Of a DNA stretch of 64,000 nucleotides, positions 1 through 64,000 are shown in pieces (position 1 is the stretch's first letter; each line of letters begins with the position of its first letter). The position numbers and the translations under genes were made by a program. Origin of the DNA: Candidatus Gastranaerophilales bacterium (GTDB lineage Bacteria > Cyanobacteriota > Vampirovibrionia > Gastranaerophilales > Gastranaerophilaceae); the NCBI GenBank assembly GCA_944323995.1, contig CALUUN010000001.1:62001-126000 (forward strand), in the 5' to 3' direction. Below the pieces are notes generated by a model. The model had not been told where the DNA came from and did no database searches. It was given only the letters and a program-made list of their open reading frames with translations.

Positions 1-1
1 A

Positions 2-265
2 CAGTTAGACCAATTAGCGAGAGACTTGTACCCCGGCACAGAAATAAGCTCCACAGTCGAAAACAGCAACGGCACAAGAGATAACGACCTTGCCTTTGAG
101 ATGGGCTTTCTAAGCTCTGCATCGACCGGCGAGTTTTATGTTTGGTCCAGTGAGGAGTGCAGCGAGTACAACGCGTACAGCCGCATCTTCTACTCCACGC
201 GCACGATCCGGTACGGCAGCAGCCGCCACAACAGCCACTTTCAGGCGGCGTGCTTAGCGGAATAG
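2..265 (+). CDS. Pilin-like protein with lectin-fold C-terminus (5' part outside window)
   Basis: Only the last 87 codons are present; the frame is already open at the first base, so the gene begins upstream of the window. The fragment aligns end to end with about the last 87 residues of the full-length protein at 18893-19987 (shared QLDQLARDLYPGTEISST, SNGTR, WSSEE, CLAE). That paralogue has a type IV prepilin N-terminus. The C-terminal pattern (LPS..QLDQL, WSSEE, AY, final C) resembles DUF1566/Lcl or C-type-lectin-like ligand-binding domains. Likely a surface-exposed or secreted binding protein. The last 43 codons are GC-rich and unlike the neighbourhood; see the variable region at 134-262. 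No function can be assigned beyond this. Confidence 0.8.
   Translation, partial: QLDQLARDLYPGTEISSTVENSNGTRDNDLAFEMGFLSSASTGEFYVWSSEECSEYNAYSRIFYSTRTIRYGSSRHNSHFQAACLAE
134..262 (+). other. Putative DGR variable region, copy A
   Basis: From the FYVW codons to the last sense codon, this stretch aligns without gaps to 18896-19024 (minus strand). Over the final 35 sense codons, 20 differ. Fifteen of these are NNC in both copies and differ at positions 1 and/or 2 (for example TAC/CAC, AGC/TTC, CGC/TAC, AGC/AAC). The remaining codons (TCC ACG, CGG, GCG TAC, TGC TTA GCG GAA) are unchanged. This is what adenine-directed mutagenesis of AAC codons in a template produces in diversity-generating retroelements. 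The template and reverse transcriptase are not in the window, so the assignment rests on the pattern alone. Confidence 0.65.
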
Positions 266-462
266 CATGTGTGCCGCAAGGCATGAGAAGATATATTTAA
301 TAAGCGGTATTTATGACATTCCACAAGTGCCGCTTTTTAACAGCAAAATGGCCTCTCCCTCAAGGGGAGAGGCTGGTTTGCTGTAAAACTTGTCATGCTG
401 AACTTGTTTCAGCATCTTGCAACCGTTATAGAATTGTAGGTCGGATTTACTAATCCGACAAC
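266..462 (+). repeat. Dispersed hairpin-rich repeat module, copy A
   Basis: This intergenic stretch recurs in inverted orientation at 18499-18892. Shared parts in order are the post-stop sequence CATGTGTGCCGCAAGGC, the 302-335 hairpin, a CCTCTCCC..GGGGAGAGG palindrome (about 351-372), TGCTGAACTTGTTTCAGCA (395-413) and GTCGGATTTACTAATCCGAC (440-459). The last two are themselves inverted repeats. Copy A lacks about 170 bases present in copy B between the two halves of the CCTCTCC palindrome. Bases 463-579 hold no further gene or structure beyond the RBS of the next gene. Confidence 0.75.
302..335. terminator. Hairpin downstream of variable region A
   Basis: AAGCGGTATTTATG pairs with CACAAGTGCCGCTT around a 6-nt loop, with some G-U pairs and one mismatch, followed by TTTTTAA. 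It can act as an intrinsic terminator. The same hairpin follows the paralogous gene at 18824-18857. DGR target genes often carry a hairpin just 3' of the variable region, so a role in retrohoming is an alternative reading. Confidence 0.6.
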
Positions 463-579
463 GCCTCACCGGAGTTTTAAATCTGCATTTATCGCGCGCA
501 CTTTTCTAAATTTACCCTTTCGTCGGTATTGAGTTTTTATTGTTTTTAATATATCCTTTTTGTATAAAGGGGAGAGCTT

Positions 580-1854
580 ATGCACGAAGAATTAAAAGAA
601 ATTAACGAAGTCGTAAAAAATCTGGCATCATTTATCCAGCAAAATGAAACAGTCAAACCGGATTTTGAGGAGTATTTAAAAACGGTCGGCACATCAATGA
701 ACATTCAGGCCGCATGTTTCAACTACATTTTTGAACGCAGACTGGGCGAAAAACACAAATCAATTCCTGAGCTTTATGTTGAAAACACAAAGAAACTTTC
801 CGCATCGGATAAAAAGATTGCAGAAGCGCTCTCTCATTCGCTTTCAACCATTTTTGAAGTAAAAAAAATACTCAAAAACGGGTTTGAACTCTACAATGTA
901 ATTAACGAAAGGCTTTATGACGTAACATCACTTGTCAAGATGACATCATTCAGAGGTGTGGGCGGCGGTCAGTACGTTATCGCGCGGATTTTTGAATACA
1001 AAAAAGTCTATTATCTGCTTGAAATTTCCGGCGTGCTTTCCGCAAGCAGAAAAGACGATGCCTTGAGGTTTGCTGTTGCAAAAATTATTGAAAACCCAGA
1101 ACTTGTTTATCAGGACAACCCCGAAAAATTAAAAGAACTTGAAAAAGACATCAAAAAAATTCATAAAAAATTCGTCGAATATTTCGGCTCTGACGAAGTT
1201 ATAACCACAAACAAATACGCTGATGACTTAATCGGAATGTTCAACGACTTTGCAGAAGGCGGAGAAAAAACCGACTATTCGGACAAAGTTCACCTGCCGG
1301 AGGAATTGAAGTTTTTCAATGTGAGCGAATTTAATAATTCGTATGAAAATTTCCTTGAAAATTCACTGGGCGGTTTTTCCTCTCATAACGAAGAATACGA
1401 CGTAGGCGTTCTGTTTGATGAAGAACTCGGCATGTATGCAATACCGTTTTACGGAACCTTCAACAAAATTTTTGAAGCAAAAGATTACACAAAAGTTCTT
1501 AATTACGACAAATGCATAAATTATTTTCTTTCAAATGACAAATTTTCGGCAAATCTTATCAAAAAAGTCGCCGAAAAACATGACAATTTTATGAAAACAG
1601 TTAACGAAGTTCTCGGTACAAAATACACGCTCGACGAACTTCTTGAAAAATTCAAATCAAGATACCTTGAAAATAAAATTATTTCATCAACTACGGTTCT
1701 TTACCGCTCAAAAGCCTTCTCTAACACGCTCGGGCTGATTGAGGAAGAAGAAAACAAACCTAAAATTGAAATCGACCGTAAAATCGGAAGAAATGACCCG
1801 TGCCCGTGCGGCAGCGGCAAAAAATACAAAAAATGCTGCGGTGCTGCAGTTTAA
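580..1854 (+). CDS. SEC-C motif protein of unknown function
   Basis: 424 aa, starting at ATG after a strong AAGGGGAGAG ribosome binding site. Residues 405-421 form a complete SEC-C zinc motif ([17 protein letters not shown]), the same C-terminal zinc-binding tail found in SecA and in many otherwise unrelated proteins, where it binds zinc and can contact SecB or ribosomes. The preceding 400 residues are Lys/Glu-rich, mostly helical in appearance, with no signal peptide or membrane segment and no family I recognise. Probably cytoplasmic. It stands alone, convergent with maf, with 16 bases between the stop codons. Confidence 0.85.
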
Positions 1855-1870
1855 AAAATAAACTCATTTT

Positions 1871-2434
1871 TCAGGCTGTAAATTCACAAATCAGCGCCTT
1901 AAACGCGGCAGAAGAAATTCCGACTATGTTTTCAAAATCACCGTTAATTGATTTTACAAACCCTTCCGGAAGCTCCTGTATCCCGTATGAACCCGCCTTG
2001 TCAAACGGTTTGTAATTTTTGATGTAATCTTTTATCATTTCATCAGTTAAGGATTCAAAAGTTACATAGCTTGTCGTGGAATTTTTTTTGCAAACGCCGC
2101 TTTTTGAATCAATAACGGCAATTGATGTTACAACTTTGTGAGTTTTTCCCGAAAGTTTTTTAAGCATTAAAAAAGCCTCTTGAGCGTCTTTTGGCTTTTC
2201 CAGAACCTCATCCCCAAGCACTACAACCGTATCCGCCCCGACAACAAGCGCCGGTTCGTTTATTATAACCGCAACGGCTTTTGCCTTATTACAGGCAAGA
2301 TTTTCCGCATAATCGTAAGAAAAAGCCGCCTTCGTGTGGTTTTCAACATACGGAGACGGAATAATTTCCAATTTGTAATCCTTCAATATTTCGGCTCTTC
2401 TGGGAGATGAAGATGCCAGGATCATTTTTCCCAT
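1871..2434 (-). CDS. maf: Maf family nucleotide pyrophosphatase
   Basis: 187 aa. Maf/YhdE proteins hydrolyse non-canonical or modified nucleoside triphosphates (dTTP/UTP or m7GTP types) to monophosphates and act as house-cleaning enzymes. The sequence shows the N-terminal SSSPRR phosphate-binding motif, GADTVV with the catalytic Asp, the KPKDAQEA segment and DKAGSYGIQ. I chose the ATG at 2434, giving MGKMILASSSPRR, because AAGGAACAGGGA lies directly upstream. An in-frame ATG at 2494 would add 20 residues not expected in the family. Transcribed away from the small gene at 2522. Confidence 0.93.
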   Translation of the reverse strand: MGKMILASSSPRRAEILKDYKLEIIPSPYVENHTKAAFSYDYAENLACNKAKAVAVIINEPALVVGADTVVVLGDEVLEKPKDAQEAFLMLKKLSGKTHKVVTSIAVIDSKSGVCKKNSTTSYVTFESLTDEMIKDYIKNYKPFDKAGSYGIQELPEGFVKSINGDFENIVGISSAAFKALICEFTA

Positions 2435-2521
2435 TCCCTGTTCCTTTTTGCTGTTATGTACTTTCAAAATGCCTGCAGTCATTTTACAGTACATTTTATC
2501 ACAAAATGAACAAAAAACTTT

Positions 2522-2764
2522 TTATTGATACTGCTGTACAGTTTTGTTATATCTTGCCGAACGCGCGTTTATGGCGTAGCATGCGATATTCAGACGCTGT
2601 TTCAACAGCATCATGTTTTTATGCATGCTTGCATAATCATTCATTGCCCCGAGCATCTTTTGCGGGTCAACCATTGATTCCATATTGTCATGATTGTCTA
2701 CGCGTTCCTCTGCGTACTTTTTGACCAATAGCTGGTCGATGTAGTCCTCTGCGCCTATTGCCAT
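2522..2764 (-). CDS. Small helical protein, unknown
   Basis: 80 aa preceded by an excellent ribosome binding site (GGGAGGATCTC before ATG), which together with a recognisable promoter supports a real gene. The protein is predicted mainly alpha-helical, with several Met residues in the middle and a C-terminal half rich in Asn/Arg/Tyr. It has no signal peptide or membrane segment, and I recognise no family. Its leader carries the AT-rich promoter element at 2811-2832 also seen before the small gene at 52423 and an orphan locus at 36011, which suggests a shared expression programme. Confidence 0.75.
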   Translation of the reverse strand: MAIGAEDYIDQLLVKKYAEERVDNHDNMESMVDPQKMLGAMNDYASMHKNMMLLKQRLNIACYAINARSARYNKTVQQYQ

Positions 2765-2810
2765 GAGATCCTCCCGATTATCCTAGAAAAATAAATCCTT
2801 AATATTCCTG

Positions 2811-2832
2811 TTATATATATTAAGTATATCTT
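2811..2832 (-). promoter_or_regulatory. Shared small-gene promoter element, variant 1
   Basis: Read on the minus strand this is AAGATATACTTAATATATAT, about 45 bases before the ATG at 2764. It matches the element AAGTATATACTTTATATATA at 52375-52394 and 36011-36030 except for one missing base and a T/A change. The upstream TTTGAAAT box of the other two copies is not conserved here. Confidence 0.5.
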
Positions 2833-2889
2833 TCCCGAAAAATTGCCAAAATTCACAAAATCAGATTTACATTTGTTAACATAAAATCA

Positions 2890-2898
2890 TGATATAAT
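2890..2898 (+). promoter_or_regulatory. Extended -10 giving a leaderless transcript
   Basis: TGATATAAT ends 6 bases before the ATG at 2905, so the expected start point falls on the A of the start codon. No Shine-Dalgarno sequence fits between. No good -35 is present, as is usual for TGn extended -10 promoters. Confidence 0.65.
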
Positions 2899-2904
2899 GG
2901 TTTT

Positions 2905-4557
2905 ATGAAAGAGATTGTTATTACTGCACCTGTTAAAAAACCTGAAGACATTGAAGTTTTCAGCAGCCAGACCGATTGCCGCGATTATTACGTGTATTAC
3001 AAAAAGTTTCTGGACAATAATTTTGATTACGTAAAAGAGTTTGTTGATACCGCAAAACGCTGTAAATGCAATATTTTCATTAATTTTAAACACGATATTA
3101 CAGAAGAAAATCTTCCTGAAATAAAAAGAATGCTGAAATTTTTAAAAACAGCGGGGATTGACGGAATTTTCATAAACAGTTTTGCAATTTTGGAGGCTAT
3201 TAAGGTATTTAATCTGCCTTTCAAAGTTATTGTTGATTCATATTTTGATATCCATAACCTTGCCGGAATTGACTTTATAAACAGCTTTCACAAAGTTGAC
3301 GGAATAATTATTACCGAAGAAATTTATATGAAAAATATCGCAAAAATAAAAAAATACACAAAACTTCCGCTTGCGATTGATTCTGATAATCTGCCGTGGT
3401 GCGCCGAGGATATAAAAAAGATTAAGGCAATTGATAACGTTGTAATAAAAGGCAAATTTGCAAATTCGGAAGAAATTCTTGAGGGGATTGAACTTGTTCA
3501 AAAAATTCTTGAAAAACCGAAACTCTTTAAAAATCAGAAACTCCCGTTTAAGCATGTAAGAAAAAGTATTTATCAGACAAACCATTTTTCGGGCGAAATG
3601 GTCAGCGCTCAAGGCAAAGACTTCAAATTCAGCAGAAATATTCACAAATTTGAATGGGATGTAAAAAGAACCCGAACTCCGAAAGATGTTGTATATAAAA
3701 ACGATTACAGGCTGAATTTGAGACTTTCGGCTCTTGCTCAGGTCAAAGAACTTGAAAAATATATCAAAAAAATTAGTACAAACCCGATTTACTCGATTGA
3801 ATACGGCGAAATCCTTTCAACATGCGACCTTGTAAACAGCAGTTTCAGTGAACTTATTACTAAAGTCAGAAAATTCTGTTACAAAAATGATATAAAATTT
3901 CAGCTTTCAACGCCCAAAATTCTCATTGAACGCGATTTTGACAGAGTTTATGAGTATGTAAAACAGCTTCTGCTGACTGATCCTGCGCCGGATTCTTTAA
4001 TAATAAACAATATAGGCTATTTCTGGGCGTTCATAAATGATCAGGATATTAACCACATTCCGATAGAAATCGGGCAGGGGATTAATCTGCTTAACAGCCT
4101 CTCTATCAAATGTCTCAATAATCTTGCCCCGATTGACACAATTGATTTTACGTCTTTTAAGGATATGGAAAGCGCTATAAAAACAATTAAAAAAATTAAA
4201 AACGATATTCCGAATAAAAAATACACAATCGCCGGTAATAAAAAAGTTCCGAGCATGGGGCTGTGCCCGCTGAACAACGACAGCGCAATAATCTCGCGCC
4301 TGTCATGCAAAGCTCCGTGTCATCAGGGCGGATTTGCACTCAAAGATCCTTCGCTGAAAAAGATTTTCCCGTTCACATGCGACGGATTTTGCAGAATGCA
4401 CATGTTTGAAGATACCGTTATGCAGGATTTTTCCTGCGTGAAAGAACTTGCTGACGCAGGCGTCAATGAATTTGTGTTTGACTTCAGCGCTCTGGATTCA
4501 AAATATTTACCGGTGCTTTTGAATGAGTTTTTATTCCGTAACAGTGACCGGAATTGA
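2905..4557 (+). CDS. Peptidase U32-like protein
   Basis: 550 aa, cytoplasmic. The C-terminal half carries a cysteine-rich stretch (SMGLCPLNN, RLSCKAPCHQGG, LKD, FTCDGFCRMHMF). Its order and spacing recall the Cys cluster of U32 family proteins (YhbU/YhbV/UbiU-like), where four Cys bind an Fe-S cluster. The N-terminal part has TIM-barrel-like strands (VIVDSYFDIHN, DGIIITEE), as in U32 N-domains. Members act in tRNA hydroxylation, ubiquinone hydroxylation or as proposed proteases; which applies here cannot be told. The promoter places the transcription start at the ATG. Likely monocistronic, since typA begins 108 bases downstream with its own leader. Confidence 0.6.
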   Translation: MKEIVITAPVKKPEDIEVFSSQTDCRDYYVYYKKFLDNNFDYVKEFVDTAKRCKCNIFINFKHDITEENLPEIKRMLKFLKTAGIDGIFINSFAILEAIKVFNLPFKVIVDSYFDIHNLAGIDFINSFHKVDGIIITEEIYMKNIAKIKKYTKLPLAIDSDNLPWCAEDIKKIKAIDNVVIKGKFANSEEILEGIELVQKILEKPKLFKNQKLPFKHVRKSIYQTNHFSGEMVSAQGKDFKFSRNIHKFEWDVKRTRTPKDVVYKNDYRLNLRLSALAQVKELEKYIKKISTNPIYSIEYGEILSTCDLVNSSFSELITKVRKFCYKNDIKFQLSTPKILIERDFDRVYEYVKQLLLTDPAPDSLIINNIGYFWAFINDQDINHIPIEIGQGINLLNSLSIKCLNNLAPIDTIDFTSFKDMESAIKTIKKIKNDIPNKKYTIAGNKKVPSMGLCPLNNDSAIISRLSCKAPCHQGGFALKDPSLKKIFPFTCDGFCRMHMFEDTVMQDFSCVKELADAGVNEFVFDFSALDSKYLPVLLNEFLFRNSDRN

Positions 4558-4665
4558 CGAATCCATTCCGGATCGAATAAAATTAATAGCTCTATTTCTG
4601 TTATTGAAAAATTTTTATCAGCGATTTATTATAAAGTTGTACAGTTTACACCCACGGAAAAGATT

Positions 4666-6462
4666 ATGTCATCAAATAAAAATATCAGAAATATAGCAAT
4701 TATTGCTCACGTAGACCACGGCAAAACAACTCTTGTTGACTGCTTATTAAAACAGTCCGGAGTTTTCAGAGAAAATCAGCACGTGGAAGAACGGGTTCTT
4801 GACAGCAACGATCTGGAAAGAGAACGCGGAATTACGATACTTTCAAAAAATATTTCAATCAACTACAAAGGCTGCAAAATTAATGTTGTAGACACTCCCG
4901 GCCACGCAGATTTCGGCGGTGAAGTTGAACGTGTTCTGGGTATGGTTGACGGAGCACTGTTAATCGTAGATGCAGCTGAAGGCCCTATGCCGCAAACCCG
5001 CTTTGTGCTTTCAAAAGCACTTGAGCTGGGACTTAAAATAATTGTTGTGATTAATAAAATCGACAAACCTGCGGCAGAACCTTTGACAGCACTTGACAAA
5101 GTTTTTGACCTGTTTACCGAATTAACCGACAGAGAAGATTTGATTGACTTTCCGTTTATTTTTTCAAGCAGCCTGAACGGGTTTGCCGTGAAAGATTTGG
5201 ACGATGAACGCAAAGATATGATTCCTCTTCTTGATTGCATAATGGAGAACATTAAACCGCCCGAAGGTGATGAAAATCTTCCGTTCCAATTCAGAGCAGC
5301 ATCGCTGGATTACAACGAATACGTGGGAAGAATTGTTATCGGCCGTATTGCAAACGGAAAAATAAAATCTCAGGAACAGGTTTGTGTTGTCCACGCCGAC
5401 GGTTCGCAGGAACGCGGTAAAATATCAAAACTTTTCGGATTTAAGGATCTGGGCAGAGTTGAAATTGAAGAGGCCTCAGCAGGCGATATAATCGGTATCG
5501 CAGGATTTTCGGATATTCAAATCGGCGAAAGTATCTGCGATTTGAATAACCCGGAACCGCTGCCATTGATTCATATTGATGAGCCAACATTGCAAATGAA
5601 TTTTTCGGTAAATGACAGCCCGTTTGCAGGAACAGAAGGTAAATTCGTAACTTCAAGACAGTTAAGAAAAAGACTTTACAACGAACTTGAAAAAAATGTC
5701 AGCCTGCGCGTTGAAGATACAGAGTCAACCGATGTTTTCAGAGTTTCAGGCAGAGGTGAACTGCATCTTGGAATTTTAATCGAAACAATGCGCCGCGAAG
5801 GTTATGAATTTGCGGTTTCAAAGCCGGAAGTTATTTATAAAGATATAGACGGCGTAAGATGTGAACCTTTTGAAAACCTTATCGTTGATGTTCCTGAAAG
5901 CTATGCCGGCTCTTGTATTGAAAGACTTTCAAACCGCAAAGGCGAAATGCAGGAAATGAATAATGCAAAAGGCAGAACAACAATGACCTTCCACATTCCC
6001 GCACGCGGTCTTATAGGTTTCAGGAGCGAATTTATAAGAATGACACGCGGCGAAGGAATAATGTATCATACGTTTTTGGACTACAGACCTTACGCAGGCG
6101 ATATTCCGCGTCAGAGAAACGGTTCAATAATCGCTCACGAGCAAGGTGAGGCAATTCCTTATGCACTTGCGCAGTACGAGGATCGCGGCGTATTTTTCAT
6201 AACCCCGAAAACAAAAGTTTACCGCGGAATGATTATCGGTGAATGCAACAAGCCGCAGGATATTGTAGTTAATATCTGCAAAACAAAAAAATTAACAAAT
6301 ATGCGCAGCGCAACCGCAGACGTTATGGTTACGCTTCAGGCTCATAAACAAATGGCGCTTGAAGAATGTCTTGAATATATTGGCGATGACGAGCTTGTTG
6401 AAATTACACCTGAAAATGTCCGCATAAGAAAAGCAGATTTGAACAGAAAAATTTACAACTAA
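4666..6462 (+). CDS. typA: Ribosome-associated GTPase TypA/BipA
   Basis: 598 aa, the normal length for the family. TypA is a translational GTPase of the EF-G/LepA group that binds the 70S ribosome and helps large-subunit assembly and growth under stress. Visible motifs are G1 AHVDHGKTT (residues 14-22), switch [11 protein letters not shown]4 NKID, and the C-terminal family segments ([31 protein letters not shown]). The ATG follows GGAAAAG. Convergent with glgA, 8 bases between stops. Confidence 0.97.
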
Positions 6463-6470
6463 TCCGTCTT

Positions 6471-7928
6471 TTATGAATTGACAGGACGGCCTGCAAGCTC
6501 ATTATAAATTTGCAGATATTTTTCGGCGCTAACATCCCATGAAAAATCTGATTTCATGGCTGTTTTTCTCATAGCCTCAAGCGTTGGTTTTTCTTTGTAC
6601 ACATTTAATGCGCAATTTACAGCCTGCATCATATCCCGGCTGTCATAACGCCAGAATTTGAATCCCGTTGAATCGTTCAAGGGATACCCGACAACCGTAT
6701 CTTCAAGCCCGCCTGTTGCTCTGACAATTGGCAATGAACCGTAATGCATCGCAATAAGCTGGCTTAAGCCGCAAGGTTCAAATTTAGACGGCATAAGGAA
6801 AAAGTCGCTTCCGGCATAAATCAGATTTGCAAGGTCAGCTTTATACCCGACGTATGTTCGAATATTGGGTGTATTATTGGAAAGCCAGATGAAAAGATTT
6901 TCATAATCGCTGTTTCCGCTGCCTAAAAATACGTAATCCGCATCGGAATTTTTCATCATATTTTCGGCACCACGGATTAAATCAATTCCCTTTTGCTCCA
7001 CTAACCTTGATATCAAAGCTATAAGCGGCCGCTCCGGATTATATTTAAGTCCGAAATATTCGCAGACAGCTTTTTTATTTTCTTCTTTTTTATCAATAGT
7101 TCTGTATGTGTAATTTGCGGCAAGACACTTATCAGTTTTGGGATTAAAGGTAGAATAATCAATACCGTTAACTATTCCGACAAGTTTATTTTGATTCATG
7201 CGCAGAGTGTAGTCCATACCTTCGCCGTATTCGCCGGTTAAAATTTCGCGGGCGTAGTTTGGTGAAACCGCAATAATTTTATCCGAATAATTTATTGCGC
7301 CTTTCATCCAGTTGACTTTGCCGTAATGTTCAACACCCCATTCATTGTAAACAATATCTTTGCGCATATTTGCAAAATCAAGCACATCTTCAAACCATAC
7401 ACCCTGATATGCAAGATTATGAATTTCAAAAACAGACTTTGTATTTTTCCAAAAATCATCATATCTGTAGTTGCTGTGGAGATATACAGGAATCATTGCA
7501 GTGTGCCAGTCATTTGAATGAATAATATCAGCCTTGAAATTCAGCGCTTTTGCATATTCAAGAACTGCAAGCGAAAAGGCAATATATCTTTCATGTTCAT
7601 ACCTTGTATCAAGCCATTTCGGGTAAACTTCTTTAAAACATGTAAAATACCAGTCATTATGAACAAAAAATACGTTAATATTTGTGTCAGGCAATTTACA
7701 CATAAAAAGTCTGAATTTATGTCCTTGATTTCCGAATGTAAGCCACATTTCGGAATTTTCCAGCTCTTTAATTCCGTATTTATCGACATCAATAAGTCCG
7801 TGAAGAGGGGTAAAAATCGCTATTTCCGCATCATCTTCAATATATTTCGGCAGACTGCCGACAACATCCGCAAGCCCTCCCGCCTTGGAAAACGGTGCAA
7901 CTTCCGCAGCAGCAAATAAAATTTTCAT
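6471..7928 (-). CDS. glgA: Glycogen synthase (ADP-glucose type)
   Basis: 485 aa GT5 family enzyme that transfers glucose from ADP-glucose to alpha-1,4-glucan. The N-terminal KxGG motif (FSKAGGLADVVGSLP, residues 14-28) binds ADP-glucose. The C-terminal nucleotide-binding lobe has PSKFEPCGLSQLIAMHYG and RATGGLEDTV. Its ATG overlaps the TAA of the upstream 1205-aa gene by one base (TAATG), so the two are translationally coupled. With malQ (26253) this points to a cytoplasmic glycogen-type reserve. No glgC or glgB is in the window. Confidence 0.96.
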   Translation of the reverse strand: MKILFAAAEVAPFSKAGGLADVVGSLPKYIEDDAEIAIFTPLHGLIDVDKYGIKELENSEMWLTFGNQGHKFRLFMCKLPDTNINVFFVHNDWYFTCFKEVYPKWLDTRYEHERYIAFSLAVLEYAKALNFKADIIHSNDWHTAMIPVYLHSNYRYDDFWKNTKSVFEIHNLAYQGVWFEDVLDFANMRKDIVYNEWGVEHYGKVNWMKGAINYSDKIIAVSPNYAREILTGEYGEGMDYTLRMNQNKLVGIVNGIDYSTFNPKTDKCLAANYTYRTIDKKEENKKAVCEYFGLKYNPERPLIALISRLVEQKGIDLIRGAENMMKNSDADYVFLGSGNSDYENLFIWLSNNTPNIRTYVGYKADLANLIYAGSDFFLMPSKFEPCGLSQLIAMHYGSLPIVRATGGLEDTVVGYPLNDSTGFKFWRYDSRDMMQAVNCALNVYKEKPTLEAMRKTAMKSDFSWDVSAEKYLQIYNELAGRPVNS

Positions 7929-10900
7929 TATACCTCTCTTTCTGAAACATCGGCTGAACCGCCGTCAGCCTCCGGTGCCGGATTTTGCAAACCTTCCTGC
8001 TCAGCCGCGGCCTCAGAAACTGTTGTTTCGTCCTCCGGAGTTTCCTGACCTTCCTGTCCTTCGCTATCTGCTGTATTATCGCTTTCCGGGAGAGGTTCTT
8101 GAGCCGGGAATTTGCCGTCAACCATATAGTGTTCCGGATTTACGTCAAATTCAAACTTGATTCCGTATTTTTGTGTAATGTAATGCGCCTGATTTAAACA
8201 CAATTGCGCTTTATCAACATGTCCCAAAAACATCATTACTTTAAACATGTTATATTTAAACAAAAGAATAATAAAATCACTTGCTTTGCCGTAACGTTCA
8301 AGCTGTATTATTGAGTTGTTAAGCATTCCGTAAGCAACATCAAATTTTTTCTGGCGCAAATTCATTTCGCTTAAGAAATACCACCCGAGATGCTGCAGCA
8401 GATACATGCCCTGATTTTTAACCGATTTAATAATCTTATAAATAATTGATGCCGCTTTTTTGTAAGATTCAAGATTTACATAAGTATAACCGATAAGCAA
8501 ATCGCAGAAAATTTCAATTTGCGCAAGGTTATTTTTGCGAGCTGCAAGTTTTGCCTGATAAACATCTTCCGCAAATTGTTCCGGTGTATCCTTTGAATTT
8601 ACAAACGCATTGAGTATATGGTACACAATTGCCGAAAATTTATCATTGCCTATCATATCCTGCGAAATAATAACTTCTCTGCCCGCTATTAATTCCTGAA
8701 GCTGCAAAATTAAATCGTATGATTTTGGTATAAAACTGAGCGATGTGTAAATTATATTCAAAAATTCGCCGACATTACCTTTCATCTGAATTACGTTAGC
8801 CAGTGCAACATAACCCGTACAGGTTACAATCATATCTTTGAATTGCTCTTCTGCCATATAATCAGGTTTGAGTTTTGCAATATTTTCATCAGAAATTACG
8901 TTCAAAACTTTATAACCGATATCAATACAATCTTCCATCGCTCCGATATTGAAGAGAATTTCAACATGAATAAGCGACATCAAGAAGAAATAAATATTGA
9001 AATTAGGTTCTTCCGGGTCAATTGAAGCATTAGGAATTAAAGAGAGAACCTTATGCGTCAGACAAAGTGCATGGGTGTATCTTGCAGAAGCAAGCGCACC
9101 GTGAATCATTTTGCTGCACAGAAGAATAATTTTATCAATATCAGTAGATTTTTCAAGATTTTTAAGTGTCAATTCAGCAATATCCTGAGTTTTTTCAGGA
9201 ACATATTCATACAAATTTTCCGAAATATGTTCATAAAGATTGAGTTTATAGGTTTCGACATCTTCTTCAAAATTTTCAGGCGCTTTATTGCTTTCAAGCA
9301 GCTTAAGAATTTCCGTCGAACAGTTCAGATAAGAACTAAAGTCACCGAGCGAAAGGTTAACTTTTGCAAGTTTTTCCCATTCCAAAAATGCATTGCTTTC
9401 ATCAGAAAGCAGAGTATAGAGATAAGATTTAACCGGACTCGGCATATTATCGACAAACACTTTTGAGAAAAGTTCGCTTGCAATTTTCTGCAAATCAATC
9501 TTATTCATAACCTCAAGAAGATTTTCTCTCAAAAGGTTATAGTTCGGGAAATACATACAGTTGTTATAGAAATATACATAACCCATTTCCGAAAGTTTGT
9601 TGATAATTTCTTCGGTATTTTCAAATTCAAGACTGTCGATAGTGGCAACATCAATTCTTGTGCCAAGAAGCAGAACTGATGCCAGAAATCTCATAGCCGG
9701 CGGATCATCTTTTAACAAATTCAAACGTCTGCGCATTAACCTGTTGAGATTTGACGGAATAATGATTGTTTTCGGGTTAACCATTTCCACGCTGTCCTCG
9801 GTATACTGGTATACGCCCGACTCAATCAAATACTGAATTGCAATGTCCAAAAACAGAATACTTCCGCAGGAATATTTTGCAATCCTGTGGAAATAAAAAT
9901 CGTTCATAATGTTGCGGTAGAAATTCTTGTTATCCTCAATGATTTTTTCAAACGGAGTCGGTTTGAGAGTAATTTCCGTGTAATAAGGCCGCGTCAAGAG
10001 GAAATGTGACTGCTTGTGCAGTGAAAAATCTTTGTCATAAGATATCAAATAACTTATTTGAAGCTGATCAAACGCTTCAAATAAATATTTCAAAACATCA
10101 TAAGAACTTGAATCAATTTTGTCGAAATTTTCGATAAATATAAGTGTATTCGGAATAACTTTTAACAGAGTGAGAAAAATATCAAAAAACTCATTACGCG
10201 TATCTATTGCATTAGTAATTTCGCGCTCCGAAAGCGTAATAAGATCTCTTATCATATTCTGCGGATCAATAGTCGAAAACGCTGAAAAATCATTCTGATT
10301 AAAGAGTTTTTGCGATACCGTATACTCAAAAATCGCCGAAACAAGGTCGCGGAAAAACGCATAGGGCGAATATTTCATCTCGTCATAACAGGTAATTGAA
10401 ATAATATTGTTATAGATACCGAGTTCTTCGATTTCGTTGATAATTTTAAGTGAATACGGGACATACATCTGCGCAGTTTTAATCGCAAGAATACCGCGCG
10501 GCACAGATTGCAATTTGTTGACAATATGATAAAATACGTCGATATTTTCGGTTCTTATAAAGTCACAGTTAATTTCGTTAAAGTTAATCGTTTCAATATC
10601 ATAAATCGCATCCGGATCATACGGAGTTTCAGCTTTCAAAAGTATTTCGCCGTCTGTTTTATCTTGTTCAATAAGCATATTTTGAACAAAATTCGGGACT
10701 TTAACCTCATTCTCGTCTTCTTCATCTTCAAACAGAGAAGGATCAATTACAATAAGGTCTTTCACATCAAGTTCATAAAACATCTGCATTTGACCGTCAA
10801 TCATAACTGAATTGAGCGGAGAAAGTTTGTAATTTTTTTCAAGAGCTTCAAAAAGCGGAGTGTCCGTAATAATCTGGAACGAATTCAAAACACGCTGCTC

Positions 10901-11545
10901 ATCTTTTGCCTTTTGATAAATCATGTTAATGTTGAAGCCCGATTTATAATCGTTCGGATCACCGTTAACACTTTTTTTGAGCAAAAACATGTTGCATCTT
11001 ACCGAAGTATTTTTACGCTTGGTGAGCTTGCAGTTAAGACGCGTAATAAGGTTCAAAATTTCAATAGCGGCATTTACGGCTGAATTCACGGAACCGTTGA
11101 ACGTGTAATCTTTGTAAAAACGAATAACATAGGTTTTGTCGATAATCTGGCGTCTTAAACCTATTGATTTTACATAATCCGCAATAACCTTATCAAGATT
11201 AAGTTTGAATTTATTAAAAAGTTTGGCGGAACCCAGAAGATCTTTCATCTCCGAAAGGTTCGGAAAATCAATTGTAAGCATTACAAAATCATCATCCGTA
11301 TTTGCCTCGTTCAAAATGACACTTTTTTCCAGCGGGAATTTACATTTAGCGCACTTTTTATTGGCAGTCGGATTGATTTTTCCGCAGTTGTGGCACTTGG
11401 TTACGATAACGTAGCCGCACTTTTTACATGTATTGCTCTCATTTATGGTTTTACAAATAGGACAAACAACTTTGAGCACCTTTTTACAGTTAGGGCAGAC
11501 AATGGTTTTATCATCTATTTCTAAACCGCATTTTGGACATTCCAT
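7928..11545 (-). CDS. Zinc-ribbon / cyclase-like / ATPase-like / helical-repeat protein
   Basis: 1205 aa. Residues 1-75 hold several CxxC zinc ribbons (CPKC, CPNC, CPIC, CKKC, CHNC, CAKC). Residues 85-265 look like a class III adenylyl/guanylyl cyclase domain (VMLTIDFPNLSEM at the metal-Asp position). Residues 320-620 resemble the STAND/AAA ATPase of large cyclase-linked regulators: a Walker B-like strand LIFIENFDKID (about 463-473) is present but no GxxGxGK loop precedes it. Residues 690-1130 are TPR-like helices, followed by an acidic Glu/Pro/Ala tail. Probably a cytoplasmic signalling scaffold. Coupled to glgA, so a link to glycogen control is possible but unproven. The promoter TGTTATAAT lies 6 bases from the ATG (leaderless). 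Confidence 0.75.
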   Translation of the reverse strand: MECPKCGLEIDDKTIVCPNCKKVLKVVCPICKTINESNTCKKCGYVIVTKCHNCGKINPTANKKCAKCKFPLEKSVILNEANTDDDFVMLTIDFPNLSEMKDLLGSAKLFNKFKLNLDKVIADYVKSIGLRRQIIDKTYVIRFYKDYTFNGSVNSAVNAAIEILNLITRLNCKLTKRKNTSVRCNMFLLKKSVNGDPNDYKSGFNINMIYQKAKDEQRVLNSFQIITDTPLFEALEKNYKLSPLNSVMIDGQMQMFYELDVKDLIVIDPSLFEDEEDENEVKVPNFVQNMLIEQDKTDGEILLKAETPYDPDAIYDIETINFNEINCDFIRTENIDVFYHIVNKLQSVPRGILAIKTAQMYVPYSLKIINEIEELGIYNNIISITCYDEMKYSPYAFFRDLVSAIFEYTVSQKLFNQNDFSAFSTIDPQNMIRDLITLSEREITNAIDTRNEFFDIFLTLLKVIPNTLIFIENFDKIDSSSYDVLKYLFEAFDQLQISYLISYDKDFSLHKQSHFLLTRPYYTEITLKPTPFEKIIEDNKNFYRNIMNDFYFHRIAKYSCGSILFLDIAIQYLIESGVYQYTEDSVEMVNPKTIIIPSNLNRLMRRRLNLLKDDPPAMRFLASVLLLGTRIDVATIDSLEFENTEEIINKLSEMGYVYFYNNCMYFPNYNLLRENLLEVMNKIDLQKIASELFSKVFVDNMPSPVKSYLYTLLSDESNAFLEWEKLAKVNLSLGDFSSYLNCSTEILKLLESNKAPENFEEDVETYKLNLYEHISENLYEYVPEKTQDIAELTLKNLEKSTDIDKIILLCSKMIHGALASARYTHALCLTHKVLSLIPNASIDPEEPNFNIYFFLMSLIHVEILFNIGAMEDCIDIGYKVLNVISDENIAKLKPDYMAEEQFKDMIVTCTGYVALANVIQMKGNVGEFLNIIYTSLSFIPKSYDLILQLQELIAGREVIISQDMIGNDKFSAIVYHILNAFVNSKDTPEQFAEDVYQAKLAARKNNLAQIEIFCDLLIGYTYVNLESYKKAASIIYKIIKSVKNQGMYLLQHLGWYFLSEMNLRQKKFDVAYGMLNNSIIQLERYGKASDFIILLFKYNMFKVMMFLGHVDKAQLCLNQAHYITQKYGIKFEFDVNPEHYMVDGKFPAQEPLPESDNTADSEGQEGQETPEDETTVSEAAAEQEGLQNPAPEADGGSADVSEREV

Positions 11546-11551
11546 AACAGA

Positions 11552-11560
11552 ATTATAACA
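11552..11560 (-). promoter_or_regulatory. Extended -10, leaderless promoter of the 1205-aa gene
   Basis: On the minus strand TGTTATAAT is followed by TCTGTT and then the ATG at 11545. The 6-base gap is the same as at 2905, 11640, 23678, 50005 and 52713. Confidence 0.65.
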
Positions 11561-11624
11561 TGTTAAAACATAATAAACAATAACTAAATTTTAGCTTTAC
11601 AAACTTTTCCGGAAAAATAATTTA

Positions 11625-11633
11625 TGCTATCAT
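11625..11633 (+). promoter_or_regulatory. Extended -10, leaderless promoter of ruvB
   Basis: TGCTATCAT is followed by AAATAT and then ATG at 11640. There is no ribosome binding site. Divergent from the promoter at 11552-11560 within a 94-base intergenic space. Confidence 0.6.
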
Positions 11634-11639
11634 AAATAT

Positions 11640-12707
11640 ATGAGTATTATTGCGGATGATAATGATTTTAAGAGAGAAAAATCCGGCCGTAATCCGGTTA
11701 TAAAAGCTGAAACAATTGAGTTTGACAAAAACTTTGAAAACACAATCAGACCGAAAACTTTTGATACCTATATCGGCCAGACCGCGCTTAAGGAAACTCT
11801 CAAAATTTCAATAGCCGCCGCAAAAAAACGCGAACAGCCGCTTGATCATTTACTTTTTTACGGGCCGCCGGGACTCGGCAAAACAACACTTGCGGGCGTA
11901 ATCGCGGAACAAATGGGTGTCGACATAAAAATAACCTCTGCTCCCTCACTTGAACGTCCGAGAGATATTATCGGAATTTTGATGTCGTTAAAAGGTGGTG
12001 AAATTCTCTTTATTGATGAAATTCACAGACTCAACAAAGTTGCCGAAGAAATTCTGTATCCTGCAATGGAAGATTTTATACTTGATATGACAACCGGAAA
12101 AAGCCAGACTGTCAAAACCATGCGCATTCCGCTCCCAAAATTCACACTGATAGGCGCAACAACAAAAGCCGGCGAGCTTTCAGGCCCGCTGCGCGACAGG
12201 TTCGGAATAATTCACAGGCTGGAATTTTACACCGAAGATGAACTTGCAAAAGTCATAAAACGCACAGCGGAAATTCTTAATATAGAAATTGATTCAAAAG
12301 GTGCGCATGCAATTGCACGACGCTCAAGAGGCACCCCGCGTATTGCAAACAGGCTCGTTAAACGTGTAAGCGACTTTGCACTCGTAAAACACGACGGCAA
12401 AATTACTGAAGACATCGCAAATGAGTCGCTTGATACTTTAAAAATAGATGAATTCGGGCTTGATACCACTGACAGAACACTTTTAAGGTTAATAATTGAA
12501 AAATACGACGGCGGGCCGGTCGGTATTGAAACAATTGCAGCAGCAATCGGAGAAGATGTAAGAACAATAGAAGATGTCTGTGAACCGTTTTTGTTACAGG
12601 CTGGTTTGCTGCAAAGAACCCCCAGAGGCCGCAAGGTTTCACCTGAAACTTACAGACATCTGGGATATAAAATTCCGGTATCATGCGAACAGAAAAATTT
12701 ATTCTAA
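11640..12707 (+). CDS. ruvB: Holliday junction branch migration helicase RuvB
   Basis: 355 aa AAA+ motor that, with RuvA, drives branch migration of recombination intermediates. Motifs: Walker [10 protein letters not shown] (about 76-84), Walker B FIDEIHR, sensor 1 GATTKAG, arginine finger GPLRDRFG, and a C-terminal winged helix ending QRTPRGRK. Length is normal. The YibE/F gene starts 10 bases downstream, so they probably form a two-gene unit. ruvA and ruvC are not adjacent; the resolvase-like ruvX is far away at 40806. Confidence 0.97.
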
Positions 12708-12717
12708 GGAGAAAAAT

Positions 12718-13836
12718 ATGAAAAAAATATTCGTCTTGATATGCATGCTTTTCGGGCTTGTGCTTCCGGCATATTCTGAAGGTGCCGCTGTTTTGCCTGC
12801 AGAAAGAGGGGCAGTGGAAAATATCAAATATATTGATATGGATAATATTTCCGGCGCCGAACAAAATCAGGTAAAGCAAGAGGTTACGGTTAAAATTCTC
12901 TCCGGAAAATTCAAAGGCCAAAAAGTTGAACTTGACAATATGCTTACCGGTAATCCTGCATATGATATTATGCTTTCAAAAGGAGACAGAGTAATTCTTC
13001 ATCTGGAACCGCGGGTTGAATTTATAGAGGAGATTGATGACGTTGACTTTTTTATATCCGACATTGAAAGGGTTGATGCAATCTATATTTTTACCGCAAT
13101 ATTTTTCCTGCTGCTGCTTGCTATAGGAAAGAAAAAAGGCATCCTGAGCTTTGTATCAATCATAGCCACCGTTGCATTAATATTTTTTGCGCTGACTCCG
13201 ATGATTTTACATGAAGTTCCTCCGGTTCTTGCCTCACTAATAGTCTGTGTGCTTGCTACAGTTATAACAATATATCTGGTCGGAGGATTTAACAGAAAAA
13301 GTTCATCTGCAATTTTGGGAACGATTATGAGTGTCGGCTTTGCCGCGGTTTTATCAATATTATCCATAAAACTTGCAACACTCACAGGCTTTGCAGGTGA
13401 AGAGCCGATGTTTTTGTACACGGCTCGTCCGGATCTTGATTTCACGGGAATACTTGCCGCATCAATGATGCTTGCGGCACTCGGCGCTGTTATGGACACA
13501 AGCGTTTCCATCGCAAGTACGGTAAATGAAATTTTTAACACCGACAGTTCACTTTCAATAAAAGAACTTTTTCAATCAGGAATGAATGTAGGACGGGATA
13601 TTATAGGGACAATGTCCAATACATTAATCCTTGTTTATCTCGGAAGTGCATTACCGCTTGTTCTTTTATCAAGCAACATTGACTTAAACAAATTTTTCAA
13701 CTTGAATCAGGTCGCAACTGAAATAACCTCCGCTTTAACAGGAAGTATCGCAATCCTTGTTTGCGTACCTGTGACTGCGATTATAAGCGCGTATTTAATT
13801 AAAAATAAAAAAGAAGATTTTGAATTTAAAAGTTAA
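12718..13836 (+). CDS. YibE/F family membrane protein
   Basis: 372 aa from the ATG that follows AAGGAGAAAAAT; an upstream in-frame start would lie inside ruvB. It has a cleavable-looking signal peptide (MKKIFVLICMLFGLVLPAYS), an OB-like soluble segment to about residue 115, then about seven or eight membrane helices with the YibE/F signatures (LVGGFNRKSSSAILGT, LAALGAVMDTSVSIAS). The family is a multipass inner-membrane group of unknown substrate. It ends before a strong hairpin terminator shared with metK. Confidence 0.88.
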   Translation: MKKIFVLICMLFGLVLPAYSEGAAVLPAERGAVENIKYIDMDNISGAEQNQVKQEVTVKILSGKFKGQKVELDNMLTGNPAYDIMLSKGDRVILHLEPRVEFIEEIDDVDFFISDIERVDAIYIFTAIFFLLLLAIGKKKGILSFVSIIATVALIFFALTPMILHEVPPVLASLIVCVLATVITIYLVGGFNRKSSSAILGTIMSVGFAAVLSILSIKLATLTGFAGEEPMFLYTARPDLDFTGILAASMMLAALGAVMDTSVSIASTVNEIFNTDSSLSIKELFQSGMNVGRDIIGTMSNTLILVYLGSALPLVLLSSNIDLNKFFNLNQVATEITSALTGSIAILVCVPVTAIISAYLIKNKKEDFEFKS

Positions 13837-13837
13837 A

Positions 13838-13864
13838 AAAACGGGCGTTATATGCGCCCGTTTT
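13838..13864. terminator. Bidirectional terminator between YibE/F gene and metK
   Basis: ACGGGCG pairs with CGCCCGT, flanked by A-rich sequence on the left and TTTT on the right. It can stop transcription from both convergent genes. Confidence 0.85.
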
Positions 13865-13885
13865 GCTTGTTTGAATATTATTTTC

Positions 13886-15154
13886 TTAGCAGCTTGCACA
13901 GCTGAAAGCCTGAGATTTTAATGTATCGGCTTTGTCCGTCTGCTCCCAGGGAACAAATATATCTGATCTTCCCATATGGCCGTAAGCTGCGAGAAGCTGG
14001 TAGAATTTACCGCCGTTTTTGGCCGGCAAACCGCGCAAATCAAATTGGCTTATAATTGCGGCCGGTCTTAAGTCAAAGTTTTTTGCAACAAGGCCGGAAA
14101 TTTCATCGTCAGAAATTTTGCCTGTGCCGAAAGTATCAACCATGATTGAAACAGGTTCAGCAACACCGATTGCATAAGCAAGCTCAATTTCACATTTATC
14201 CGCCAATCCTGCGGCAACAATATTTTTTGCAACATATCTGGCAGCATAAGCGGCTGATCTGTCAACTTTTGTGGGATCTTTTCCGGAGAAAGCACCGCCG
14301 CCGTGTCTTGAATATCCGCCGTAAGTATCAACGATAATTTTACGGCCCGTTAAACCAGCATCACCCTGCGGACCGCCTACAACAAAACGTCCTGAAGGGT
14401 TCACAAGAATTTTAGTTCTGCTGTCGAGTTTAACTGTTTCGTGTGCAAAAACTTCATCTATAACATAAGCGATAATATCGCGTCTGATTATTTCCTGAAC
14501 TTTTTGATTGTCAGATACTCCGTTAATTTCCGGATCATGCTGTGTAGATATCAAGACAGTATCAATTCTTGAAGGTTTTCCGTCAACGTATTCAACTGTA
14601 ACCTGAGATTTGCCGTCCGGTCTTAAGTAATCTAAAATACCCTGCTTTCTGACCTGTGCAAGTCTATATGATAATTTATGCGCAAGACTTATAGGCAAAG
14701 GCATCAATTCAGGTGTTTCATTGCAAGCATAACCGAACATAATACCCTGATCTCCCGCACCGATATTTTCGGTTTCTGAAACTGAAGTATCAGCGTTGTC
14801 TGAACGGGTTTCGAGTGCTTTATTAACGCCGCCTGCAATATCACATGACTGCTCATCAATACTTGTTAAAACAGCGCAGGTCTTGTAATCAAACCCGCCG
14901 CCCTCGCTTCCTGAGTAACCGATGTTTTTGATGGTATTACGAACAACAGACGGAATATCAACGTAACAATCCGCCGTAATTTCACCGCAAACAAGCGCCA
15001 TACCGGTTGTAACCGTAGTTTCTGCAGCAACTCTTGACTGCGGATATTTAGTCAAAAATTCATCCAGAATTGCGTCAGAAATCTGATCGCAAACTTTGTC
15101 GGGGTGTCCTTCCGTAACTGATTCGGAAGTGAACAAAAAATTTCTTGGTGTCAT
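13886..15154 (-). CDS. metK: S-adenosylmethionine synthetase
   Basis: 422 aa enzyme making SAM from methionine and ATP. Signatures: GHPDK near the N-terminus, [26 protein letters not shown] and [16 protein letters not shown]. The ATG at 15154 is chosen because AAGGAG lies 9 bases upstream; the TTG two codons earlier is too close to that site. The gene has a clean sigma-70 promoter and a leader of about 65 bases that can form two exclusive hairpins next to the RBS, pointing to regulated translation. Confidence 0.97.
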
Positions 15155-15163
15155 TTTCAAATT

Positions 15164-15221
15164 CTCCTTAATTGTTTTACCGCCGGTAAGTCTTTTAATT
15201 CCAACCCGGCCGCTCCATTAA
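15164..15221 (-). promoter_or_regulatory. Structured metK leader, candidate riboswitch/attenuator
   Basis: On the RNA strand, TTAAT (15221-15217) can pair with ATTAA (15172-15168), which overlaps the Shine-Dalgarno AAGGAG, and GCCGG (15210-15206) with CCGGC (15186-15182). Alternatively TTACC-GGC-GGTAA (15189-15177) forms its own hairpin using the same CCGGC bases. The two folds are mutually exclusive. I could not match it to a known SAM riboswitch class by eye. Confidence 0.5.
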
Positions 15222-15226
15222 GCAAT

Positions 15227-15255
15227 ATTATAATTCAGGGAAAAAATAAAATCAA
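15227..15255 (-). promoter_or_regulatory. Sigma-70 promoter of metK
   Basis: TTGATT (15255-15250), a 17-base spacer and TATAAT (15232-15227). The predicted start is about 15220, exactly the first bases of the outer leader stem. Confidence 0.8.
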
Positions 15256-15265
15256 TACGGGAGAA

Positions 15266-15418
15266 TTACTTAACATAAGAAACACTTATCAAAAGCTCAT
15301 CGTCAAGAACCTTTACAACCGCCCAGCGTAAAGGTTCAATACCGATTTTTTTTAATTCGTTTTCTATTTGAATATTATCATCAAGTTTTTTTATTCTGAC
15401 AATGTCCGAGGTAATCAT
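15266..15418 (-). CDS. Small 50-aa protein coupled to upstream TPR gene
   Basis: Uninterrupted 50-codon frame (begins MITSDIVRIKKLDD, ends SVSYVK) whose ATG overlaps the TGA of the TPR gene at 15418 by one base (TGATG), typical of translational coupling. Composition is that of a soluble protein: charged, with a Leu/Ile/Val pattern compatible with a helix then strands, and a single Trp. No family recognised. The stop lies just before the metK -35 box. Confidence 0.55.
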   Translation of the reverse strand: MITSDIVRIKKLDDNIQIENELKKIGIEPLRWAVVKVLDDELLISVSYVK

Positions 15419-16332
15419 CATTTTTGAGGCGCCTTTATACTTTTCAGGATAGCGAGAATATTTTCTTTTTCAGCCGCAGTGTAACTGTTTTTCTTCTCTG
15501 CATAGTGACCGAAATATAAGCCTTTTGGAGTCATAAATATTCTGCAAAATTCAAACTCATTTCTGCCTGCAATTGACCAGACAAAATATATTTCGCTGCC
15601 GGTTTTACTCAAAACTTCCAGTTTCAAGTTTGAGTTAATACCTTTTGCATGATCTTGCAGACTACTTACGAAATTATTATAATAACCGTTCAAATCAAAT
15701 TTAAATATATTTTTGTCAAAAAAGTTAACCGTAACAAGTTTAGTCCACTTGTAATTAATAACGTCCTCACCTATCAAGCCGTATTCAACAATCCAGTTAG
15801 AGTCATCACCTTTAGAATAGGCAAGTTCCCAGATACTCATATCAAGATTAACCGTAATATCCGGCTTGTAATTTGCCTGAGTTTTGTCAAATTCTTTTTG
15901 CTCTTCAATGACCTCATTTATAAGATTGCTGTAATACTCTTTGCCTTCAGCAGACATTGAAGAAAGTTTGAGGGCTTTTTGATAATACCCTATTGCCTCG
16001 GGGTAACGGCGCTGAGTTCTGCGCATATCGCCCAAGAATGTATATGCCGGAAAGTTATCCGGATTTTTCTTTATTGCCGCCATAAACATAGCTTCAGCCT
16101 GCTTGCCCTGTCCCAGACCGCCGTAACTCATACCGAGCAGACAATAAACGTTATAATCATCGTAATTTTGTGCTAATAAATTTTCAAAAATTTTCACCGC
16201 TTTTTTGTAATCTTTTTGAGTATATGCGTCATATCCGGCCCTGTAATCCGTTAAAAAACTGTTGGCAAAAGAAACACACATACTTGAAATAAATACAACT
16301 AAAAGAAAAAATACTTTCAAAAAATTTTTCAT
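15418..16332 (-). CDS. Secreted TPR-repeat protein
   Basis: 304 aa. Residues 1-23 are a signal peptide (KNFLKVFFLLVVFISS followed by SFA). Residues 28-150 form about three TPR motifs (YDAYTQKDYKKAVKIFENLL, YCLLGMSYGGLGQGKQAEAM, AYTFLGDMRRTQRRYPEAI). The C-terminal 150 residues look beta-rich and match no family I know. Exported to the periplasm or envelope, probably as a protein-protein scaffold. ATG with GGAG about 10 bases upstream. The tRNA-Thr gene lies 45 bases upstream on the same strand and the 50-aa gene is coupled downstream. Confidence 0.8.
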   Translation of the reverse strand: MKNFLKVFFLLVVFISSMCVSFANSFLTDYRAGYDAYTQKDYKKAVKIFENLLAQNYDDYNVYCLLGMSYGGLGQGKQAEAMFMAAIKKNPDNFPAYTFLGDMRRTQRRYPEAIGYYQKALKLSSMSAEGKEYYSNLINEVIEEQKEFDKTQANYKPDITVNLDMSIWELAYSKGDDSNWIVEYGLIGEDVINYKWTKLVTVNFFDKNIFKFDLNGYYNNFVSSLQDHAKGINSNLKLEVLSKTGSEIYFVWSIAGRNEFEFCRIFMTPKGLYFGHYAEKKNSYTAAEKENILAILKSIKAPQK

Positions 16333-16377
16333 AATACACTAACTCCTTATAACACAAAATTTTTAATAAGAGCAAAA

Positions 16378-16450
<73 letters not shown>

Positions 16451-16465
16451 AATTTTATCAATGTT

Positions 16466-18310
16466 CTATTCAACAGTAACCGATTTTGCGAGGTTTCTTG
16501 GCTGATCGACGTCTTTTCCGAGAAATTCCGCAATGTAATAAGCGATTAACTGCAGAGGAATCACAGCAATAATCGGTGACAAAAATTCCTGCACATCCGG
16601 AACCCGAATAATACATTCAAAAAGGTCATCAAGTTTCGGGTCAAGTGAATTTGTCAGAGCAATCATTCTGGCATTCCGCGCTTTAGCTTCCTCACTGTTA
16701 GAGAGGAGTTTTTCGTACACCGTACCTTTCATCAAAATTGATAGAACCGGCAGTGTATCATCCAGCATGGCAATCGGGCCGTGCTTGAGTTCACCTGCTG
16801 CATAGCCTGTTGCATTTATATAGCTGATTTCTTTGAGTTTAAGGGCACCTTCAAGCGCAGTCGGAAGGTTAATCCCTCTTGCAATATAGATAAAATCTTT
16901 TGTACCGGAATACTTTCTGGCGCATTTTTGGATTTCGTCAGTGCTTGCAAGAATTTGTTCAATCTTCTGCGGGATGAGCATAAGCTCGTTTTTAATGGAC
17001 TGAATAACTGAAACGTCAAGGCTTTCTTTAATTTCAGCCATATACAAAGACAGAAGATAAAACGCCATTAACTGGGCGATATAAGATTTTGTAGCAGCCA
17101 CAGAAACTTCAATACCCGCATTAACCGAAATAAGGCTGTCAGCTTCACGCGCCATTGATGAATCCGGACGGTTCGTAATAATAAGGATATGAGAACCTTT
17201 TGATTTAGCCTGCTTGATAGCAGTTAAAGTGTCAGCGGTTTCACCGGATTGAGAAACACCTATAACAAGTGTATGCGAATCAGTTGTTGTGCGTCTGTAA
17301 ATATATTCACTCGACGCTTCAACATCAACCGGAATACCGCAGAAGGTTTCAATCAAATATTTTCCGACCATTGCGGCATGCAAAGAAGTTCCGCACGCAA
17401 TAATTTGAATTCTGTTGAGTTTTTTCAAATGGTCTTTTGTCAGTTTAACCTCATTCAGCACAATAGGTTCTGAGGCAGTATGGAGCTTGCCGACGAGATT
17501 ATTTCTTATAACATCGGGCTGTTCGTGAATTTCTTTGAGCATGAAGTGCTTATAGCCCATTTTACTCAAAGCAACCGGCTCCCACGGAAGAAGTTCAACT
17601 TTTTGCGGAAGCTCAACACCATCTTTGTCAATAAGTTTTATAGAATCGGGCGTAACCGTTACAATCTGGTTATCAGAAAGATACATGGCTTTTTTTGTAT
17701 ATTTAATAATCGCCGGAACATCAGATGCGATTAAAAACTCGCCTTCGCCAAACCCGACAAGAAGCGGTGCATTGCGCTTGGTTGCAACGATTGTGTTTTT
17801 ATAGTCGTTATGCATAACACATAATGCATAAGCCCCTTCAATTTCTTTTGTAGCAAGCCGGACAGCCTTGGTTAAATCTTTCACTTCATCATATTTTTTT
17901 GCGATAAAATGCGCAACGACTTCGGTATCAGTCTGAGATTTAAAAATACAGCCTTCTTTTTCAAGCATGGCTTTTAATTCTTTGTAATTTTCAATGATAC
18001 CGTTATGAACAAGTACAAGGTTTCCGTGATTGCAGGTGTGCGGATGTGCATTAAGAACTGTCGGCGCACCGTGTGTAGCCCAGCGGATGTGGCCGATTCC
18101 GGTGGTGGATTTTTCAAACTCGCCCGAATGTTTTTTCATTTCCTCTCTAAGGTTAACGAGCTTGCCGATAGCTTTGTAAACCTTGATATCGCTCTCGCGT
18201 TTTACTGCAATACCCGATGAATCGTAGCCTCTGTATTCAAGCTGCTCCAATCCGTCAAGCAATATATCTACAACCGGTCTGAATCCTGTATATCCTACTA
18301 TTCCGCACAT
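16466..18310 (-). CDS. glmS: Glutamine-fructose-6-phosphate aminotransferase (isomerizing)
   Basis: 614 aa; makes glucosamine-6-phosphate, the first step to UDP-GlcNAc for peptidoglycan and LPS. The start must be the ATG at 18310 because Cys2 (MCGIVGYTG) is the N-terminal glutamine amidotransferase nucleophile; a longer frame would bury it. GATase domain residues 1-235 (EYRGYDSSG, GHIRWATHG), then two SIS domains (ACGTSLHAAMVG, SQSGETADT) and the C-terminal SVTVE tail. A TGCTAATAT extended -10 lies about 35 bases upstream. No glmS ribozyme is visible in the short leader. Confidence 0.97.
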   Translation of the reverse strand: MCGIVGYTGFRPVVDILLDGLEQLEYRGYDSSGIAVKRESDIKVYKAIGKLVNLREEMKKHSGEFEKSTTGIGHIRWATHGAPTVLNAHPHTCNHGNLVLVHNGIIENYKELKAMLEKEGCIFKSQTDTEVVAHFIAKKYDEVKDLTKAVRLATKEIEGAYALCVMHNDYKNTIVATKRNAPLLVGFGEGEFLIASDVPAIIKYTKKAMYLSDNQIVTVTPDSIKLIDKDGVELPQKVELLPWEPVALSKMGYKHFMLKEIHEQPDVIRNNLVGKLHTASEPIVLNEVKLTKDHLKKLNRIQIIACGTSLHAAMVGKYLIETFCGIPVDVEASSEYIYRRTTTDSHTLVIGVSQSGETADTLTAIKQAKSKGSHILIITNRPDSSMAREADSLISVNAGIEVSVAATKSYIAQLMAFYLLSLYMAEIKESLDVSVIQSIKNELMLIPQKIEQILASTDEIQKCARKYSGTKDFIYIARGINLPTALEGALKLKEISYINATGYAAGELKHGPIAMLDDTLPVLSILMKGTVYEKLLSNSEEAKARNARMIALTNSLDPKLDDLFECIIRVPDVQEFLSPIIAVIPLQLIAYYIAEFLGKDVDQPRNLAKSVTVE

Positions 18311-18498
18311 AGAATTTAAATCTCCAATATCTGAATAATATATTAGCATTAAAACATGCAAAAATAAATATCCTTACAAAAGTTTTACAATTATGTTAAA
18401 TGACGCGCCCGAAATCCTCTCAGCCTTTGAGGAACTGGGGTAGGGGGCTTTAACCGTGATATGGCGGGTTTCCGCAAGTTAGAAATTCAGATGAAAAG

Positions 18499-18892
18499 TT
18501 GTCGGATTAGTAAATCCGACCTACAATTCTATAACGGTTGCAAGATGCTGAAACAAGTTCAGCACGACAAATTTTACGGCAGAATAGCCTCGCCCCTTGA
18601 GGAGCAAAGCGAACCAACGAGGAACGAGTTGTGTGAGCCTGCTTCCGTAACAAAGTGAAGGTGAGAGGCCGCAGTTGTGTGAACGCAGTGAACTACAAAT
18701 GCGGGTGAGGGGTCTAAATATGCATGAAATTCTCAAATTACCCCTCACCTGAATTTCTTACACTCGTTCCTCGTGTTGAAATTCGGCCTCTCCCACAAGG
18801 GGAGAGGCTGTTCTATTGTTAAAAAGCGGTACTTGTGAAATGCCACAAATACCGCTTATTAAATATATCTTCCCAGCCTTGCGGCACACATG
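18499..18892 (-). repeat. Dispersed hairpin-rich repeat module, copy B
   Basis: Inverted counterpart of 266-462. It contains GTCGGATTAGTAAATCCGAC, TGCTGAAACAAGTTCAGCA, two CCTCTCC-type palindromes and the terminator-like hairpin at 18824-18857. Compared with copy A it has about 170 extra bases (about 18600-18790), rich in short inverted repeats such as CTCACC/GGTGAG and echoes of GTGTGA. Possible short frames inside it are not credible genes. The 18311-18498 stretch holds only the glmS leader and unassigned sequence. Confidence 0.75.
18824..18857 (-). terminator. Hairpin downstream of variable region B
   Basis: On the minus strand AAGCGGTATTTGTG pairs over about 14 positions with CACAAGTACCGCTT, loop GCATTT, then TTTTTAAC. 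Same position relative to the stop codon as the hairpin at 302-335. Confidence 0.65.
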
Positions 18893-19987
18893 CTATTCCG
18901 CTAAGCACACCGCCTTATAGCCGCCGTTGATACGGTTGGTGTCGAGCCGGACCGTGTACGTGGAGTGGAAGCCGCGGAAGTACGCGCCGTGTATGCTGCC
19001 CTCCTCACTCGACCACAGCCAAAACGGGGATCTGGGAGAGGTGATAAATCCCATTGATACTGCAAGGTCATTAGCTCTTGTGCCGTTGCTGCGTTCGTTT
19101 AATGTGGAGCTTATTTCTGTGCCCGGATACAAGTCTCTTGCTAATTGGTCTAACTGTTCCTGACTCGGTAAACTTGATCCCATATCATGGCATGCTTTTA
19201 CTGCGCCTACCCAGTAATCATCATCCCTGTAACTACACTCTTTTATCGAATAACCGCCCGCTACTAATTGCTCGCATTCTGCTTCTGTCACTGCTGTTGG
19301 ATAAAACGGTGCGGTGAAACATGTCCCGTCACTTAGTTCTATTGAACATTTTAATAAATTTGCCAATTTGTCAACATTCAAATTATTAATATCTTTATCT
19401 GCTGTATTCGGATTCTTAAATCCGTCTACGTCATACAGCATTGCAAGACAGTTTGTACCTATACCGGTTTCGCCTACTGTTATTACATCATTACTAAATT
19501 GGTTTTGTCTGCAATCGGGATTGTATGCTATTACGCCGTTCACACCATTAGCAAACTGTACGGCTACAGTGTTTGTATTCCAATCATCTTTACCGAAGTT
19601 TTTGGATGTCTTGATTTTAGACATCTCTACTTCTTCTCCGTCCCATGTAACTTTATCAGCAAAACATGTTGTAATATCATCGTTATCGCATATTCTTGTT
19701 ATCTTAATATGTTTAGACAATTCATCAACAAATGCTTCCGTTGTTGTATAGCCTGCTAAAGTTCCTTGAACATTCATTACCCTTAATGCTTCACCGAGTT
19801 TTCTCTGGAATACTTGTGATGCTGTGCCCCATGCTCGTTCTTGATAATTCTGAATTAATGTCGGGATTGTTAATGCTGCAACAATGCCGATTATTGCAAG
19901 AGTGATTAAAACCTCGGCAAGTGTAAAGCCTTTAGGCCAAAGCCCGTTATGTTGTTCTGTTTCAGGCACCGTAAAATTTTTCTTCAT
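18893..19987 (-). CDS. Type IV prepilin-like protein with DGR-type variable lectin-fold C-terminus
   Basis: 364 aa starting at ATG with GAAGGAG upstream. Residues 20/21 form a prepilin peptidase site (G|FTLAEVLITLAIIG, Glu at +5) followed by the hydrophobic helix, so it is inserted in the inner membrane and may enter a pilus or pseudopilus. The middle (about 50-250) is a Cys-containing globular region. The last 100 residues resemble DUF1566/Lcl or C-type-lectin-like domains (ACHDMGSSLPSQEQL, WSSEE, AY, KAVCLAE). The final 35 sense codons are hypervariable against the copy at 2-265. Divergent from an HTH gene across a large palindrome. Confidence 0.85.
   Translation of the reverse strand: MKKNFTVPETEQHNGLWPKGFTLAEVLITLAIIGIVAALTIPTLIQNYQERAWGTASQVFQRKLGEALRVMNVQGTLAGYTTTEAFVDELSKHIKITRICDNDDITTCFADKVTWDGEEVEMSKIKTSKNFGKDDWNTNTVAVQFANGVNGVIAYNPDCRQNQFSNDVITVGETGIGTNCLAMLYDVDGFKNPNTADKDINNLNVDKLANLLKCSIELSDGTCFTAPFYPTAVTEAECEQLVAGGYSIKECSYRDDDYWVGAVKACHDMGSSLPSQEQLDQLARDLYPGTEISSTLNERSNGTRANDLAVSMGFITSPRSPFWLWSSEEGSIHGAYFRGFHSTYTVRLDTNRINGGYKAVCLAE
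18896..19024 (-). other. Putative DGR variable region, copy B
   Basis: Gap-free alignment to 134-262. Differences cluster at NNC codons (ggc, cac, ttc, tac, ctc, gac, acc, aac, atc against the other copy), while the last codons TGC TTA GCG GAA TAG are identical. An invariant 3' end is what an initiation-of-mutagenic-homing site would look like. The high GC and C-ending codons contrast with the AT-rich 5' part of the same gene. Confidence 0.65.
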
Positions 19988-20032
19988 ATTTTTCTCCTTC
20001 TCTTTTTTATATTTATTAACAAAAATTTTATT

Positions 20033-20056
20033 AATAATCAATATATATTGATTATT
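20033..20056. promoter_or_regulatory. 24-bp perfect palindrome, probable operator
   Basis: The core TAATCAATATATATTGATTA (20035-20054) is perfectly self-complementary and extends two more bases on each side. It sits between the divergent pilin-like gene and the HTH gene, about 50-75 bases from both starts. It may be the autoregulatory site of the HTH protein; this is inferred from position and symmetry. Confidence 0.55.
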
Positions 20057-20111
20057 TATCATGTATCATGACATATTTGATACTATAAGTCAAGAAATAT
20101 ATAATTCCTAT

Positions 20112-20339
20112 ATGATTATTAATGACTTGAACGACTATCAGCTCGTCAAATTTATGCTGACAAAAGAGTACATGCTGCAGCGCGAATTATCTGAAAAATT
20201 AAACGCGAAAAACGGCAAATCTACAAAGCAATCAAATTTTTCATGCAAGCTGAAACGCGAGCATCTGACATATAAAGAATTGCGTCAAATCTGCGACATA
20301 ATGGGTTACGATTTAATCATTGAGAAAAGAAAAAATTAA
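20112..20339 (+). CDS. Small Xre/Cro-like helix-turn-helix regulator
   Basis: 75 aa. The pattern of alternating helices (LVKFMLTKEYMLQRELSEKL, QSNFSCKLKREHLTYKELRQI, DIMGYDLIIEK) matches the short phage-type Xre regulators that consist of little more than a DNA-binding domain. I use the ATG at 20112 because a TGATACTAT extended -10 (20078-20086) lies between it and the alternative in-frame ATG at 20061, which would give 92 aa. There is no clear Shine-Dalgarno. Likely represses the divergent pilin-like gene and/or itself through the palindrome at 20033-20056. Confidence 0.7.
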   Translation: MIINDLNDYQLVKFMLTKEYMLQRELSEKLNAKNGKSTKQSNFSCKLKREHLTYKELRQICDIMGYDLIIEKRKN

Positions 20340-20422
20340 TTAATCATTAAAAATTTCTGACTTTGTAAAATTTACCGTTAAAATAAAAATAAATGGAGTA
20401 CACAAAAAGGAGTTGATTTTTA

Positions 20423-23026
20423 ATGGTAGATATAAACAGATTTACAAACTATTCACAGGAGCTTTTGTCAAGTGCAAACACGCTTGTAAATTCCTACAAA
20501 AACACCGAAATGCAGCCCGAGCATATTATGCTTGCAATGATAAAAGATAACGGGATAATAAAGGATTATCTGACCGAACTGAAACTCTTGACGCAATCTT
20601 TTATAGACAGAGTTGTAGCATCAGTCAAGTCATTCCCGACAATATCCGGCCTGCAAAATTCGCAGCAGCTTTTTCTTTCGCAAGAAACAAACAGACTGCT
20701 TGATTTGTCCTGTGAAATTGCCGACGAACTCAAGGACGAATTTATAAGCGTGGAAGAAATTCTTCTTGCAATGACAAGGCTTGATAATTCAAACATCCAA
20801 AAAATTCTGAGTGATTTCAGAGTAACCCAAAACACGGTTTTAAACGCAATGAAAAAGATAAGAGGTAATAAAAAAGTGGATAACAAAAACGCTGAAGAAA
20901 ATATGAAAGCGCTCGAAAAATATTCAACAGATTTGACAGCGCTTGCAAGAAAAGGAAAACTGGACCCCGTAATCGGCCGTGACGAAGAAGTCAGACGGAT
21001 TATACAGGTTTTGAACAGACGAACAAAAAACAACCCCGTGCTCATAGGTGAACCCGGTGTCGGCAAAACCGCCATTGTTGAAGGCCTCGCACAGCGTATT
21101 GTAAGAGGCGATGTTCCAGAAAGCCTGAAAGAAGTAAAACTGATTTCTCTTGATATGGGCGCACTTGTTGCCGGCGCAAAATACAGAGGTGAATTTGAAG
21201 AACGTTTGAAAGCGGTTTTGAAAGAAGTTGAAGATTCAAACGGCGATATCGTAATGTTTATCGACGAACTTCACACAGTTGTCGGTGCAGGCGCAACAGA
21301 AGGGTCAATGGATGCCGGAAACCTCTTAAAACCTATGCTTGCAAGAGGAGTTTTGAGAACAATCGGCGCTACAACTATTAATGAATACAGAAAATACATT
21401 GAAAAAGACCCCGCGCTTGAACGCCGTTTCCAGCCCGTTATGGTTGATGAACCGAGCGTCGAAGATACAATAAGTATCTTAAGAGGCTTGAAAGAAAAAT
21501 ACGAAGTCCACCACGGAGTAAGAATTCTAGACAGCGCGCTGATTGCCGCAGCAAAACTTTCAGACAGATACATTACGGACAGATTTTTACCCGACAAAGC
21601 AATTGACCTGATTGATGAAGCGGCATCGTCTTTGCGTATTGAAATAGATTCAATGCCGGAAGAAATTGATTCAATGATGCGTCAGAAAATCCAGCTTGAA
21701 ATTGAACGTGAAGCCTTGAAAAAAGAGGACAGCGACGAAGCAAAAGCCAAGGTTGAAGATTTGACCAAACAAATTAACGAACTTGAAGAAAAAATCAGCA
21801 AGATGAAAGTTCAATGGGAACAGGAAAAATCTTCAATAATCGGCGAGGCCGCAATTAAAGATGAAATCGACAAGGTAAAAAAACAAATTGAAGAAGCAGA
21901 ACGCAATACAGACTTGCAGCTTGCGGCAGAACTCAAATACGGCAGACTTCTTGATCTGGAAAAACAGCTGAAAGCATGCGAAAACCGCGACAAAAAAGAT
22001 AATCAGCTTTTGAAAGAACAAATTGACGAAGGTGATATAGCCGAAGTTGTAAGCAAATGGACGGGAATTCCTGTTACAAAACTTGTAGAAAGCGAAATGC
22101 AAAAACTTATAGACATGGAAGAAATCCTTCACAAACGTCTAATCGGACAGGATGAAGCCGTCACAACTGTTTCGGACGCAATCCGCAGAGCGCGCTCCGG
22201 CTTAAAAGACCCGAAAAGACCTATCGGAACCTTCTTGTTCTTAGGCCCGACAGGAGTCGGCAAAACCGAACTTGCAAAGGCGCTTGCCGAATTCATGTTC
22301 AATGATGAAGATGCGCTTATACGTATAGATATGTCCGAATACATGGAAAAACACAATGTTGCAAGGCTTGTCGGCGCACCTCCGGGATATGTCGGCTATG
22401 AAGAAGGCGGTCAGCTAACCGAAGCCGTCAGAAGAAAACCATATTCGGTTGTGCTTTTTGACGAAATAGAAAAAGCCCATCCGGATGTATTCAACATAAT
22501 GCTGCAAATCTTTGATGACGGACGTTTAACAGATTCAAAGGGCAGAGTTGTTGATTTCAAAAACACACTAATAATCATGACAAGCAACCTCGGAAGCGAC
22601 ATTATTCTTGAAAAAACACTTGATTCAATGCTGAATCAGAGCGATTTTGACAAGACAAAAGAAGAAGTTCTTGCGCTTTTGAGAACAAAATTCAAACCTG
22701 AATTTTTGAACAGAATAGACGAGATTATATTCTTCAAAGCTCTGACGCTGCAGCAATTGAGCGCAATCGTAGATATCCAAACGGATTACTTAAGAAAACT
22801 GCTTGCCGATCAGGAAATCTCGCTTGATATAACCGAAGAAGCCAAAGAATTTCTGGCAACCCGCGGATTCAATCCGGTATACGGCGCAAGACCGCTAAAA
22901 AGAGTTATAAGACAACTTGTCGAAAATCCGCTTTCCAAACAAATTCTTGAACAAAAATTCAAACGCGGCGACAAACTTATAATCGACGTAGACAATGACG
23001 AAATCAAATTTGTCAAAGAAGAATAA
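20423..23026 (+). CDS. clpB: Disaggregating chaperone ClpB
   Basis: 867 aa Hsp104/ClpB hexamer that resolubilises aggregates with DnaK/DnaJ. It has an N-domain (1-145), first AAA+ module with Walker [14 protein letters not shown] (about 206-218), the coiled-coil middle domain (about 400-520, rich in Lys/Glu heptads), and second AAA+ module with [12 protein letters not shown] and a C-terminal small domain. AAGGAG lies 9 bases before the ATG. No CIRCE or HrcA-type inverted repeat is seen upstream. Followed by a hairpin. Confidence 0.97.
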
Positions 23027-23042
23027 CTCGACTTACACAAAT

Positions 23043-23071
23043 GCGGGAACAGACAAAATGTCTATTCCCGC
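23043..23071 (+). terminator. Hairpin after clpB
   Basis: GCGGGAACAGACA pairs with TGTCTATTCCCGC around AAA with one mismatch. The following T-tract is weak (TCTTGACTTT). Confidence 0.6.
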
Positions 23072-23121
23072 TCTTGACTTTAATAAATTTTAATGCTAAT
23101 TTAGATATCGCAATCGTATTG

Positions 23122-23218
23122 CAGTTGACAGAACAACTTCAAAATTTCTGGCTTGCGGCACTCTGCCGACGAGAACGATTGAGTATCGTTCGAGGAGAGG
23201 GGTAGCGCAGACTCATTC
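23122..23218 (+). pseudogene. Decayed duplicate of the tRNA-Met 5' region
   Basis: CAGTTGACAGAACAACTT, AAAATTTCTGG, CTTG.GGC and GGTAGCGCAGACTCAT repeat in order the promoter and 5' half of the intact tRNA-Met gene at 23231-23306. The D-arm region is replaced by about 40 unrelated bases and everything after the anticodon CAT is missing. A relic of tandem duplication. Confidence 0.6.
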
Positions 23219-23233
23219 AAAACTTAATATCAG

Positions 23234-23262
23234 TTGACAGAACAACTTTAAAACTTCAAAAT
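23234..23262 (+). promoter_or_regulatory. Promoter of tRNA-Met
   Basis: TTGACA (23234-23239), 17 bases, CAAAAT (23257-23262), ending 4 bases before the tRNA 5' end. Confidence 0.5.
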
Positions 23263-23266
23263 TTCT

Positions 23267-23338
23267 GGGCTTGTGGCGCAGCGGTAGCGCAGAGGACTCA
23301 TAATCCTTTGGTCGTGGGTTCGAATCCCTCCGGGCCCA
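23267..23338 (+). tRNA. tRNA-Met (anticodon CAT)
   Basis: Acceptor GGGCTTG/CGGGCCC (two G-U pairs), D arm GGCGCAGCGGTAGCGC, anticodon arm GAGGA-CTCATAA-TCCTT with CAT, T arm GTGGGTTCGAATCCCTC, discriminator A. The first acceptor pair is G-C, so it is not an initiator. Elongator Met is most likely; a tRNA-Ile2 with modified C34 cannot be excluded by eye. Confidence 0.93.
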
Positions 23339-23429
23339 GTTTTTTCGTGCTTATTTCACAGGCATCTGCGCCGCGACATTTGCCTTACAATATAAAATCA
23401 GAGACACTGCAAGGGTAGTTTAAGCAGGG

Positions 23430-23630
23430 CTAACTGTTATATTTTTCCTTGTATAAAATATTTCCATTAGGTTCAAATGTTATTCCCTCTAATTGCCTTT
23501 TGGTAATTATGTAATCTAAACCTAAATCATCACTTTTTACTGTTAAGACGGGTTCTTCTTTTATGTGAACAAAATTTTCTATATTGTCTACGGTATATAC
23601 AAAATCATATTCAATCCCGTCAACTTTATA
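23430..23630 (-). pseudogene. Start-less coding remnant
   Basis: The minus strand has an open frame of about 66 codons (YKVDGIEYDFVYTVDNIEN ... KEKYNS, then TAG) with good amino-acid composition, but no ATG, GTG or TTG precedes it before an in-frame TAA. It looks like the C-terminal remnant of a lost gene; the family is not recognised. The rest of 23339-23677 holds only unassigned sequence and the higB promoter. Confidence 0.4.
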
Positions 23631-23662
23631 TTAATTATTTTGAAATTCGGCAAGTATTTATA

Positions 23663-23671
23663 TGTTATAAT
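23663..23671 (+). promoter_or_regulatory. Extended -10, leaderless promoter of higB
   Basis: TGTTATAAT then TACTTT then ATG at 23678. Same 6-base geometry as the other leaderless promoters in this window. Confidence 0.65.
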
Positions 23672-23677
23672 TACTTT

Positions 23678-23959
23678 ATGATAAAAACATTTAAGTGCAA
23701 AGAAACGAAAAAGATTTTTCAGGGTAAAGTTTCTAAGAAGTTACCGCCCGAGCTGCGGCGCCGCGCTTTGATAAAACTGCATATGATTGATGCTGCGGAA
23801 AATGTTTCAGACCTTCGGATACCGCCTGCGAATTTTTTAGAACAACTACAAGGCGACAGAGCCGGTCTCTATTCAATCCGGATTAATCAGCAGTACCGGA
23901 TTTGTTTTGTGTGGAATGACAATAATGCTTTTGATGTCGAGATAGTCGATTATCACTAA
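23678..23959 (+). CDS. higB: HigB-like toxin (RelE superfamily mRNA interferase)
   Basis: 93 aa, full length for HigB. The family cuts mRNA on the ribosome. Diagnostic segments are MIKTFKCKETKKIFQG, LPPELRRRALIKLHMIDAA, LRIPPANFLEQLQGDRAGLYSIRINQQYRICF and the terminal VEIVDYH. It is read from a leaderless-type promoter. The cognate antitoxin higA starts 111 bases downstream, an unusually wide gap for this toxin-first arrangement. Confidence 0.93.
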   Translation: MIKTFKCKETKKIFQGKVSKKLPPELRRRALIKLHMIDAAENVSDLRIPPANFLEQLQGDRAGLYSIRINQQYRICFVWNDNNAFDVEIVDYH

Positions 23960-23996
23960 ACTTATTAAGTTTTGAAAAATAATTCTTAAGAGGGGT

Positions 23997-24070
23997 TGCT
24001 TTTACGTTGTACGTAGTACATAATGTAAATAGATGTTAAGTTGCGTTAATTAGCGTTAAGGAGCGTAAAA
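23997..24070 (+). promoter_or_regulatory. Candidate independent promoter/operator of higA
   Basis: The higB-higA gap contains the inverted repeat TGTAC-GTA-GTACA (24008-24020) inside a TTGCTT/TAATGT promoter-like pair, then three spaced GCGTTAA-like units (24042-24066) reaching the RBS AAGGAG. These could be HigA binding sites. Confidence 0.4.
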
Positions 24071-24379
24071 ATGCTGCAATACATAGAAATACCGCATATA
24101 GGAGAAGTCTTGCAGGAAGAATTTCTGGAGCCGTTGGGGCTTTCTCAAAACGCGCTTGCAAATGCAATCGGCGTACCGTCAAACAGGATTAATGCCATAA
24201 TCAGAGGGCAAAGGTCAATCACTGCCGATACTGATTTAAGATTGACAAAATATTTCGGACTTTCTAAAGGGTATTTTCTGCGACTGCAAAACAATTTTGA
24301 ATTACTCGCCGCTGAACAAAAGGCGGATTTGTCTAATATAATTCCGTTCAATTACGGCACTGAAAAGAAAGCAATGTGA
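24071..24379 (+). CDS. higA: HigA-like antitoxin (Xre family)
   Basis: 102 aa HTH antitoxin. Signature HIGEVLQEEFLEPLGLSQNA, then the recognition helix region IGVPSNRINAIIRGQRSITA and DLRLTKYFGLSKGYFLRLQ, the classic HigA/VapI pattern. It neutralises HigB by binding and represses the operon. AAGGAG lies 7 bases upstream of the ATG. Confidence 0.94.
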   Translation: MLQYIEIPHIGEVLQEEFLEPLGLSQNALANAIGVPSNRINAIIRGQRSITADTDLRLTKYFGLSKGYFLRLQNNFELLAAEQKADLSNIIPFNYGTEKKAM

Positions 24380-24451
24380 AAAATTCAAACTCAAATTAAG
24401 CTCTGATTTGTTGTATGTCTGAAAGCACAGACTGCATAATCTCAACGTTTT

Positions 24452-25453
24452 TCATGCAGAAACGAGATTGCTTCCGCCGAAAACCATATTTTCGGCATCA
24501 GCTTCAATAACCTGTCCGGACGCTGCAATACAATTTTTCAGACTGACGTTATCGGAAATTTTCACATTATCCCAGATAATACAGTTTTCTATACGGACAT
24601 TCTCACCTATAACGCAATTTTTACCGATAACTGATTTTCCGATAAAAAGTGCGCTTTCAGGGATTACAGAATCCGAAATATATTCGCCCTGAGATGTTTT
24701 AATGCTGCCGTCATGCCTGAAAACACATTTACCTTCAAAAACATCCAGCGTAGAAATTTTGTACTGATCAAGAGTTCCTATATCACTCCAGTATTCGTCA
24801 ATTACAAATGTATTTATCTCTCTTTCGGCAAGAAGTTTCGGGAAAACATTTTTTGCAAAATCACAAAAAGTATTCTCCGGAATATAGTCAAAAATTCTGT
24901 AGTTGAAAATATAAATACCTGTGTTGATACAATCGCTTTTGGCCTCGCTGAGCGGAGGTTTTTCCTGAAACTCGGTAATAAATCCGTCGCTGTCGGTCAC
25001 AACTACGCCGAAATGCGAAACCTCGTCATGCTTAACCCTTTTGACTCCGATTGTTGCAATCGCTCCGGAATTTTGGTGGATTTTAATGCCTTTTAATATA
25101 TCAGCGTCTGAAAGTCCGTCAGCAGAAAGCACAACAAAATCTTCGCCTTCTTCAAAGAAAAACTGGCATTTTTTTAATCCGCCCGCTGTGCCTGATAAAG
25201 TTTCTTCTTTAATATAGTTGAAATTTACCCCGAAATCGTTGTTTTTATACCGGTCTATAATTTGTTGAGAAAGGTAATAGGTATTGCAGATAACATCTTT
25301 TATACCTGTTTGCGCAAGGTGTTCAAACAAAATATCCATAACCGGACGGTTGCAAACAGGCACTAACGGCTTTGGAACCTGTAATGTCAGAGGTTCCAGT
25401 CGTGACCCCATGCCCGCTGACATGACCATTGCTTTTAATATCTTTCTCTCCAT
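24452..25453 (-). CDS. NDP-sugar nucleotidyltransferase (mannose-1-P guanylyltransferase / RfbA-GlmU type)
   Basis: 333 aa. Residues 1-230 form a nucleotidyltransferase fold: MVMSAGMGSRLEPLTLQVPKP (with the G.G.RL..T...PKP loop), LSADGLSD for the metal Asp, FQEKP and NTGIYIF. Residues 245-330 are a left-handed beta-helix of hexapeptide-like turns (IGKSVIGKNCVIGENVRIEN). It activates a sugar-1-phosphate for envelope polysaccharide synthesis; the exact sugar and nucleotide are not decidable. The GNAT gene ends 35 bases upstream on the same strand. Confidence 0.88.
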   Translation of the reverse strand: MERKILKAMVMSAGMGSRLEPLTLQVPKPLVPVCNRPVMDILFEHLAQTGIKDVICNTYYLSQQIIDRYKNNDFGVNFNYIKEETLSGTAGGLKKCQFFFEEGEDFVVLSADGLSDADILKGIKIHQNSGAIATIGVKRVKHDEVSHFGVVVTDSDGFITEFQEKPPLSEAKSDCINTGIYIFNYRIFDYIPENTFCDFAKNVFPKLLAEREINTFVIDEYWSDIGTLDQYKISTLDVFEGKCVFRHDGSIKTSQGEYISDSVIPESALFIGKSVIGKNCVIGENVRIENCIIWDNVKISDNVSLKNCIAASGQVIEADAENMVFGGSNLVSA

Positions 25454-25487
25454 ATCTATATCCTACATGATAAAAAGTAATATTCAA

Positions 25488-26051
25488 TTAAATACTGTGC
25501 ATAGCTTTATAAATTTTATCAATAAATTTATCCAATTCATTAACATCAGCATGAATATTTTTAAAGACCGATTTTACAACCGAAAAAATTTTGTCATTAT
25601 CCGGCATGTTATCCCCTAAAAAATACAAATCCATCTCCAGACCGCCTGAATTATTCGGATACAGATATTCAAAGCCGAGTTTTTTGGCGCCGAGAGATTC
25701 GTAAAATTTAATCCGCCTTAAAGTATCGGGATTTTCAATGCAGGGCTTTTCAACCTCAAGAAACATATTCTTAAAACATGCCAGAATTTTTCTTCCGTAA
25801 CCTTTTGAATGGAATTCTTTTTTAACCGCAATATAATCCAGCCAGATAAATTCATCAGCCTTTGCAAAAATAAGATACCCGACCTGCGTAAGATTGTCAT
25901 AAGCTCCAAGACATTCAAGTTTTCCTTCTGATAAAAGTTTAACAAAAACATTGAACGGCTTGAGTTCTTCAGGCGGAAACTGCATTTGCATATCCGCATA
26001 TATTTGCCCGAACCCGTCAGGCTGCACTGTTTTGAATGTTATATTACTCAT
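25488..26051 (-). CDS. GNAT family N-acetyltransferase
   Basis: 187 aa from the ATG at 26051; the longer frame would begin with a hydrophobic stretch overlapping the upstream promoter region. The GNAT core is visible: WLDYIAVKKEFHSKGYGRKILACF (beta4, then the acetyl-CoA pyrophosphate loop with x-G-x-G-R), followed by YESLGAKKLGFEYLYP. Transfers acetyl from acetyl-CoA to an unknown amine. The C-terminal 35 residues are an extra helical extension. Weak SD (TAGAG). Confidence 0.87.
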   Translation of the reverse strand: MSNITFKTVQPDGFGQIYADMQMQFPPEELKPFNVFVKLLSEGKLECLGAYDNLTQVGYLIFAKADEFIWLDYIAVKKEFHSKGYGRKILACFKNMFLEVEKPCIENPDTLRRIKFYESLGAKKLGFEYLYPNNSGGLEMDLYFLGDNMPDNDKIFSVVKSVFKNIHADVNELDKFIDKIYKAMHSI

Positions 26052-26099
26052 AAACTCTATTATTATAGAAATTTTAATTATTGTCAAAAAAAAATAATC

Positions 26100-26108
26100 T
26101 GATATAAT
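26100..26108 (+). promoter_or_regulatory. Extended -10 of tRNA-Lys
   Basis: TGATATAAT, about 50 bases before the tRNA 5' end; the only promoter-like element on this strand before the tRNA and malQ. Confidence 0.5.
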
Positions 26109-26157
26109 TAGGATATAGAATATCTGCAAAATATGCAGACTTAAAAAGAGTATATCA

Positions 26158-26230
<73 letters not shown>

Positions 26231-26252
26231 AATTTTTAGAAGAGGAGTAAAC

Positions 26253-28106
26253 ATGGCTTTTGACGAAAACAGTACAAAAACAATACACAAAGCACTGGAA
26301 ATTTTAGGCAAAAAGAATTTTGCCCTGATTATTCACGGCGGGAGTTTTCCGTCAGCACAAGGGGAAAACACAGGCTTCGGCTCAATGAACACAAACGGCG
26401 GCAAACAACTTATTGATTTTGCTTCCGGAATTTTCAACGCAATACAACTGGGCCCTGCGGGAAAAACCAAAAGCTGCGACGCTTCGCCTTATACAGGAAC
26501 AATTTTTTCAACAAACCCGCTGTTTGTTGACTTGAAAGAACTTACAACGGGCAGATGGAGCAAAGTGCTTTCAGAAGCCACTTTTAACGATATCGTTAAT
26601 AACAATCCGCAAAAAGACGGAAATAAAACAGCTTACTCTTATGCTTATAACAAATACGCAGACGCGCTTGACGAGGCATACAGAAACTTTGCAAGACGCG
26701 GAGAAGCCGGCCTGAAAAAAGAATTTATGGATTTTAAACATCTGCACAACCGCTGGCTTGACAGGGACAGTATCTATGAAGCGTTAAGTATTGAACATCA
26801 AAACGACTACTGGCCGCTGTGGAAGTCAGACATTGATAAAAACCTGTTTGCCCCGAAATCAATCGAAGAACGGCTGGAACACGGCAAAAGACTGGTTGAA
26901 GTTTCCAAAAAGTACGCATACGACATAGATAAATACAAGTTTATTCAATTTGTACTTTATAAACAAAATGCCGAAACTCGCGAATACGCAAACTCAAAAG
27001 GCCTTAAAATGATTGCCGACCGGCAGGTAGCCTTTTCTGACCGTGACATCTGGGCGTATAAAGCGTATTTTCTTGACGGCTGGATGCTCGGCTGTCCTCC
27101 GGATTATTTTTCAAAAGACGGTCAGGCATGGGGATTCCCCGTTCTTGATCCTGAGAGAATGTATAAAGCGGACGGCACACTTGATAAAGGCGGTGCACTG
27201 CTTAAAAACCTCTATAAAAAGATGTTCCGCGAAAATCCGGGCGGCGTAAGAATCGACCACATTGTAGGTCTGATTGATCCGTGGGTTTATAAATCAGGCT
27301 GCAAGCCAAAAATTGAAGAAGGCGCAGGAAGACTTTACTCATCGCCGGAACACGAATTTCTTTCTAAATTTGCAATCGCAAAACTTGACGATTTGAATAC
27401 TGAAGTTGAAGCGGATAAAGAAAAACGCGTAAAAACACTTACTGATGAACAAATTGCCGGATACGGCGCGCTCATTGAAAAAATTGTAATTGCAGCCGCT
27501 GAAGAAGAAGGTCTGACAAAAGATGCCATTGTGTGCGAAGACCTTGGAACCTTAACCAATCCGGTTGCAGCCGTAATGAAAAAATACGGGCTTCAGGGTA
27601 TGAGATTAACACAGTTTGTTGTTCCCGAAAAACCCGAACACCCGTACCGCTGCCGCAATATTGACGAACATTGCTGGGCTATGGTCGGCACACACGACAA
27701 CGAACCGATTTCAATGTGGGCTAAATCTATGATAAATACCCATGAAGGTTATTTGCACGCAAAAAATCTTGCGGATGACTTGTTCGCTGATTCTGACAAT
27801 AAAGATGACATAATACAAAGGCTGACAACCGATGCAGAATTTTTAAAACAAACAAAACTTGCTGAAATCTTTGCATCAAAAGCCGAAAACATCCAGATGT
27901 TCTTCACCGACTTTTTCCAAATAGAAGATGTCTACAACAGACCCGGAACCTCGGGAGATCAAAACTGGAGCCTCAGACTTCCGGATAACTTCAATGAACT
28001 CAGCACTATTGATTTGCCGGAAATATTAAAACAGGCTATAATCTCAAGAGGAAAAGATTTTGCAGCAAAGAATGCCAAATTAATTGAGGAATTAAGTGAA
28101 ATATAA
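26253..28106 (+). CDS. malQ: 4-alpha-glucanotransferase (amylomaltase)
   Basis: 617 aa GH77 enzyme that disproportionates alpha-1,4-glucans. Catalytic signatures are GVRIDHIVGL (nucleophile Asp), VCEDLGT (acid/base Glu) and VGTHDNEP (third carboxylate region). AGGAG lies 8 bases before the ATG. It is longer than the compact amylomaltases (about 500 aa) because of inserts in the first half. Works with glgA in storage-glucan turnover. The next gene overlaps its 3' end by 11 bases. Confidence 0.93.
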   Translation: MAFDENSTKTIHKALEILGKKNFALIIHGGSFPSAQGENTGFGSMNTNGGKQLIDFASGIFNAIQLGPAGKTKSCDASPYTGTIFSTNPLFVDLKELTTGRWSKVLSEATFNDIVNNNPQKDGNKTAYSYAYNKYADALDEAYRNFARRGEAGLKKEFMDFKHLHNRWLDRDSIYEALSIEHQNDYWPLWKSDIDKNLFAPKSIEERLEHGKRLVEVSKKYAYDIDKYKFIQFVLYKQNAETREYANSKGLKMIADRQVAFSDRDIWAYKAYFLDGWMLGCPPDYFSKDGQAWGFPVLDPERMYKADGTLDKGGALLKNLYKKMFRENPGGVRIDHIVGLIDPWVYKSGCKPKIEEGAGRLYSSPEHEFLSKFAIAKLDDLNTEVEADKEKRVKTLTDEQIAGYGALIEKIVIAAAEEEGLTKDAIVCEDLGTLTNPVAAVMKKYGLQGMRLTQFVVPEKPEHPYRCRNIDEHCWAMVGTHDNEPISMWAKSMINTHEGYLHAKNLADDLFADSDNKDDIIQRLTTDAEFLKQTKLAEIFASKAENIQMFFTDFFQIEDVYNRPGTSGDQNWSLRLPDNFNELSTIDLPEILKQAIISRGKDFAAKNAKLIEELSEI

Positions 28107-28938
28107 ACTTGTCATAATTTTAGCTTTAATATCCTGTTTTTTATCGGCAGCACCGTCAATTGCCGATAATATGACAGAGGCAAAACTTCAATATAACAAA
28201 GGCATTGATTTCTACAAAATCGGACAGTACGACAGGTCTATGGAAGCATTCCGAAAAGCCATTGAGCTTGATCCTGATTATATAGATGCCTATTATAATC
28301 TCGGTTCAATTCTGGACTATCTCGGACAGGATGAGGCTGCTCTTACGGTATTCAAGCAGATTGTTGTAAGAAAACCCGATGACTATGATTCAGTATACAA
28401 AGCCGCTGAATTGAGCAAAAAACTCGGACAGATTGATAAAGCAAAATCGTTTCTGTCTATTATTCCTCAGGATTCCTACGTAAACCCGAAAGCGCAGCAG
28501 CTTGCACTGGAATTGAATACAGATTTACAAACAATAAAACATGAACAGCAGATAACAGAACAACAACCTTCACAACCGCAGACAAACGGCGTTTACGAAA
28601 ATATTCCGAGCCCTACCGGCATAACAGCTGATAATTCCGGAAATTTATTTGTTGCGGGCTTTTCTGACAATATTATTTTTAAAATTACACCCGAAGGCAA
28701 CCGTGTAATCTACCTTAAAGATAAAAAACTTAACGGCCCTATCGGTTTGATTAGCGATGAAAAAGGAAACTTATATATAGCAAACTATAATGCCGATAAC
28801 GTGCTAAAAGTTGATACAACCGGATATGTTTCGGTTTTATTGGAAGGTGTTCAAAAACCTTACGGACTTTATATTTCAAACGGAACACTTTTTGTTTCCT
28901 CTCAAGGCTCAAACGCCGTTATAAGATTCAAATTATAA
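28096..28938 (+). CDS. Exported TPR / NHL-type beta-propeller protein
   Basis: 280 aa, GTG start inside the end of malQ with GAGGAATTAA upstream. Residues 1-23 are a signal peptide (KLVIILALISCFLSAAPSIA). Residues 28-130 hold TPRs (YNKGIDFYKIGQYDRSMEAFRKAIELDPDY split over two helices). After a Gln-rich linker, 175-280 have NHL/SMP-30-like blades (PTGITADNSGNLFVAGF, GPIGLISDEKGNLYIAN, KPYGLYIS). A periplasmic or surface scaffold. Translational coupling to malQ suggests shared expression, though not necessarily shared function. Confidence 0.82.
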   Translation: MKYKLVIILALISCFLSAAPSIADNMTEAKLQYNKGIDFYKIGQYDRSMEAFRKAIELDPDYIDAYYNLGSILDYLGQDEAALTVFKQIVVRKPDDYDSVYKAAELSKKLGQIDKAKSFLSIIPQDSYVNPKAQQLALELNTDLQTIKHEQQITEQQPSQPQTNGVYENIPSPTGITADNSGNLFVAGFSDNIIFKITPEGNRVIYLKDKKLNGPIGLISDEKGNLYIANYNADNVLKVDTTGYVSVLLEGVQKPYGLYISNGTLFVSSQGSNAVIRFKL

Positions 28939-29089
28939 AAGCTGATAAGTTCAGCTGTCTGAACGCTTTTAGATTAATTTACCCTTGCAATTGTAAAGAA
29001 ATATTAACAAAAAATCCCGAATAAAAGCAATAAATTTCCGCACAATTTTTTTATAAAAGTAAGGTAGGTTAGATAAAGGCAGGTTAGTA

Positions 29090-29920
29090 ATGAGCGGAAT
29101 CGGGAAAGTGGTTTCAAAAGTATTTAACTACGCACAGCGCGGTGCAAAAATTTATGCACCGACAGTTTTCGGAACCGGACAGGAAGTAATGGCAAAAGCA
29201 TATAAAGGTGCCATCACAACAAAAAACCCTTTTAAAGGTCAATTCTGGCAGGATGTTTGGACCGGCACAAAAGAAGCCGGCAAGGCAGCGGAAAAACATG
29301 CACTTGCAGCGCAAAAAAGGCACGGCAGTTTCTGGAAAAGTTCAATTGAAGGTATCAAAACAATTCCTAAAAAAATTGCACAGGGCTGGAAAGTCGGCGG
29401 ATATAAAGCTGCAAAAGCAGGCAAAAATGTCCTTTGGGGTAACATAAAAGGTATATTTAAAGGTATCGGAACAAGAATGCCGGTTATCGGTTCATTGATG
29501 ATACTTGGTTTTGAATTACCGAATATAATTAAAGCAACACTCAATGAAGGACTTGTACAGGGCGCCGCAGAAACGGTCAAAGCAGGTGCAAGACTTGCAG
29601 GCGGTACATTACTCGGTGCAATCGGCACGGCAATAGGCGGCCCGATAGGCGGTATCGTAGGCTTCATACTCGGTGACTGGGTAACAAGCAAAATAGTAGG
29701 CAAAAGTTACTCGGAAAGAAAATACGATGAAAAACAAAAATTAGCCGAACAAACAGCGCAGCAGGCTGTTCAAACAACGGCACCGGTAACATCACCGTAC
29801 GGATATCAAACGCAAGGTTTTAATCCGGCAATGTACCAGCAAATGCTCTACGGCGGTTACGATGATGATTTTATGTACAACGCAATAAACAAACAACCCC
29901 AATTCAATATTCAAGCATAG
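29090..29920 (+). CDS. Glycine-zipper protein, lineage-specific (1)
   Basis: 276 aa. A Lys/Gly-rich basic N-terminal half (repeated KVGGYKAAKAGKNVLWG-type segments) precedes a hydrophobic glycine zipper at about 165-205 (GGTLLGAIGTAIGGPIGGI), then a Gln/Tyr/Asn/Pro-rich tail. No signal peptide. Glycine zippers pack membrane helices or form pores, so membrane association is likely. It shares its architecture, but little plain sequence, with the genes at 30027 and 50267. A ribosome-site-like GGCAGG lies upstream of the ATG. Own terminator at 29923-29946. Confidence 0.7.
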   Translation: MSGIGKVVSKVFNYAQRGAKIYAPTVFGTGQEVMAKAYKGAITTKNPFKGQFWQDVWTGTKEAGKAAEKHALAAQKRHGSFWKSSIEGIKTIPKKIAQGWKVGGYKAAKAGKNVLWGNIKGIFKGIGTRMPVIGSLMILGFELPNIIKATLNEGLVQGAAETVKAGARLAGGTLLGAIGTAIGGPIGGIVGFILGDWVTSKIVGKSYSERKYDEKQKLAEQTAQQAVQTTAPVTSPYGYQTQGFNPAMYQQMLYGGYDDDFMYNAINKQPQFNIQA

Positions 29921-29922
29921 AG

Positions 29923-29946
29923 TTAAGCCCGAAAAAATCGGGCTTA
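29923..29946 (+). terminator. Intrinsic terminator
   Basis: TTAAGCCCGA / TCGGGCTTAA stem, A-rich loop, followed by CATTTTTTAAC. Confidence 0.85.
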
Positions 29947-30026
29947 ACATTTTTTAACATAAAAAGCAATTTTATAAAAAGAAAAAACTTTATATAAATA
30001 CGGGGAATAAATTTTTAGGGGATATA

Positions 30027-31394
30027 ATGTCAGGCAGCGTTCAAAACATAACATTAAATGACTGGACAAATCTTGCAAAGTATGCGACAGGTGCAACGAT
30101 TAACCACACAGATGCACCGCCGATGGGAGCTGTCGGAGCACTTGCAGGATTTCAGGGCGGAGCATGGCTTTTGGCAAACCGTAAAGACCTCAAAGGCGGT
30201 TTTCAAAATATGGCAAAAGAAACTGCCGAAAACAAAAAGATAATGAAATCTTCAAAAAACATTTTTGAAGGCACCAAAAAACTTGCAGCAAAAGAAGAAT
30301 TAATAAATTTTGAGAAAAAATTACCCAAAACAGATGCCTATAAAGCAATCAGAGCAGAAGCACAAAAAGCAATCAAAACCGGTGATTTTTCAAAATTAAA
30401 AATGCTTGAAGAACAAAAAGCAATCGCAGATTATAATGTAACACTTGCAAAACAGGCAGCAGTGCCGAAAACAAAAGTCGGCAAAGGCGTTAAAGCAATA
30501 AAAGACAAAACAGGTTTATCAAGACTTTCATTATTAAATAAGCAGGCGCTTGCAAAAAATGCAACATACAGAACAGCCGCAAAATTTGTAAAAGGCGGCG
30601 GCGGTATGGCAATAATTTCAGCAGCAATTGAAGCGCCGAATGTATATCAAACATATAAAACATTAGGCAAAAAAGCCGGAAACAGACAACTTGCGAAATC
30701 AGCAGTCAATGTTGCAGCAGAAACCGCAGGGTGGGTAGTCGGCGCAAAAGCCGGAGCAGCACTGGGAGCCGCAATAGGTTCGGCTGTACCGGTAGTGGGA
30801 ACTGCAATCGGCGCAGTAGTCGGCGTTGCATGCGGACTTTTGGGCAGCTGGCTCTTCGGTAAAGCATCAAGAGCTATTGTAGGCAAGGATGAACTTGAAA
30901 TTGCACAGGAAAAACAAGCTGAAGAGTTGGCACTTGCAGCACAAAATGACCCTGAACTTCAGCAGGAACTTGCAGTAGCCGTATACGAAGGACTCGAAAG
31001 CGAAGGCGAAGAACTCAGCGAGGACGGGAAAACTGCAGCGGAAAGTCTGGCAAAATATATTGAACAGGGTGACTTTGCAGGAGAAGAAACAACATCGGCA
31101 GCCGCAGATGAAACAGGTTCCGCATCTGCAGCTAAAACAGAAGAAAAACCCTCACCTATTACAACAGATAAAGGTTTACAGGCTCTGTACGGACTTGCAG
31201 GTGATAAACTTTACACATCAAACCCGTTTATGAGCGGCATATTCAATCCGATGGCGTTCAATACAATGGCTTTCAATCCGATGATGATGAACCCGTTTAT
31301 GAACAATCAGTTTATGTTTAATAATTCATTCATAAACCCGTTTATGACAAACTATTTCAATCCTTTTATGATAAACAACAGTTTAGCGGCATAA
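30027..31394 (+). CDS. Glycine-zipper protein with Asn/Pro/Phe/Met-rich tail, lineage-specific (2)
   Basis: 455 aa, ATG with GGGG upstream. Basic helical N-terminal half (residues 60-190), a glycine zipper at about 230-285 (AKAGAALGAAIGSAVPVV and GTAIGAVVGVACGLLG), an acidic Ala/Glu stretch, and a C-terminus built from repeated NPFM/FNPM units (residues about 395-450). No signal peptide or known domain. The tail resembles short-linear-motif or phase-separating segments; I infer nothing firmer. The AAAAACTTTATATAAATAC sequence upstream is loosely like the small-gene promoter. Confidence 0.72.
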   Translation: MSGSVQNITLNDWTNLAKYATGATINHTDAPPMGAVGALAGFQGGAWLLANRKDLKGGFQNMAKETAENKKIMKSSKNIFEGTKKLAAKEELINFEKKLPKTDAYKAIRAEAQKAIKTGDFSKLKMLEEQKAIADYNVTLAKQAAVPKTKVGKGVKAIKDKTGLSRLSLLNKQALAKNATYRTAAKFVKGGGGMAIISAAIEAPNVYQTYKTLGKKAGNRQLAKSAVNVAAETAGWVVGAKAGAALGAAIGSAVPVVGTAIGAVVGVACGLLGSWLFGKASRAIVGKDELEIAQEKQAEELALAAQNDPELQQELAVAVYEGLESEGEELSEDGKTAAESLAKYIEQGDFAGEETTSAAADETGSASAAKTEEKPSPITTDKGLQALYGLAGDKLYTSNPFMSGIFNPMAFNTMAFNPMMMNPFMNNQFMFNNSFINPFMTNYFNPFMINNSLAA

Positions 31395-31417
31395 AAAGAG
31401 CCCGAAAGGGCTCTTTT
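31394..31417. terminator. Bidirectional terminator
   Basis: AAAAGAGCCC-GAAA-GGGCTCTTTT, a perfect 10-bp stem with a GNRA-type tetraloop, between convergent genes. Confidence 0.92.
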
Positions 31418-31418
31418 A

Positions 31419-31592
31419 TTAAAATGAAGAAACATTGAAATCGCGTTCCGATACCGAAGCCGTGGTTTCAAATATTTTTGAAAAGAAGCGTTCAATAGCG
31501 GCTTCCATACCTTTAATTTCTCTTGTCAAAGAATCATAACCTTCTTTCTTTGCATCCGTAATCGCGTTTGAAAAAATTTCGTCCTGATACAT
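31419..31592 (-). CDS. Small 57-aa helical protein, unknown
   Basis: Start at the ATG preceded by AGGAG 8 bases upstream; the longer frame runs through the promoter region. Charged amphipathic helix composition (MYQDEIFSNAITDAKKEGYD), no signal or membrane segment, family unknown. Comparable in size and setting to the small proteins at 2522 and 52423. The upstream GATATAC resembles their promoter only weakly. Convergent with the glycine-zipper gene across a bidirectional terminator. Confidence 0.7.
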   Translation of the reverse strand: MYQDEIFSNAITDAKKEGYDSLTREIKGMEAAIERFFSKIFETTASVSERDFNVSSF

Positions 31593-31736
31593 GAGTGTAC
31601 TCCTATCTATCTTCACATGTATATCTACGTATTTTTTTCCCGGAAACTTTAATTTTTTAAACAATATTGTAACAAAATTTATTATTACGGGAAAAAACAA
31701 AAACTTTAAAGTAAAATAGTAATAACGAGGGTACAA

Positions 31737-32570
31737 ATGAAAGATTTTCAACTTACAAGCTACAATTATTATTCAAGCAGACGTGATATGGAAATTATAT
31801 CGCAAATCGTCGAATCGCTTAAACAAATTCTTGAAGAAGACAAACACGCGGTGCAGCCGCTGTTTTTAAAGACATCTGAAAATCTTATCTTAAATATAGC
31901 AAGAAAAGTCGTGCAGGAGAAAAAAAGAACTTTCTTAATCGGAATTACCGGCGAAAGTGCTTCCGGCAAGACAGTTTTTGTTGACAATACGATAAAAGCC
32001 TGTGTAAAAGACAAAAAAGAAGGCATTTATACCGTAATCAGGTGCGACGATTATTACAAAGACACATCAAAAGAGCTCATTGAAGCCGGAAGTTACGAAG
32101 CATTATTTAAAACCGGTTTCAGTTTTGACACACCGGATGCTATTGATCTTGATTTAATGAAAGAACACCTTTTACAGCTAAAAGCCGGAAACACCGTAAC
32201 ATCTCCGAAATACGATTTTGTAACCTGCGTATCGGATCCGAACGGTGATATCAAAGCGCCGGCAAAAGTTGTTTTGACTGAAGGTCTTTACGTTTTGAAT
32301 AACGGACTTGCGGATATAATGGATGTTAAGGTATACGTATTTACTCCGCTTGAAGTAATTAAAGACCGCTGGTATAAACGTGCAGCATTACGCGGCAAAA
32401 CCGGTGAAGCGGCGGATTTACAGTTTCAAGACGTAAACAAAACCGCGCAGGAATACATCCGACCAAATTATCAAATAGCTGATGCCGTCATAAACGGAAT
32501 GGTAAGTCAGGAATATATTCAGCAAATTACCGATAAGATATTCAACGCATTAAAAAATATTGATTACTAA
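31737..32570 (+). CDS. Uridine kinase / phosphoribulokinase family protein
   Basis: 277 aa P-loop kinase. Walker A GITGESASGKTVFVDN (about 72-87), then RCDDYYKD (the substrate Asp region of uridine kinases), PDAIDLDLMKEHL, TEGLYVLNN and a lid RWYKRAALRGKTGE. The substrate is probably uridine/cytidine or a related sugar-like compound. The first 70 residues are an added helical N-terminal region not found in classical Udk (about 210 aa). Cytoplasmic. Ends at a strong terminator. Confidence 0.83.
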   Translation: MKDFQLTSYNYYSSRRDMEIISQIVESLKQILEEDKHAVQPLFLKTSENLILNIARKVVQEKKRTFLIGITGESASGKTVFVDNTIKACVKDKKEGIYTVIRCDDYYKDTSKELIEAGSYEALFKTGFSFDTPDAIDLDLMKEHLLQLKAGNTVTSPKYDFVTCVSDPNGDIKAPAKVVLTEGLYVLNNGLADIMDVKVYVFTPLEVIKDRWYKRAALRGKTGEAADLQFQDVNKTAQEYIRPNYQIADAVINGMVSQEYIQQITDKIFNALKNIDY

Positions 32571-32596
32571 AAAAAGGCACAAAATGTGCCTTTTTT
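32571..32596 (+). terminator. Intrinsic terminator
   Basis: AAAAAGGCAC-AAAAT-GTGCCTTTTTT hairpin directly after the kinase stop. Confidence 0.9.
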
Positions 32597-32602
32597 AACG
32601 TC

Positions 32603-32872
32603 CTAACGGACTTTTTGACAGGGGCAGGTTTCTTCTGTATTGAATGCTTTTGTGCACTCATTGCAGCGGGGCTGGATACGAATTTGTGCACACGAATTAC
32701 ATTTTTCAACTTTGTGGCACTTTTGTTTCTCGACTTTTTCACACTTATTACAGTTTCTGAATCCGGTAAAAGGATTTAAACTGCCAATGCCGTCATACGT
32801 CCAGGCAAAAGCCCCCTGAGCGGGTAAAAGAAAGAATGCAAACAGTGAAAGTGATACAATTGTTTTTTTCAT
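32603..32872 (-). CDS. Small secreted cysteine-rich protein
   Basis: 89 aa from the ATG with AAGGAG upstream. Residues 1-22 are a signal peptide (MKKTIVSLSLFAFFLLPAQG then AFA). The mature part has nine Cys, mostly as CNKC, CNSC, CNEC and CPC pairs amid Lys/Glu. Periplasmic or extracellular. The CxxC pairs could bind metal or form disulfides. No family recognised. Confidence 0.75.
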   Translation of the reverse strand: MKKTIVSLSLFAFFLLPAQGAFAWTYDGIGSLNPFTGFRNCNKCEKVEKQKCHKVEKCNSCAQIRIQPRCNECTKAFNTEETCPCQKVR

Positions 32873-32996
32873 AAAAATACTCCTTAATATTTCCTGCAGC
32901 TTGATTAGCCACATATCTATTTTAAGGGATATTTTTTATCTTACGATACCTGAAAGGTTAAGCCGTTATATACAAAGGCAGTGCGAAAAAAGTATT

Positions 32997-33031
32997 AAAA
33001 AAAGCGGCCCTTTGGAAAAGAACCGCTTTTT
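32997..33031. terminator. Hairpin terminator downstream of the SLH gene
   Basis: AAAAAGCGG pairs with CCGCTTTTT. It lies just after the SLH protein stop on the minus strand. Confidence 0.75.
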
Positions 33032-33046
33032 AAATAATCGTGAATT

Positions 33047-34330
33047 CTATTTCACAATACTTGCATCATCGCAAAGGATAACATAAATTTGTTCACCTTG
33101 TTTTGCGTGATATTTAAGACCCGGAGTTACAAGACCGGTAATCAAACCGACACCTGCGCCGATAGGAGCACCGATTGCAACACCAGTACCGATTTTAGCA
33201 GGATCCGGAATGAATGCGAAACCTACACCGGCACCGGTACCAACAGCACCAAGGCCTACTGTGTATAAAGCAATTTTACCTGCAGTCATCCAGGGACCTT
33301 CTTTCAATGCATAATCTCTGTAGAACGGTTTAGCATTGAGGTCAACTGTTTTTCCGTCAGGCATGCAAATTTCAGTCAACTGAATATATACACGTGCGTT
33401 TTTGTTGAACCATCTTTGTTTTCTGATTTCCAACACTTTACCTGAGAAGATTGAATTTGCAGGGATAAGCAAAGTACCTTCGTCAGTGCAGATATCCTGC
33501 GGGTTGGTGAATTTAACAACATCACCTTCTGCAGCAGCTTCTGATTTGAATCTGTCAGAGAAAGCAACTTCAAGAACGTTACCGCTCAATACGATGCTGC
33601 GTTTGTTAGTAATTTTAACCGAATGGTTAGGAGCATTTTTCTTAATATTCAAATGCTCAATAGCGATAACTTTTTCAAGATCCGGGCCGACATATTCTTC
33701 TTTAACCAGACCGATTTTGTCTCTGAGTTTAGCAAGAAGAACAGCAGCTTCAGCTCTTGTCAAAGGATCCATCGGGCGTAATTCTTTTGCATTCGGATAA
33801 TTTACATAAATACCGTAAGCAAGAGATTTTGCATAAACGCGTTTTGCCCATGCCGGAACTTCTGCAGCATCTTCAAAGTAATTCAATACTGATACGTCAG
33901 CAGAACCGTCTTTTGTAATGTGGCTGATAACAGATTGAGTTTCAGCTCTCAACATAACCTGATCAGGTTTGAATGTTCTGTCGGGATAGCCGTAAACCAA
34001 TCCTAACTGTTGTGAACGCAAAATATCCGAATAATCCGGATTTGAAGCAGAAACATCTGTGAAGATGTTTTTGATGTTTACGTTCAAATTGTCATTTGAT
34101 AAAACTTTTAATAAAGCCTTAACAAATTCAACTCTTGTAACAGTATCTTCAGGGTAGAAATTACCTGAATCATCAACTGTCATAATGTTGTTAGAAACAA
34201 CATCAACAATTTCCGGTCTTGCCCAGTAATCTTTTGACACATCCATAATTTTTGTGCCGGAAGCAAGTGCCGGAGTTGCATACCAAGCCATCATCATGAA
34301 GGCCATGAAGCCAGCTAAAAGTTTTTTCAT
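33047..34330 (-). CDS. SLH-domain envelope protein
   Basis: 427 aa from the ATG with GAAGGAAG upstream. Signal peptide 1-24 (KKLLAGFMAFMMMAWYATPALA). Three S-layer homology repeats span about 27-200 (DVSKDYWARPEIVDVV, TDVSASNPDYSDILRSQQLG, FEDAAEVPAWAKRVYAKSLA, each ending in an xxxTRAE/RVEF-type motif). The middle is beta-rich. The end (about 340-400) has a glycine-zipper-like hydrophobic stretch (GLGAVGTGAGVGFAF, GAPIGAGVGLITG). SLH repeats anchor proteins to peptidoglycan-linked polymers; in cyanobacterial relatives they occur in outer-membrane proteins. The product likely links the outer layer to the wall. Confidence 0.87.
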   Translation of the reverse strand: MKKLLAGFMAFMMMAWYATPALASGTKIMDVSKDYWARPEIVDVVSNNIMTVDDSGNFYPEDTVTRVEFVKALLKVLSNDNLNVNIKNIFTDVSASNPDYSDILRSQQLGLVYGYPDRTFKPDQVMLRAETQSVISHITKDGSADVSVLNYFEDAAEVPAWAKRVYAKSLAYGIYVNYPNAKELRPMDPLTRAEAAVLLAKLRDKIGLVKEEYVGPDLEKVIAIEHLNIKKNAPNHSVKITNKRSIVLSGNVLEVAFSDRFKSEAAAEGDVVKFTNPQDICTDEGTLLIPANSIFSGKVLEIRKQRWFNKNARVYIQLTEICMPDGKTVDLNAKPFYRDYALKEGPWMTAGKIALYTVGLGAVGTGAGVGFAFIPDPAKIGTGVAIGAPIGAGVGLITGLVTPGLKYHAKQGEQIYVILCDDASIVK

Positions 34331-34449
34331 AATCGTCTTCCTTCTTTTACAACTTGTAAACAAACTTTTTTCATTGTATAGTATATCGTAAATTAAAAGA
34401 TTTGTAAAGAGTATTATAATTTTAATATACATTTACGGAAGGGAAAAAT

Positions 34450-35886
34450 ATGAATGATTGCACAATGACTAAGATAGTTGCGACTCTGGGGCCCGCAAGC
34501 AATTCAAAAGAGGTAATCCGGAGTCTTTTAAAAGCGGGAGTAACCATGTTCAGACTGAACTCATCACACGAAACTCCCGAAGTTCACAAAAAAACACTTG
34601 ATATGATACGCAGTGTTGAAAAAGAAGAAAAAAATTTAATACCCGTGCTTTTGGATTTGCAGGGGCCTAAAATCCGTATAGGAAACCTTGAAAACCCGAT
34701 TGAACTCAAAAAAGGCGAAACCGTGAAATTCCGTCATCATGACAAAATGATTGACGATATCATACCCGTTGACTATGCAGGAATCGCAAAAGATGTTTCA
34801 GAAGGTGAAAAAATATTAATTGACGACGGCAAAATTCAGCTTAAGGTTACAAAAACCGAAAACGATATTGTATACGCCGAAGTATTAACAGACGGTCTTT
34901 TGAAACAACGCAAAGGCATAAACATTCCGGGTTCAACAGGCAGCATAGACGTTTTGACGGAACGCGACAAAATATTTATTGATTTTGCCGTACAAAATCA
35001 TATTGACTACCTCGGACTCTCTTTTGTCCGTAATGCCGATGACGTCAAACAGCTCAGAGAAATTTTAAATTCCAAAAACAGCAATATCAAGATAATTTCA
35101 AAAATAGAAAAACCGCAGGCAGTCGATAACATTGACGCCATTATAGAATTATCTGACGGCATAATGGTTGCCCGCGGGGATTTGGGGATTGAAATTTCTA
35201 CCGAAAAAGTTCCTATAGTACAAAAAACAATAATCAAAAAAGCAAACCTTAAATGCAAAGCGGTAATCGTTGCGACCCAGATGCTTGAAAGCATGATAGA
35301 AAATCCGATTCCGACCCGTGCGGAAGCCTCTGACGTTGCAAATGCCATTCTTGACGGAACAGATGCAATTATGCTTTCCGGCGAAACAGCTGCAGGAAAA
35401 TACCCCGTAGAAGCCGTCAAAATGATGCGGCTTATTGCGGAAAATGCAGAAAACAGCATATTTTTACACCACAACAGTTTCCCAAAACGCATGATTGAAC
35501 AAAATAATACACAGGCAATGGCAATAGGCATGGCACTTTCAGATATGATAAGAAAGGTTCCGAATATCAAAGCCATTGTAGCTCTCACAGCAAGCGGCTT
35601 CACACCGGTATTTTTATCCGAAAGCAAACCATCAGTGCCTATTCTGGCATGCTGTCCTGATATTTCAATATGCAGAACAATTAAACTCTACAGAGCTGTT
35701 TTTCCGATAAACCTTAAATTTGAAGGCAAAATCGACAGATCCTCGCTCGACAGAATGGATAAATTTTTAATGAAGATGCTCAACTTTAACAGCAAAGATA
35801 CAGTAATCATAACCGGCTCGGTTCCGAATGTTCTAAAAGGCGGCACCAACTTCATTAAAATTCACGTGATTAACGAAACAGATTAA
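34450..35886 (+). CDS. pyk: Pyruvate kinase
   Basis: 478 aa glycolytic enzyme producing pyruvate and ATP from PEP and ADP. Motifs: TKIVATLGPAS, FRLNSSHE, LDLQGPKIR, IISKIEKPQAVDNID, MVARGDLGIE (active-site Mg site), ATQMLESM and SGETAAGKYP. It has a regular C-terminal domain (about 345-478) with no PEP-utilizer extension. GGAAGGG lies 7 bases before the ATG. Terminated by the hairpin at 35891-35910. Confidence 0.97.
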   Translation: MNDCTMTKIVATLGPASNSKEVIRSLLKAGVTMFRLNSSHETPEVHKKTLDMIRSVEKEEKNLIPVLLDLQGPKIRIGNLENPIELKKGETVKFRHHDKMIDDIIPVDYAGIAKDVSEGEKILIDDGKIQLKVTKTENDIVYAEVLTDGLLKQRKGINIPGSTGSIDVLTERDKIFIDFAVQNHIDYLGLSFVRNADDVKQLREILNSKNSNIKIISKIEKPQAVDNIDAIIELSDGIMVARGDLGIEISTEKVPIVQKTIIKKANLKCKAVIVATQMLESMIENPIPTRAEASDVANAILDGTDAIMLSGETAAGKYPVEAVKMMRLIAENAENSIFLHHNSFPKRMIEQNNTQAMAIGMALSDMIRKVPNIKAIVALTASGFTPVFLSESKPSVPILACCPDISICRTIKLYRAVFPINLKFEGKIDRSSLDRMDKFLMKMLNFNSKDTVIITGSVPNVLKGGTNFIKIHVINETD

Positions 35887-36005
35887 AAAAAAGCCCCTGA
35901 AAAGGGGCTTAAATTTTTTCTAGGAAATAGGAATAGGAAATTCGTCTCTCTTTACTTAAACGGAAATAATCTCTCTCTTAACATCTCTCGTATTGATTAA
36001 TGTTC
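35884..36005 (-). ncRNA. Orphan promoter-to-terminator transcript, possible small RNA
   Basis: A copy of the shared small-gene promoter (36011-36046, minus strand) would start an RNA of about 120 nt running to the AAGCCCC/GGGGCTT hairpin followed by eight T. The only frame is about 10 codons (MLRERLFPFK). Its AGAGAGAGA leader and CCTATTCCTATTTCCTAG 3' region echo the leader and the CCTATATTCCTACTAC 3' UTR of the 52423 gene. It looks either like a small RNA or like that cassette with the coding part deleted. Confidence 0.45.
35891..35910. terminator. Bidirectional terminator after pyk
   Basis: AAGCCCCTGAAAAGGGGCTT, flanked by A8 on one side (T8 for the minus strand) and AAATTTTTTC on the other. 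Confidence 0.85.
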
Positions 36006-36010
36006 TCTTG

Positions 36011-36046
36011 TATATATAAAGTATATACTTTTAAGCCGATTTCAAA
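36011..36046 (-). promoter_or_regulatory. Shared small-gene promoter element, variant 2
   Basis: Minus strand: TTTGAAAT, 8 bases, then AAGTATATACTTTATATATA. The box order, spacing and 20-base core are identical to 52359-52394. AAGTATATACTT is a perfect 12-bp palindrome. Confidence 0.65.
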
Positions 36047-36152
36047 AATAAGAAATTCTGTTACAAAAGTTAATGAAAAAATTTGCCAATTAAAAGTGTT
36101 TAAAGTACAATAAGAAAGTATCACTTATGAATAACAATTTTGGGGTTAAGAA

Positions 36153-36344
36153 ATGCTAGTATCAGCAATCGGGAAATTTTACAGAACAAAACGTACACAT
36201 AACGGAACAAATACATTTAACGGAGAAAAAAACATTTCCGAACAAAACAAACTGCATGGTGATATAAATTCAGGCGTATTGAATAATTCTGACAAAACGC
36301 ATAATAATACCGCGTCAAAAACAAATTTATCTTACTTTGCCTAG
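36153..36344 (+). CDS. Small Asn/Lys/Thr-rich protein, unknown
   Basis: 63 aa. Begins MLVSAIGKFYRTKR, then a long polar Asn/Thr/Lys/Gly stretch. A GGGG-containing site precedes the ATG and TACAAT sits upstream, but neither is strong. Low-complexity and probably disordered; no family recognised. The last codons overlap the 3' end of the convergent MFS gene. It could be a real lineage-specific small protein or a chance frame. Confidence 0.45.
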   Translation: MLVSAIGKFYRTKRTHNGTNTFNGEKNISEQNKLHGDINSGVLNNSDKTHNNTASKTNLSYFA

Positions 36345-37502
36345 ATTATCATCAAACAGATATTTTACAAACACAGAAAACACTGCCGGAATAACCGAAA
36401 CAACGAGGAGAACTTTTGTTATTCCGAAATTTTGCGCCGCAAAACCGTTTAAAGACATAATAAGCGCAACAATTCCCCAGGAGAAACCGTTTATAAAACC
36501 GCCTATAATGCTCTTGTATTCAGGGATTATGCTCTGAGCCATATTCATAGTAACCGGAACTGCAAGCATTGTAACAAATCCCATCACAAAATAAACCGCA
36601 AAAGCCAACACCGGCATGGTTTTATAAGTCAGAACAAATAATAACATTAACGGCAGAGTCGAAATCATGGAAAAGTAAAAAACATTACGGGTTCCGACAA
36701 GTTTTTCAAATTTTCTGCTCATCATGGAACCGATTCCGCCGACAAAAATAAATACAAACAACGCCGCGCCGATAAAAAACGGAGAATATCCCATATCCTT
36801 CCATAAAAAAGGAAGAAAAATAAAACAAGAGGTAGAAATCAAAGACTTAAGCATGGATATAACATTTAAAATATTCAATTTTCTGTCGGAGAGTATTGCT
36901 TTGAATGCCGATTTCAAATTATAATGCGGCTTAACCGTAATTTTATCAGACATTTTAGGCACAAATTTAAACATCAAAAAAGCCCAGCACAGCCCGATTA
37001 AGGAAAGAACCGGCATATGGTTTAATCCCCAGAATTGCGCAACGTAAGCAGACATCAAGGGGCCCACCGAATACCCGAGAGTACCCATACCGAGAAAAAT
37101 TCCCATAAATTTTGCCGTATCCGAACCTGAAAATTTATTGGCAAGTCCGAGAGCCTGAGGGTGAAAAAGGCTTGAGCCGAGACTTCCGAGAACAATAAAA
37201 ATCACCATGCTAAAAATAGCAGTCGATGCCGGAGCAAGCGGAATGAAAACCGAGGTCATTAACAATCCCCAGAAAATAAATGCACGTTTGTAAATACTGT
37301 CCGCAAAAAATCCGAATACCGGCTGCAAAAGCGAAGAAAAAATGTGCGACATACTTAAAATAATCGTTGCAATTGCCATAGATATTCCGATTTTAGCAGC
37401 AATAAACGGCATAATCGGATTCAAAAAACCGGTATAAATATCGTTTACAAAATGCGAACCGCCAAGCCAAATCTGAGGTAATTTTAAATTTTTTTCACAC
37501 AT
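36327..37502 (-). CDS. MFS transporter, fosmidomycin-resistance (Fsr)-like
   Basis: 391 aa with about 12 membrane helices in the inner membrane. N-terminal HFVNDIYTGFLNPIMPF, LLQPVFGFFADSIYKR (an MFS loop 2-3 motif variant) and GSSLFHPQALGLA are the hallmarks of the Fsr branch, proton-driven drug exporters. The natural substrate is unknown. ATG without a strong SD. Downstream of lgt on the same strand with 31 bases between. Confidence 0.87.
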   Translation of the reverse strand: MCEKNLKLPQIWLGGSHFVNDIYTGFLNPIMPFIAAKIGISMAIATIILSMSHIFSSLLQPVFGFFADSIYKRAFIFWGLLMTSVFIPLAPASTAIFSMVIFIVLGSLGSSLFHPQALGLANKFSGSDTAKFMGIFLGMGTLGYSVGPLMSAYVAQFWGLNHMPVLSLIGLCWAFLMFKFVPKMSDKITVKPHYNLKSAFKAILSDRKLNILNVISMLKSLISTSCFIFLPFLWKDMGYSPFFIGAALFVFIFVGGIGSMMSRKFEKLVGTRNVFYFSMISTLPLMLLFVLTYKTMPVLAFAVYFVMGFVTMLAVPVTMNMAQSIIPEYKSIIGGFINGFSWGIVALIMSLNGFAAQNFGITKVLLVVSVIPAVFSVFVKYLFDDNLGKVR

Positions 37503-37533
37503 AATGACATTATTTTAAAAACATGATTAAAAA

Positions 37534-38319
37534 TCAATTAGAATTGTAATCATGGTATATTAAAAATCCAAGTCCGCCGAACGCGGCTATGATGGTAATA
37601 ATTGAAACAAATTTAGCAACCGGCATGCCTGATATATAAAGCACACTGTCAATTCTTATGCTCTCAATCGCAAATCTCGCTGCCGAATATAAAATCAAAT
37701 ACGCAAAAAACACATAACCGCGCTTAAATTTTTTGAAAATCAAAAGCAAAATCAAAAATATAATAAAATCCGCCAGCGACTCATACAAAAAAGCCGGATG
37801 AAAAAGTTCATAATTCAAATACTCAACAGGCCTGTGTGATACCGGAATAAAAAGCCCCCAGCCTGAATTTGTCGGAAGTCCGAAGGCTTCGGAATTGAAA
37901 AAATTCCCCCATCTTCCTATACTTTGAGATAAAGCAACAGAACAGGCAAGAACATCAAAAAGTTCAAACACATGAATTTTATATTTTTCAGCCAGAAAAA
38001 ATACCGTTATAATTCCCGCAATAATCATGCCGTGAATTGAAAGCCCGCCCTGGCGTATATCAAATATTTCAAGCGGTTTGGCAGTATAATAAGAAAAATT
38101 CACAAGGCAATAATAAAGCCGCGCGCCGATTATGCCGGCAACAATTACAGCCGGAGAATTGTCAATAAAGAACCCTGACGGAATAGCGGAATATTTTTTT
38201 CCGAGAAATTCCGCACAAAAAACACCGCACAAAATAGCAACAGCAAGTATAATTCCGTACCAGAATACGGAAAAACCGAAAACTGAAAACGCTGTTTCAC
38301 CCGGAGATACGATAATCAT
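37534..38319 (-). CDS. lgt: Prolipoprotein diacylglyceryl transferase
   Basis: 261 aa integral inner-membrane enzyme that adds diacylglycerol to the lipobox Cys of prolipoproteins. Signatures GGLSIHGMIIAG, SIGRWGNFFNSEAFG and HPAFLYESL are present, with seven expected helices. Its ATG overlaps the TGA of the upstream lipoprotein gene by four bases (ATGA), so the modifying enzyme and a likely substrate are coupled. Confidence 0.96.
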   Translation of the reverse strand: MIIVSPGETAFSVFGFSVFWYGIILAVAILCGVFCAEFLGKKYSAIPSGFFIDNSPAVIVAGIIGARLYYCLVNFSYYTAKPLEIFDIRQGGLSIHGMIIAGIITVFFLAEKYKIHVFELFDVLACSVALSQSIGRWGNFFNSEAFGLPTNSGWGLFIPVSHRPVEYLNYELFHPAFLYESLADFIIFLILLLIFKKFKRGYVFFAYLILYSAARFAIESIRIDSVLYISGMPVAKFVSIITIIAAFGGLGFLIYHDYNSN

Positions 38320-38888
38320 TCATTTACATCCGGAACAGATTTCAAAGATTCTAACTTTTGCCTGACATCTTCCGCATCAGAAGCATCCGGAGATTTTTCA
38401 AGATAAACACCATAATTTACAGCCGCATCAGCCTTCAATTCTTCAACAAGCGCAATAACATTTTCATCCGCGGCGTATGGCTGTTCTTCTTCAACAGATG
38501 ATGAATCAAAATGATACATCCGGCCGTTTTCATCAAGTCTTACTGTGCCGCGCATAAGGTCAACCGCTAGATTTTCCTGCGCCACTGCAAGAGAGTAATA
38601 TGAATCCGGAACATCAGGATTAAGCTCAAGCGCTTTTTTATATTCACTCATGGCATTCATATAGTCATCTGCCTGAGTATAAGCTACGGCAAGATTATAA
38701 TGGGTTTCAAATATAGTATCATCAAGATCAATACTCGACTTTAAGCGTTCAATAGCCGCATTATAATCGCCTTCTTCAAGATATGATTTTGCTTTTGAAT
38801 TGAGTTCCTGCACGGCAAAATTATTAATGCAGGCAGTTGAAAATACCGAAACAAATAATATACTTACAAGTAGAAGCGCTTTTTTCAT
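38316..38888 (-). CDS. TPR-containing lipoprotein
   Basis: 190 aa. Signal peptide with lipobox FSTAC (Cys20), making it a substrate for Lgt encoded just downstream. About three TPRs span residues 28-110 (AKSYLEEGDYNAAIERLKSSI, YNLAVAYTQADDYMNAMSEY, YYSLAVAQENLA). The C-terminus is acidic with another helix pair. Membrane-anchored periplasmic scaffold, similar in plan to outer-membrane assembly TPR lipoproteins. RBS GAGGGG. Confidence 0.87.
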   Translation of the reverse strand: MKKALLLVSILFVSVFSTACINNFAVQELNSKAKSYLEEGDYNAAIERLKSSIDLDDTIFETHYNLAVAYTQADDYMNAMSEYKKALELNPDVPDSYYSLAVAQENLAVDLMRGTVRLDENGRMYHFDSSSVEEEQPYAADENVIALVEELKADAAVNYGVYLEKSPDASDAEDVRQKLESLKSVPDVNE

Positions 38889-38992
38889 TACATCCCCTCT
38901 TAAAACGTTGTAAAGTAATTATAAGCGAAAAAGAAAAATATGGCAAATTTTATTAATTTAAGTTACAATTAAAGCAAAAGGAGAATATGTAC

Positions 38993-39238
38993 ATGGCTAA
39001 AGTCGTAAAGTTAGGGGCAAAAAAAGAAGGTCATCATGACGAAGAGAAAGAACTCGTATACTGCAGTTTCTGCCACCGTCCCAACACACAGGTATTAAAA
39101 ATGGTACAAGGGCCGGGAGTTAATATATGTTCCGAATGTGCAATGATTGCCGTGCAATACCTTATCCTGAACGACAGAATGCCGTCAGCCGAAGCACAGC
39201 AGATTCTTGACGCTTTTTGGGGGAAAGCTAAAAAGTAA
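38993..39238 (+). CDS. Stand-alone ClpX-type zinc-binding domain protein
   Basis: 81 aa. YCSFCHRPN and NICSECAMIAVQYL reproduce the C4 zinc finger of the ClpX N-terminal domain, but no AAA+ module follows: the frame stops and the next gene overlaps it by one base (TAATG). In ClpX this domain dimerises and binds adaptors and substrates. A free copy may act as an adaptor or decoy; that is inference. I use the second ATG, 9 bases from AAGGAG, because the first is only 3 bases away. First gene of a nine-gene operon. Confidence 0.8.
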   Translation: MAKVVKLGAKKEGHHDEEKELVYCSFCHRPNTQVLKMVQGPGVNICSECAMIAVQYLILNDRMPSAEAQQILDAFWGKAKK

Positions 39239-40818
39239 TGAGCAAAAGTGATATCAGACAACTCAATCCGTTTGAAATTAAGGCTGAAATTATCAATCTT
39301 GTTTCAAAAGATGTTAATGATATATCAGATTGTATCAATGATATTAAACTGCTTGATGCGCAAAATGACAAAAAAACTATTGTGAAAATCCTTTTCAAAG
39401 AGCTTTATAATCTAAAAACTGACGACGGAACGATTATATGCTTTTTGCTTGAACGATACGCTGACAAAAATGAACTGACAAAAAAATTATGGGAGCTTTT
39501 AAAAAATCCGCTTTCGCCGAACAATCTCAAAATAGTTGCGGTGAATTTTTTAAGGGGACTTGATACTGACTGGGAGCTTGACAGCGGAGATGAAATCTTA
39601 AATGCGGAAATAATTGATGCGGATACAAAAAAACTTCTTGATAATGCAATTGTAAATCCGGAAGTGCAGATTGATTTTCTTGATTTTCTGACATCACTAA
39701 GCTCAAATGATAAAATCACGCTGATAAGATCGCTTGCAAATGATTATACGCAAGATGCTCTTGCAAATATATTAATTCCGGTATTTTTATCGCAGCCCGA
39801 CAGCGAAGCAGGACTTGAAGCATTAAAGATTCTCGGCGAATCCAAGTCACAGCTTGCATATCACGCGCTCAATTCGTCAATTGATTTTGTTGATGAAAAA
39901 ATAAAACCTGTTTTGAAAAAAAGCATTTCCACACTCAAAATTGCAGGTATTCGACAGGATAATACACACCAATTTTATAAAGAAATCCTGTCGGATTCGG
40001 AACCTTACCGGTTTTGCGCAACATATCCCGACGGACACGGCAATCAGGCTTTGATATTCACAAGAAAAACCAAAAACGGCAAAGTCCGATTTACAGCGGC
40101 AGTAATTGATGATTACCACGGAATCAGGGACTGTTTCGGATTTTACGAGATTTCGGAATTTGAATGCGACAAAATTATTGAACGATTTTATAAAAATGAA
40201 AAAGAAGTTGAAGTTTCACCGCAAACTTTAAAAACAATACTTATACAAGCAGAACTTCTTTCAAAACAAAAAACTCAAAACTGGCTTATACCTTATGAAT
40301 ACGTCTGCTGGAAAAATCTTCTCGCAGATATTGAAGGTGATAACAGAGCATATAAAGACATTCTGGCCTCAAAGTTGGAGCAAAAACAGCTATATGAAAC
40401 AGATTTGAACAAAATTTTTGAAATGGATTTTACGGACAAATGGTTTCTGGATGCAAATTACAGCGACGAATTTGAAGAAATTACAGCATCAGATACGGAT
40501 GATTTTGAAAAACTCGTATCAGAAAACACAGATAAAGTTTTTTATCCTGAAGAAAAGCAGGTGTGGAGTGAAAGACTTTTGTCTGCGGCATATCTCAAAC
40601 TTTCTCAAAATAAAAATGAAGATGCCGAACTGCTTTACGGACTCTATTTGGATAAAAATTTGCAGCAGGAATTTTTCAAAACTATTCTAAAAAAGAGTAT
40701 ATACGAATACTACGTGAGCATGAAATTTAACACAGAACTGAATAACGGAAGATATTCGCTCAAACAGCTTGACGAAATAATTTCAAAAATTGAGGGTTTG
40801 TGGGTATGTACAAAGTAA
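39238..40818 (+). CDS. HEAT-like repeat protein, unknown
   Basis: 526 aa, soluble. The first 240 residues are successive short helix pairs (KKLWELLKNPLSPNNLKIVAV, LANILIPVFLSQPDSEAGLE, ALKILGESKSQLAYHALNS) typical of HEAT/ARM solenoids. The middle (about 255-320) has beta-strands with an ALIFTRKTKNGKVRF segment. The end is again helical and acidic. No catalytic motif seen. Coupled by overlap to the zinc-finger gene before it and to ruvX after it. Confidence 0.72.
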   Translation: MSKSDIRQLNPFEIKAEIINLVSKDVNDISDCINDIKLLDAQNDKKTIVKILFKELYNLKTDDGTIICFLLERYADKNELTKKLWELLKNPLSPNNLKIVAVNFLRGLDTDWELDSGDEILNAEIIDADTKKLLDNAIVNPEVQIDFLDFLTSLSSNDKITLIRSLANDYTQDALANILIPVFLSQPDSEAGLEALKILGESKSQLAYHALNSSIDFVDEKIKPVLKKSISTLKIAGIRQDNTHQFYKEILSDSEPYRFCATYPDGHGNQALIFTRKTKNGKVRFTAAVIDDYHGIRDCFGFYEISEFECDKIIERFYKNEKEVEVSPQTLKTILIQAELLSKQKTQNWLIPYEYVCWKNLLADIEGDNRAYKDILASKLEQKQLYETDLNKIFEMDFTDKWFLDANYSDEFEEITASDTDDFEKLVSENTDKVFYPEEKQVWSERLLSAAYLKLSQNKNEDAELLYGLYLDKNLQQEFFKTILKKSIYEYYVSMKFNTELNNGRYSLKQLDEIISKIEGLWVCTK

Positions 40819-41216
40819 TGGCGCTTGATATAGGAACAAAACGTATCGGAATTGCCCTGAGCGATTATCTTTTAATGCTTGCGAACGGACATTGCTATAT
40901 TTCAAGAAATCCCGAAGAAAAAGCGCTTGATGAAATTTATAAAATAGCCAATCAAAACAATGTAAAAAAAATAGTTATCGGCTTACCCTTGAATATGGAT
41001 GACTCAGAAGGATTTCAGGCGCGGGACTGCAAGGATTTTGCAGACAAAATTCAGGGCTATGAAATAATTTTTGAGGACGAAAGACTGACATCAAACCAGG
41101 CCGAAGAAAATTTAAGAAATCGTAAAATAGACTTTAAAAAAGATAAAGGACTGGTTGATATAGAAAGTGCTTGTATTATACTGGAACAGTACCTGTCAAG
41201 AACGAAAGGAAAATAA
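40806..41216 (+). CDS. ruvX: Putative Holliday junction resolvase RuvX (YqgF)
   Basis: 136 aa RNase H-fold protein implicated in pre-16S rRNA 5' processing and/or Holliday junction cleavage. Core motifs: MALDIGTKRIGIALSD (catalytic Asp), VIGLPLNMDDSEG, FEDERLTS (Glu) and DIESACIILEQYL (final Asp). The ATG with GAGGG 8 bases upstream is preferred over a GTG two codons earlier. Overlaps the HEAT gene by 13 bases. The ruvX-DUF1292 order is also found in Firmicutes (yrrK-yrzB). Confidence 0.93.
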   Translation: MYKVMALDIGTKRIGIALSDYLLMLANGHCYISRNPEEKALDEIYKIANQNNVKKIVIGLPLNMDDSEGFQARDCKDFADKIQGYEIIFEDERLTSNQAEENLRNRKIDFKKDKGLVDIESACIILEQYLSRTKGK

Positions 41217-41217
41217 A

Positions 41218-41481
41218 ATGGACGAAAAACAACTTATTGAAACAGTGGACGAAAACGGCAACGTAATCAATTTTGAACTCTTTGATATTGTCGAAGTTGA
41301 AAATCAGGAATACGCTCTTTTACTTCCAGCAGACGCAGAAGAAAGCGATGAAGAGGAAGAAGTTGTACTTATGAGGTTGACAAAAGAAGGCGAAGACTAT
41401 ATCTTTGAAAGTATAGACGACGATGAAGAATTTGACAAAGTAGCTGAATACATAGAAAGTATGGATATAGAGGAAGAATAA
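41218..41481 (+). CDS. DUF1292 family protein
   Basis: 87 aa, very acidic (runs of Asp/Glu). The pattern DENGNVINFELFDIVEVENQ and YALLLPADAEESDEEEEVVL matches DUF1292 (YrzB-like) small proteins of unknown function that sit beside ruvX. AAAGGA lies 7 bases before the ATG and one base separates it from the ruvX stop. Confidence 0.88.
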   Translation: MDEKQLIETVDENGNVINFELFDIVEVENQEYALLLPADAEESDEEEEVVLMRLTKEGEDYIFESIDDDEEFDKVAEYIESMDIEEE

Positions 41482-41482
41482 T

Positions 41483-42838
41483 TTGTTTGAGAAATTTACG
41501 GAAAAAGCAATAAATGTAGTAACCGAAGCACAAAATACGGCCATAGCACAGCATTCGGTGTGCGTTCTGCCCGAGCATCTGCTTCTGGCGCTTGTTAAAG
41601 ACGCAAAAGGAATATCTTTAAAAATCTTTAAATCCTACAATATAAATTTTGAGGAGCTTGAAAAAGAGCTTTTTAAAGAGATAAAAGTCGAAACCACCGA
41701 CAGAGAACTTCCGGCGCTTGCCTTCAGCAACGATTTAAAGGTTTTGTTAAGGCAGACTCTTGATCTTGCAACCAAATCAGGCAATGCAACCGTGCTTTAT
41801 GAGCATTTATTTCTTGCCGTAATCAATGATAAGTATTCAAACAATTACAAAACTCTTGAACGTCTGGGGTTTGATATTCAGGCGTCCAAACAGCTTCTTG
41901 AAAAACTTGTCCAGAGAAAAACAAAAAAACTTTATCATCCGGAAATAGACGAGCAAAAAGAACCTGAAATTAACCTTTCGCAGGAAACAGATTCTCTTTT
42001 TGACAGCAAAGAATCCGCAAAAGTATTTGAGCGTGCAGTTTCAAAACTATCCGCATCAAACTATGAAATTCTGGGCACGGAACAGATAATTTCTTCAATA
42101 CTTGAAGATAAAGATTCGGATTTGACAAAAATATTTGCGCAGTACGGCATAACAGCCGAAAATTTTGAAGAAAAACTTGCAAACATACAATCCCGTCAAT
42201 CCGAGTACGAAGGCAGACAGATAATTTTTACACCTAACGCCTTCAGAACAATGCACCTTGCGCTCCAAACCGCAAAAGAACTGGGCTCTTCCGTTGTTTT
42301 GCCCGAGCACATTGTTCTCGGACTTTTGAAAACCAAAAAAGGCATTGCATACGATATTTTAAAAGAATTACGGATAAATGATGACGACCTTGCACACAGT
42401 ATTATAAAACCGATTGAAAAACAGATGCCCGAAACCCTTACAATACTCCGGCTTGCAAAACAAGAGGCAAGAAGGCTCGGCCGATCGGTTGTCGGAACCG
42501 AAATGTTTTTGCTCGGCATAATAGGCGAAGCCACCGGAACAGGTGCCATTGTACTTTCCGAACTTGAAATTAATATAAAAGATGCACGCGATGTTGTTGA
42601 AAAACTTATAGGTTTCGGAAACGAATACTTTGACAAAGAAATCGTATTTACAAAACGCGCCAAAAGAGTTCTTGAAAAAGCCTGGGAATTCGCAAAAAAA
42701 GAAAACAAAGACCGCATTGAATCGGCGCACATGCTGCTTGCGATTACAACCGAACCTACATCACTTGCCATGAAGGCTCTTGAAATGCTTGGTGTAGATG
42801 CGGTGGAAATTAAAGAGGGTATCAAAAAACATACATGA
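41483..42838 (+). CDS. Clp N-domain-only repeat protein
   Basis: 451 aa starting at TTG after GAGGAAG. The whole protein is six Clp_N-type half-repeats at about 1-65, 75-140, 170-235, 245-310, 320-385 and 395-451; the clearest are FTEKAINVVTEAQNTAIAQH with LPEHLLLAL, and SSVVLPEHIVLGLL. No Walker A/B or ClpP-binding loop exists. Clp_N domains bind substrates and adaptors in ClpA/ClpC/ClpB, so this may be an adaptor or substrate-holding scaffold for a Clp machine. Overlaps tilS by four bases (ATGA). Confidence 0.85.
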   Translation: MFEKFTEKAINVVTEAQNTAIAQHSVCVLPEHLLLALVKDAKGISLKIFKSYNINFEELEKELFKEIKVETTDRELPALAFSNDLKVLLRQTLDLATKSGNATVLYEHLFLAVINDKYSNNYKTLERLGFDIQASKQLLEKLVQRKTKKLYHPEIDEQKEPEINLSQETDSLFDSKESAKVFERAVSKLSASNYEILGTEQIISSILEDKDSDLTKIFAQYGITAENFEEKLANIQSRQSEYEGRQIIFTPNAFRTMHLALQTAKELGSSVVLPEHIVLGLLKTKKGIAYDILKELRINDDDLAHSIIKPIEKQMPETLTILRLAKQEARRLGRSVVGTEMFLLGIIGEATGTGAIVLSELEINIKDARDVVEKLIGFGNEYFDKEIVFTKRAKRVLEKAWEFAKKENKDRIESAHMLLAITTEPTSLAMKALEMLGVDAVEIKEGIKKHT

Positions 42839-44136
42839 TTATTGACGCAGTTGAGTTATTTTTAGAAAAATATAATTTACTAAAACCTAAAAATAATATC
42901 ATTGTGGCGTTTTCAGGCGGTTACGACTCTATGTGTCTGCTTGATGTAATGAAAGAGTTAGCCGCAAAATACGATTTAAACCTTTGCGCCGTACACCTGA
43001 ACCACGGCTGGCGAGGCGAAGAAAGCGATAAAGAAGAAGAAAACTGCAAAAATTTTTGCAGCGATATAAATTTTTACAGTGAAAAACTTTCTCCGGATAT
43101 CCCGCACACCGAAACAGCCGCACGCGAAGCCCGCTATAAATTTTTTGAAAAATGCGCAAAAAAATTTAATTCAAATATTATCTTAACCGCGCACAACGCA
43201 AACGACAACGCAGAAACCGTATTCTACAGAATTACGCGCGGAACCGGCATAACAGGGCTTGAAGGAATAAACGAAACCCGCGGAATTTATTACAGACCGC
43301 TTTTGAATATTTACCGCGCGGATATCGAAAAATACTGCACCGACAAAAATCTCACACCTAACATTGACAGTTCAAATTTCAACACGGAATTTGCAAGAAA
43401 CAAAATCAGATACGAAATTTTTCCGAAAATAAGAGAAACAATACCGGATTTTGAAGAAAAATTAAATCAGCTTTCTAAAAACGCCGGCATTGCATCTTCT
43501 ATTATTGAAAAAAACACAAAAAATCTTGAAGAATATTCACCGCAAGAGTTCTGCGCTCTTGATGAGTTTTATAAATCAACAGTAATCCATAAATTTGTAC
43601 GAAATCTCGGACTTGACTATGATAAAAAGAAAATCACACGGATTATGGAATTTATAGAACAAAATAAAGCCTCCAAATCAGGAAAAACGCTTTCACTCAC
43701 AACAGATTTATGGCTTTTTGCGGGTAACAAAAAATTTGAAGTTGTAAAAAAATCGGCACTGACGCTGCCTGAAATAAGAATACTCAAAGAAGGCCGCTGC
43801 TGCTGGAATGATAAAGTTTTTTCAATAGAAAAAATTGATGAAATACCCGACAAATTCCCTGACGACAGTTCATGCACGGCATACATACAGATCTCTGACA
43901 TAAATTTCACACTGCGCGGCCGGAAAGACGGCGACATTATAACCCCGCTCGGGCTTGGCGGCACGCAGAAGTTAAAAAAATATTTGAATGAGAAAAAAAT
44001 TCCAAAACACGAAAAAGACAAAATGATTTTTTTATGTAAAGATAACGAAATATTGTGGGCACCCGGAATCGGGTTGAGCGACAAAATAAAAGTTGTAACA
44101 AAACCGACACATGTGATAAAATTAGAAGAGAGGTAA
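42835..44136 (+). CDS. tilS: tRNA(Ile)-lysidine synthetase
   Basis: 433 aa. It converts C34 of tRNA-Ile2 (CAU) to lysidine so that AUA is read as Ile. N-type PP-loop ATPase motif SGGYDS (about residues 27-32), HLNHGWRGEES, LTAHNANDNAETVFYRITRG, and a C-terminal TilS domain with RGRKDGDIITPLGLGG. In many bacteria tilS is followed by hpt, as here (5 bases apart). Confidence 0.94.
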   Translation: MIIDAVELFLEKYNLLKPKNNIIVAFSGGYDSMCLLDVMKELAAKYDLNLCAVHLNHGWRGEESDKEEENCKNFCSDINFYSEKLSPDIPHTETAAREARYKFFEKCAKKFNSNIILTAHNANDNAETVFYRITRGTGITGLEGINETRGIYYRPLLNIYRADIEKYCTDKNLTPNIDSSNFNTEFARNKIRYEIFPKIRETIPDFEEKLNQLSKNAGIASSIIEKNTKNLEEYSPQEFCALDEFYKSTVIHKFVRNLGLDYDKKKITRIMEFIEQNKASKSGKTLSLTTDLWLFAGNKKFEVVKKSALTLPEIRILKEGRCCWNDKVFSIEKIDEIPDKFPDDSSCTAYIQISDINFTLRGRKDGDIITPLGLGGTQKLKKYLNEKKIPKHEKDKMIFLCKDNEILWAPGIGLSDKIKVVTKPTHVIKLEER

Positions 44137-44141
44137 AACTT

Positions 44142-44675
44142 ATGGAAATGAAAAAGCCTGAAGATTTTAAAGTCCTTTTCACAGAAGAACGGATACAAAA
44201 TAAGATTAAAGAACTTGCAAAAGAAATAAACGATTTTTACAAGGGCGAAGACATAATTGCAATATGTGTTTTAAAAGGTGCTGTTATGTTTGCGGTTGAT
44301 TTGCTGAAAAATGTTAACATGCCTGTACAGATGGAATTTATACGGCTTTCCAGCTACGGAAATGACAAAGTTTCCTCGGGTAAAGTTCACGCGGTTGATA
44401 TATCGCTTCCTGATTTGAATGACAAAAACGTTTTGATTATTGAGGATATAATAGACACGGGCCATACGGCGAAATTCCTGCTCGACTTTATAAACAACAA
44501 CTTCAAGACAAAATCAACAAAATTCTGTTCGCTTCTGGATAAAAAAATTTCACGCGTAACAGACATAGAACCCGATTACTACGGATTTGAAATTGATGAC
44601 AAATTTGTTGCGGGCTACGGACTTGATTACGAAGGATTTTACAGGAACTTACGATACATAGGATATTCAAAATAA
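44142..44675 (+). CDS. hpt: Hypoxanthine phosphoribosyltransferase
   Basis: 177 aa purine-salvage enzyme (hypoxanthine/guanine + PRPP to IMP/GMP). PRPP-binding motif VLIIEDIIDTGHTA, plus CVLKGAVMFAVDLL, FIRLSSYGN and the C-terminal FVAGYGLDYEGFYRNL. The ATG follows GAGAGG. Shadows of a longer frame into tilS are ignored. Confidence 0.96.
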   Translation: MEMKKPEDFKVLFTEERIQNKIKELAKEINDFYKGEDIIAICVLKGAVMFAVDLLKNVNMPVQMEFIRLSSYGNDKVSSGKVHAVDISLPDLNDKNVLIIEDIIDTGHTAKFLLDFINNNFKTKSTKFCSLLDKKISRVTDIEPDYYGFEIDDKFVAGYGLDYEGFYRNLRYIGYSK

Positions 44676-44686
44676 GGCAGCGCAAA

Positions 44687-45739
44687 TTGTATAAAGATGC
44701 TTTTGTCAAAATAACCGATTTTTACGGCACAAATCTTCAAAAATCACCCGAAGATATTTTTTGCGTGCTAAAAAATATAATACCTTTTGACAGCGGATTT
44801 ATAACTCTTTCCGGTGAAATTACATACAAATATAACGCGGAATCTGAATGCCGGGAAACCATTACCGAAAATTTGGCAATTCAAAATTCACCGTTCGGAA
44901 ACATAACAATTCAACGCAATAAAAAATTTACCGAAGATGAAAAAACAGTATTCAAAACCTGCGCCTCAATTATTGCAAACCTGATAAAAGATATTGAACT
45001 GTCAAAAATAATTAACATACAGGTTCAGGCTTTACAGGAAGGAATACTTGAAAAAAATAAAGCCTACAAAACCGAAAAAAACAAAAATGATATTCTCTCA
45101 AATTTTTCGCACGAACTCAGAACACCGTTAACCGCGATAATCAGTTCGTCCGAATTGTTATCGGGTGAGATATTCGGAACCCTCAATGAAAAACAGCTTG
45201 AATATGTTAATGATATAAGGATTTCCGGACTGCATCTGCTCGGAATGATTAACGATATCCTTGATATGACAAAACTTGAGAACCATTCAATGAAACTGAA
45301 TAAAACCGAATTTGAGATTTCAAGAGCTGTTGACGAGGTCTGCAATATAATCAAACCGCTTGCGGAAAAAAAGAAAATTGAAATTATAAAAAAATGCACG
45401 GGAAACTGCGAACTTTTTGCCGACTATACAAAAATTCAACAGATTTTATTCAACCTTATAACAAATGCTGTCAAATACACTCCAGAAGGCGGCAGAGTGG
45501 AAATTTTCGCAGAACGCAAAAAGAAATTCATTGAAATTAAAGTAAAAGATAACGGGATAGGAATTGACAAAAAATTTCACAAAAAAATATTCGAAAAATT
45601 TATGCAGATTGAACACCTCAAAAATTCAAACGGACTCGGCTTAACAATAACAAAAGAACTCGTAAAACTCCATAACGGCAGCATAGAGGTCGAAAGCACG
45701 CCCCAAAAAGGTTCCGTATTCACCGTCAAATTACCCTGA
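44687..45739 (+). CDS. Cytoplasmic sensor histidine kinase
   Basis: 350 aa, TTG start after AAGGCAG. Residues 1-115 look like a small GAF-type sensor with no membrane segment. Then a short coiled coil, HisKA with H-box FSHELRTPLTAI (about 143-154), and HATPase_c with NLITNAVKYT, DNGIGID and NGLGLTITKEL. No response regulator is adjacent, so the partner is elsewhere. Sits between hpt and a membrane protein in the operon. Confidence 0.9.
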   Translation: MYKDAFVKITDFYGTNLQKSPEDIFCVLKNIIPFDSGFITLSGEITYKYNAESECRETITENLAIQNSPFGNITIQRNKKFTEDEKTVFKTCASIIANLIKDIELSKIINIQVQALQEGILEKNKAYKTEKNKNDILSNFSHELRTPLTAIISSSELLSGEIFGTLNEKQLEYVNDIRISGLHLLGMINDILDMTKLENHSMKLNKTEFEISRAVDEVCNIIKPLAEKKKIEIIKKCTGNCELFADYTKIQQILFNLITNAVKYTPEGGRVEIFAERKKKFIEIKVKDNGIGIDKKFHKKIFEKFMQIEHLKNSNGLGLTITKELVKLHNGSIEVESTPQKGSVFTVKLP

Positions 45740-45802
45740 GGGTTGTTTTTTATATAAAAATATGATAAAATGGATATGAACAATATATTTAGGAGGACAA
45801 GA

Positions 45803-46504
45803 ATGGCATCCATTAAAGACGCTGTTGAAGAGTCTATATCTGACGATTATGCAATAGTAAAATACTTTTTGTTTGCAATACCTGTATTTATATGCTATTT
45901 GCTTTTTGCGCAGGGTAATATGGGGCTGTTTTACTTTCTGGGATTTTTAACGGGCCTGATGCTCATAAGTATTTTAATAAGCTGTATTAATAATGTCCGC
46001 AACGGCCAGAATTATGTTTTGCCGACATTTAACATATTCAAATTCGGCGCAACCGCATTTAAAGCGATATTTGCGGTTGGCCCGATACTTGGTATAGGTC
46101 TGCTTCTCGGCAACCTGGTTACGCAGATAAAAATCCCCATACCGATTGCAAATATACAGCTTATTTATGCAATAATCGTATGGCTTATAATAGGTTCCAT
46201 AATAATAACTTCGCTTATAATATACGCCAAAACAGAACACATAAAAGACGCTTATAACTTCGGACTTATTTCGAACACATGTATTGATATACTGGTTGCA
46301 ATAATATTTTACCTACCGCAGCTTGCACTCGTTAACGTTATAATTGTCGGAGCAGCGGCTTATATATTTGCGATAACCGTAGGGCTGAACAATCCGGTAT
46401 TCATATATCTTTGCTGCATGGCACTTATTATGAACATATCGGTCACCGGAAATTATTTTGCACAGCTTGATTACGAAATTGTTCCGAGAGAAGAAAACAA
46501 TTAG
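45803..46504 (+). CDS. Six-helix membrane protein, DUF4013-like
   Basis: 233 aa; ATG with AGGAGG 6 bases upstream. About six hydrophobic helices ([58 protein letters not shown], and three more) and a loop [14 protein letters not shown] reminiscent of DUF4013 proteins. Inner membrane, function unknown. An internal extended -10 (TGATAAAAT) upstream could give a separate transcript. Its stop overlaps the uvrB stop by four bases on the opposite strand. Confidence 0.78.
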
Positions 46505-48486
46505 AGCATTTCCCGCAGTTTTTTAAGTTTATCTCTTATTTCCGCAGCACGCTCAAAATCAAGGATTTTGGCGGCTTTATGCATATCTTTTTCAAGTTTT
46601 TCAATAAGTTTCGGCAAATCTTTTGTTTCAATACCGAGATCGACCATTTCTTCCGCAACAACATCCTCAAAATCGCGGTAGCTTGCAACAAGAGAGAGAA
46701 GATTGTTTTCTATCGGTTTTTTAATAGTCTGCGGGATAATACCGTATTTTTTGTTATATTCCATCTGGATTTTTCTGCGTCTTTCGGTTTCATCAATAGC
46801 ACTGCGCATAGAATCCGTAATTTTATCGGCATACATAATAACCTCGCCGCACGCATTACGGGCAGCACGGCCTATTGTTTGAATCAAACTTGTTTCAGAG
46901 CGCAAAAAACCTTCTTTATCGGCATCCATAATAGCAACAAGCGAAACTTCCGGAATATCAAGTCCTTCGCGCAAAAGGTTCACACCGATCAGAACATCAA
47001 ATTCACCCAGTCTTAAATCACGGAGAATTTCAACACGTTCAAGGGATTGGATTTCACTGTGCAAATATCTTACGCGGATACCTTCCTGAATAAAAAAGTC
47101 GGTCAAATCTTCGGCCATCTTTTTTGTAAGAGTGGTAATTAAAACACGCTCATTTTTTTCCGCACGCTTATTAATCTCTTTTTTCAAGTCATTAATCTGC
47201 GTGTCAATCGGACGAACCGAAATTTTGGGATCAACAAGTCCTGTCGGTCTGATAATCTGTTCAACAAGCTGATCGGATGTATTACGTTCAAATTCACCCG
47301 GAGTTGCCGAGATATAAATTTTTTGTCCTACCTTCTCAAAAAATTCTTTTGAAGTCAGAGGCCTGTTATCTTTCGCACAGGGTAATCTGAAACCGTATTC
47401 TATTAAAACATCTTTTCTTGAAGCGTCACCGTGGCTCATCCCTTTTAGTTGGGGCAGGGTGACATGGGATTCATCAATAACGGTTAAAAAATCACCTTTA
47501 AAATAATCAAGAAGTGTGGCAGGCGGAGAACCCGGCGGTCTGCGTTCAATTATTCTTGAATAGTTTTCAATTCCCGAGCAGTAACCCATTTCTTTTATCA
47601 TTTCCATATCGTATTTAACCCGCTGTTCAAGCCGTTGTGCTTCAACGAGTTTATTCCGGCTGTTAAGCTCATTTAACCTTGCCCTCAACTCCGCATTAAT
47701 CATGTCCATTGTTTCATCAACATTATCATCATAAGAAAGATAGTGAACCGCCGGATAAATAACAACGCTCTCAGGAGTTTCAATAATTTCACCGGAGACA
47801 TTGTCTATACGCATAATTTTTTCAATTTCATCACCAAAGAAATAAATTCTGGTCACAATTTTTTCGTAAGCAGGCATGATTTCCACAATATCGCCTCTTG
47901 CACGAAAAGTTGAACGCTCAAGAACAAGGTCATTACGTTTATATTGAACGTTAACAAGATGCCGCAACAAATCATCACGGTCAATTGCATCGCCGACATT
48001 AAGTTCAACAGAACCGCGAAAATAATTTTCCGGCAAACCCAAACCATAGATACAACTGACAGATGCCACAATTATTACGTCATTTCTTTCATTCAAACAA
48101 CGTGTTGCATTATGGCGGAGCCTGTCTATCTCTTCATTAATTGATGCAGTTTTTTCAATATATGTGTCAGTACGGGGAATATACGCTTCCGGCTGATAAT
48201 AATCGTAATAACTTATAAAATATTCTACCGCATTTTCCGGAAAAAGTTCTTTAAATTCATTATACAACTGCGCGGCAAGCGTTTTATTGTGCGCAATAAT
48301 AAGAGTGGGTTTTTGAACCCTTTCAATAACGTTTGCAATGGTAAAAGTTTTACCGGAACCTGTTATACCAAGAAGGGTCTGCGCATCATCACCGCTGTTA
48401 AGCCCGTCAACCAGAGCATCAATAGCTTTTGGCTGATCACCTGCGGGTTTGTGGTTGGAAACTATTTTGAATTTTTTATACTGCAT
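46501..48486 (-). CDS. uvrB: Excinuclease ABC subunit B
   Basis: 661 aa nucleotide-excision-repair helicase that loads at damage with UvrA and recruits UvrC. Walker [14 protein letters not shown], beta-hairpin [23 protein letters not shown], helicase motifs QTIGRAARN, and the C-terminal UVR domain ([20 protein letters not shown]). Length standard. It follows the 99-aa gene by 35 bases on the same strand. Confidence 0.97.
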
Positions 48487-48521
48487 AACAAAAACTTATT
48501 ACAAATAAAGTTTTATTTCCA

Positions 48522-48821
48522 CTATACAGAGGCAAGAATTTTGGTGACAAAAGCGTCTTTTTCATCTTCGGTCAAAATCAACGCCGCATTTTCCGGCAAA
48601 GCAAGACGTGCGTTTAAATAATCTCTGATGAGTTTTTTTTGCTCGTCTCCCGTAAATTCAAACCATACCGGAGTGTATGCAATTTTGTTCAGCACCATGC
48701 ATTCAATATCCTCAAGCATTTCAAGATCAGCCTGAACATGCGAAGGATATGCCGATTTCTTTTCGACTTTTTTAGATGAACTTTTTTTCTTTTCCTCTTT
48801 AAATCTGTCGCTTAAACCCAC
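48522..48821 (-). CDS. Stand-alone CpaF N-terminal-domain-like protein
   Basis: 99 aa, GTG start after AGGAGG. A basic Lys/Ser linker (residues 8-24), then DLEMLEDIECMVLNKI, LIRDYLNARL and LTEDEKDAFVTKILASV. The helical pattern resembles the N-terminal domain of CpaF/TadA secretion ATPases, immediately downstream of a CpaE-like gene where cpaF is often found. The RecA-like ATPase domain is absent and uvrB begins 35 bases later, so this is either a truncated cpaF or a dedicated small partner. Confidence 0.55.
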   Translation of the reverse strand: MGLSDRFKEEKKKSSSKKVEKKSAYPSHVQADLEMLEDIECMVLNKIAYTPVWFEFTGDEQKKLIRDYLNARLALPENAALILTEDEKDAFVTKILASV

Positions 48822-48832
48822 AAGACCTCCTG

Positions 48833-50005
48833 TTATAAAATATTTTCATACTTTTTTATTAAATCGTTTCTGTAAACCGAATCCGTCAAATGCAGCGCAA
48901 GATTTTTGTAACTTAATGCAACATTTGAATCGGGATTGATGTCACTTACCGGAATACCTTTGTTAATTGAGGACATCATAGTAAAGTAGTTATTCGGAAT
49001 TTTCCAGTAAATTTTCTTACCCATAACACTTTCAACGTCCTGTTCGCTGATTTCATCATTTTCCATATAGCGGTTTAGTATAATCTGCGTCTTGTCGCTG
49101 TCAAACCCGAGGCGTTCAAACAATTCAAGGCAACGCTGCGAATTTCTCAGCGCCGGAAGATTTGCCACCGTAACAAGGAAAATCAAATCAGACTCGGTCA
49201 GCGCCGCAATATTTTTCGCGTCAAAACTGGCCTCTGCATCAACTATTATATAAGAAAAAGTATCTTTGAGCATAGTAAAAAGTTTTGTAATCTGATTAGG
49301 CGTAATATCGTCAGCCTGCTTGAAAAACGGAGGATCCGCAAGCACATAAAGACTTGTTCTTTTATACTGTTCAAGAGTGCTTAACAGAAAATCTTCGTTC
49401 ATACGGTCAAGGTTTTGAAGCATATAAGAGATATTAAACGAAGGTTTCAAATCCATAAAAGTCGTTATATCACCGAGTTGAAAATTCAAATCAATCAGCG
49501 CAACTTTTTCTTTTGAAATTTTGGCAAGTTCCAGCGCAAGATTAGACGCGATTGAAGTTTTTCCTATCCCGCCTTTGTTTGAAAACACTGAAATAATTCT
49601 GCATTTGGAATCTTTTTTGGCAACACAAAAAAGAGAATTGTGGATTTTATTCAAAACATCGCAAAATTCCGATTTAATAAGCGGAAGCGGCAAAAACTCT
49701 TTTGCTCCGGCACGCATAACTCTCACTATTAAATCTACCGAAGGATTATCCGACAAAACCAGCACGCGGCAGTTTTGAATATTTTGCGAAACTCTGAGCA
49801 CAAATTCCAGTTTTTCATCACAGTTGTCCGAAATATCCACAACAAGAAACGATTTATCAAAAGACAAAAGAATGTCATAAACCTCAAAATAATCAACCGA
49901 ACCTTCAACCGGCATAAACAGCTCCGATTCGGACAGATACAATCTCAACAAATTTTGAGTCTGCGGATTATCGGATAAAATAATTGATGAAACCTTATTC
50001 TGCAT
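48833..50005 (-). CDS. CpaE/TadZ-like ATPase (receiver-like domain + MinD/ParA)
   Basis: 390 aa. Residues 1-125 have a degenerate response-regulator fold (SIILSDNPQTQNLLRLYL, FLVVDISD, RVLVLSDNPSVDLIVRVMRAGAKEFLPLP). Residues 135-390 are a MinD/ParA-type ATPase with deviant Walker A FSNKGGIGKTSIASNLALEL and DLNFQLGDITTF. CpaE/TadZ proteins position tad/type IVc pilus machinery at the pole. It may serve the pilin-like proteins in this window, but no other tad gene is adjacent. Leaderless-type promoter: TGCTAATAT 6 bases before the ATG. Confidence 0.87.
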   Translation of the reverse strand: MQNKVSSIILSDNPQTQNLLRLYLSESELFMPVEGSVDYFEVYDILLSFDKSFLVVDISDNCDEKLEFVLRVSQNIQNCRVLVLSDNPSVDLIVRVMRAGAKEFLPLPLIKSEFCDVLNKIHNSLFCVAKKDSKCRIISVFSNKGGIGKTSIASNLALELAKISKEKVALIDLNFQLGDITTFMDLKPSFNISYMLQNLDRMNEDFLLSTLEQYKRTSLYVLADPPFFKQADDITPNQITKLFTMLKDTFSYIIVDAEASFDAKNIAALTESDLIFLVTVANLPALRNSQRCLELFERLGFDSDKTQIILNRYMENDEISEQDVESVMGKKIYWKIPNNYFTMMSSINKGIPVSDINPDSNVALSYKNLALHLTDSVYRNDLIKKYENIL

Positions 50006-50011
50006 ACCCTA

Positions 50012-50020
50012 ATATTAGCA
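50012..50020 (-). promoter_or_regulatory. Extended -10, leaderless promoter of the CpaE-like gene
   Basis: Minus strand TGCTAATAT, then TAGGGT, then ATG at 50005. Confidence 0.55.
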
Positions 50021-50054
50021 CATTTTTTTAAATCTATCAATAATAAAAAAAATA

Positions 50055-50185
50055 AAAGCCCCGAACAAGCGCGATTTTGTTACCTGCCGGTCTCGCAGGT
50101 GGGTGAGCGCCTCGGCAAATCCGTTTCCCGCTGGCGATGATTAATCGGCGGGTATACTGCAATGCCTGACAGAGTCAACTCTCCC
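50055..50185. ncRNA. GC-rich structured intergenic element, candidate RNA
   Basis: This stretch is far richer in G+C than its surroundings and folds well. ACCTGC-CGGTCTC-GCAGGT (50081-50099) lies inside GCGC/GCGC, and CCCGC..CGAT-GATTA-ATCG-GCGGG (50126-50151) is a second hairpin. No frame runs through it. It does not show the conserved motifs of SRP RNA, RNase P, tmRNA or the riboswitches I checked. Strand is uncertain; a CTTAAAAGTATAT box upstream on the minus strand favours minus. Confidence 0.35.
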
Positions 50186-50227
50186 TTTTAAGTAAATGTA
50201 GGAACAAAATTAACACCCGTCCGGAGC

Positions 50228-50254
50228 ATTAACATGTTAACATATACTTTTAAG
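50228..50254 (-). promoter_or_regulatory. Palindrome and small-gene-promoter-like box
   Basis: TTAACATGTTAA (50228-50239) is a perfect 12-bp palindrome. On the minus strand it is preceded by CTTAAAAGTATAT, identical to the first part of the promoter at 36011-36030. Might start the RNA candidate at 50055-50185. Confidence 0.35.
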
Positions 50255-50266
50255 GTTTTCAATAGC

Positions 50267-52261
50267 CTACCATTTCATAGCAAGAGTTTCCATGGCCATT
50301 TTTTCCGCAATATCGGCTCTTGCAAGTGCAGCATTTGCAGCTGTCGGATCTTCACCTTTAACCTGTACTCCCACAGGTGACGGGATATAAGTTCTTACCG
50401 GTTCCAATACCTTGCCGTCATCTTTTTGCGGCTCACCGTTGATTATGGTTGTATTGTTCACATTATTTGTAACCGTAGAACGCGGCGGCTGATATTTTTG
50501 TCCGTTCTGATACATATTTAAAAGATTTGAAGGAGAATTCGGAATAACCGTCGGCCGGTTGCTGAACGGATTATTCTGCGGATTATTTAACTGATTTTGC
50601 AATTCCTGCAACTGTTCCGGAGTCATTTCAGGTTCTTTTTCTTCATCAAGAACTGATTTTGTCGGTTTGCCGAACACTTTGTTTTCAGCTTTTGTAAATA
50701 CCTTTGCTACAATCGGCACAAGCAAAGCTGTCGGAATCAATAATCTTAACGGAACACCGGCACAGTTTTTCAAGAAATTCGGAACTTTTCTCAGGAAGTT
50801 CAAATTCATTTTTGAAGCGGATTTGTACGCTGCACGGGTTTCGTTACCGACGTTTATAAGTCTGCCGATACCTTTAAACATGCGGGTAATCGGATTTTTA
50901 ACATCGGCTTTTAACATATCAGACAATGCTTTTTTAGCTGCTTTATATTCAGCTTTTGTAGCGAAGGCGCCTGCCTTTGCTTTTTCGTTGAAAGTTTTTA
51001 AGGCTGCTCTATATGCTTCAACGCCTTTTTTATCAAGACCGGCATATTTCATACCGCCGGCTTTGTGCATTGCAAGATATGCAAACGGCAAAGCCATAAA
51101 GTAAGAAAAGTCGTTCACAAACCTTTCCATAAATGTTTTGAATTTTTCACCCTTGGGCGCGATGAATGAATTAGCCAGCATATCACCGAAGATAAAGGCC
51201 TGCATAAACACTGCCAGTTTACCGCCGGCGAATCTGTTTGTTGTACCTTCCAAGAAATATCCGAACGCTTTGGGCAAAAGTCTGCCGAGTTTTGTTTTGT
51301 TTCCTTTACCTAAAGTTGCGATAAATTTATTTCTTAATTCCGGTATTGTAACTTTTCTGCCGAACAGATGCGCTTTTACTTTACCTAAAGTACCGTATTT
51401 TCTGGTAACTGCAATCGACATTTTGTCATCGGCTTTGAGCAGAGCCTGATAGATTTTATCAATATTTTCAAGTCCGCCTTTGGAAACTTTTTCAAATTCG
51501 CCGAGATTTCTGAACCCGAGTTTGCGGGCTTTAATATGTTTTGCATATTCATTAAGGCCGTTTATCCCCTTTTTACCGAAAATCTTATCAATACTTGAAG
51601 ATTTTACCCCGAGCGCCTTTAATTCTTCTTTAGCAAGCACAGAGGCTTTATCTGCTTTATTCAATCCTTTTAATGTTTTAGCGACATTGTCAATTTGCTC
51701 TTTTGTGTAACCGAACTGTTCGAGCTTTTGAACGTCATCTATCGGCTTCATGAAATAACCGAACAATTGCTCGGTATCCATGGCTAAAAAGCCCTTAAGA
51801 CCGGCACCGGTATTTTTTGCCCAGTTCCATTCGGCCTGCGTCGGAGTATTGGTTACTGCATAAGCCAGCTTGCTTTTGCCCGTAAGCCAATTCCAGCCTT
51901 TTTCAACTCCATGCCAGGCCTTTTGAACTCCTTTACCGACTGTAGTATTTGTAAATTTATTCTGAACTTTGTCACCCCAGTTGCCTAATCTTCCGAGAAC
52001 TGACTCTTCATATTTTCCGGCGCACTTGGGCCCGAATTTATCCATCGCCTGTGCAAGACCGTACCATGATGCAAGCGAAAGCCCCAGCGTCAAATTAGGG
52101 TTTGCTTCTTCCGAGGCTTTAACACGATTTGCAAGATAAGAATTATCGACAGATTGCTTTACCGCCTGCGGATCAATTCCCGCCTGCATGGAAGGATTTG
52201 TTCCGTAAGCCTGCCCCGTTACCGGCACATTATATTTGTAATTTACATTGTTACTAACCAT
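50267..52261 (-). CDS. Large lineage-specific helical/membrane-associated protein (3)
   Basis: 664 aa, no signal peptide. Many Lys/Gly/Ala-rich amphipathic helices (residues 60-460). Two hydrophobic segments, one about residues 350-400 (FMQAFIFGDMLANSFIA, FSYFMALPFAYLAMH) and one about 503-520 (LRLLIPTALLVPIVAKVF). Then an Asn/Pro/Gln-rich disordered tail with NNPQNNPFSNRP. The plan of basic helices, a hydrophobic block and an NPF-rich tail parallels the proteins at 29090 and 30027. Function unknown; membrane insertion is plausible. The promoter region holds TATAATATTATAG. Confidence 0.75.
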   Translation of the reverse strand: MVSNNVNYKYNVPVTGQAYGTNPSMQAGIDPQAVKQSVDNSYLANRVKASEEANPNLTLGLSLASWYGLAQAMDKFGPKCAGKYEESVLGRLGNWGDKVQNKFTNTTVGKGVQKAWHGVEKGWNWLTGKSKLAYAVTNTPTQAEWNWAKNTGAGLKGFLAMDTEQLFGYFMKPIDDVQKLEQFGYTKEQIDNVAKTLKGLNKADKASVLAKEELKALGVKSSSIDKIFGKKGINGLNEYAKHIKARKLGFRNLGEFEKVSKGGLENIDKIYQALLKADDKMSIAVTRKYGTLGKVKAHLFGRKVTIPELRNKFIATLGKGNKTKLGRLLPKAFGYFLEGTTNRFAGGKLAVFMQAFIFGDMLANSFIAPKGEKFKTFMERFVNDFSYFMALPFAYLAMHKAGGMKYAGLDKKGVEAYRAALKTFNEKAKAGAFATKAEYKAAKKALSDMLKADVKNPITRMFKGIGRLINVGNETRAAYKSASKMNLNFLRKVPNFLKNCAGVPLRLLIPTALLVPIVAKVFTKAENKVFGKPTKSVLDEEKEPEMTPEQLQELQNQLNNPQNNPFSNRPTVIPNSPSNLLNMYQNGQKYQPPRSTVTNNVNNTTIINGEPQKDDGKVLEPVRTYIPSPVGVQVKGEDPTAANAALARADIAEKMAMETLAMKW

Positions 52262-52358
52262 AAACCTACTATTTTCCCTATAATATTATAAAAACAAAAG
52301 CCCCGTCATAATTGCCTTTTAAATCCAAATGTAAACAAATGTAACAAGTTTAAGCAAG

Positions 52359-52394
52359 TTTGAAATTCAAAGATAAGTATATACTTTATATATA
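52359..52394 (+). promoter_or_regulatory. Shared small-gene promoter element, variant 3
   Basis: TTTGAAAT (52359-52366), 8 bases, AAGTATATACTTTATATATA (52375-52394), then ATGTAAGAGTTGAGAGAGAG leading to the ATG at 52423. Identical boxes to 36011-36046. Confidence 0.65.
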
Positions 52395-52422
52395 TGTAAG
52401 AGTTGAGAGAGAGGCTTAAACA

Positions 52423-52593
52423 ATGGCAGTAGCTAATTTGAAAAAAATAGACGAGAAGTTGAAAGACATGTATAACGAACAGGTCACAACAACCGCAAAC
52501 AACGCACAGTCCTTTGTAGACCGATCCGATTTATTATTTGAGCAAATGAACTTCATCGCAATATACAATAAACAGGCTTTACATTTAATCTAA
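52423..52593 (+). CDS. Small 56-aa helical protein, unknown
   Basis: A complete frame of 56 codons (MAVANLKKIDEKLKDMYNEQ ... NKQALHLI) behind the shared small-gene promoter and a GAGAGAGAGG leader. Charged N-terminal helix, Thr/Asn/Ala middle, hydrophobic C-terminal helix. No signal peptide or known family. It has its own 3' UTR and strong terminator at 52659-52687, so it is transcribed alone. The dedicated promoter and terminator argue for a highly expressed small structural or regulatory protein; that is inference. Confidence 0.7.
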   Translation: MAVANLKKIDEKLKDMYNEQVTTTANNAQSFVDRSDLLFEQMNFIAIYNKQALHLI

Positions 52594-52658
52594 TATCCTA
52601 TATTCCTACTACAAATTTTTAACTAACTCCAATTAATTTTTCCCCTACAAATTTTGCA

Positions 52659-52687
52659 CCTGATTTGAAAAAATCAGGTTTTTTTTA
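52659..52687 (+). terminator. Intrinsic terminator of the 56-aa gene
   Basis: CCTGATTT-GAAA-AAATCAGG followed by eight T. Confidence 0.92.
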
Positions 52688-52697
52688 TTAAAATTCG

Positions 52698-52706
52698 TGC
52701 TAAAAT
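52698..52706 (+). promoter_or_regulatory. Extended -10, leaderless promoter of nadD
   Basis: TGCTAAAAT, then AGCGGT, then ATG at 52713. Confidence 0.6.
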
Positions 52707-52712
52707 AGCGGT

Positions 52713-53306
52713 ATGAAGCTGTGTGTATTTCAAGGTACATTTAATCCGATACATAATGCCCATTTAAAGATGGCAGATTATGTGCTGAAAAATTACGACT
52801 TTGACAAAATAGTTTTTATACCGGCATACAGACCGCCGCACAAAAACTACGATCCCGCGCTGACTTTTCACAGGCTGGAAATGGTAAAACTTGCCGCACT
52901 CACAAATCCGAAATTTAACGTTTCTGACATTGAATACCGGAACGAAAGAAATTCATACACATATCTCACAATCCTTGAACTTTACAAAAAATACGACATT
53001 GAGGGTAAAATAAGTTTCATAATCGGAACCGATGCTTTTGAACAAATTGAAAGCTGGTATGAAACGGATAAATTGAAAAATCTTGTGGAATTTATAGTAT
53101 TTGTTCGGGAAAAACAGATGCCGGATCTCAACAAATATGAAGAATTAAGAAAAAAAGGATACAATTTTACCTTTGCGCGGATGAATTTTGAGGACATATC
53201 GTCAACAGGGATAAGACAGGACATAAAGCTGCGCAAAGACATCACAAATCTTGTGACTGACAAAGTAAAAGGATATATAGAAAAAAATGGATTATACAAA
53301 AACTGA
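52713..53306 (+). CDS. nadD: Nicotinate-nucleotide adenylyltransferase
   Basis: 197 aa. Converts NaMN + ATP to deamido-NAD in NAD synthesis. GTFNPIHNAHL is the nucleotidyltransferase GxFNPxHxGH-type motif, PAYRPPHKNY the substrate loop, FIIGTDAFEQIESWY the middle motif, and ISSTGIRQDI the C-terminal ISSTxIR motif. Overlaps yqeK by 20 bases, the usual partner. Confidence 0.95.
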   Translation: MKLCVFQGTFNPIHNAHLKMADYVLKNYDFDKIVFIPAYRPPHKNYDPALTFHRLEMVKLAALTNPKFNVSDIEYRNERNSYTYLTILELYKKYDIEGKISFIIGTDAFEQIESWYETDKLKNLVEFIVFVREKQMPDLNKYEELRKKGYNFTFARMNFEDISSTGIRQDIKLRKDITNLVTDKVKGYIEKNGLYKN

Positions 53307-53868
53307 CCAAAAAGAGATTTTAAAATGGCTTAAGGAAAATCTGACCGAAGAACGCTACCTTCACAGCCTTGGAACAGCCGAATGCGCAAAAGAACTTGCA
53401 AAACAATTCGGCGAGGACGAAGAAAAAGCATACATAGCAGGACTTTTACACGATTGCGCCAAATGTTTTGATAATAAAAAACTGCTTGAAATAATAAAAA
53501 ACAATCTCAAAATAGATGAAAACGAGATGATGAATTACAAAACTCTTCACGCACCGGTAAGCGCATATTGCGCAAAAAAAGATTTCGGGGTCTGCGACGA
53601 TGAGATTTTAACCGCAATCAGATGGCATACTCTCGGATGTAAAAAGATGACAACTTTTGACAAAATAATTTTCCTTGCTGATAAAATTGAACCGAACACA
53701 AGAGATGCCGGCTACAGAGAGGAAATACTGGAGATTTTAAAAGAAGAAAACGGACTTGATAAAGCACTTTTGAGATGTTATCAGGAAACAATAAAAAGTC
53801 TTGTAAAACGCGGATTAAAAATCTGTCCGCTGACAATAGAAATATACAACGAACTTCTTAACAAATAG
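53287..53868 (+). CDS. yqeK: HD-domain phosphohydrolase YqeK
   Basis: 193 aa. Members cleave diadenosine tetraphosphate (Ap4A) symmetrically to ADP. Metal ligands sit in HSLGTAECAKELA, GLLHDCAK (the HD pair), LHAPVSAYCA and RWHTLG. nadD-yqeK is a conserved pair, and YqeK may clear Ap4A formed as a by-product. Confidence 0.94.
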   Translation: MDYTKTDQKEILKWLKENLTEERYLHSLGTAECAKELAKQFGEDEEKAYIAGLLHDCAKCFDNKKLLEIIKNNLKIDENEMMNYKTLHAPVSAYCAKKDFGVCDDEILTAIRWHTLGCKKMTTFDKIIFLADKIEPNTRDAGYREEILEILKEENGLDKALLRCYQETIKSLVKRGLKICPLTIEIYNELLNK

Positions 53869-53943
53869 TAAAGAATGTTAATAAATAAGGGGAAAATATC
53901 GCATTTTCGTGATAGAATAAATCCATAGAGAGGGAACCTGACT

Positions 53944-56004
53944 ATGAAATTACTGGAGATTAAGAATAATCTTGCTAAGATTGCCTATGATGAAACCGAC
54001 AAACTTGCTCTTGCGGAATTTGTAACACTTGTTGACAACAACAATTCCTACGTCGGACAAATAGTAAACCTTAAAGCTGACGTGACGTCAAATTACGCAA
54101 TAGCTAAATTGATTTTTATATTTAATCAGGACGGCATAGTTGACAATTATGACGGCTCAATTCCCTCAATAAAAGCTGAACTGTCAAAACTTAGTTCTCA
54201 ACAAATTTTGAGCCTTCTGCCTGTTGAAAGACCGGTCGCAATAGGACATCTGGCTCAGCAGAATGCGGTTTTAAAAGTTGACGAAACATTGTTTGAAAAA
54301 AATCTTACAATATGCGCAGAAAAATTTGAAAATATTGCAACAATAATAAACAATTTCACGCTGCAATTAATCAATTACGGCGAAAAAACTGTTATAATTG
54401 ACACCGATCACACATTCGGTGAAGTTCAGCCCGTAAGATTCAGACGCGATTTTAAACTTCCGCTGAACGCAGAAATGATAGATTTTATTTACGAAAACGA
54501 TCTTGAAGGGGTAGAGGCTGCAAGTAAAGCCGTCATTCAGGATATTTTTTACGAAGTTCAACAGTACACAAAAACAATTCCCGACAAATTCATCCCGTTC
54601 ACAAGTTTTCTGAATGTTGTATCTGAACAATACAAACAAACGGGAATTCCAGAACTTGCACTTTTAAAAAGCAAACTTTTAAAATACGGCGAAGAAAATA
54701 TTTTTGCCGAAACAAAGGAAGATATTGACGGGTTAAAAAATGCTATTGAATCAAAACAACTTACATATATTGATATCGCAGAAGTTTCCGATGCGATGCA
54801 AAAAGAACTTATCGGATATATCCACAAAGTTACAGACGCAGCTCCGAGCTACACTTACGTTTTTGTAAAACTTACAAACAACAATGCGGACAAAAAACTT
54901 TTGCGGCAGCTTATTGATAATGAGCACGTATTTACCGTAATAATATGCAGCCACGGTTATAAATACCTGCCGGAATTAAAACAGCGCGCCGAAAACCTTA
55001 TATTCTTTGCTCCGCAAACCTTACAGCACGATTTTGCAAGCTATAATACACTTTTGAATAAGCTAAACCCGAATGAGTTTATAGTATACGGCGCACTGAC
55101 GCAGAATGTTCCTTTTGTTGTCGAACTGTCAGAAATCTCTCAAGACGGAACATTTGAAGAAAAAGAAGATGAAGCCGCAGAAATTCCGGCACCTGTTTTG
55201 CCCGCAGAACCTGAAGAAGAGCCTGTTGAAGAAAGCACAGAAGATGCGGTGCAGAAACCTGAAGAACTTCTCGACGACGTATTTGACGGAATCTCGGAGG
55301 ATATTCCTGTTGATGTCCAAACTGATGAACAGGATGAAATTCCTGAAATTCCGGCAGATGAATCAGGACAGTTTGATTTTGACGTAATTGAAACAGAAGA
55401 AGAAGAAGAAGAAACACCTGCTGATGAAACACCTGAAATTCAAGAAAATCCGTCGACACATGACGAACTTGTTGAACAGGTTGCAAAAGATGTCGATGAA
55501 GTATTTTACACAAAACAGGAAGAACTTCCCACTATAGAAGAAATAACAGAACCCGACAAATTAACCGAAGATGACCTTGACTTTATAGACGACCTTGCTG
55601 TTGAACAGCCGGCAGAAGAACAAGAACAATTTGAAATTTCTGAAAATAACGAAAACTCTTTTGATGAGCAGCCCGAACTGATAACGGAAGAAGAAATAAT
55701 CACCGAAGAACCTGTTCAGGAAGATTTTCCGTCAGACTATGAAGTGGAAAACAACGCTGATGACGACCTGAATCTTGATGAGCCGCAGCCTCCGGTCGTG
55801 CCCGTTTATCCGTCGGATGAGCCGGTGCTTTCGGATGATGCTCCGCAATTTGAACAGGGAGATATGGTTTCACATCCAAAATACGGAAAAGGCGTTATTG
55901 AAAAATTAATCAAATACGGAAACAAAACTCTTTGCTCAATCTCGTTTGAAAATATCGGACGGCGCCTGCTTGATCCGGCAATTTCGGGAATAGAAAAGAT
56001 ATAA
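53944..56004 (+). CDS. Acidic protein with C-terminal CarD/UvrD-tail-like domain
   Basis: 686 aa, RBS GAGAGGG. Residues 1-400 form an unassigned mixed alpha/beta region; the first 80 residues, with YVGQIVNLKADVTSN, faintly recall a small beta-barrel. Residues 400-625 are a long Glu/Asp/Pro disordered stretch. Residues 630-686 (FEQGDMVSHPKYGKGVIEKLIKYGN is split by strands) match the small tudor-like tail of PcrA/UvrD and CarD-type RNA polymerase-binding modules. It could bind RNA polymerase through that tail; the rest is unknown. No Walker A is seen. Confidence 0.7.
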   Translation: MKLLEIKNNLAKIAYDETDKLALAEFVTLVDNNNSYVGQIVNLKADVTSNYAIAKLIFIFNQDGIVDNYDGSIPSIKAELSKLSSQQILSLLPVERPVAIGHLAQQNAVLKVDETLFEKNLTICAEKFENIATIINNFTLQLINYGEKTVIIDTDHTFGEVQPVRFRRDFKLPLNAEMIDFIYENDLEGVEAASKAVIQDIFYEVQQYTKTIPDKFIPFTSFLNVVSEQYKQTGIPELALLKSKLLKYGEENIFAETKEDIDGLKNAIESKQLTYIDIAEVSDAMQKELIGYIHKVTDAAPSYTYVFVKLTNNNADKKLLRQLIDNEHVFTVIICSHGYKYLPELKQRAENLIFFAPQTLQHDFASYNTLLNKLNPNEFIVYGALTQNVPFVVELSEISQDGTFEEKEDEAAEIPAPVLPAEPEEEPVEESTEDAVQKPEELLDDVFDGISEDIPVDVQTDEQDEIPEIPADESGQFDFDVIETEEEEEETPADETPEIQENPSTHDELVEQVAKDVDEVFYTKQEELPTIEEITEPDKLTEDDLDFIDDLAVEQPAEEQEQFEISENNENSFDEQPELITEEEIITEEPVQEDFPSDYEVENNADDDLNLDEPQPPVVPVYPSDEPVLSDDAPQFEQGDMVSHPKYGKGVIEKLIKYGNKTLCSISFENIGRRLLDPAISGIEKI

Positions 56005-56355
56005 TTATTTTCTTAAATTTTCAGCGCCTTTCAAATATACAAAACGCGGAGAAAAGTCTTCGGCGCAATTTACGACAATAAGAACGCGCAGACACATTCT
56101 GAGAGAATCCGGCACGTCAAGTTCGTTGAAACACATCATCGCAACATCGTCCCAGCCGAGATTTATTCTTGCAAATTTAGCAGGAAACGCCGCATTTAAG
56201 TCGCTTGTCAGCGTAAAAATCACATGCGAAATATCTTCTTTTTTTATGTTGTTCTGCTCAACCATTGAATTTAAAAGTTCCAGCACAGCATCCTTAATGG
56301 AACTTTCAAAATTATAATCAACGGTGATAGCGCCTCTTATACCTTTTGTAATCAT
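56005..56355 (-). CDS. aroH: Chorismate mutase, AroH type
   Basis: 116 aa, the monofunctional AroH class (chorismate to prephenate for Phe/Tyr). Hallmarks: IRGAITVDYNFESSIKDAV, FTLTSDLNAAFPAKFARI, NELDVPDSLRMCLRVLI and VYLKGAENLRK. Last gene of the purD-like/dnaJ/queE/def/fmt operon, its ATG overlapping the fmt stop by four bases. Its stop is directly adjacent to the convergent stop at 56004. Confidence 0.95.
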   Translation of the reverse strand: MITKGIRGAITVDYNFESSIKDAVLELLNSMVEQNNIKKEDISHVIFTLTSDLNAAFPAKFARINLGWDDVAMMCFNELDVPDSLRMCLRVLIVVNCAEDFSPRFVYLKGAENLRK

Positions 56356-57263
56356 CTTTTTAACCCGTTATACCAGTCGCGCGCGGACATTTCGCCTTTG
56401 CCTTCCGGTTTTACCCGCAAAAGCAAAAGACAATCCTTGCCGCAGCCGACCAGAATACCTTCTTTTGTAACCTTTAAAAATTCGCCGCATGCGCCGCAAT
56501 CTTCGACAACACGAGCTTCAAGAACTTTTATAATTTTATTATCATGAATAAAATAAGCTGACGGACATTTATAAATCCCGCGGATGAGGTTATTAATCTC
56601 GGATGCGGATTTTGACCAGTCAATGCATGTTTCTTCTTTTGTGAGTTTATTTGCCATGCAAACACCTTGTTCACACTGCGGAGAAGGTGTTAAATTACCG
56701 TTATACAAATCAACAATTGTTTTTTCAAGAAGTTCGGGCGACATATCGCTGATTTTTTCAAACAAGTCCATGCAATTCATATCATCAGAAATTTTTATAA
56801 CTTCGCGCAGACAGACATCACCGCAATCAAGCCCCAGTTCTGTAATCATGGTACAGATGCCGGTTTCTTTATCACCGTTAATAATAGCACGCTGAATAGG
56901 GTTTGCACCGCGGTATTTGGGCAAAAGAGAGGCATGAAGGTTAATTGTTTCAAATTTCGGGATATCCAAAACTTCCTGCGACAAAATCTGGCCGAACGCA
57001 AATGTCACAAAAAAATCAGGTTCCAATTTTTTTAATTGTTCGATAATTTCAGGTTCTTTGCGGATAGATTTCGGTTGAAAAACAGGTAAATTATGTTCCA
57101 GTGCAAATTCTTTAACAGGTGACATGGAAATTTTATGTCCTCTGCCGGCCGGTTTGTCCGGCTGAGTAACAACCGCAAGCACTTCTGTTTTATTTGAATT
57201 ATAAAGGTACTCCAAAGACTTCAACGCAATTTTCGGAGTACCGAAAAAAACAATTTTAATCAT
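56352..57263 (-). CDS. fmt: Methionyl-tRNA formyltransferase
   Basis: 303 aa. Formylates initiator Met-tRNA using 10-formyl-THF. Motifs: FFGTPKIALKSLEYL, QPDKPAGRG, HASLLPKYRGANPIQRA (with the catalytic His/Asn region), TELGLDCGDV, and a C-terminal tRNA-binding OB domain. Overlaps def by eight bases; the def-fmt pair is classic. Confidence 0.96.
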   Translation of the reverse strand: MIKIVFFGTPKIALKSLEYLYNSNKTEVLAVVTQPDKPAGRGHKISMSPVKEFALEHNLPVFQPKSIRKEPEIIEQLKKLEPDFFVTFAFGQILSQEVLDIPKFETINLHASLLPKYRGANPIQRAIINGDKETGICTMITELGLDCGDVCLREVIKISDDMNCMDLFEKISDMSPELLEKTIVDLYNGNLTPSPQCEQGVCMANKLTKEETCIDWSKSASEINNLIRGIYKCPSAYFIHDNKIIKVLEARVVEDCGACGEFLKVTKEGILVGCGKDCLLLLRVKPEGKGEMSARDWYNGLKR

Positions 57264-57816
57264 TTAATTCCTTTTCCAGTTCCGGTTCCGAAAGCAGTTT
57301 GTCCGGCTCTAATTGAGGCAGATGAAACTTTTTCAAAATATTTTCGGTTTCAAAACGGTTTATACAATGGTCAATAAATAAAATACCGTCAAGATGGTCA
57401 AATTCATGCTGGATGGCTCTTGCCAGAAGGCATCCGTCTTTTGCTTCCAGCGTAAACGATCTGCCGTGTATATCCGTTGCTTTGACCATAATGTTTTTAT
57501 AACGTCTGACATCAGTGTATGCTTCCGGAAAACTCAAGCAGCCTTCGTTACTTATTACGGCGCCTGATTTTTTAATAATTTTAGGGTTAATAAACACAAG
57601 CGGATTCAAAGGCTCATTTCCCGTAGAAACATCAATTACAAAAACCCTGTAATTCACGCCGATTTGAGGCGCCGCAAGTCCGACACCGTTTTGCGCATAC
57701 ATTGTATCAAAAAGATCGTTAACAAGATCGGTAATTTTTCTTGAAACTTTATGAACTTCTTTTGACGGTTCCCGCAGCGATTTTTCGCCGTATCTTAAAA
57801 CTTTCTTAATTGCCAT
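57256..57816 (-). CDS. def: Peptide deformylase
   Basis: 186 aa. Removes the formyl group from nascent proteins. The three metal-site motifs are GVGLAAPQIG, EGCLSFP and QHEFDHLDG. The ATG at 57816 follows AGAGGT; nine extra residues from an upstream ATG are not family-like. Confidence 0.96.
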   Translation of the reverse strand: MAIKKVLRYGEKSLREPSKEVHKVSRKITDLVNDLFDTMYAQNGVGLAAPQIGVNYRVFVIDVSTGNEPLNPLVFINPKIIKKSGAVISNEGCLSFPEAYTDVRRYKNIMVKATDIHGRSFTLEAKDGCLLARAIQHEFDHLDGILFIDHCINRFETENILKKFHLPQLEPDKLLSEPELEKELND

Positions 57817-57866
57817 AAATACCTCTGTAATGAGATTATACAATAAATTATACGCTTTTGCAAACC

Positions 57867-58544
57867 TTAGCGGACGCTTAAAAATTTATGCACCTGCGGA
57901 ATAAGTCTTGTTGCGGGATGAAATTTCAAAAATTTTTCAAGAATTTCTTCCAAAAAATCCGGTTCCATAAAAAGAGCGTTATCAGTCATTTCCGGCTGCA
58001 GCACAAGTTCCAGATTATATTTATTTGCAAGCTCACAGCAGCTTTGAATTTCAAAATCCTTAATATTTTTGTTAAAAACTATCTTTGCAAAGCAGTTTTT
58101 TTGTTTTGCAATTTCAAAGAATTTATCATGAAATTTGTAAGCATCAGGTATACCCGAGGCGCTTTCTATTTTTATATCGGCAGCGATAATATCAACAAAA
58201 TCAATAATTTCTTTGAGTCTGTCCGCAAGAGTTGCATTGGTTTCAAGATAAATTTTAACATTGCCGGTAAGCGGCAAAAATTCCTTCAAAAAATCAACGG
58301 CAAGAAGCGGTTCACCGCCTGTCAAAGATATAGAATGCACTGTCGAAAGGTCAAATTTCTTTATGTAATCCGCGAGTTCCTGCGCATCAAACTCCTCAAA
58401 ATACTCATCAGGCGCAAATTCAGTGTCGCAATAGTTACATTTTAAGTTACAGTTGCAAAATCTTATAAAAATCTGTTTATAACCTATATAAGGGCCTTCC
58501 CCTTGAATTGAAGCGAAAATTTCTTTTATACGGACTTTATTCAT
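57867..58544 (-). CDS. queE: 7-carboxy-7-deazaguanine synthase
   Basis: 225 aa radical SAM enzyme of queuosine/preQ0 synthesis. N-terminal EIFASIQGEGPYIG, Fe-S motif C32-x3-C36-x2-C39 (preceded by an extra Cys30), SLTGGEPLLA, and the C-terminal QVHKF segment. No queC/D/F in the window. Overlaps dnaJ by eight bases. Confidence 0.93.
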   Translation of the reverse strand: MNKVRIKEIFASIQGEGPYIGYKQIFIRFCNCNLKCNYCDTEFAPDEYFEEFDAQELADYIKKFDLSTVHSISLTGGEPLLAVDFLKEFLPLTGNVKIYLETNATLADRLKEIIDFVDIIAADIKIESASGIPDAYKFHDKFFEIAKQKNCFAKIVFNKNIKDFEIQSCCELANKYNLELVLQPEMTDNALFMEPDFLEEILEKFLKFHPATRLIPQVHKFLSVR

Positions 58545-59544
58545 TTAATAAATTCTCTCTGATATCATGCGCTGATAATTTTTTAAGTTTTTCGTACAGC
58601 TTGATTTCATCATCCGACAAATGCTTCGGAATTTCAATAGTTACAGTTACTATCATGTCACCTGTTTTTCCGTTCTTTTTAAGTCCCTGACCTGATAATC
58701 TGAATTTTTGACCGGAAGAAGTTCCTGCAGGAAGTTTCAATTTAACGCTTCCGTCAAAAGTTTTTATAGATATCTCTCCGCCGAGAACGGCCTCAAAAGG
58801 AGTAATAGGAACATTGCAGAGTATATCCGCACCGTCGTATTTTACTCTTTTGTTACTTTCCACATGAATATTTAAGAACAAATCGCCGTTTTTGCCGCCA
58901 AATCTGCCCTCTGCACCTTCTCCTTTAATCCGCAGTTTTGAACCATTTTTGACACCGGCCGGAATTTTTACGGTAATTCTTTTGTGCTGGGAATATTCAC
59001 CTGATCCGCTGCAGACATTGCATTTTGCACCGTTAATAAACTTTCTTCCGCGGCATCTTGGACAAAGTTCGGAATGCACAACGTTAATCGTTCTTGATGT
59101 GCCTTTTACGGCTTCCTGCAAGGTTATTGTAACATCTGTGGTAATATTTTCACCGTTTTGCGGCATGTTTTTTTCTGTTTTTTTGGATTTAGCCGTATTT
59201 TCAAAAATTGAGCCGAAAAACTGCGAAAAGTTTTTATCGTCCGTTGATTTATTTTCGGATTTTTTATCTTTTGATGTTTTAGTTTTTTCCTGTTTCGGCT
59301 TCGGACTTTCTGCGGCGGAAGATGCTTTGCTGCCGGCTGATTTAAAAAATCCGTTCAATATATCATACTGCTTCCGCTTTGATTCATCTGAAAGCGTATC
59401 ATAGGCCCTTGAAATTTCTTTAAATTTTTTAGCACCCGAAGGATTCACATCAGGATGATATTTTCTTGCAAGCCTGCGGTAGGCGGACTTTATTTCCGCC
59501 GGATCACTGTCAGGTGTAACTCCTAAAATCTCATAAAAATTCAT
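58537..59544 (-). CDS. dnaJ: DnaJ-type co-chaperone with reduced zinc finger
   Basis: 335 aa. J-domain 1-65 with HPD at residues 30-32 stimulates DnaK ATPase. A Ser/Lys linker (70-125) replaces the usual Gly/Phe region. The zinc region has only two CxxCxG units (CPRCRG, CNVCSG) instead of four. Then the C-terminal substrate-binding barrels (PAGVKNGSKLRIKGEGAEG, KLPAGTSSGQKFRLSGQGL) and an end helix. It could be the main DnaJ or a CbpA/DnaJ2-like paralogue. Confidence 0.88.
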   Translation of the reverse strand: MNFYEILGVTPDSDPAEIKSAYRRLARKYHPDVNPSGAKKFKEISRAYDTLSDESKRKQYDILNGFFKSAGSKASSAAESPKPKQEKTKTSKDKKSENKSTDDKNFSQFFGSIFENTAKSKKTEKNMPQNGENITTDVTITLQEAVKGTSRTINVVHSELCPRCRGRKFINGAKCNVCSGSGEYSQHKRITVKIPAGVKNGSKLRIKGEGAEGRFGGKNGDLFLNIHVESNKRVKYDGADILCNVPITPFEAVLGGEISIKTFDGSVKLKLPAGTSSGQKFRLSGQGLKKNGKTGDMIVTVTIEIPKHLSDDEIKLYEKLKKLSAHDIRENLLNE

Positions 59545-59574
59545 ATCTCTATATTAACAATAATTTAAAAAAAT

Positions 59575-60786
59575 TCAACTGCAAATATCACTGCGGTATT
59601 TCATGCCGTCAAATTTTATCAAATCAATATCCTCCGCAAGGTTCTTTTTTGCTCTGGAAAGCGTTTTTGCACATGAAGTCAAAACAAAATTGTCGCCTTT
59701 AGAGGAAAGATATTCAAAGTATTTATTTTTCGTCGTATTGATAAAAGAAACTTCAGAGTCAACAATATCAAGATTCGGAATAATTTTTTCTTCCTGACGC
59801 GATTTTATAAGACATGAAACCGAAAAATTATCGTTTATAAGAATATCTTCATATTCATCCGCAAAAAATCCGTTAGCGCATGCCTCAAACAGTTCTGTCA
59901 GATTTTCATCAACAAGATTAAGCACGGCCTGCGCATCAAAATTCTGTAAAAACGGCTTAAATTCAAGAACCGAATAGCTGTCCTCAGATGTCAAAACCGC
60001 ATCAACACCGAGAATTCCAACATAAGGCATTCCTCTTTTTTCAAGGGAAGAAAGCGCATTTAAAATAACGTTTTTGAATAATTTTGTCAGGATTTCATCA
60101 GGAATTTTATAATCAGGAGCATATCCGCCGACACCTGATGTCAAAAGTCCTCCGTCACCTGATTCAGTAAATTTATAATTTGCAACCGTTGTCAAAGGAA
60201 TGGCATGATAGCCGTCAGTCACAACATACATGGAAAACTCATGCCCGTAAACATATTCTTCAATAACAACTCTTTCTTCACCGCGCAAAAAAAGTTCTTC
60301 CGCAAATAATTTTGCATTTTCAAAAGAAGTACAACAAAGTCTGTCGAGATTATTTCCGTTATTATCACATCTTACGACGAGAGGGTATGCTGCGTTAGTG
60401 AGATAGTCCAACGCAAGCGGAAGTTTTTCATATATACCGAATCTCGGTGTCGGAGCATGAAGTTTATACAAAAATCTTTTGCCTTGAGATTTACTCAACG
60501 CAAAATTTGCACTCTTTGCAGACGGTGCAAAAACAGCCTTTCCGTTTTCCGAAAACATTGAGGCAATATCAGCTGCTATCGCCTTTTCAGAAACCGCTAC
60601 CGTCAAATCAACATCATTTTCCACCGCAAATTTTAAAAGCGCTTCGGTATCATCTTCTCTAATATCAACACTTTCACAAAAATCATCAAACATCGGGCCG
60701 CCGGGTGCAGCAAAAACCTTTTCCGCATCCTTTGAAAGACGTTTTGCAAGAGCATATGAATTACCTGCCAACAATATTTTCTTCAT
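59575..60786 (-). CDS. PurD-like ATP-grasp protein with altered motifs
   Basis: 403 aa with the layout of phosphoribosylamine-glycine ligase: Rossmann N-domain, ATP-grasp (LSKSQGKRFLYKLHAPTPRF, VVIEEYVYGHEFSMYVVTDG, GDGGLLTSGVGGYAPDY, YVGILGVDAVLTSE) and a C-domain. But the N-terminal GxGGREHA is AGNSYALA, the K-xx-G-A-GKGV ATP loop is VRCDNNGNNLD, and the EFNxRxGDPE metal motif is EFKPFLQNFDAQ. Probably not a working PurD; a diverged ATP-grasp ligase or regulator. First gene of the operon, TATAAT 7 bases from the ATG. Confidence 0.75.
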   Translation of the reverse strand: MKKILLAGNSYALAKRLSKDAEKVFAAPGGPMFDDFCESVDIREDDTEALLKFAVENDVDLTVAVSEKAIAADIASMFSENGKAVFAPSAKSANFALSKSQGKRFLYKLHAPTPRFGIYEKLPLALDYLTNAAYPLVVRCDNNGNNLDRLCCTSFENAKLFAEELFLRGEERVVIEEYVYGHEFSMYVVTDGYHAIPLTTVANYKFTESGDGGLLTSGVGGYAPDYKIPDEILTKLFKNVILNALSSLEKRGMPYVGILGVDAVLTSEDSYSVLEFKPFLQNFDAQAVLNLVDENLTELFEACANGFFADEYEDILINDNFSVSCLIKSRQEEKIIPNLDIVDSEVSFINTTKNKYFEYLSSKGDNFVLTSCAKTLSRAKKNLAEDIDLIKFDGMKYRSDICS

Positions 60787-60908
60787 ACAAAAAATTATAC
60801 TACATAAAAGAGATGATTTTATTAAGAAATTTTAAAATTTTAAACCGATTAGTGATATAATAATGACAGAAGAAAAAAAATAATTAAATATCCTTCAGAG
60901 AGGGTTTT

Positions 60909-61142
60909 ATGGCAAGTATTGTAAATTTGTTAACACAGGTATTATCAGGACAAAACGTATCCGCGGCACCGGCTGTCAGAAGCACAGCAGCTTCAATGAC
61001 CGGGAGAAATCCGTTTGTAAATTATAACGGCTATCATGCAAACACCTATGCCAAAAACAATCCGGTAAGAGGCGGATATTTTGCGGGATATTACAACGGC
61101 AGACAAAATATTGTCGGTCAGAGATTATTTATTGAAGTTTAA
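60909..61142 (+). CDS. Small Asn/Gly/Tyr-rich protein, unknown
   Basis: 77 aa; ATG after AGAGAGGG and a TGATATAAT promoter about 45 bases upstream, so likely real. A hydrophobic start MASIVNLLTQVLSG, an Ala/Ser/Thr middle, then Asn/Gly/Tyr-rich repeats (FVNYNGYHANTYA, FAGYYNGRQN). No clear signal peptide. Might be a structural or surface peptide. Its stop overlaps the convergent pilin-like gene by four bases. Confidence 0.65.
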   Translation: MASIVNLLTQVLSGQNVSAAPAVRSTAASMTGRNPFVNYNGYHANTYAKNNPVRGGYFAGYYNGRQNIVGQRLFIEV

Positions 61143-61786
61143 TATTGAATTTCCCAATTATCTGATTTAATTTGCGAAAAGCACGGTATACCGTAATTTA
61201 CGCCGTCTTTACAATCGGTAATTCTGTCCTCATCGCTGTCGTATTCGCCGTATGTTTCAAATCCGGCCGTACCTTCATTGTCAATTTTAAAGGCAAAAAA
61301 GTCCTCGCCAATAATATTCGGTGCATCCGTATTATTTACGTCAACAATAAAAACACCTTCATCAGCCGCATCAGGCTTAAAAAATCCTAAAGACGCGCCG
61401 CTCGGCAAAGTTATATAGTAAGAAAAATTTTCATCCGACAGCAGAAAATCCGAAACATCAACATCTTCACCCGAAATTGAAGAATAATTTTCCGCAAAAC
61501 AGCCGTCAAAAGATGTTCCGCAAACTCTTGACGCGTTCAAATATGTATTAAAGAAGTTGTAGTTGTCTTCGCTGAACAGAGAAGAATTTGAAAGACTGCT
61601 CACGCGCTCATCAAGCATCATATTAGTTACGGCAGTATCAACCGACTTAAACACAGTACCGAGTTGAGCCGCATATGTTCTTTTTTCAACATTTACAACA
61701 ACGTTAGGAACGGTCAAAATCAATATAATTCCGATTACAAGAAGCGAAAGCAGCACCTCTGACATCGTAAAAGCATTTTTTCTCAT
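61139..61786 (-). CDS. Type IV pilin-like protein
   Basis: 215 aa from the ATG with GGAG upstream. A very short leader MRKNA precedes FTMSEVLLSLLVIGIILILT, a prepilin helix with Glu at +5; the usual Gly at -1 is Ala. The remainder is an acidic soluble domain with several Cys and repeated DVSDF, DVNNTDAP, YDSDEDRITDC motifs. Likely a minor pilin or pseudopilin in the inner membrane or pilus. Not related in its C-terminus to the variable pilin-like genes. Confidence 0.83.
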   Translation of the reverse strand: MRKNAFTMSEVLLSLLVIGIILILTVPNVVVNVEKRTYAAQLGTVFKSVDTAVTNMMLDERVSSLSNSSLFSEDNYNFFNTYLNASRVCGTSFDGCFAENYSSISGEDVDVSDFLLSDENFSYYITLPSGASLGFFKPDAADEGVFIVDVNNTDAPNIIGEDFFAFKIDNEGTAGFETYGEYDSDEDRITDCKDGVNYGIPCFSQIKSDNWEIQY

Positions 61787-61890
61787 AAAAATCTCCAATC
61801 TATATTAAAATTAGCATTTTTTACGGGGTATGTCAACAAAGGAAACATTTGACAAAAAAGTTACGTAATGTTAAGAAAATAATATACATC

Positions 61891-61921
61891 TTGACTTGGA
61901 GTGCACTCTAAATTGTAAACT
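61891..61921 (+). promoter_or_regulatory. MerR-type promoter/operator
   Basis: TTGACT (61891-61896), a 19-base spacer, TAAACT (61916-61921). The spacer contains the palindrome GAGTGCACTC (61899-61908) within TTGGAGTGCACTCTAA. A long spacer with a central dyad is the hallmark of MerR-family activated promoters, and the sequence resembles NmlR/AdhR-type sites. Confidence 0.6.
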
Positions 61922-61943
61922 TGAAACCGAAAGAGAGGGAAAT

Positions 61944-62483
61944 ATGAATAAAAAAGTATTAGTATTATCTGCAAGTCCCAGAAAAGGCGGCAATTCAGAC
62001 ACATTATGCGACGAATTTATTAAGGGTGCAACAAGTTCCGGAAACATCTGCGAAAAAATTTTTCTTCGCGATAAAAAGATTAATTATTGCATGGGCTGCG
62101 GAGTCTGCAACAATACACATAAATGCGTACAAAATGATGACATGGCAGAAGTCCTCGACAAAATGCTCGACGCTGATGTAATTGTTCTTGCAACGCCCGT
62201 ATACTTTTACGCAATGGATGCACAGTTAAAAACACTTATAGACAGAACTGTTCCGCGCTATACAGAATTAACCGACAAAGAATTTTATTATATAATTACT
62301 GCAGCGGACACAGAAATAAACAACATGCAGCGCGCAATAGAAGGTTTCAGAGGATTCACTCTGGACTGCCTTTCCGGCGCAAAAGAAAAAGGAATAATTT
62401 ACGGCACGGGCGTATGGCAAAAAGGTGATGTATTAAACACTCCGCACATAAAAGAAGCCTTTGAAGCCGGCAAAAATGTATAA
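61944..62483 (+). CDS. Flavodoxin-fold NAD(P)H-dependent FMN reductase
   Basis: 179 aa, ATG after GAGAGGG. SASPRKGGNSDTL is the FMN phosphate loop, YCMGCGVCNNTHKC adds a Cys cluster as in iron-sulfur flavoproteins or two-Cys members of this family, and ATPVYFYAMDAQLKTLIDR is the second FMN loop. Reduces flavin, quinones or disulfide-type electrophiles. Control by the MerR-type site fits a response to thiol or aldehyde stress. Followed 15 bases later by the DXS-like gene. Confidence 0.87.
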   Translation: MNKKVLVLSASPRKGGNSDTLCDEFIKGATSSGNICEKIFLRDKKINYCMGCGVCNNTHKCVQNDDMAEVLDKMLDADVIVLATPVYFYAMDAQLKTLIDRTVPRYTELTDKEFYYIITAADTEINNMQRAIEGFRGFTLDCLSGAKEKGIIYGTGVWQKGDVLNTPHIKEAFEAGKNV

Positions 62484-62498
62484 GAAGGAGAAAAGACA

Positions 62499-64000
62499 AT
62501 GAAAATATTAGATAAAGTAAACACCCCGCAAGATGTAAAACAACTTTCTGTTGATGAAATGAATAAACTCGCGGAAGAAATTCGTGAAGCTATTATAAAC
62601 AGAGTAAACACTATAGGCGGCCACCTCGGCCCCGACCTCGGCATTGTTGAAGCGACAATCGCAATGCATTACGTGTTTAATTCCCCGAAAGATAAATTCA
62701 TCTTTGATATTTCACACCAGTGCTACCCGCACAAAATTCTTACGGGAAGAAAACAGGGCTTTACAAACCCGCTTGAACACCCTGAAATTTCAGGCTACTC
62801 AAACCCTAAAGAAAGCGCACATGATCACTTTGTAATCGGTCACACTTCAACTTCGGTAACACTTGCAACAGGCATGGCAAAAGCACGTGACCTGAAAGGT
62901 GAAAAATCAAACATCATAGCACTTATCGGCGACGGTTCTTTAAGCGGCGGAGAAGCATTTGAAGGTTTTAATAATGCAGCTGTTTTAAACAGCAATATTA
63001 TCATAATCGTAAACGACAATGAAATGTCAATTGCCGAAAATCAAGGCGGGTTATATAAAAATCTCGCACTTTTGAGAGAAACAAACGGAACTGCCGAAAA
63101 CAATATCTTTACCGCAATGGGATTTGACTACTACTATGTTGAAGAAGGCAATAACGTCGAAAAATTAATAGAAACATTAAATGAAGTAAAAGACATTCAG
63201 CACCCTGTAGTTGTACATATTCACACTCTCAAAGGCAAAGGCTACAAACCTGCCGAGGAAGATAAAGAAACTTATCACTGGCAGCTTCCGGGATTTTTAA
63301 ATAAATCCGAAAACGCATCGCAAGCCGTTGAATCTTACAATTCAATCACAACTGATTATATACTTCAAAAACAAAAAGAAGGCATGCCGATTGTTTCAAT
63401 AACACCTGCGACACCGGGAGCAACCGAATACAGCAAAGATTACAGAAAATCTCTGGGCAAACATTTTACCGATGTCGGGATTGCAGAACAGCATGCGGTC
63501 GGCTACGCTTCAGGTATTGCAAAAAACGGCGGGAAAGCTGTTCTCGGCGTATTAAGTTCATTTGTACAAAGGGCTTATGACCAGCTTTCGCAGGATCTTG
63601 CGCTCAATAATTCACCCGCAACCATTCTTGTTTACTGGGGCGGAATTTCCAATGCGGATATGACACATCTGCAAACTTTTGACATTCCGCTGATAAGTAA
63701 CATTCCGAACATGGTTTATCTTGCACCGGCAAATAAAGAAGAATATCTTGCAATGCTCGACTGGTCGGTAAAACAAAACGATTACTCAACAGCCATAAGA
63801 GTTCCTTTCGGCCCGCTTGTATCAACCGGAATCAAAGACAATACGGATTATTCAATTTTAAACAAATTCAAAGTTGAAGAAAAAGGAGAAAAAATTGCGA
63901 TAATCGGAGTCGGAGACTTTTTGGAACCAGCAAAAGAAGTTAAGCTGGAAATCAAAAACAGACTTAACATCAACTCAACCCTGATTAATCCGAGATTTTT
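62499..64000 (+). CDS. DXS-like thiamine-diphosphate enzyme (3' end outside window)
   Basis: 500 codons are open from the ATG (AAGGAG upstream) to the end of the window. The TPP-binding half has GGHLGPDLGIVEATIAMHYV, GHTSTSVTLATG, LIGDGSLSGGEAFEG and HTLKGKGYKPAEED. The second half has DVGIAEQHAVGYASG and SSFVQRAYDQLSQDLAL. This is the transketolase/1-deoxy-D-xylulose-5-phosphate synthase family. The canonical D-R-A-G-L-V-G-x-D-G-x-T-H-H-G segment is here YWGGISNADMTHLQTF, lacking the Arg that contacts the substrate phosphate, so DXS activity is uncertain. Confidence 0.85.
   Translation, partial: MKILDKVNTPQDVKQLSVDEMNKLAEEIREAIINRVNTIGGHLGPDLGIVEATIAMHYVFNSPKDKFIFDISHQCYPHKILTGRKQGFTNPLEHPEISGYSNPKESAHDHFVIGHTSTSVTLATGMAKARDLKGEKSNIIALIGDGSLSGGEAFEGFNNAAVLNSNIIIIVNDNEMSIAENQGGLYKNLALLRETNGTAENNIFTAMGFDYYYVEEGNNVEKLIETLNEVKDIQHPVVVHIHTLKGKGYKPAEEDKETYHWQLPGFLNKSENASQAVESYNSITTDYILQKQKEGMPIVSITPATPGATEYSKDYRKSLGKHFTDVGIAEQHAVGYASGIAKNGGKAVLGVLSSFVQRAYDQLSQDLALNNSPATILVYWGGISNADMTHLQTFDIPLISNIPNMVYLAPANKEEYLAMLDWSVKQNDYSTAIRVPFGPLVSTGIKDNTDYSILNKFKVEEKGEKIAIIGVGDFLEPAKEVKLEIKNRLNINSTLINPRF

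Follow-up and report, generated by a model that had tools for sequence, protein, structure and literature searches.

The repeat TTTGAAAT-N8-AAGTATATACTTTATATATA, located at 52359-52394 (+) and 36046-36011 (-) of a 64,000-nucleotide stretch of DNA (here called the window; 38% G+C) from a Candidatus Gastranaerophilales MAG of 1.75 Mb, is on comparative evidence part of a family-specific promoter class, and the palindrome that it contains is incidental. In this genome the class is predicted to comprise about 24 transcripts, most of which encode orphan proteins. The best explanation, to which we assign a probability of roughly 0.7, is a family-specific regulon that would be activated by the response regulator RpaB at promoters of an activator-dependent type.

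The repeat was found at both places given in an earlier note on this DNA, together with its close variant AAAGATATACTTAATATATA at 2833-2814 (-); shuffling of the window yielded no match comparable to the repeat. A genome-wide motif search with listing of the downstream genes revealed nine exact copies of the 15-mer TATACTTNATATATA in 1.75 Mb, eight of which precede an ORF or a small RNA (sRNA). There is strong support for the proposal that the motif marks a regulon in which a single regulator governs small orphan proteins and RNAs: the distance to the ATG is nearly constant, the motif is kept before orthologs across the family, and it also heads a conserved sRNA. That the targets are small genes holds for the 80-aa protein, the 56-aa protein and the sRNA in the window, but not for several other targets of 245-495 aa. 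The window contains at least one more strong member, the core at 29965-29996; this core, the weak site at 29026-29057 and an upstream direct repeat resembling the cyanobacterial HLR1 element are absent from the earlier note.

A first model was built from an alignment of eight exact copies of TATACTTNATATATA and three near copies. This sequence-only covariance model, R1, recovered the aligned copies plus additional weaker sites, most of which precede ORFs of orphan proteins; 11 weaker sites also carry a GCAATT-like block 5' at about equal spacing. The base frequencies of 40 strong sites (11 from the own genome, 29 from other genomes) gave KGMAATT-N15-ACTTTATATA as the conserved core. KGMAATT, at -22 to -16, forms a -35-like block; its usual form is GGCAATT, fixed 15 nt from ACTTTATATA, and TTTGAAAT is one form of this block. 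In the 40 sites the 15 spacer bases are weakly conserved except for the last few (ATAT), and a TAYAAG-like sequence follows 3' of ACTTTATATA. The 29 sites from other genomes had been picked by ATACTTTATATATATAAG alone, and KGMAATT is found at a single fixed distance in them. The ATG is located at a median distance of 40 nt from the core, with 75% of the distances within 35-45 nt. When TTGACA-N16-18-TATAAT was searched around two promoters, the core was not among the sigma-70-type sites listed; by its sequence, the core is devoid of a canonical sigma-70 -35/-10 pair.

Table 1. Promoter elements and associated genes of the class in the window (positions in the window; HLR1 scores as matching positions of 16).
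Feature	Position	Strand	Remark
HLR1-like element GTTACATTTGTTTACATT	52328-52345	-	16/16 to KTTACAWWNNKTTACAWW
Core promoter TGAAATT-N15-ACTTTATATA	52361-52392	+	predicted transcription start ~52397
56-aa orphan ORF	52423-52593	+	terminator-like hairpin 52658-52679
HLR1-like element, GTTACAAAAGTTAATGAA on opposite strand	36060-36077	-	13/16, hand count
Core promoter TGAAATC-N15-ACTTTATATA	36013-36044	-	heads sRNA
Conserved small RNA, ~120 nt	35885-36008	-	intrinsic terminator stem 35910-35891
HLR1-like element TTTACATTTGTTAACATA	2866-2883	+	15/16
Core promoter GGCAATT-N15-ACTTAATATA	2816-2847	-	before 80-aa gene
80-aa protein	2522-2764	-	76/78 family genomes
HLR1-like element TTAACATTTTTTAACATA	29944-29961	+	14/16
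Core promoter AGCAATT-N15-ACTTTATATA	29965-29996	+	strong member, before 455-aa gene
455-aa protein	30027-31394	+	downstream of 29965-29996 core, without Pfam match
Weak candidate promoter	29026-29057	+	score 10.5; HLR1 14/16 upstream
276-aa ORF	29090-29920	+	behind weak candidate promoter

For the 56-aa ORF no match was found in Pfam or PHROGs, and a tblastn search for homologs among the fetched loci returned only the ORF itself; locus L095 encodes an N-terminus that resembles, by eye, that of the 56-aa ORF. Divergent from the promoter of this ORF lies a gene for a 664-aa protein (50267-52261, -) with no Pfam or PHROGs match; it shares the perfect HLR1 site and may be controlled from that element. 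Products of the target genes mostly lack a Pfam family, the exceptions being YkuD, SLT, HD and RHH domains, and when 74 products from several genomes were clustered, 16 fell into one group and many remained singletons.

The distribution of the class was analyzed in related genomes; the evidence is comparative throughout, and the E-values of the models are rough. Random occurrence of the motif, which the earlier note had named as the outcome that would speak against a regulon, was not observed: the 18-mer ATACTTTATATATATAAG has 77 exact copies, located in 32 of 60 family genomes, and the reversed pattern has none. The training set of a second core model, R3, comprised 19 own and five foreign sites. 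R3 detected 24 sites in this genome, which is the least independent figure because the model was largely trained there, 8-35 sites per genome in 11 further members of the family, and 31 and 34 sites in two more; as the training set consisted mostly of own-genome sites, training has little bearing on the counts obtained elsewhere. The class was thus present in all 14 family genomes scanned. Outside the family, R3 found 0-1 sites per genome in 15 genomes from other families of the phylum.

These counts bear on the idea that the motif is a coincidence of base composition or the generic housekeeping promoter of the lineage. The genome is indeed AT-rich; however, the reversed-pattern control gave zero, even a genome with 13165 first-look candidates outside the family contained no more than one match, and the core model exceeded a score of 20 at only four sites of the window. 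We regard this idea as practically negligible. Hardly more probable is that the 12-bp palindrome AAGTATATACTT, which the earlier note had placed at the center of the motif, serves as the operator of a dedicated regulator or as a dyad of the MerR type within a long spacer. Two window copies do contain a perfect dyad, and the spacer to TATATA is long, but the exact palindrome occurs in only two of 51 promoters and in three copies genome-wide, one of them in another context. A palindromic operator was rejected because both arms would then be conserved across sites: ACTT is conserved in 47 of the 51 promoters, unlike the left arm, which is near background and carries almost no information.

HLR1, the site of RpaB in cyanobacteria, has the consensus KTTACAWW-N2-KTTACAWW, and an activating HLR1 is positioned there at -45 to -66 from the transcription start (PMC13421787). 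Between the core and -110, the hexamers TTGTAA, TGTAAA, TGTAAC, TAACAA and TTAACA were found to be over-represented; combined, they form a direct repeat of 10-bp periodicity which matches HLR1. Taking the best match on either strand of this AT-rich genome to the cyanobacterial consensus, at least 13 of 16 positions were matched in 90% of the 51 promoters, several of them reaching 16/16, as compared to 24% of first-order Markov shuffles. The same threshold was reached in 8% of cases in the region 200-286 bp upstream and before four of 33 other window genes (12%), one of these via the shared site at 52328-52345. The best match averaged 14.1/16, against 11.95 (sd 0.09) after shuffling. Centers of the HLR1-like elements are mostly located -45 to -50 from the core, with a second group at -34, corresponding to about -48 to -64 from the predicted transcription start.

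The genome encodes three OmpR-type DNA-binding regulators. One of them (L176:491-1240) is an RpaB ortholog with 362 bits on NF045944, for which the NCBIfam equivalog cut-off is 330; the other two reach 209 and 212 bits on this model. Of 117 genomes from the phylum, 108 have a protein above the cut-off of NF045944. Since the core is absent from other families that carry RpaB, the presence of RpaB is not enough to account for it. RpaB is the best-supported regulator of the class, with predicted binding at the HLR1-like element. Homologs of RpaA, RpaB and NblS have been reported in Melainabacteria (Di Rienzi 2013, PMC3787301; Soo 2014, PMC4040986), i.e. the same regulator in the same lineage as here, and it was considered that retained regulators may have another function (Di Rienzi 2013); the passages of these papers dealing with the regulators propose no binding site, target or promoter, unlike the present analysis. 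With the RpaB/HLR1 regulon of Synechocystis 6803 and Synechococcus 7942, the class shares the HLR1 repeat, a predicted upstream position that would fit activation, the RpaB ortholog and a target set that includes one small RNA (PMC13421787, PMC6202907). It differs from that regulon in that photosynthesis genes are absent and orphan proteins are the targets, and in that the core promoter is non-canonical for sigma-70 and confined to one family. Together, this suggests a new job for RpaB in non-photosynthetic gut relatives of cyanobacteria.

The promoter class, its spacing and conservation, the enrichment of HLR1-like elements, the RpaB ortholog and the conservation of the RNA were established computationally; from these we infer RpaB binding, activation, the start site and the action of the RNA. 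An RpaB dimer would occupy the HLR1-like repeat, some 45-60 bp ahead of the transcription start, and recruit RNA polymerase to the KGMAATT-N15-ACTTTATATA core. Transcription would then start a few bases past the TATATA run, giving short leaders with the ATG about 25 nt further. Among the about 24 transcripts, one sRNA of about 120 nt would probably pair with ribosome-binding regions, perhaps with that of the 80-aa gene, in the manner of PsrR1 in the RpaB circuit of cyanobacteria.

Part of this scheme could be assigned to other proteins. The core might be read by an alternative sigma factor, which would make the class a sigma regulon and the HLR1-like repeat secondary. The -35-like block is fixed, strongly conserved and different from TTGACA, TATATA lies about 19-20 nt away and hence too far for optimal sigma-70, and several sigma-70 family proteins exist besides RpoD (FliA/WhiG, SigBFG-like and RpoD-like paralogs), one of whose genes (L169) is preceded by weak sites. 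However, no sigma factor could be linked to the sites, and the HLR1-like element keeps so regular a position that a secondary role does not fit; we therefore lean against a sigma regulon while taking it seriously. The sigma and RpaB ideas are not mutually exclusive. Related OmpR-type regulators share half-site preferences, here of the TGTAAC type, so that the repeat could instead be bound by one of the other two, L177 or L178 (possibly RpaA-like). The genome has only three such DNA-binding domains, which keeps these two in play; RpaB alone exceeds the equivalog cut-off, though, and the HLR1-like consensus is the known RpaB site, which makes a different OmpR-type binder unlikely. The sites at L169 (G000:C5), two in number and core-like with scores of 14.0 and 11.8, are located before an RpoD-like paralogous sigma gene.

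The sRNA of the predicted RpaB regulon carries repeated GAGAGA and UUCCUA motifs and is convergent with pyruvate kinase; in 12 of the 20 copies this gene lay in the flanking sequence that was retrieved. The pyruvate kinase of the window has its nearest relatives mostly in Gastranaerophilales MAGs, at 67-84% identity. An RNA-only model detected the sRNA in 32 of 78 genomes; in all 20 best copies the RNA match is preceded by a promoter core whose start lies 10-25 nt away. In 16 of the 20 copies the highest-scoring HLR1-like match is centered at -46, while three (L196, L201, L203) have theirs at -33 to -36; for the window copy (L187), the scripted search gave a best match of 13/16 at -58, and a hand count 13/16 at -46. 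The sRNA is absent from Rfam, as only tRNAs reached the gathering score in the window; the best sub-threshold match was MicA (32.9 versus a gathering score of 41). No conserved ORF was found in the sRNA, the short ORF of the window copy needing an ATG that is missing in most relatives, and its secondary structure is weak (z -1.4).

Pairing of the sRNA with the regulon leaders as a group showed no excess (p 0.16). Duplex energies with the cognate 80-aa leader were slightly better than those of shuffles (mean z -0.9). Contiguous complementarity was 21.1 for cognate and 19.5 for non-cognate leaders (combined p ~5e-5), a comparison which followed one strong own-genome value and which covers 20 related, not independent genomes. 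These values hint at a possible pairing of the sRNA with the 80-aa leader. A conserved trans-type sRNA at an HLR1-like promoter, with UUCCUA motifs that could pair with ribosome-binding regions, recalls the RpaB-PsrR1 feed-forward loop; unlike PsrR1, the RNA described here lies outside Rfam, its target is only suggested, and no sequence relation of the two was shown. A class promoter in L073 (G000:C1:204119-204152, -), with a terminator-like tail and no ORF of at least 35 aa close behind, may head a second small RNA; L077 is a similar case.

The 80-aa protein was found in 76 of 78 family genomes and in all 41 genera. Upstream regions were read for 49 orthologs, up to a fiftieth locus that yielded no ORF of fitting length; 46 of them had a core score >10. 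The remaining ones (L277, L280, L282), which belong to divergent proteins, scored 5.3, 6.4 and 8.1, and GGCAATT, AGCAATT or GTCAATT was kept. Its predicted structure (pLDDT 73.6) consists of a helix at residues 8-18 and a long helix at 34-69. Searches of Pfam, PHROGs, PDB profiles and Foldseek gave nothing convincing, the fold test being weak at this pLDDT. With the small proteins of type III needles and flagellar rods it has in common a length of about 80 aa, helicity and a near-universal presence in genomes with an FlhA-type gate; it differs from them in that neither sequence nor fold matched. A needle identity, prompted by length and helices, was dropped because Pfam, PDB profile and Foldseek did not support it. 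In L242-L264 the leader of the 80-aa gene is long (58-117 nt from core to ATG) and contains the recurring UAAGGAAUAUUUAGGAUA; CUUUCUC motifs occur in many of these genomes, and the leader motifs are partly complementary to the sRNA.

It is conceivable, although we would not count on it, that the regulon products are substrates or parts of a flagellar/type III-like export apparatus, which is compatible with control by RpaB; export of the products through the FlhA-type gate of the family is a guess. FHIPEP (FlhA/SctV-type gate) was found in 39 of 40 family genomes, the SLT and YkuD members of the regulon have no obvious signal peptide by eye, and a candidate site (L182:3547) with an HLR1 consensus by eye precedes two small genes beside a FliE-FliF-FliH-FlhA cluster. 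The own FlhA-like protein falls under both cut-offs (FlhA 698/772 bits, SctV 581/692 bits). Against export, the core score of the L182 site is weak (4.0), the apparatus genes themselves lack such a promoter, and regulon proteins show no sequence similarity to those of the FlhA cluster.

RpaB is an ancestral light/redox regulator with a role in light acclimation in photosynthetic cyanobacteria. What RpaB does in non-photosynthetic Melainabacteria has been a question since 2013, as raised in the passages on these regulators (PMC3787301, PMC4040986), and the regulon is a candidate answer. Tentatively, RpaB might have been redeployed to a family-specific core and 8-35 envelope- or export-linked transcripts, with the sRNA restraining the 80-aa product in a feed-forward loop. 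A defined site, a core, about 24 targets and a conserved sRNA make the question testable by binding and reporter assays. Furthermore, the promoter model can be used for annotating uncultured gut genomes of the family: it groups otherwise uncharacterised orphan genes and marks the 80-aa protein, which is nearly universal, as a hallmark of the family.

The FliE-FliF-unknown-FliH-FlhA cluster is located on G000:C4 (L182:6587-12425), and the genome has one full-length gate gene. A protein of about 490-500 aa, encoded at L184:6819-8297 (-) on G000:C7, matches the cytoplasmic part of FlhA alone (profile ~315-654); such a protein accompanies full-length FlhA in nearly every family genome.
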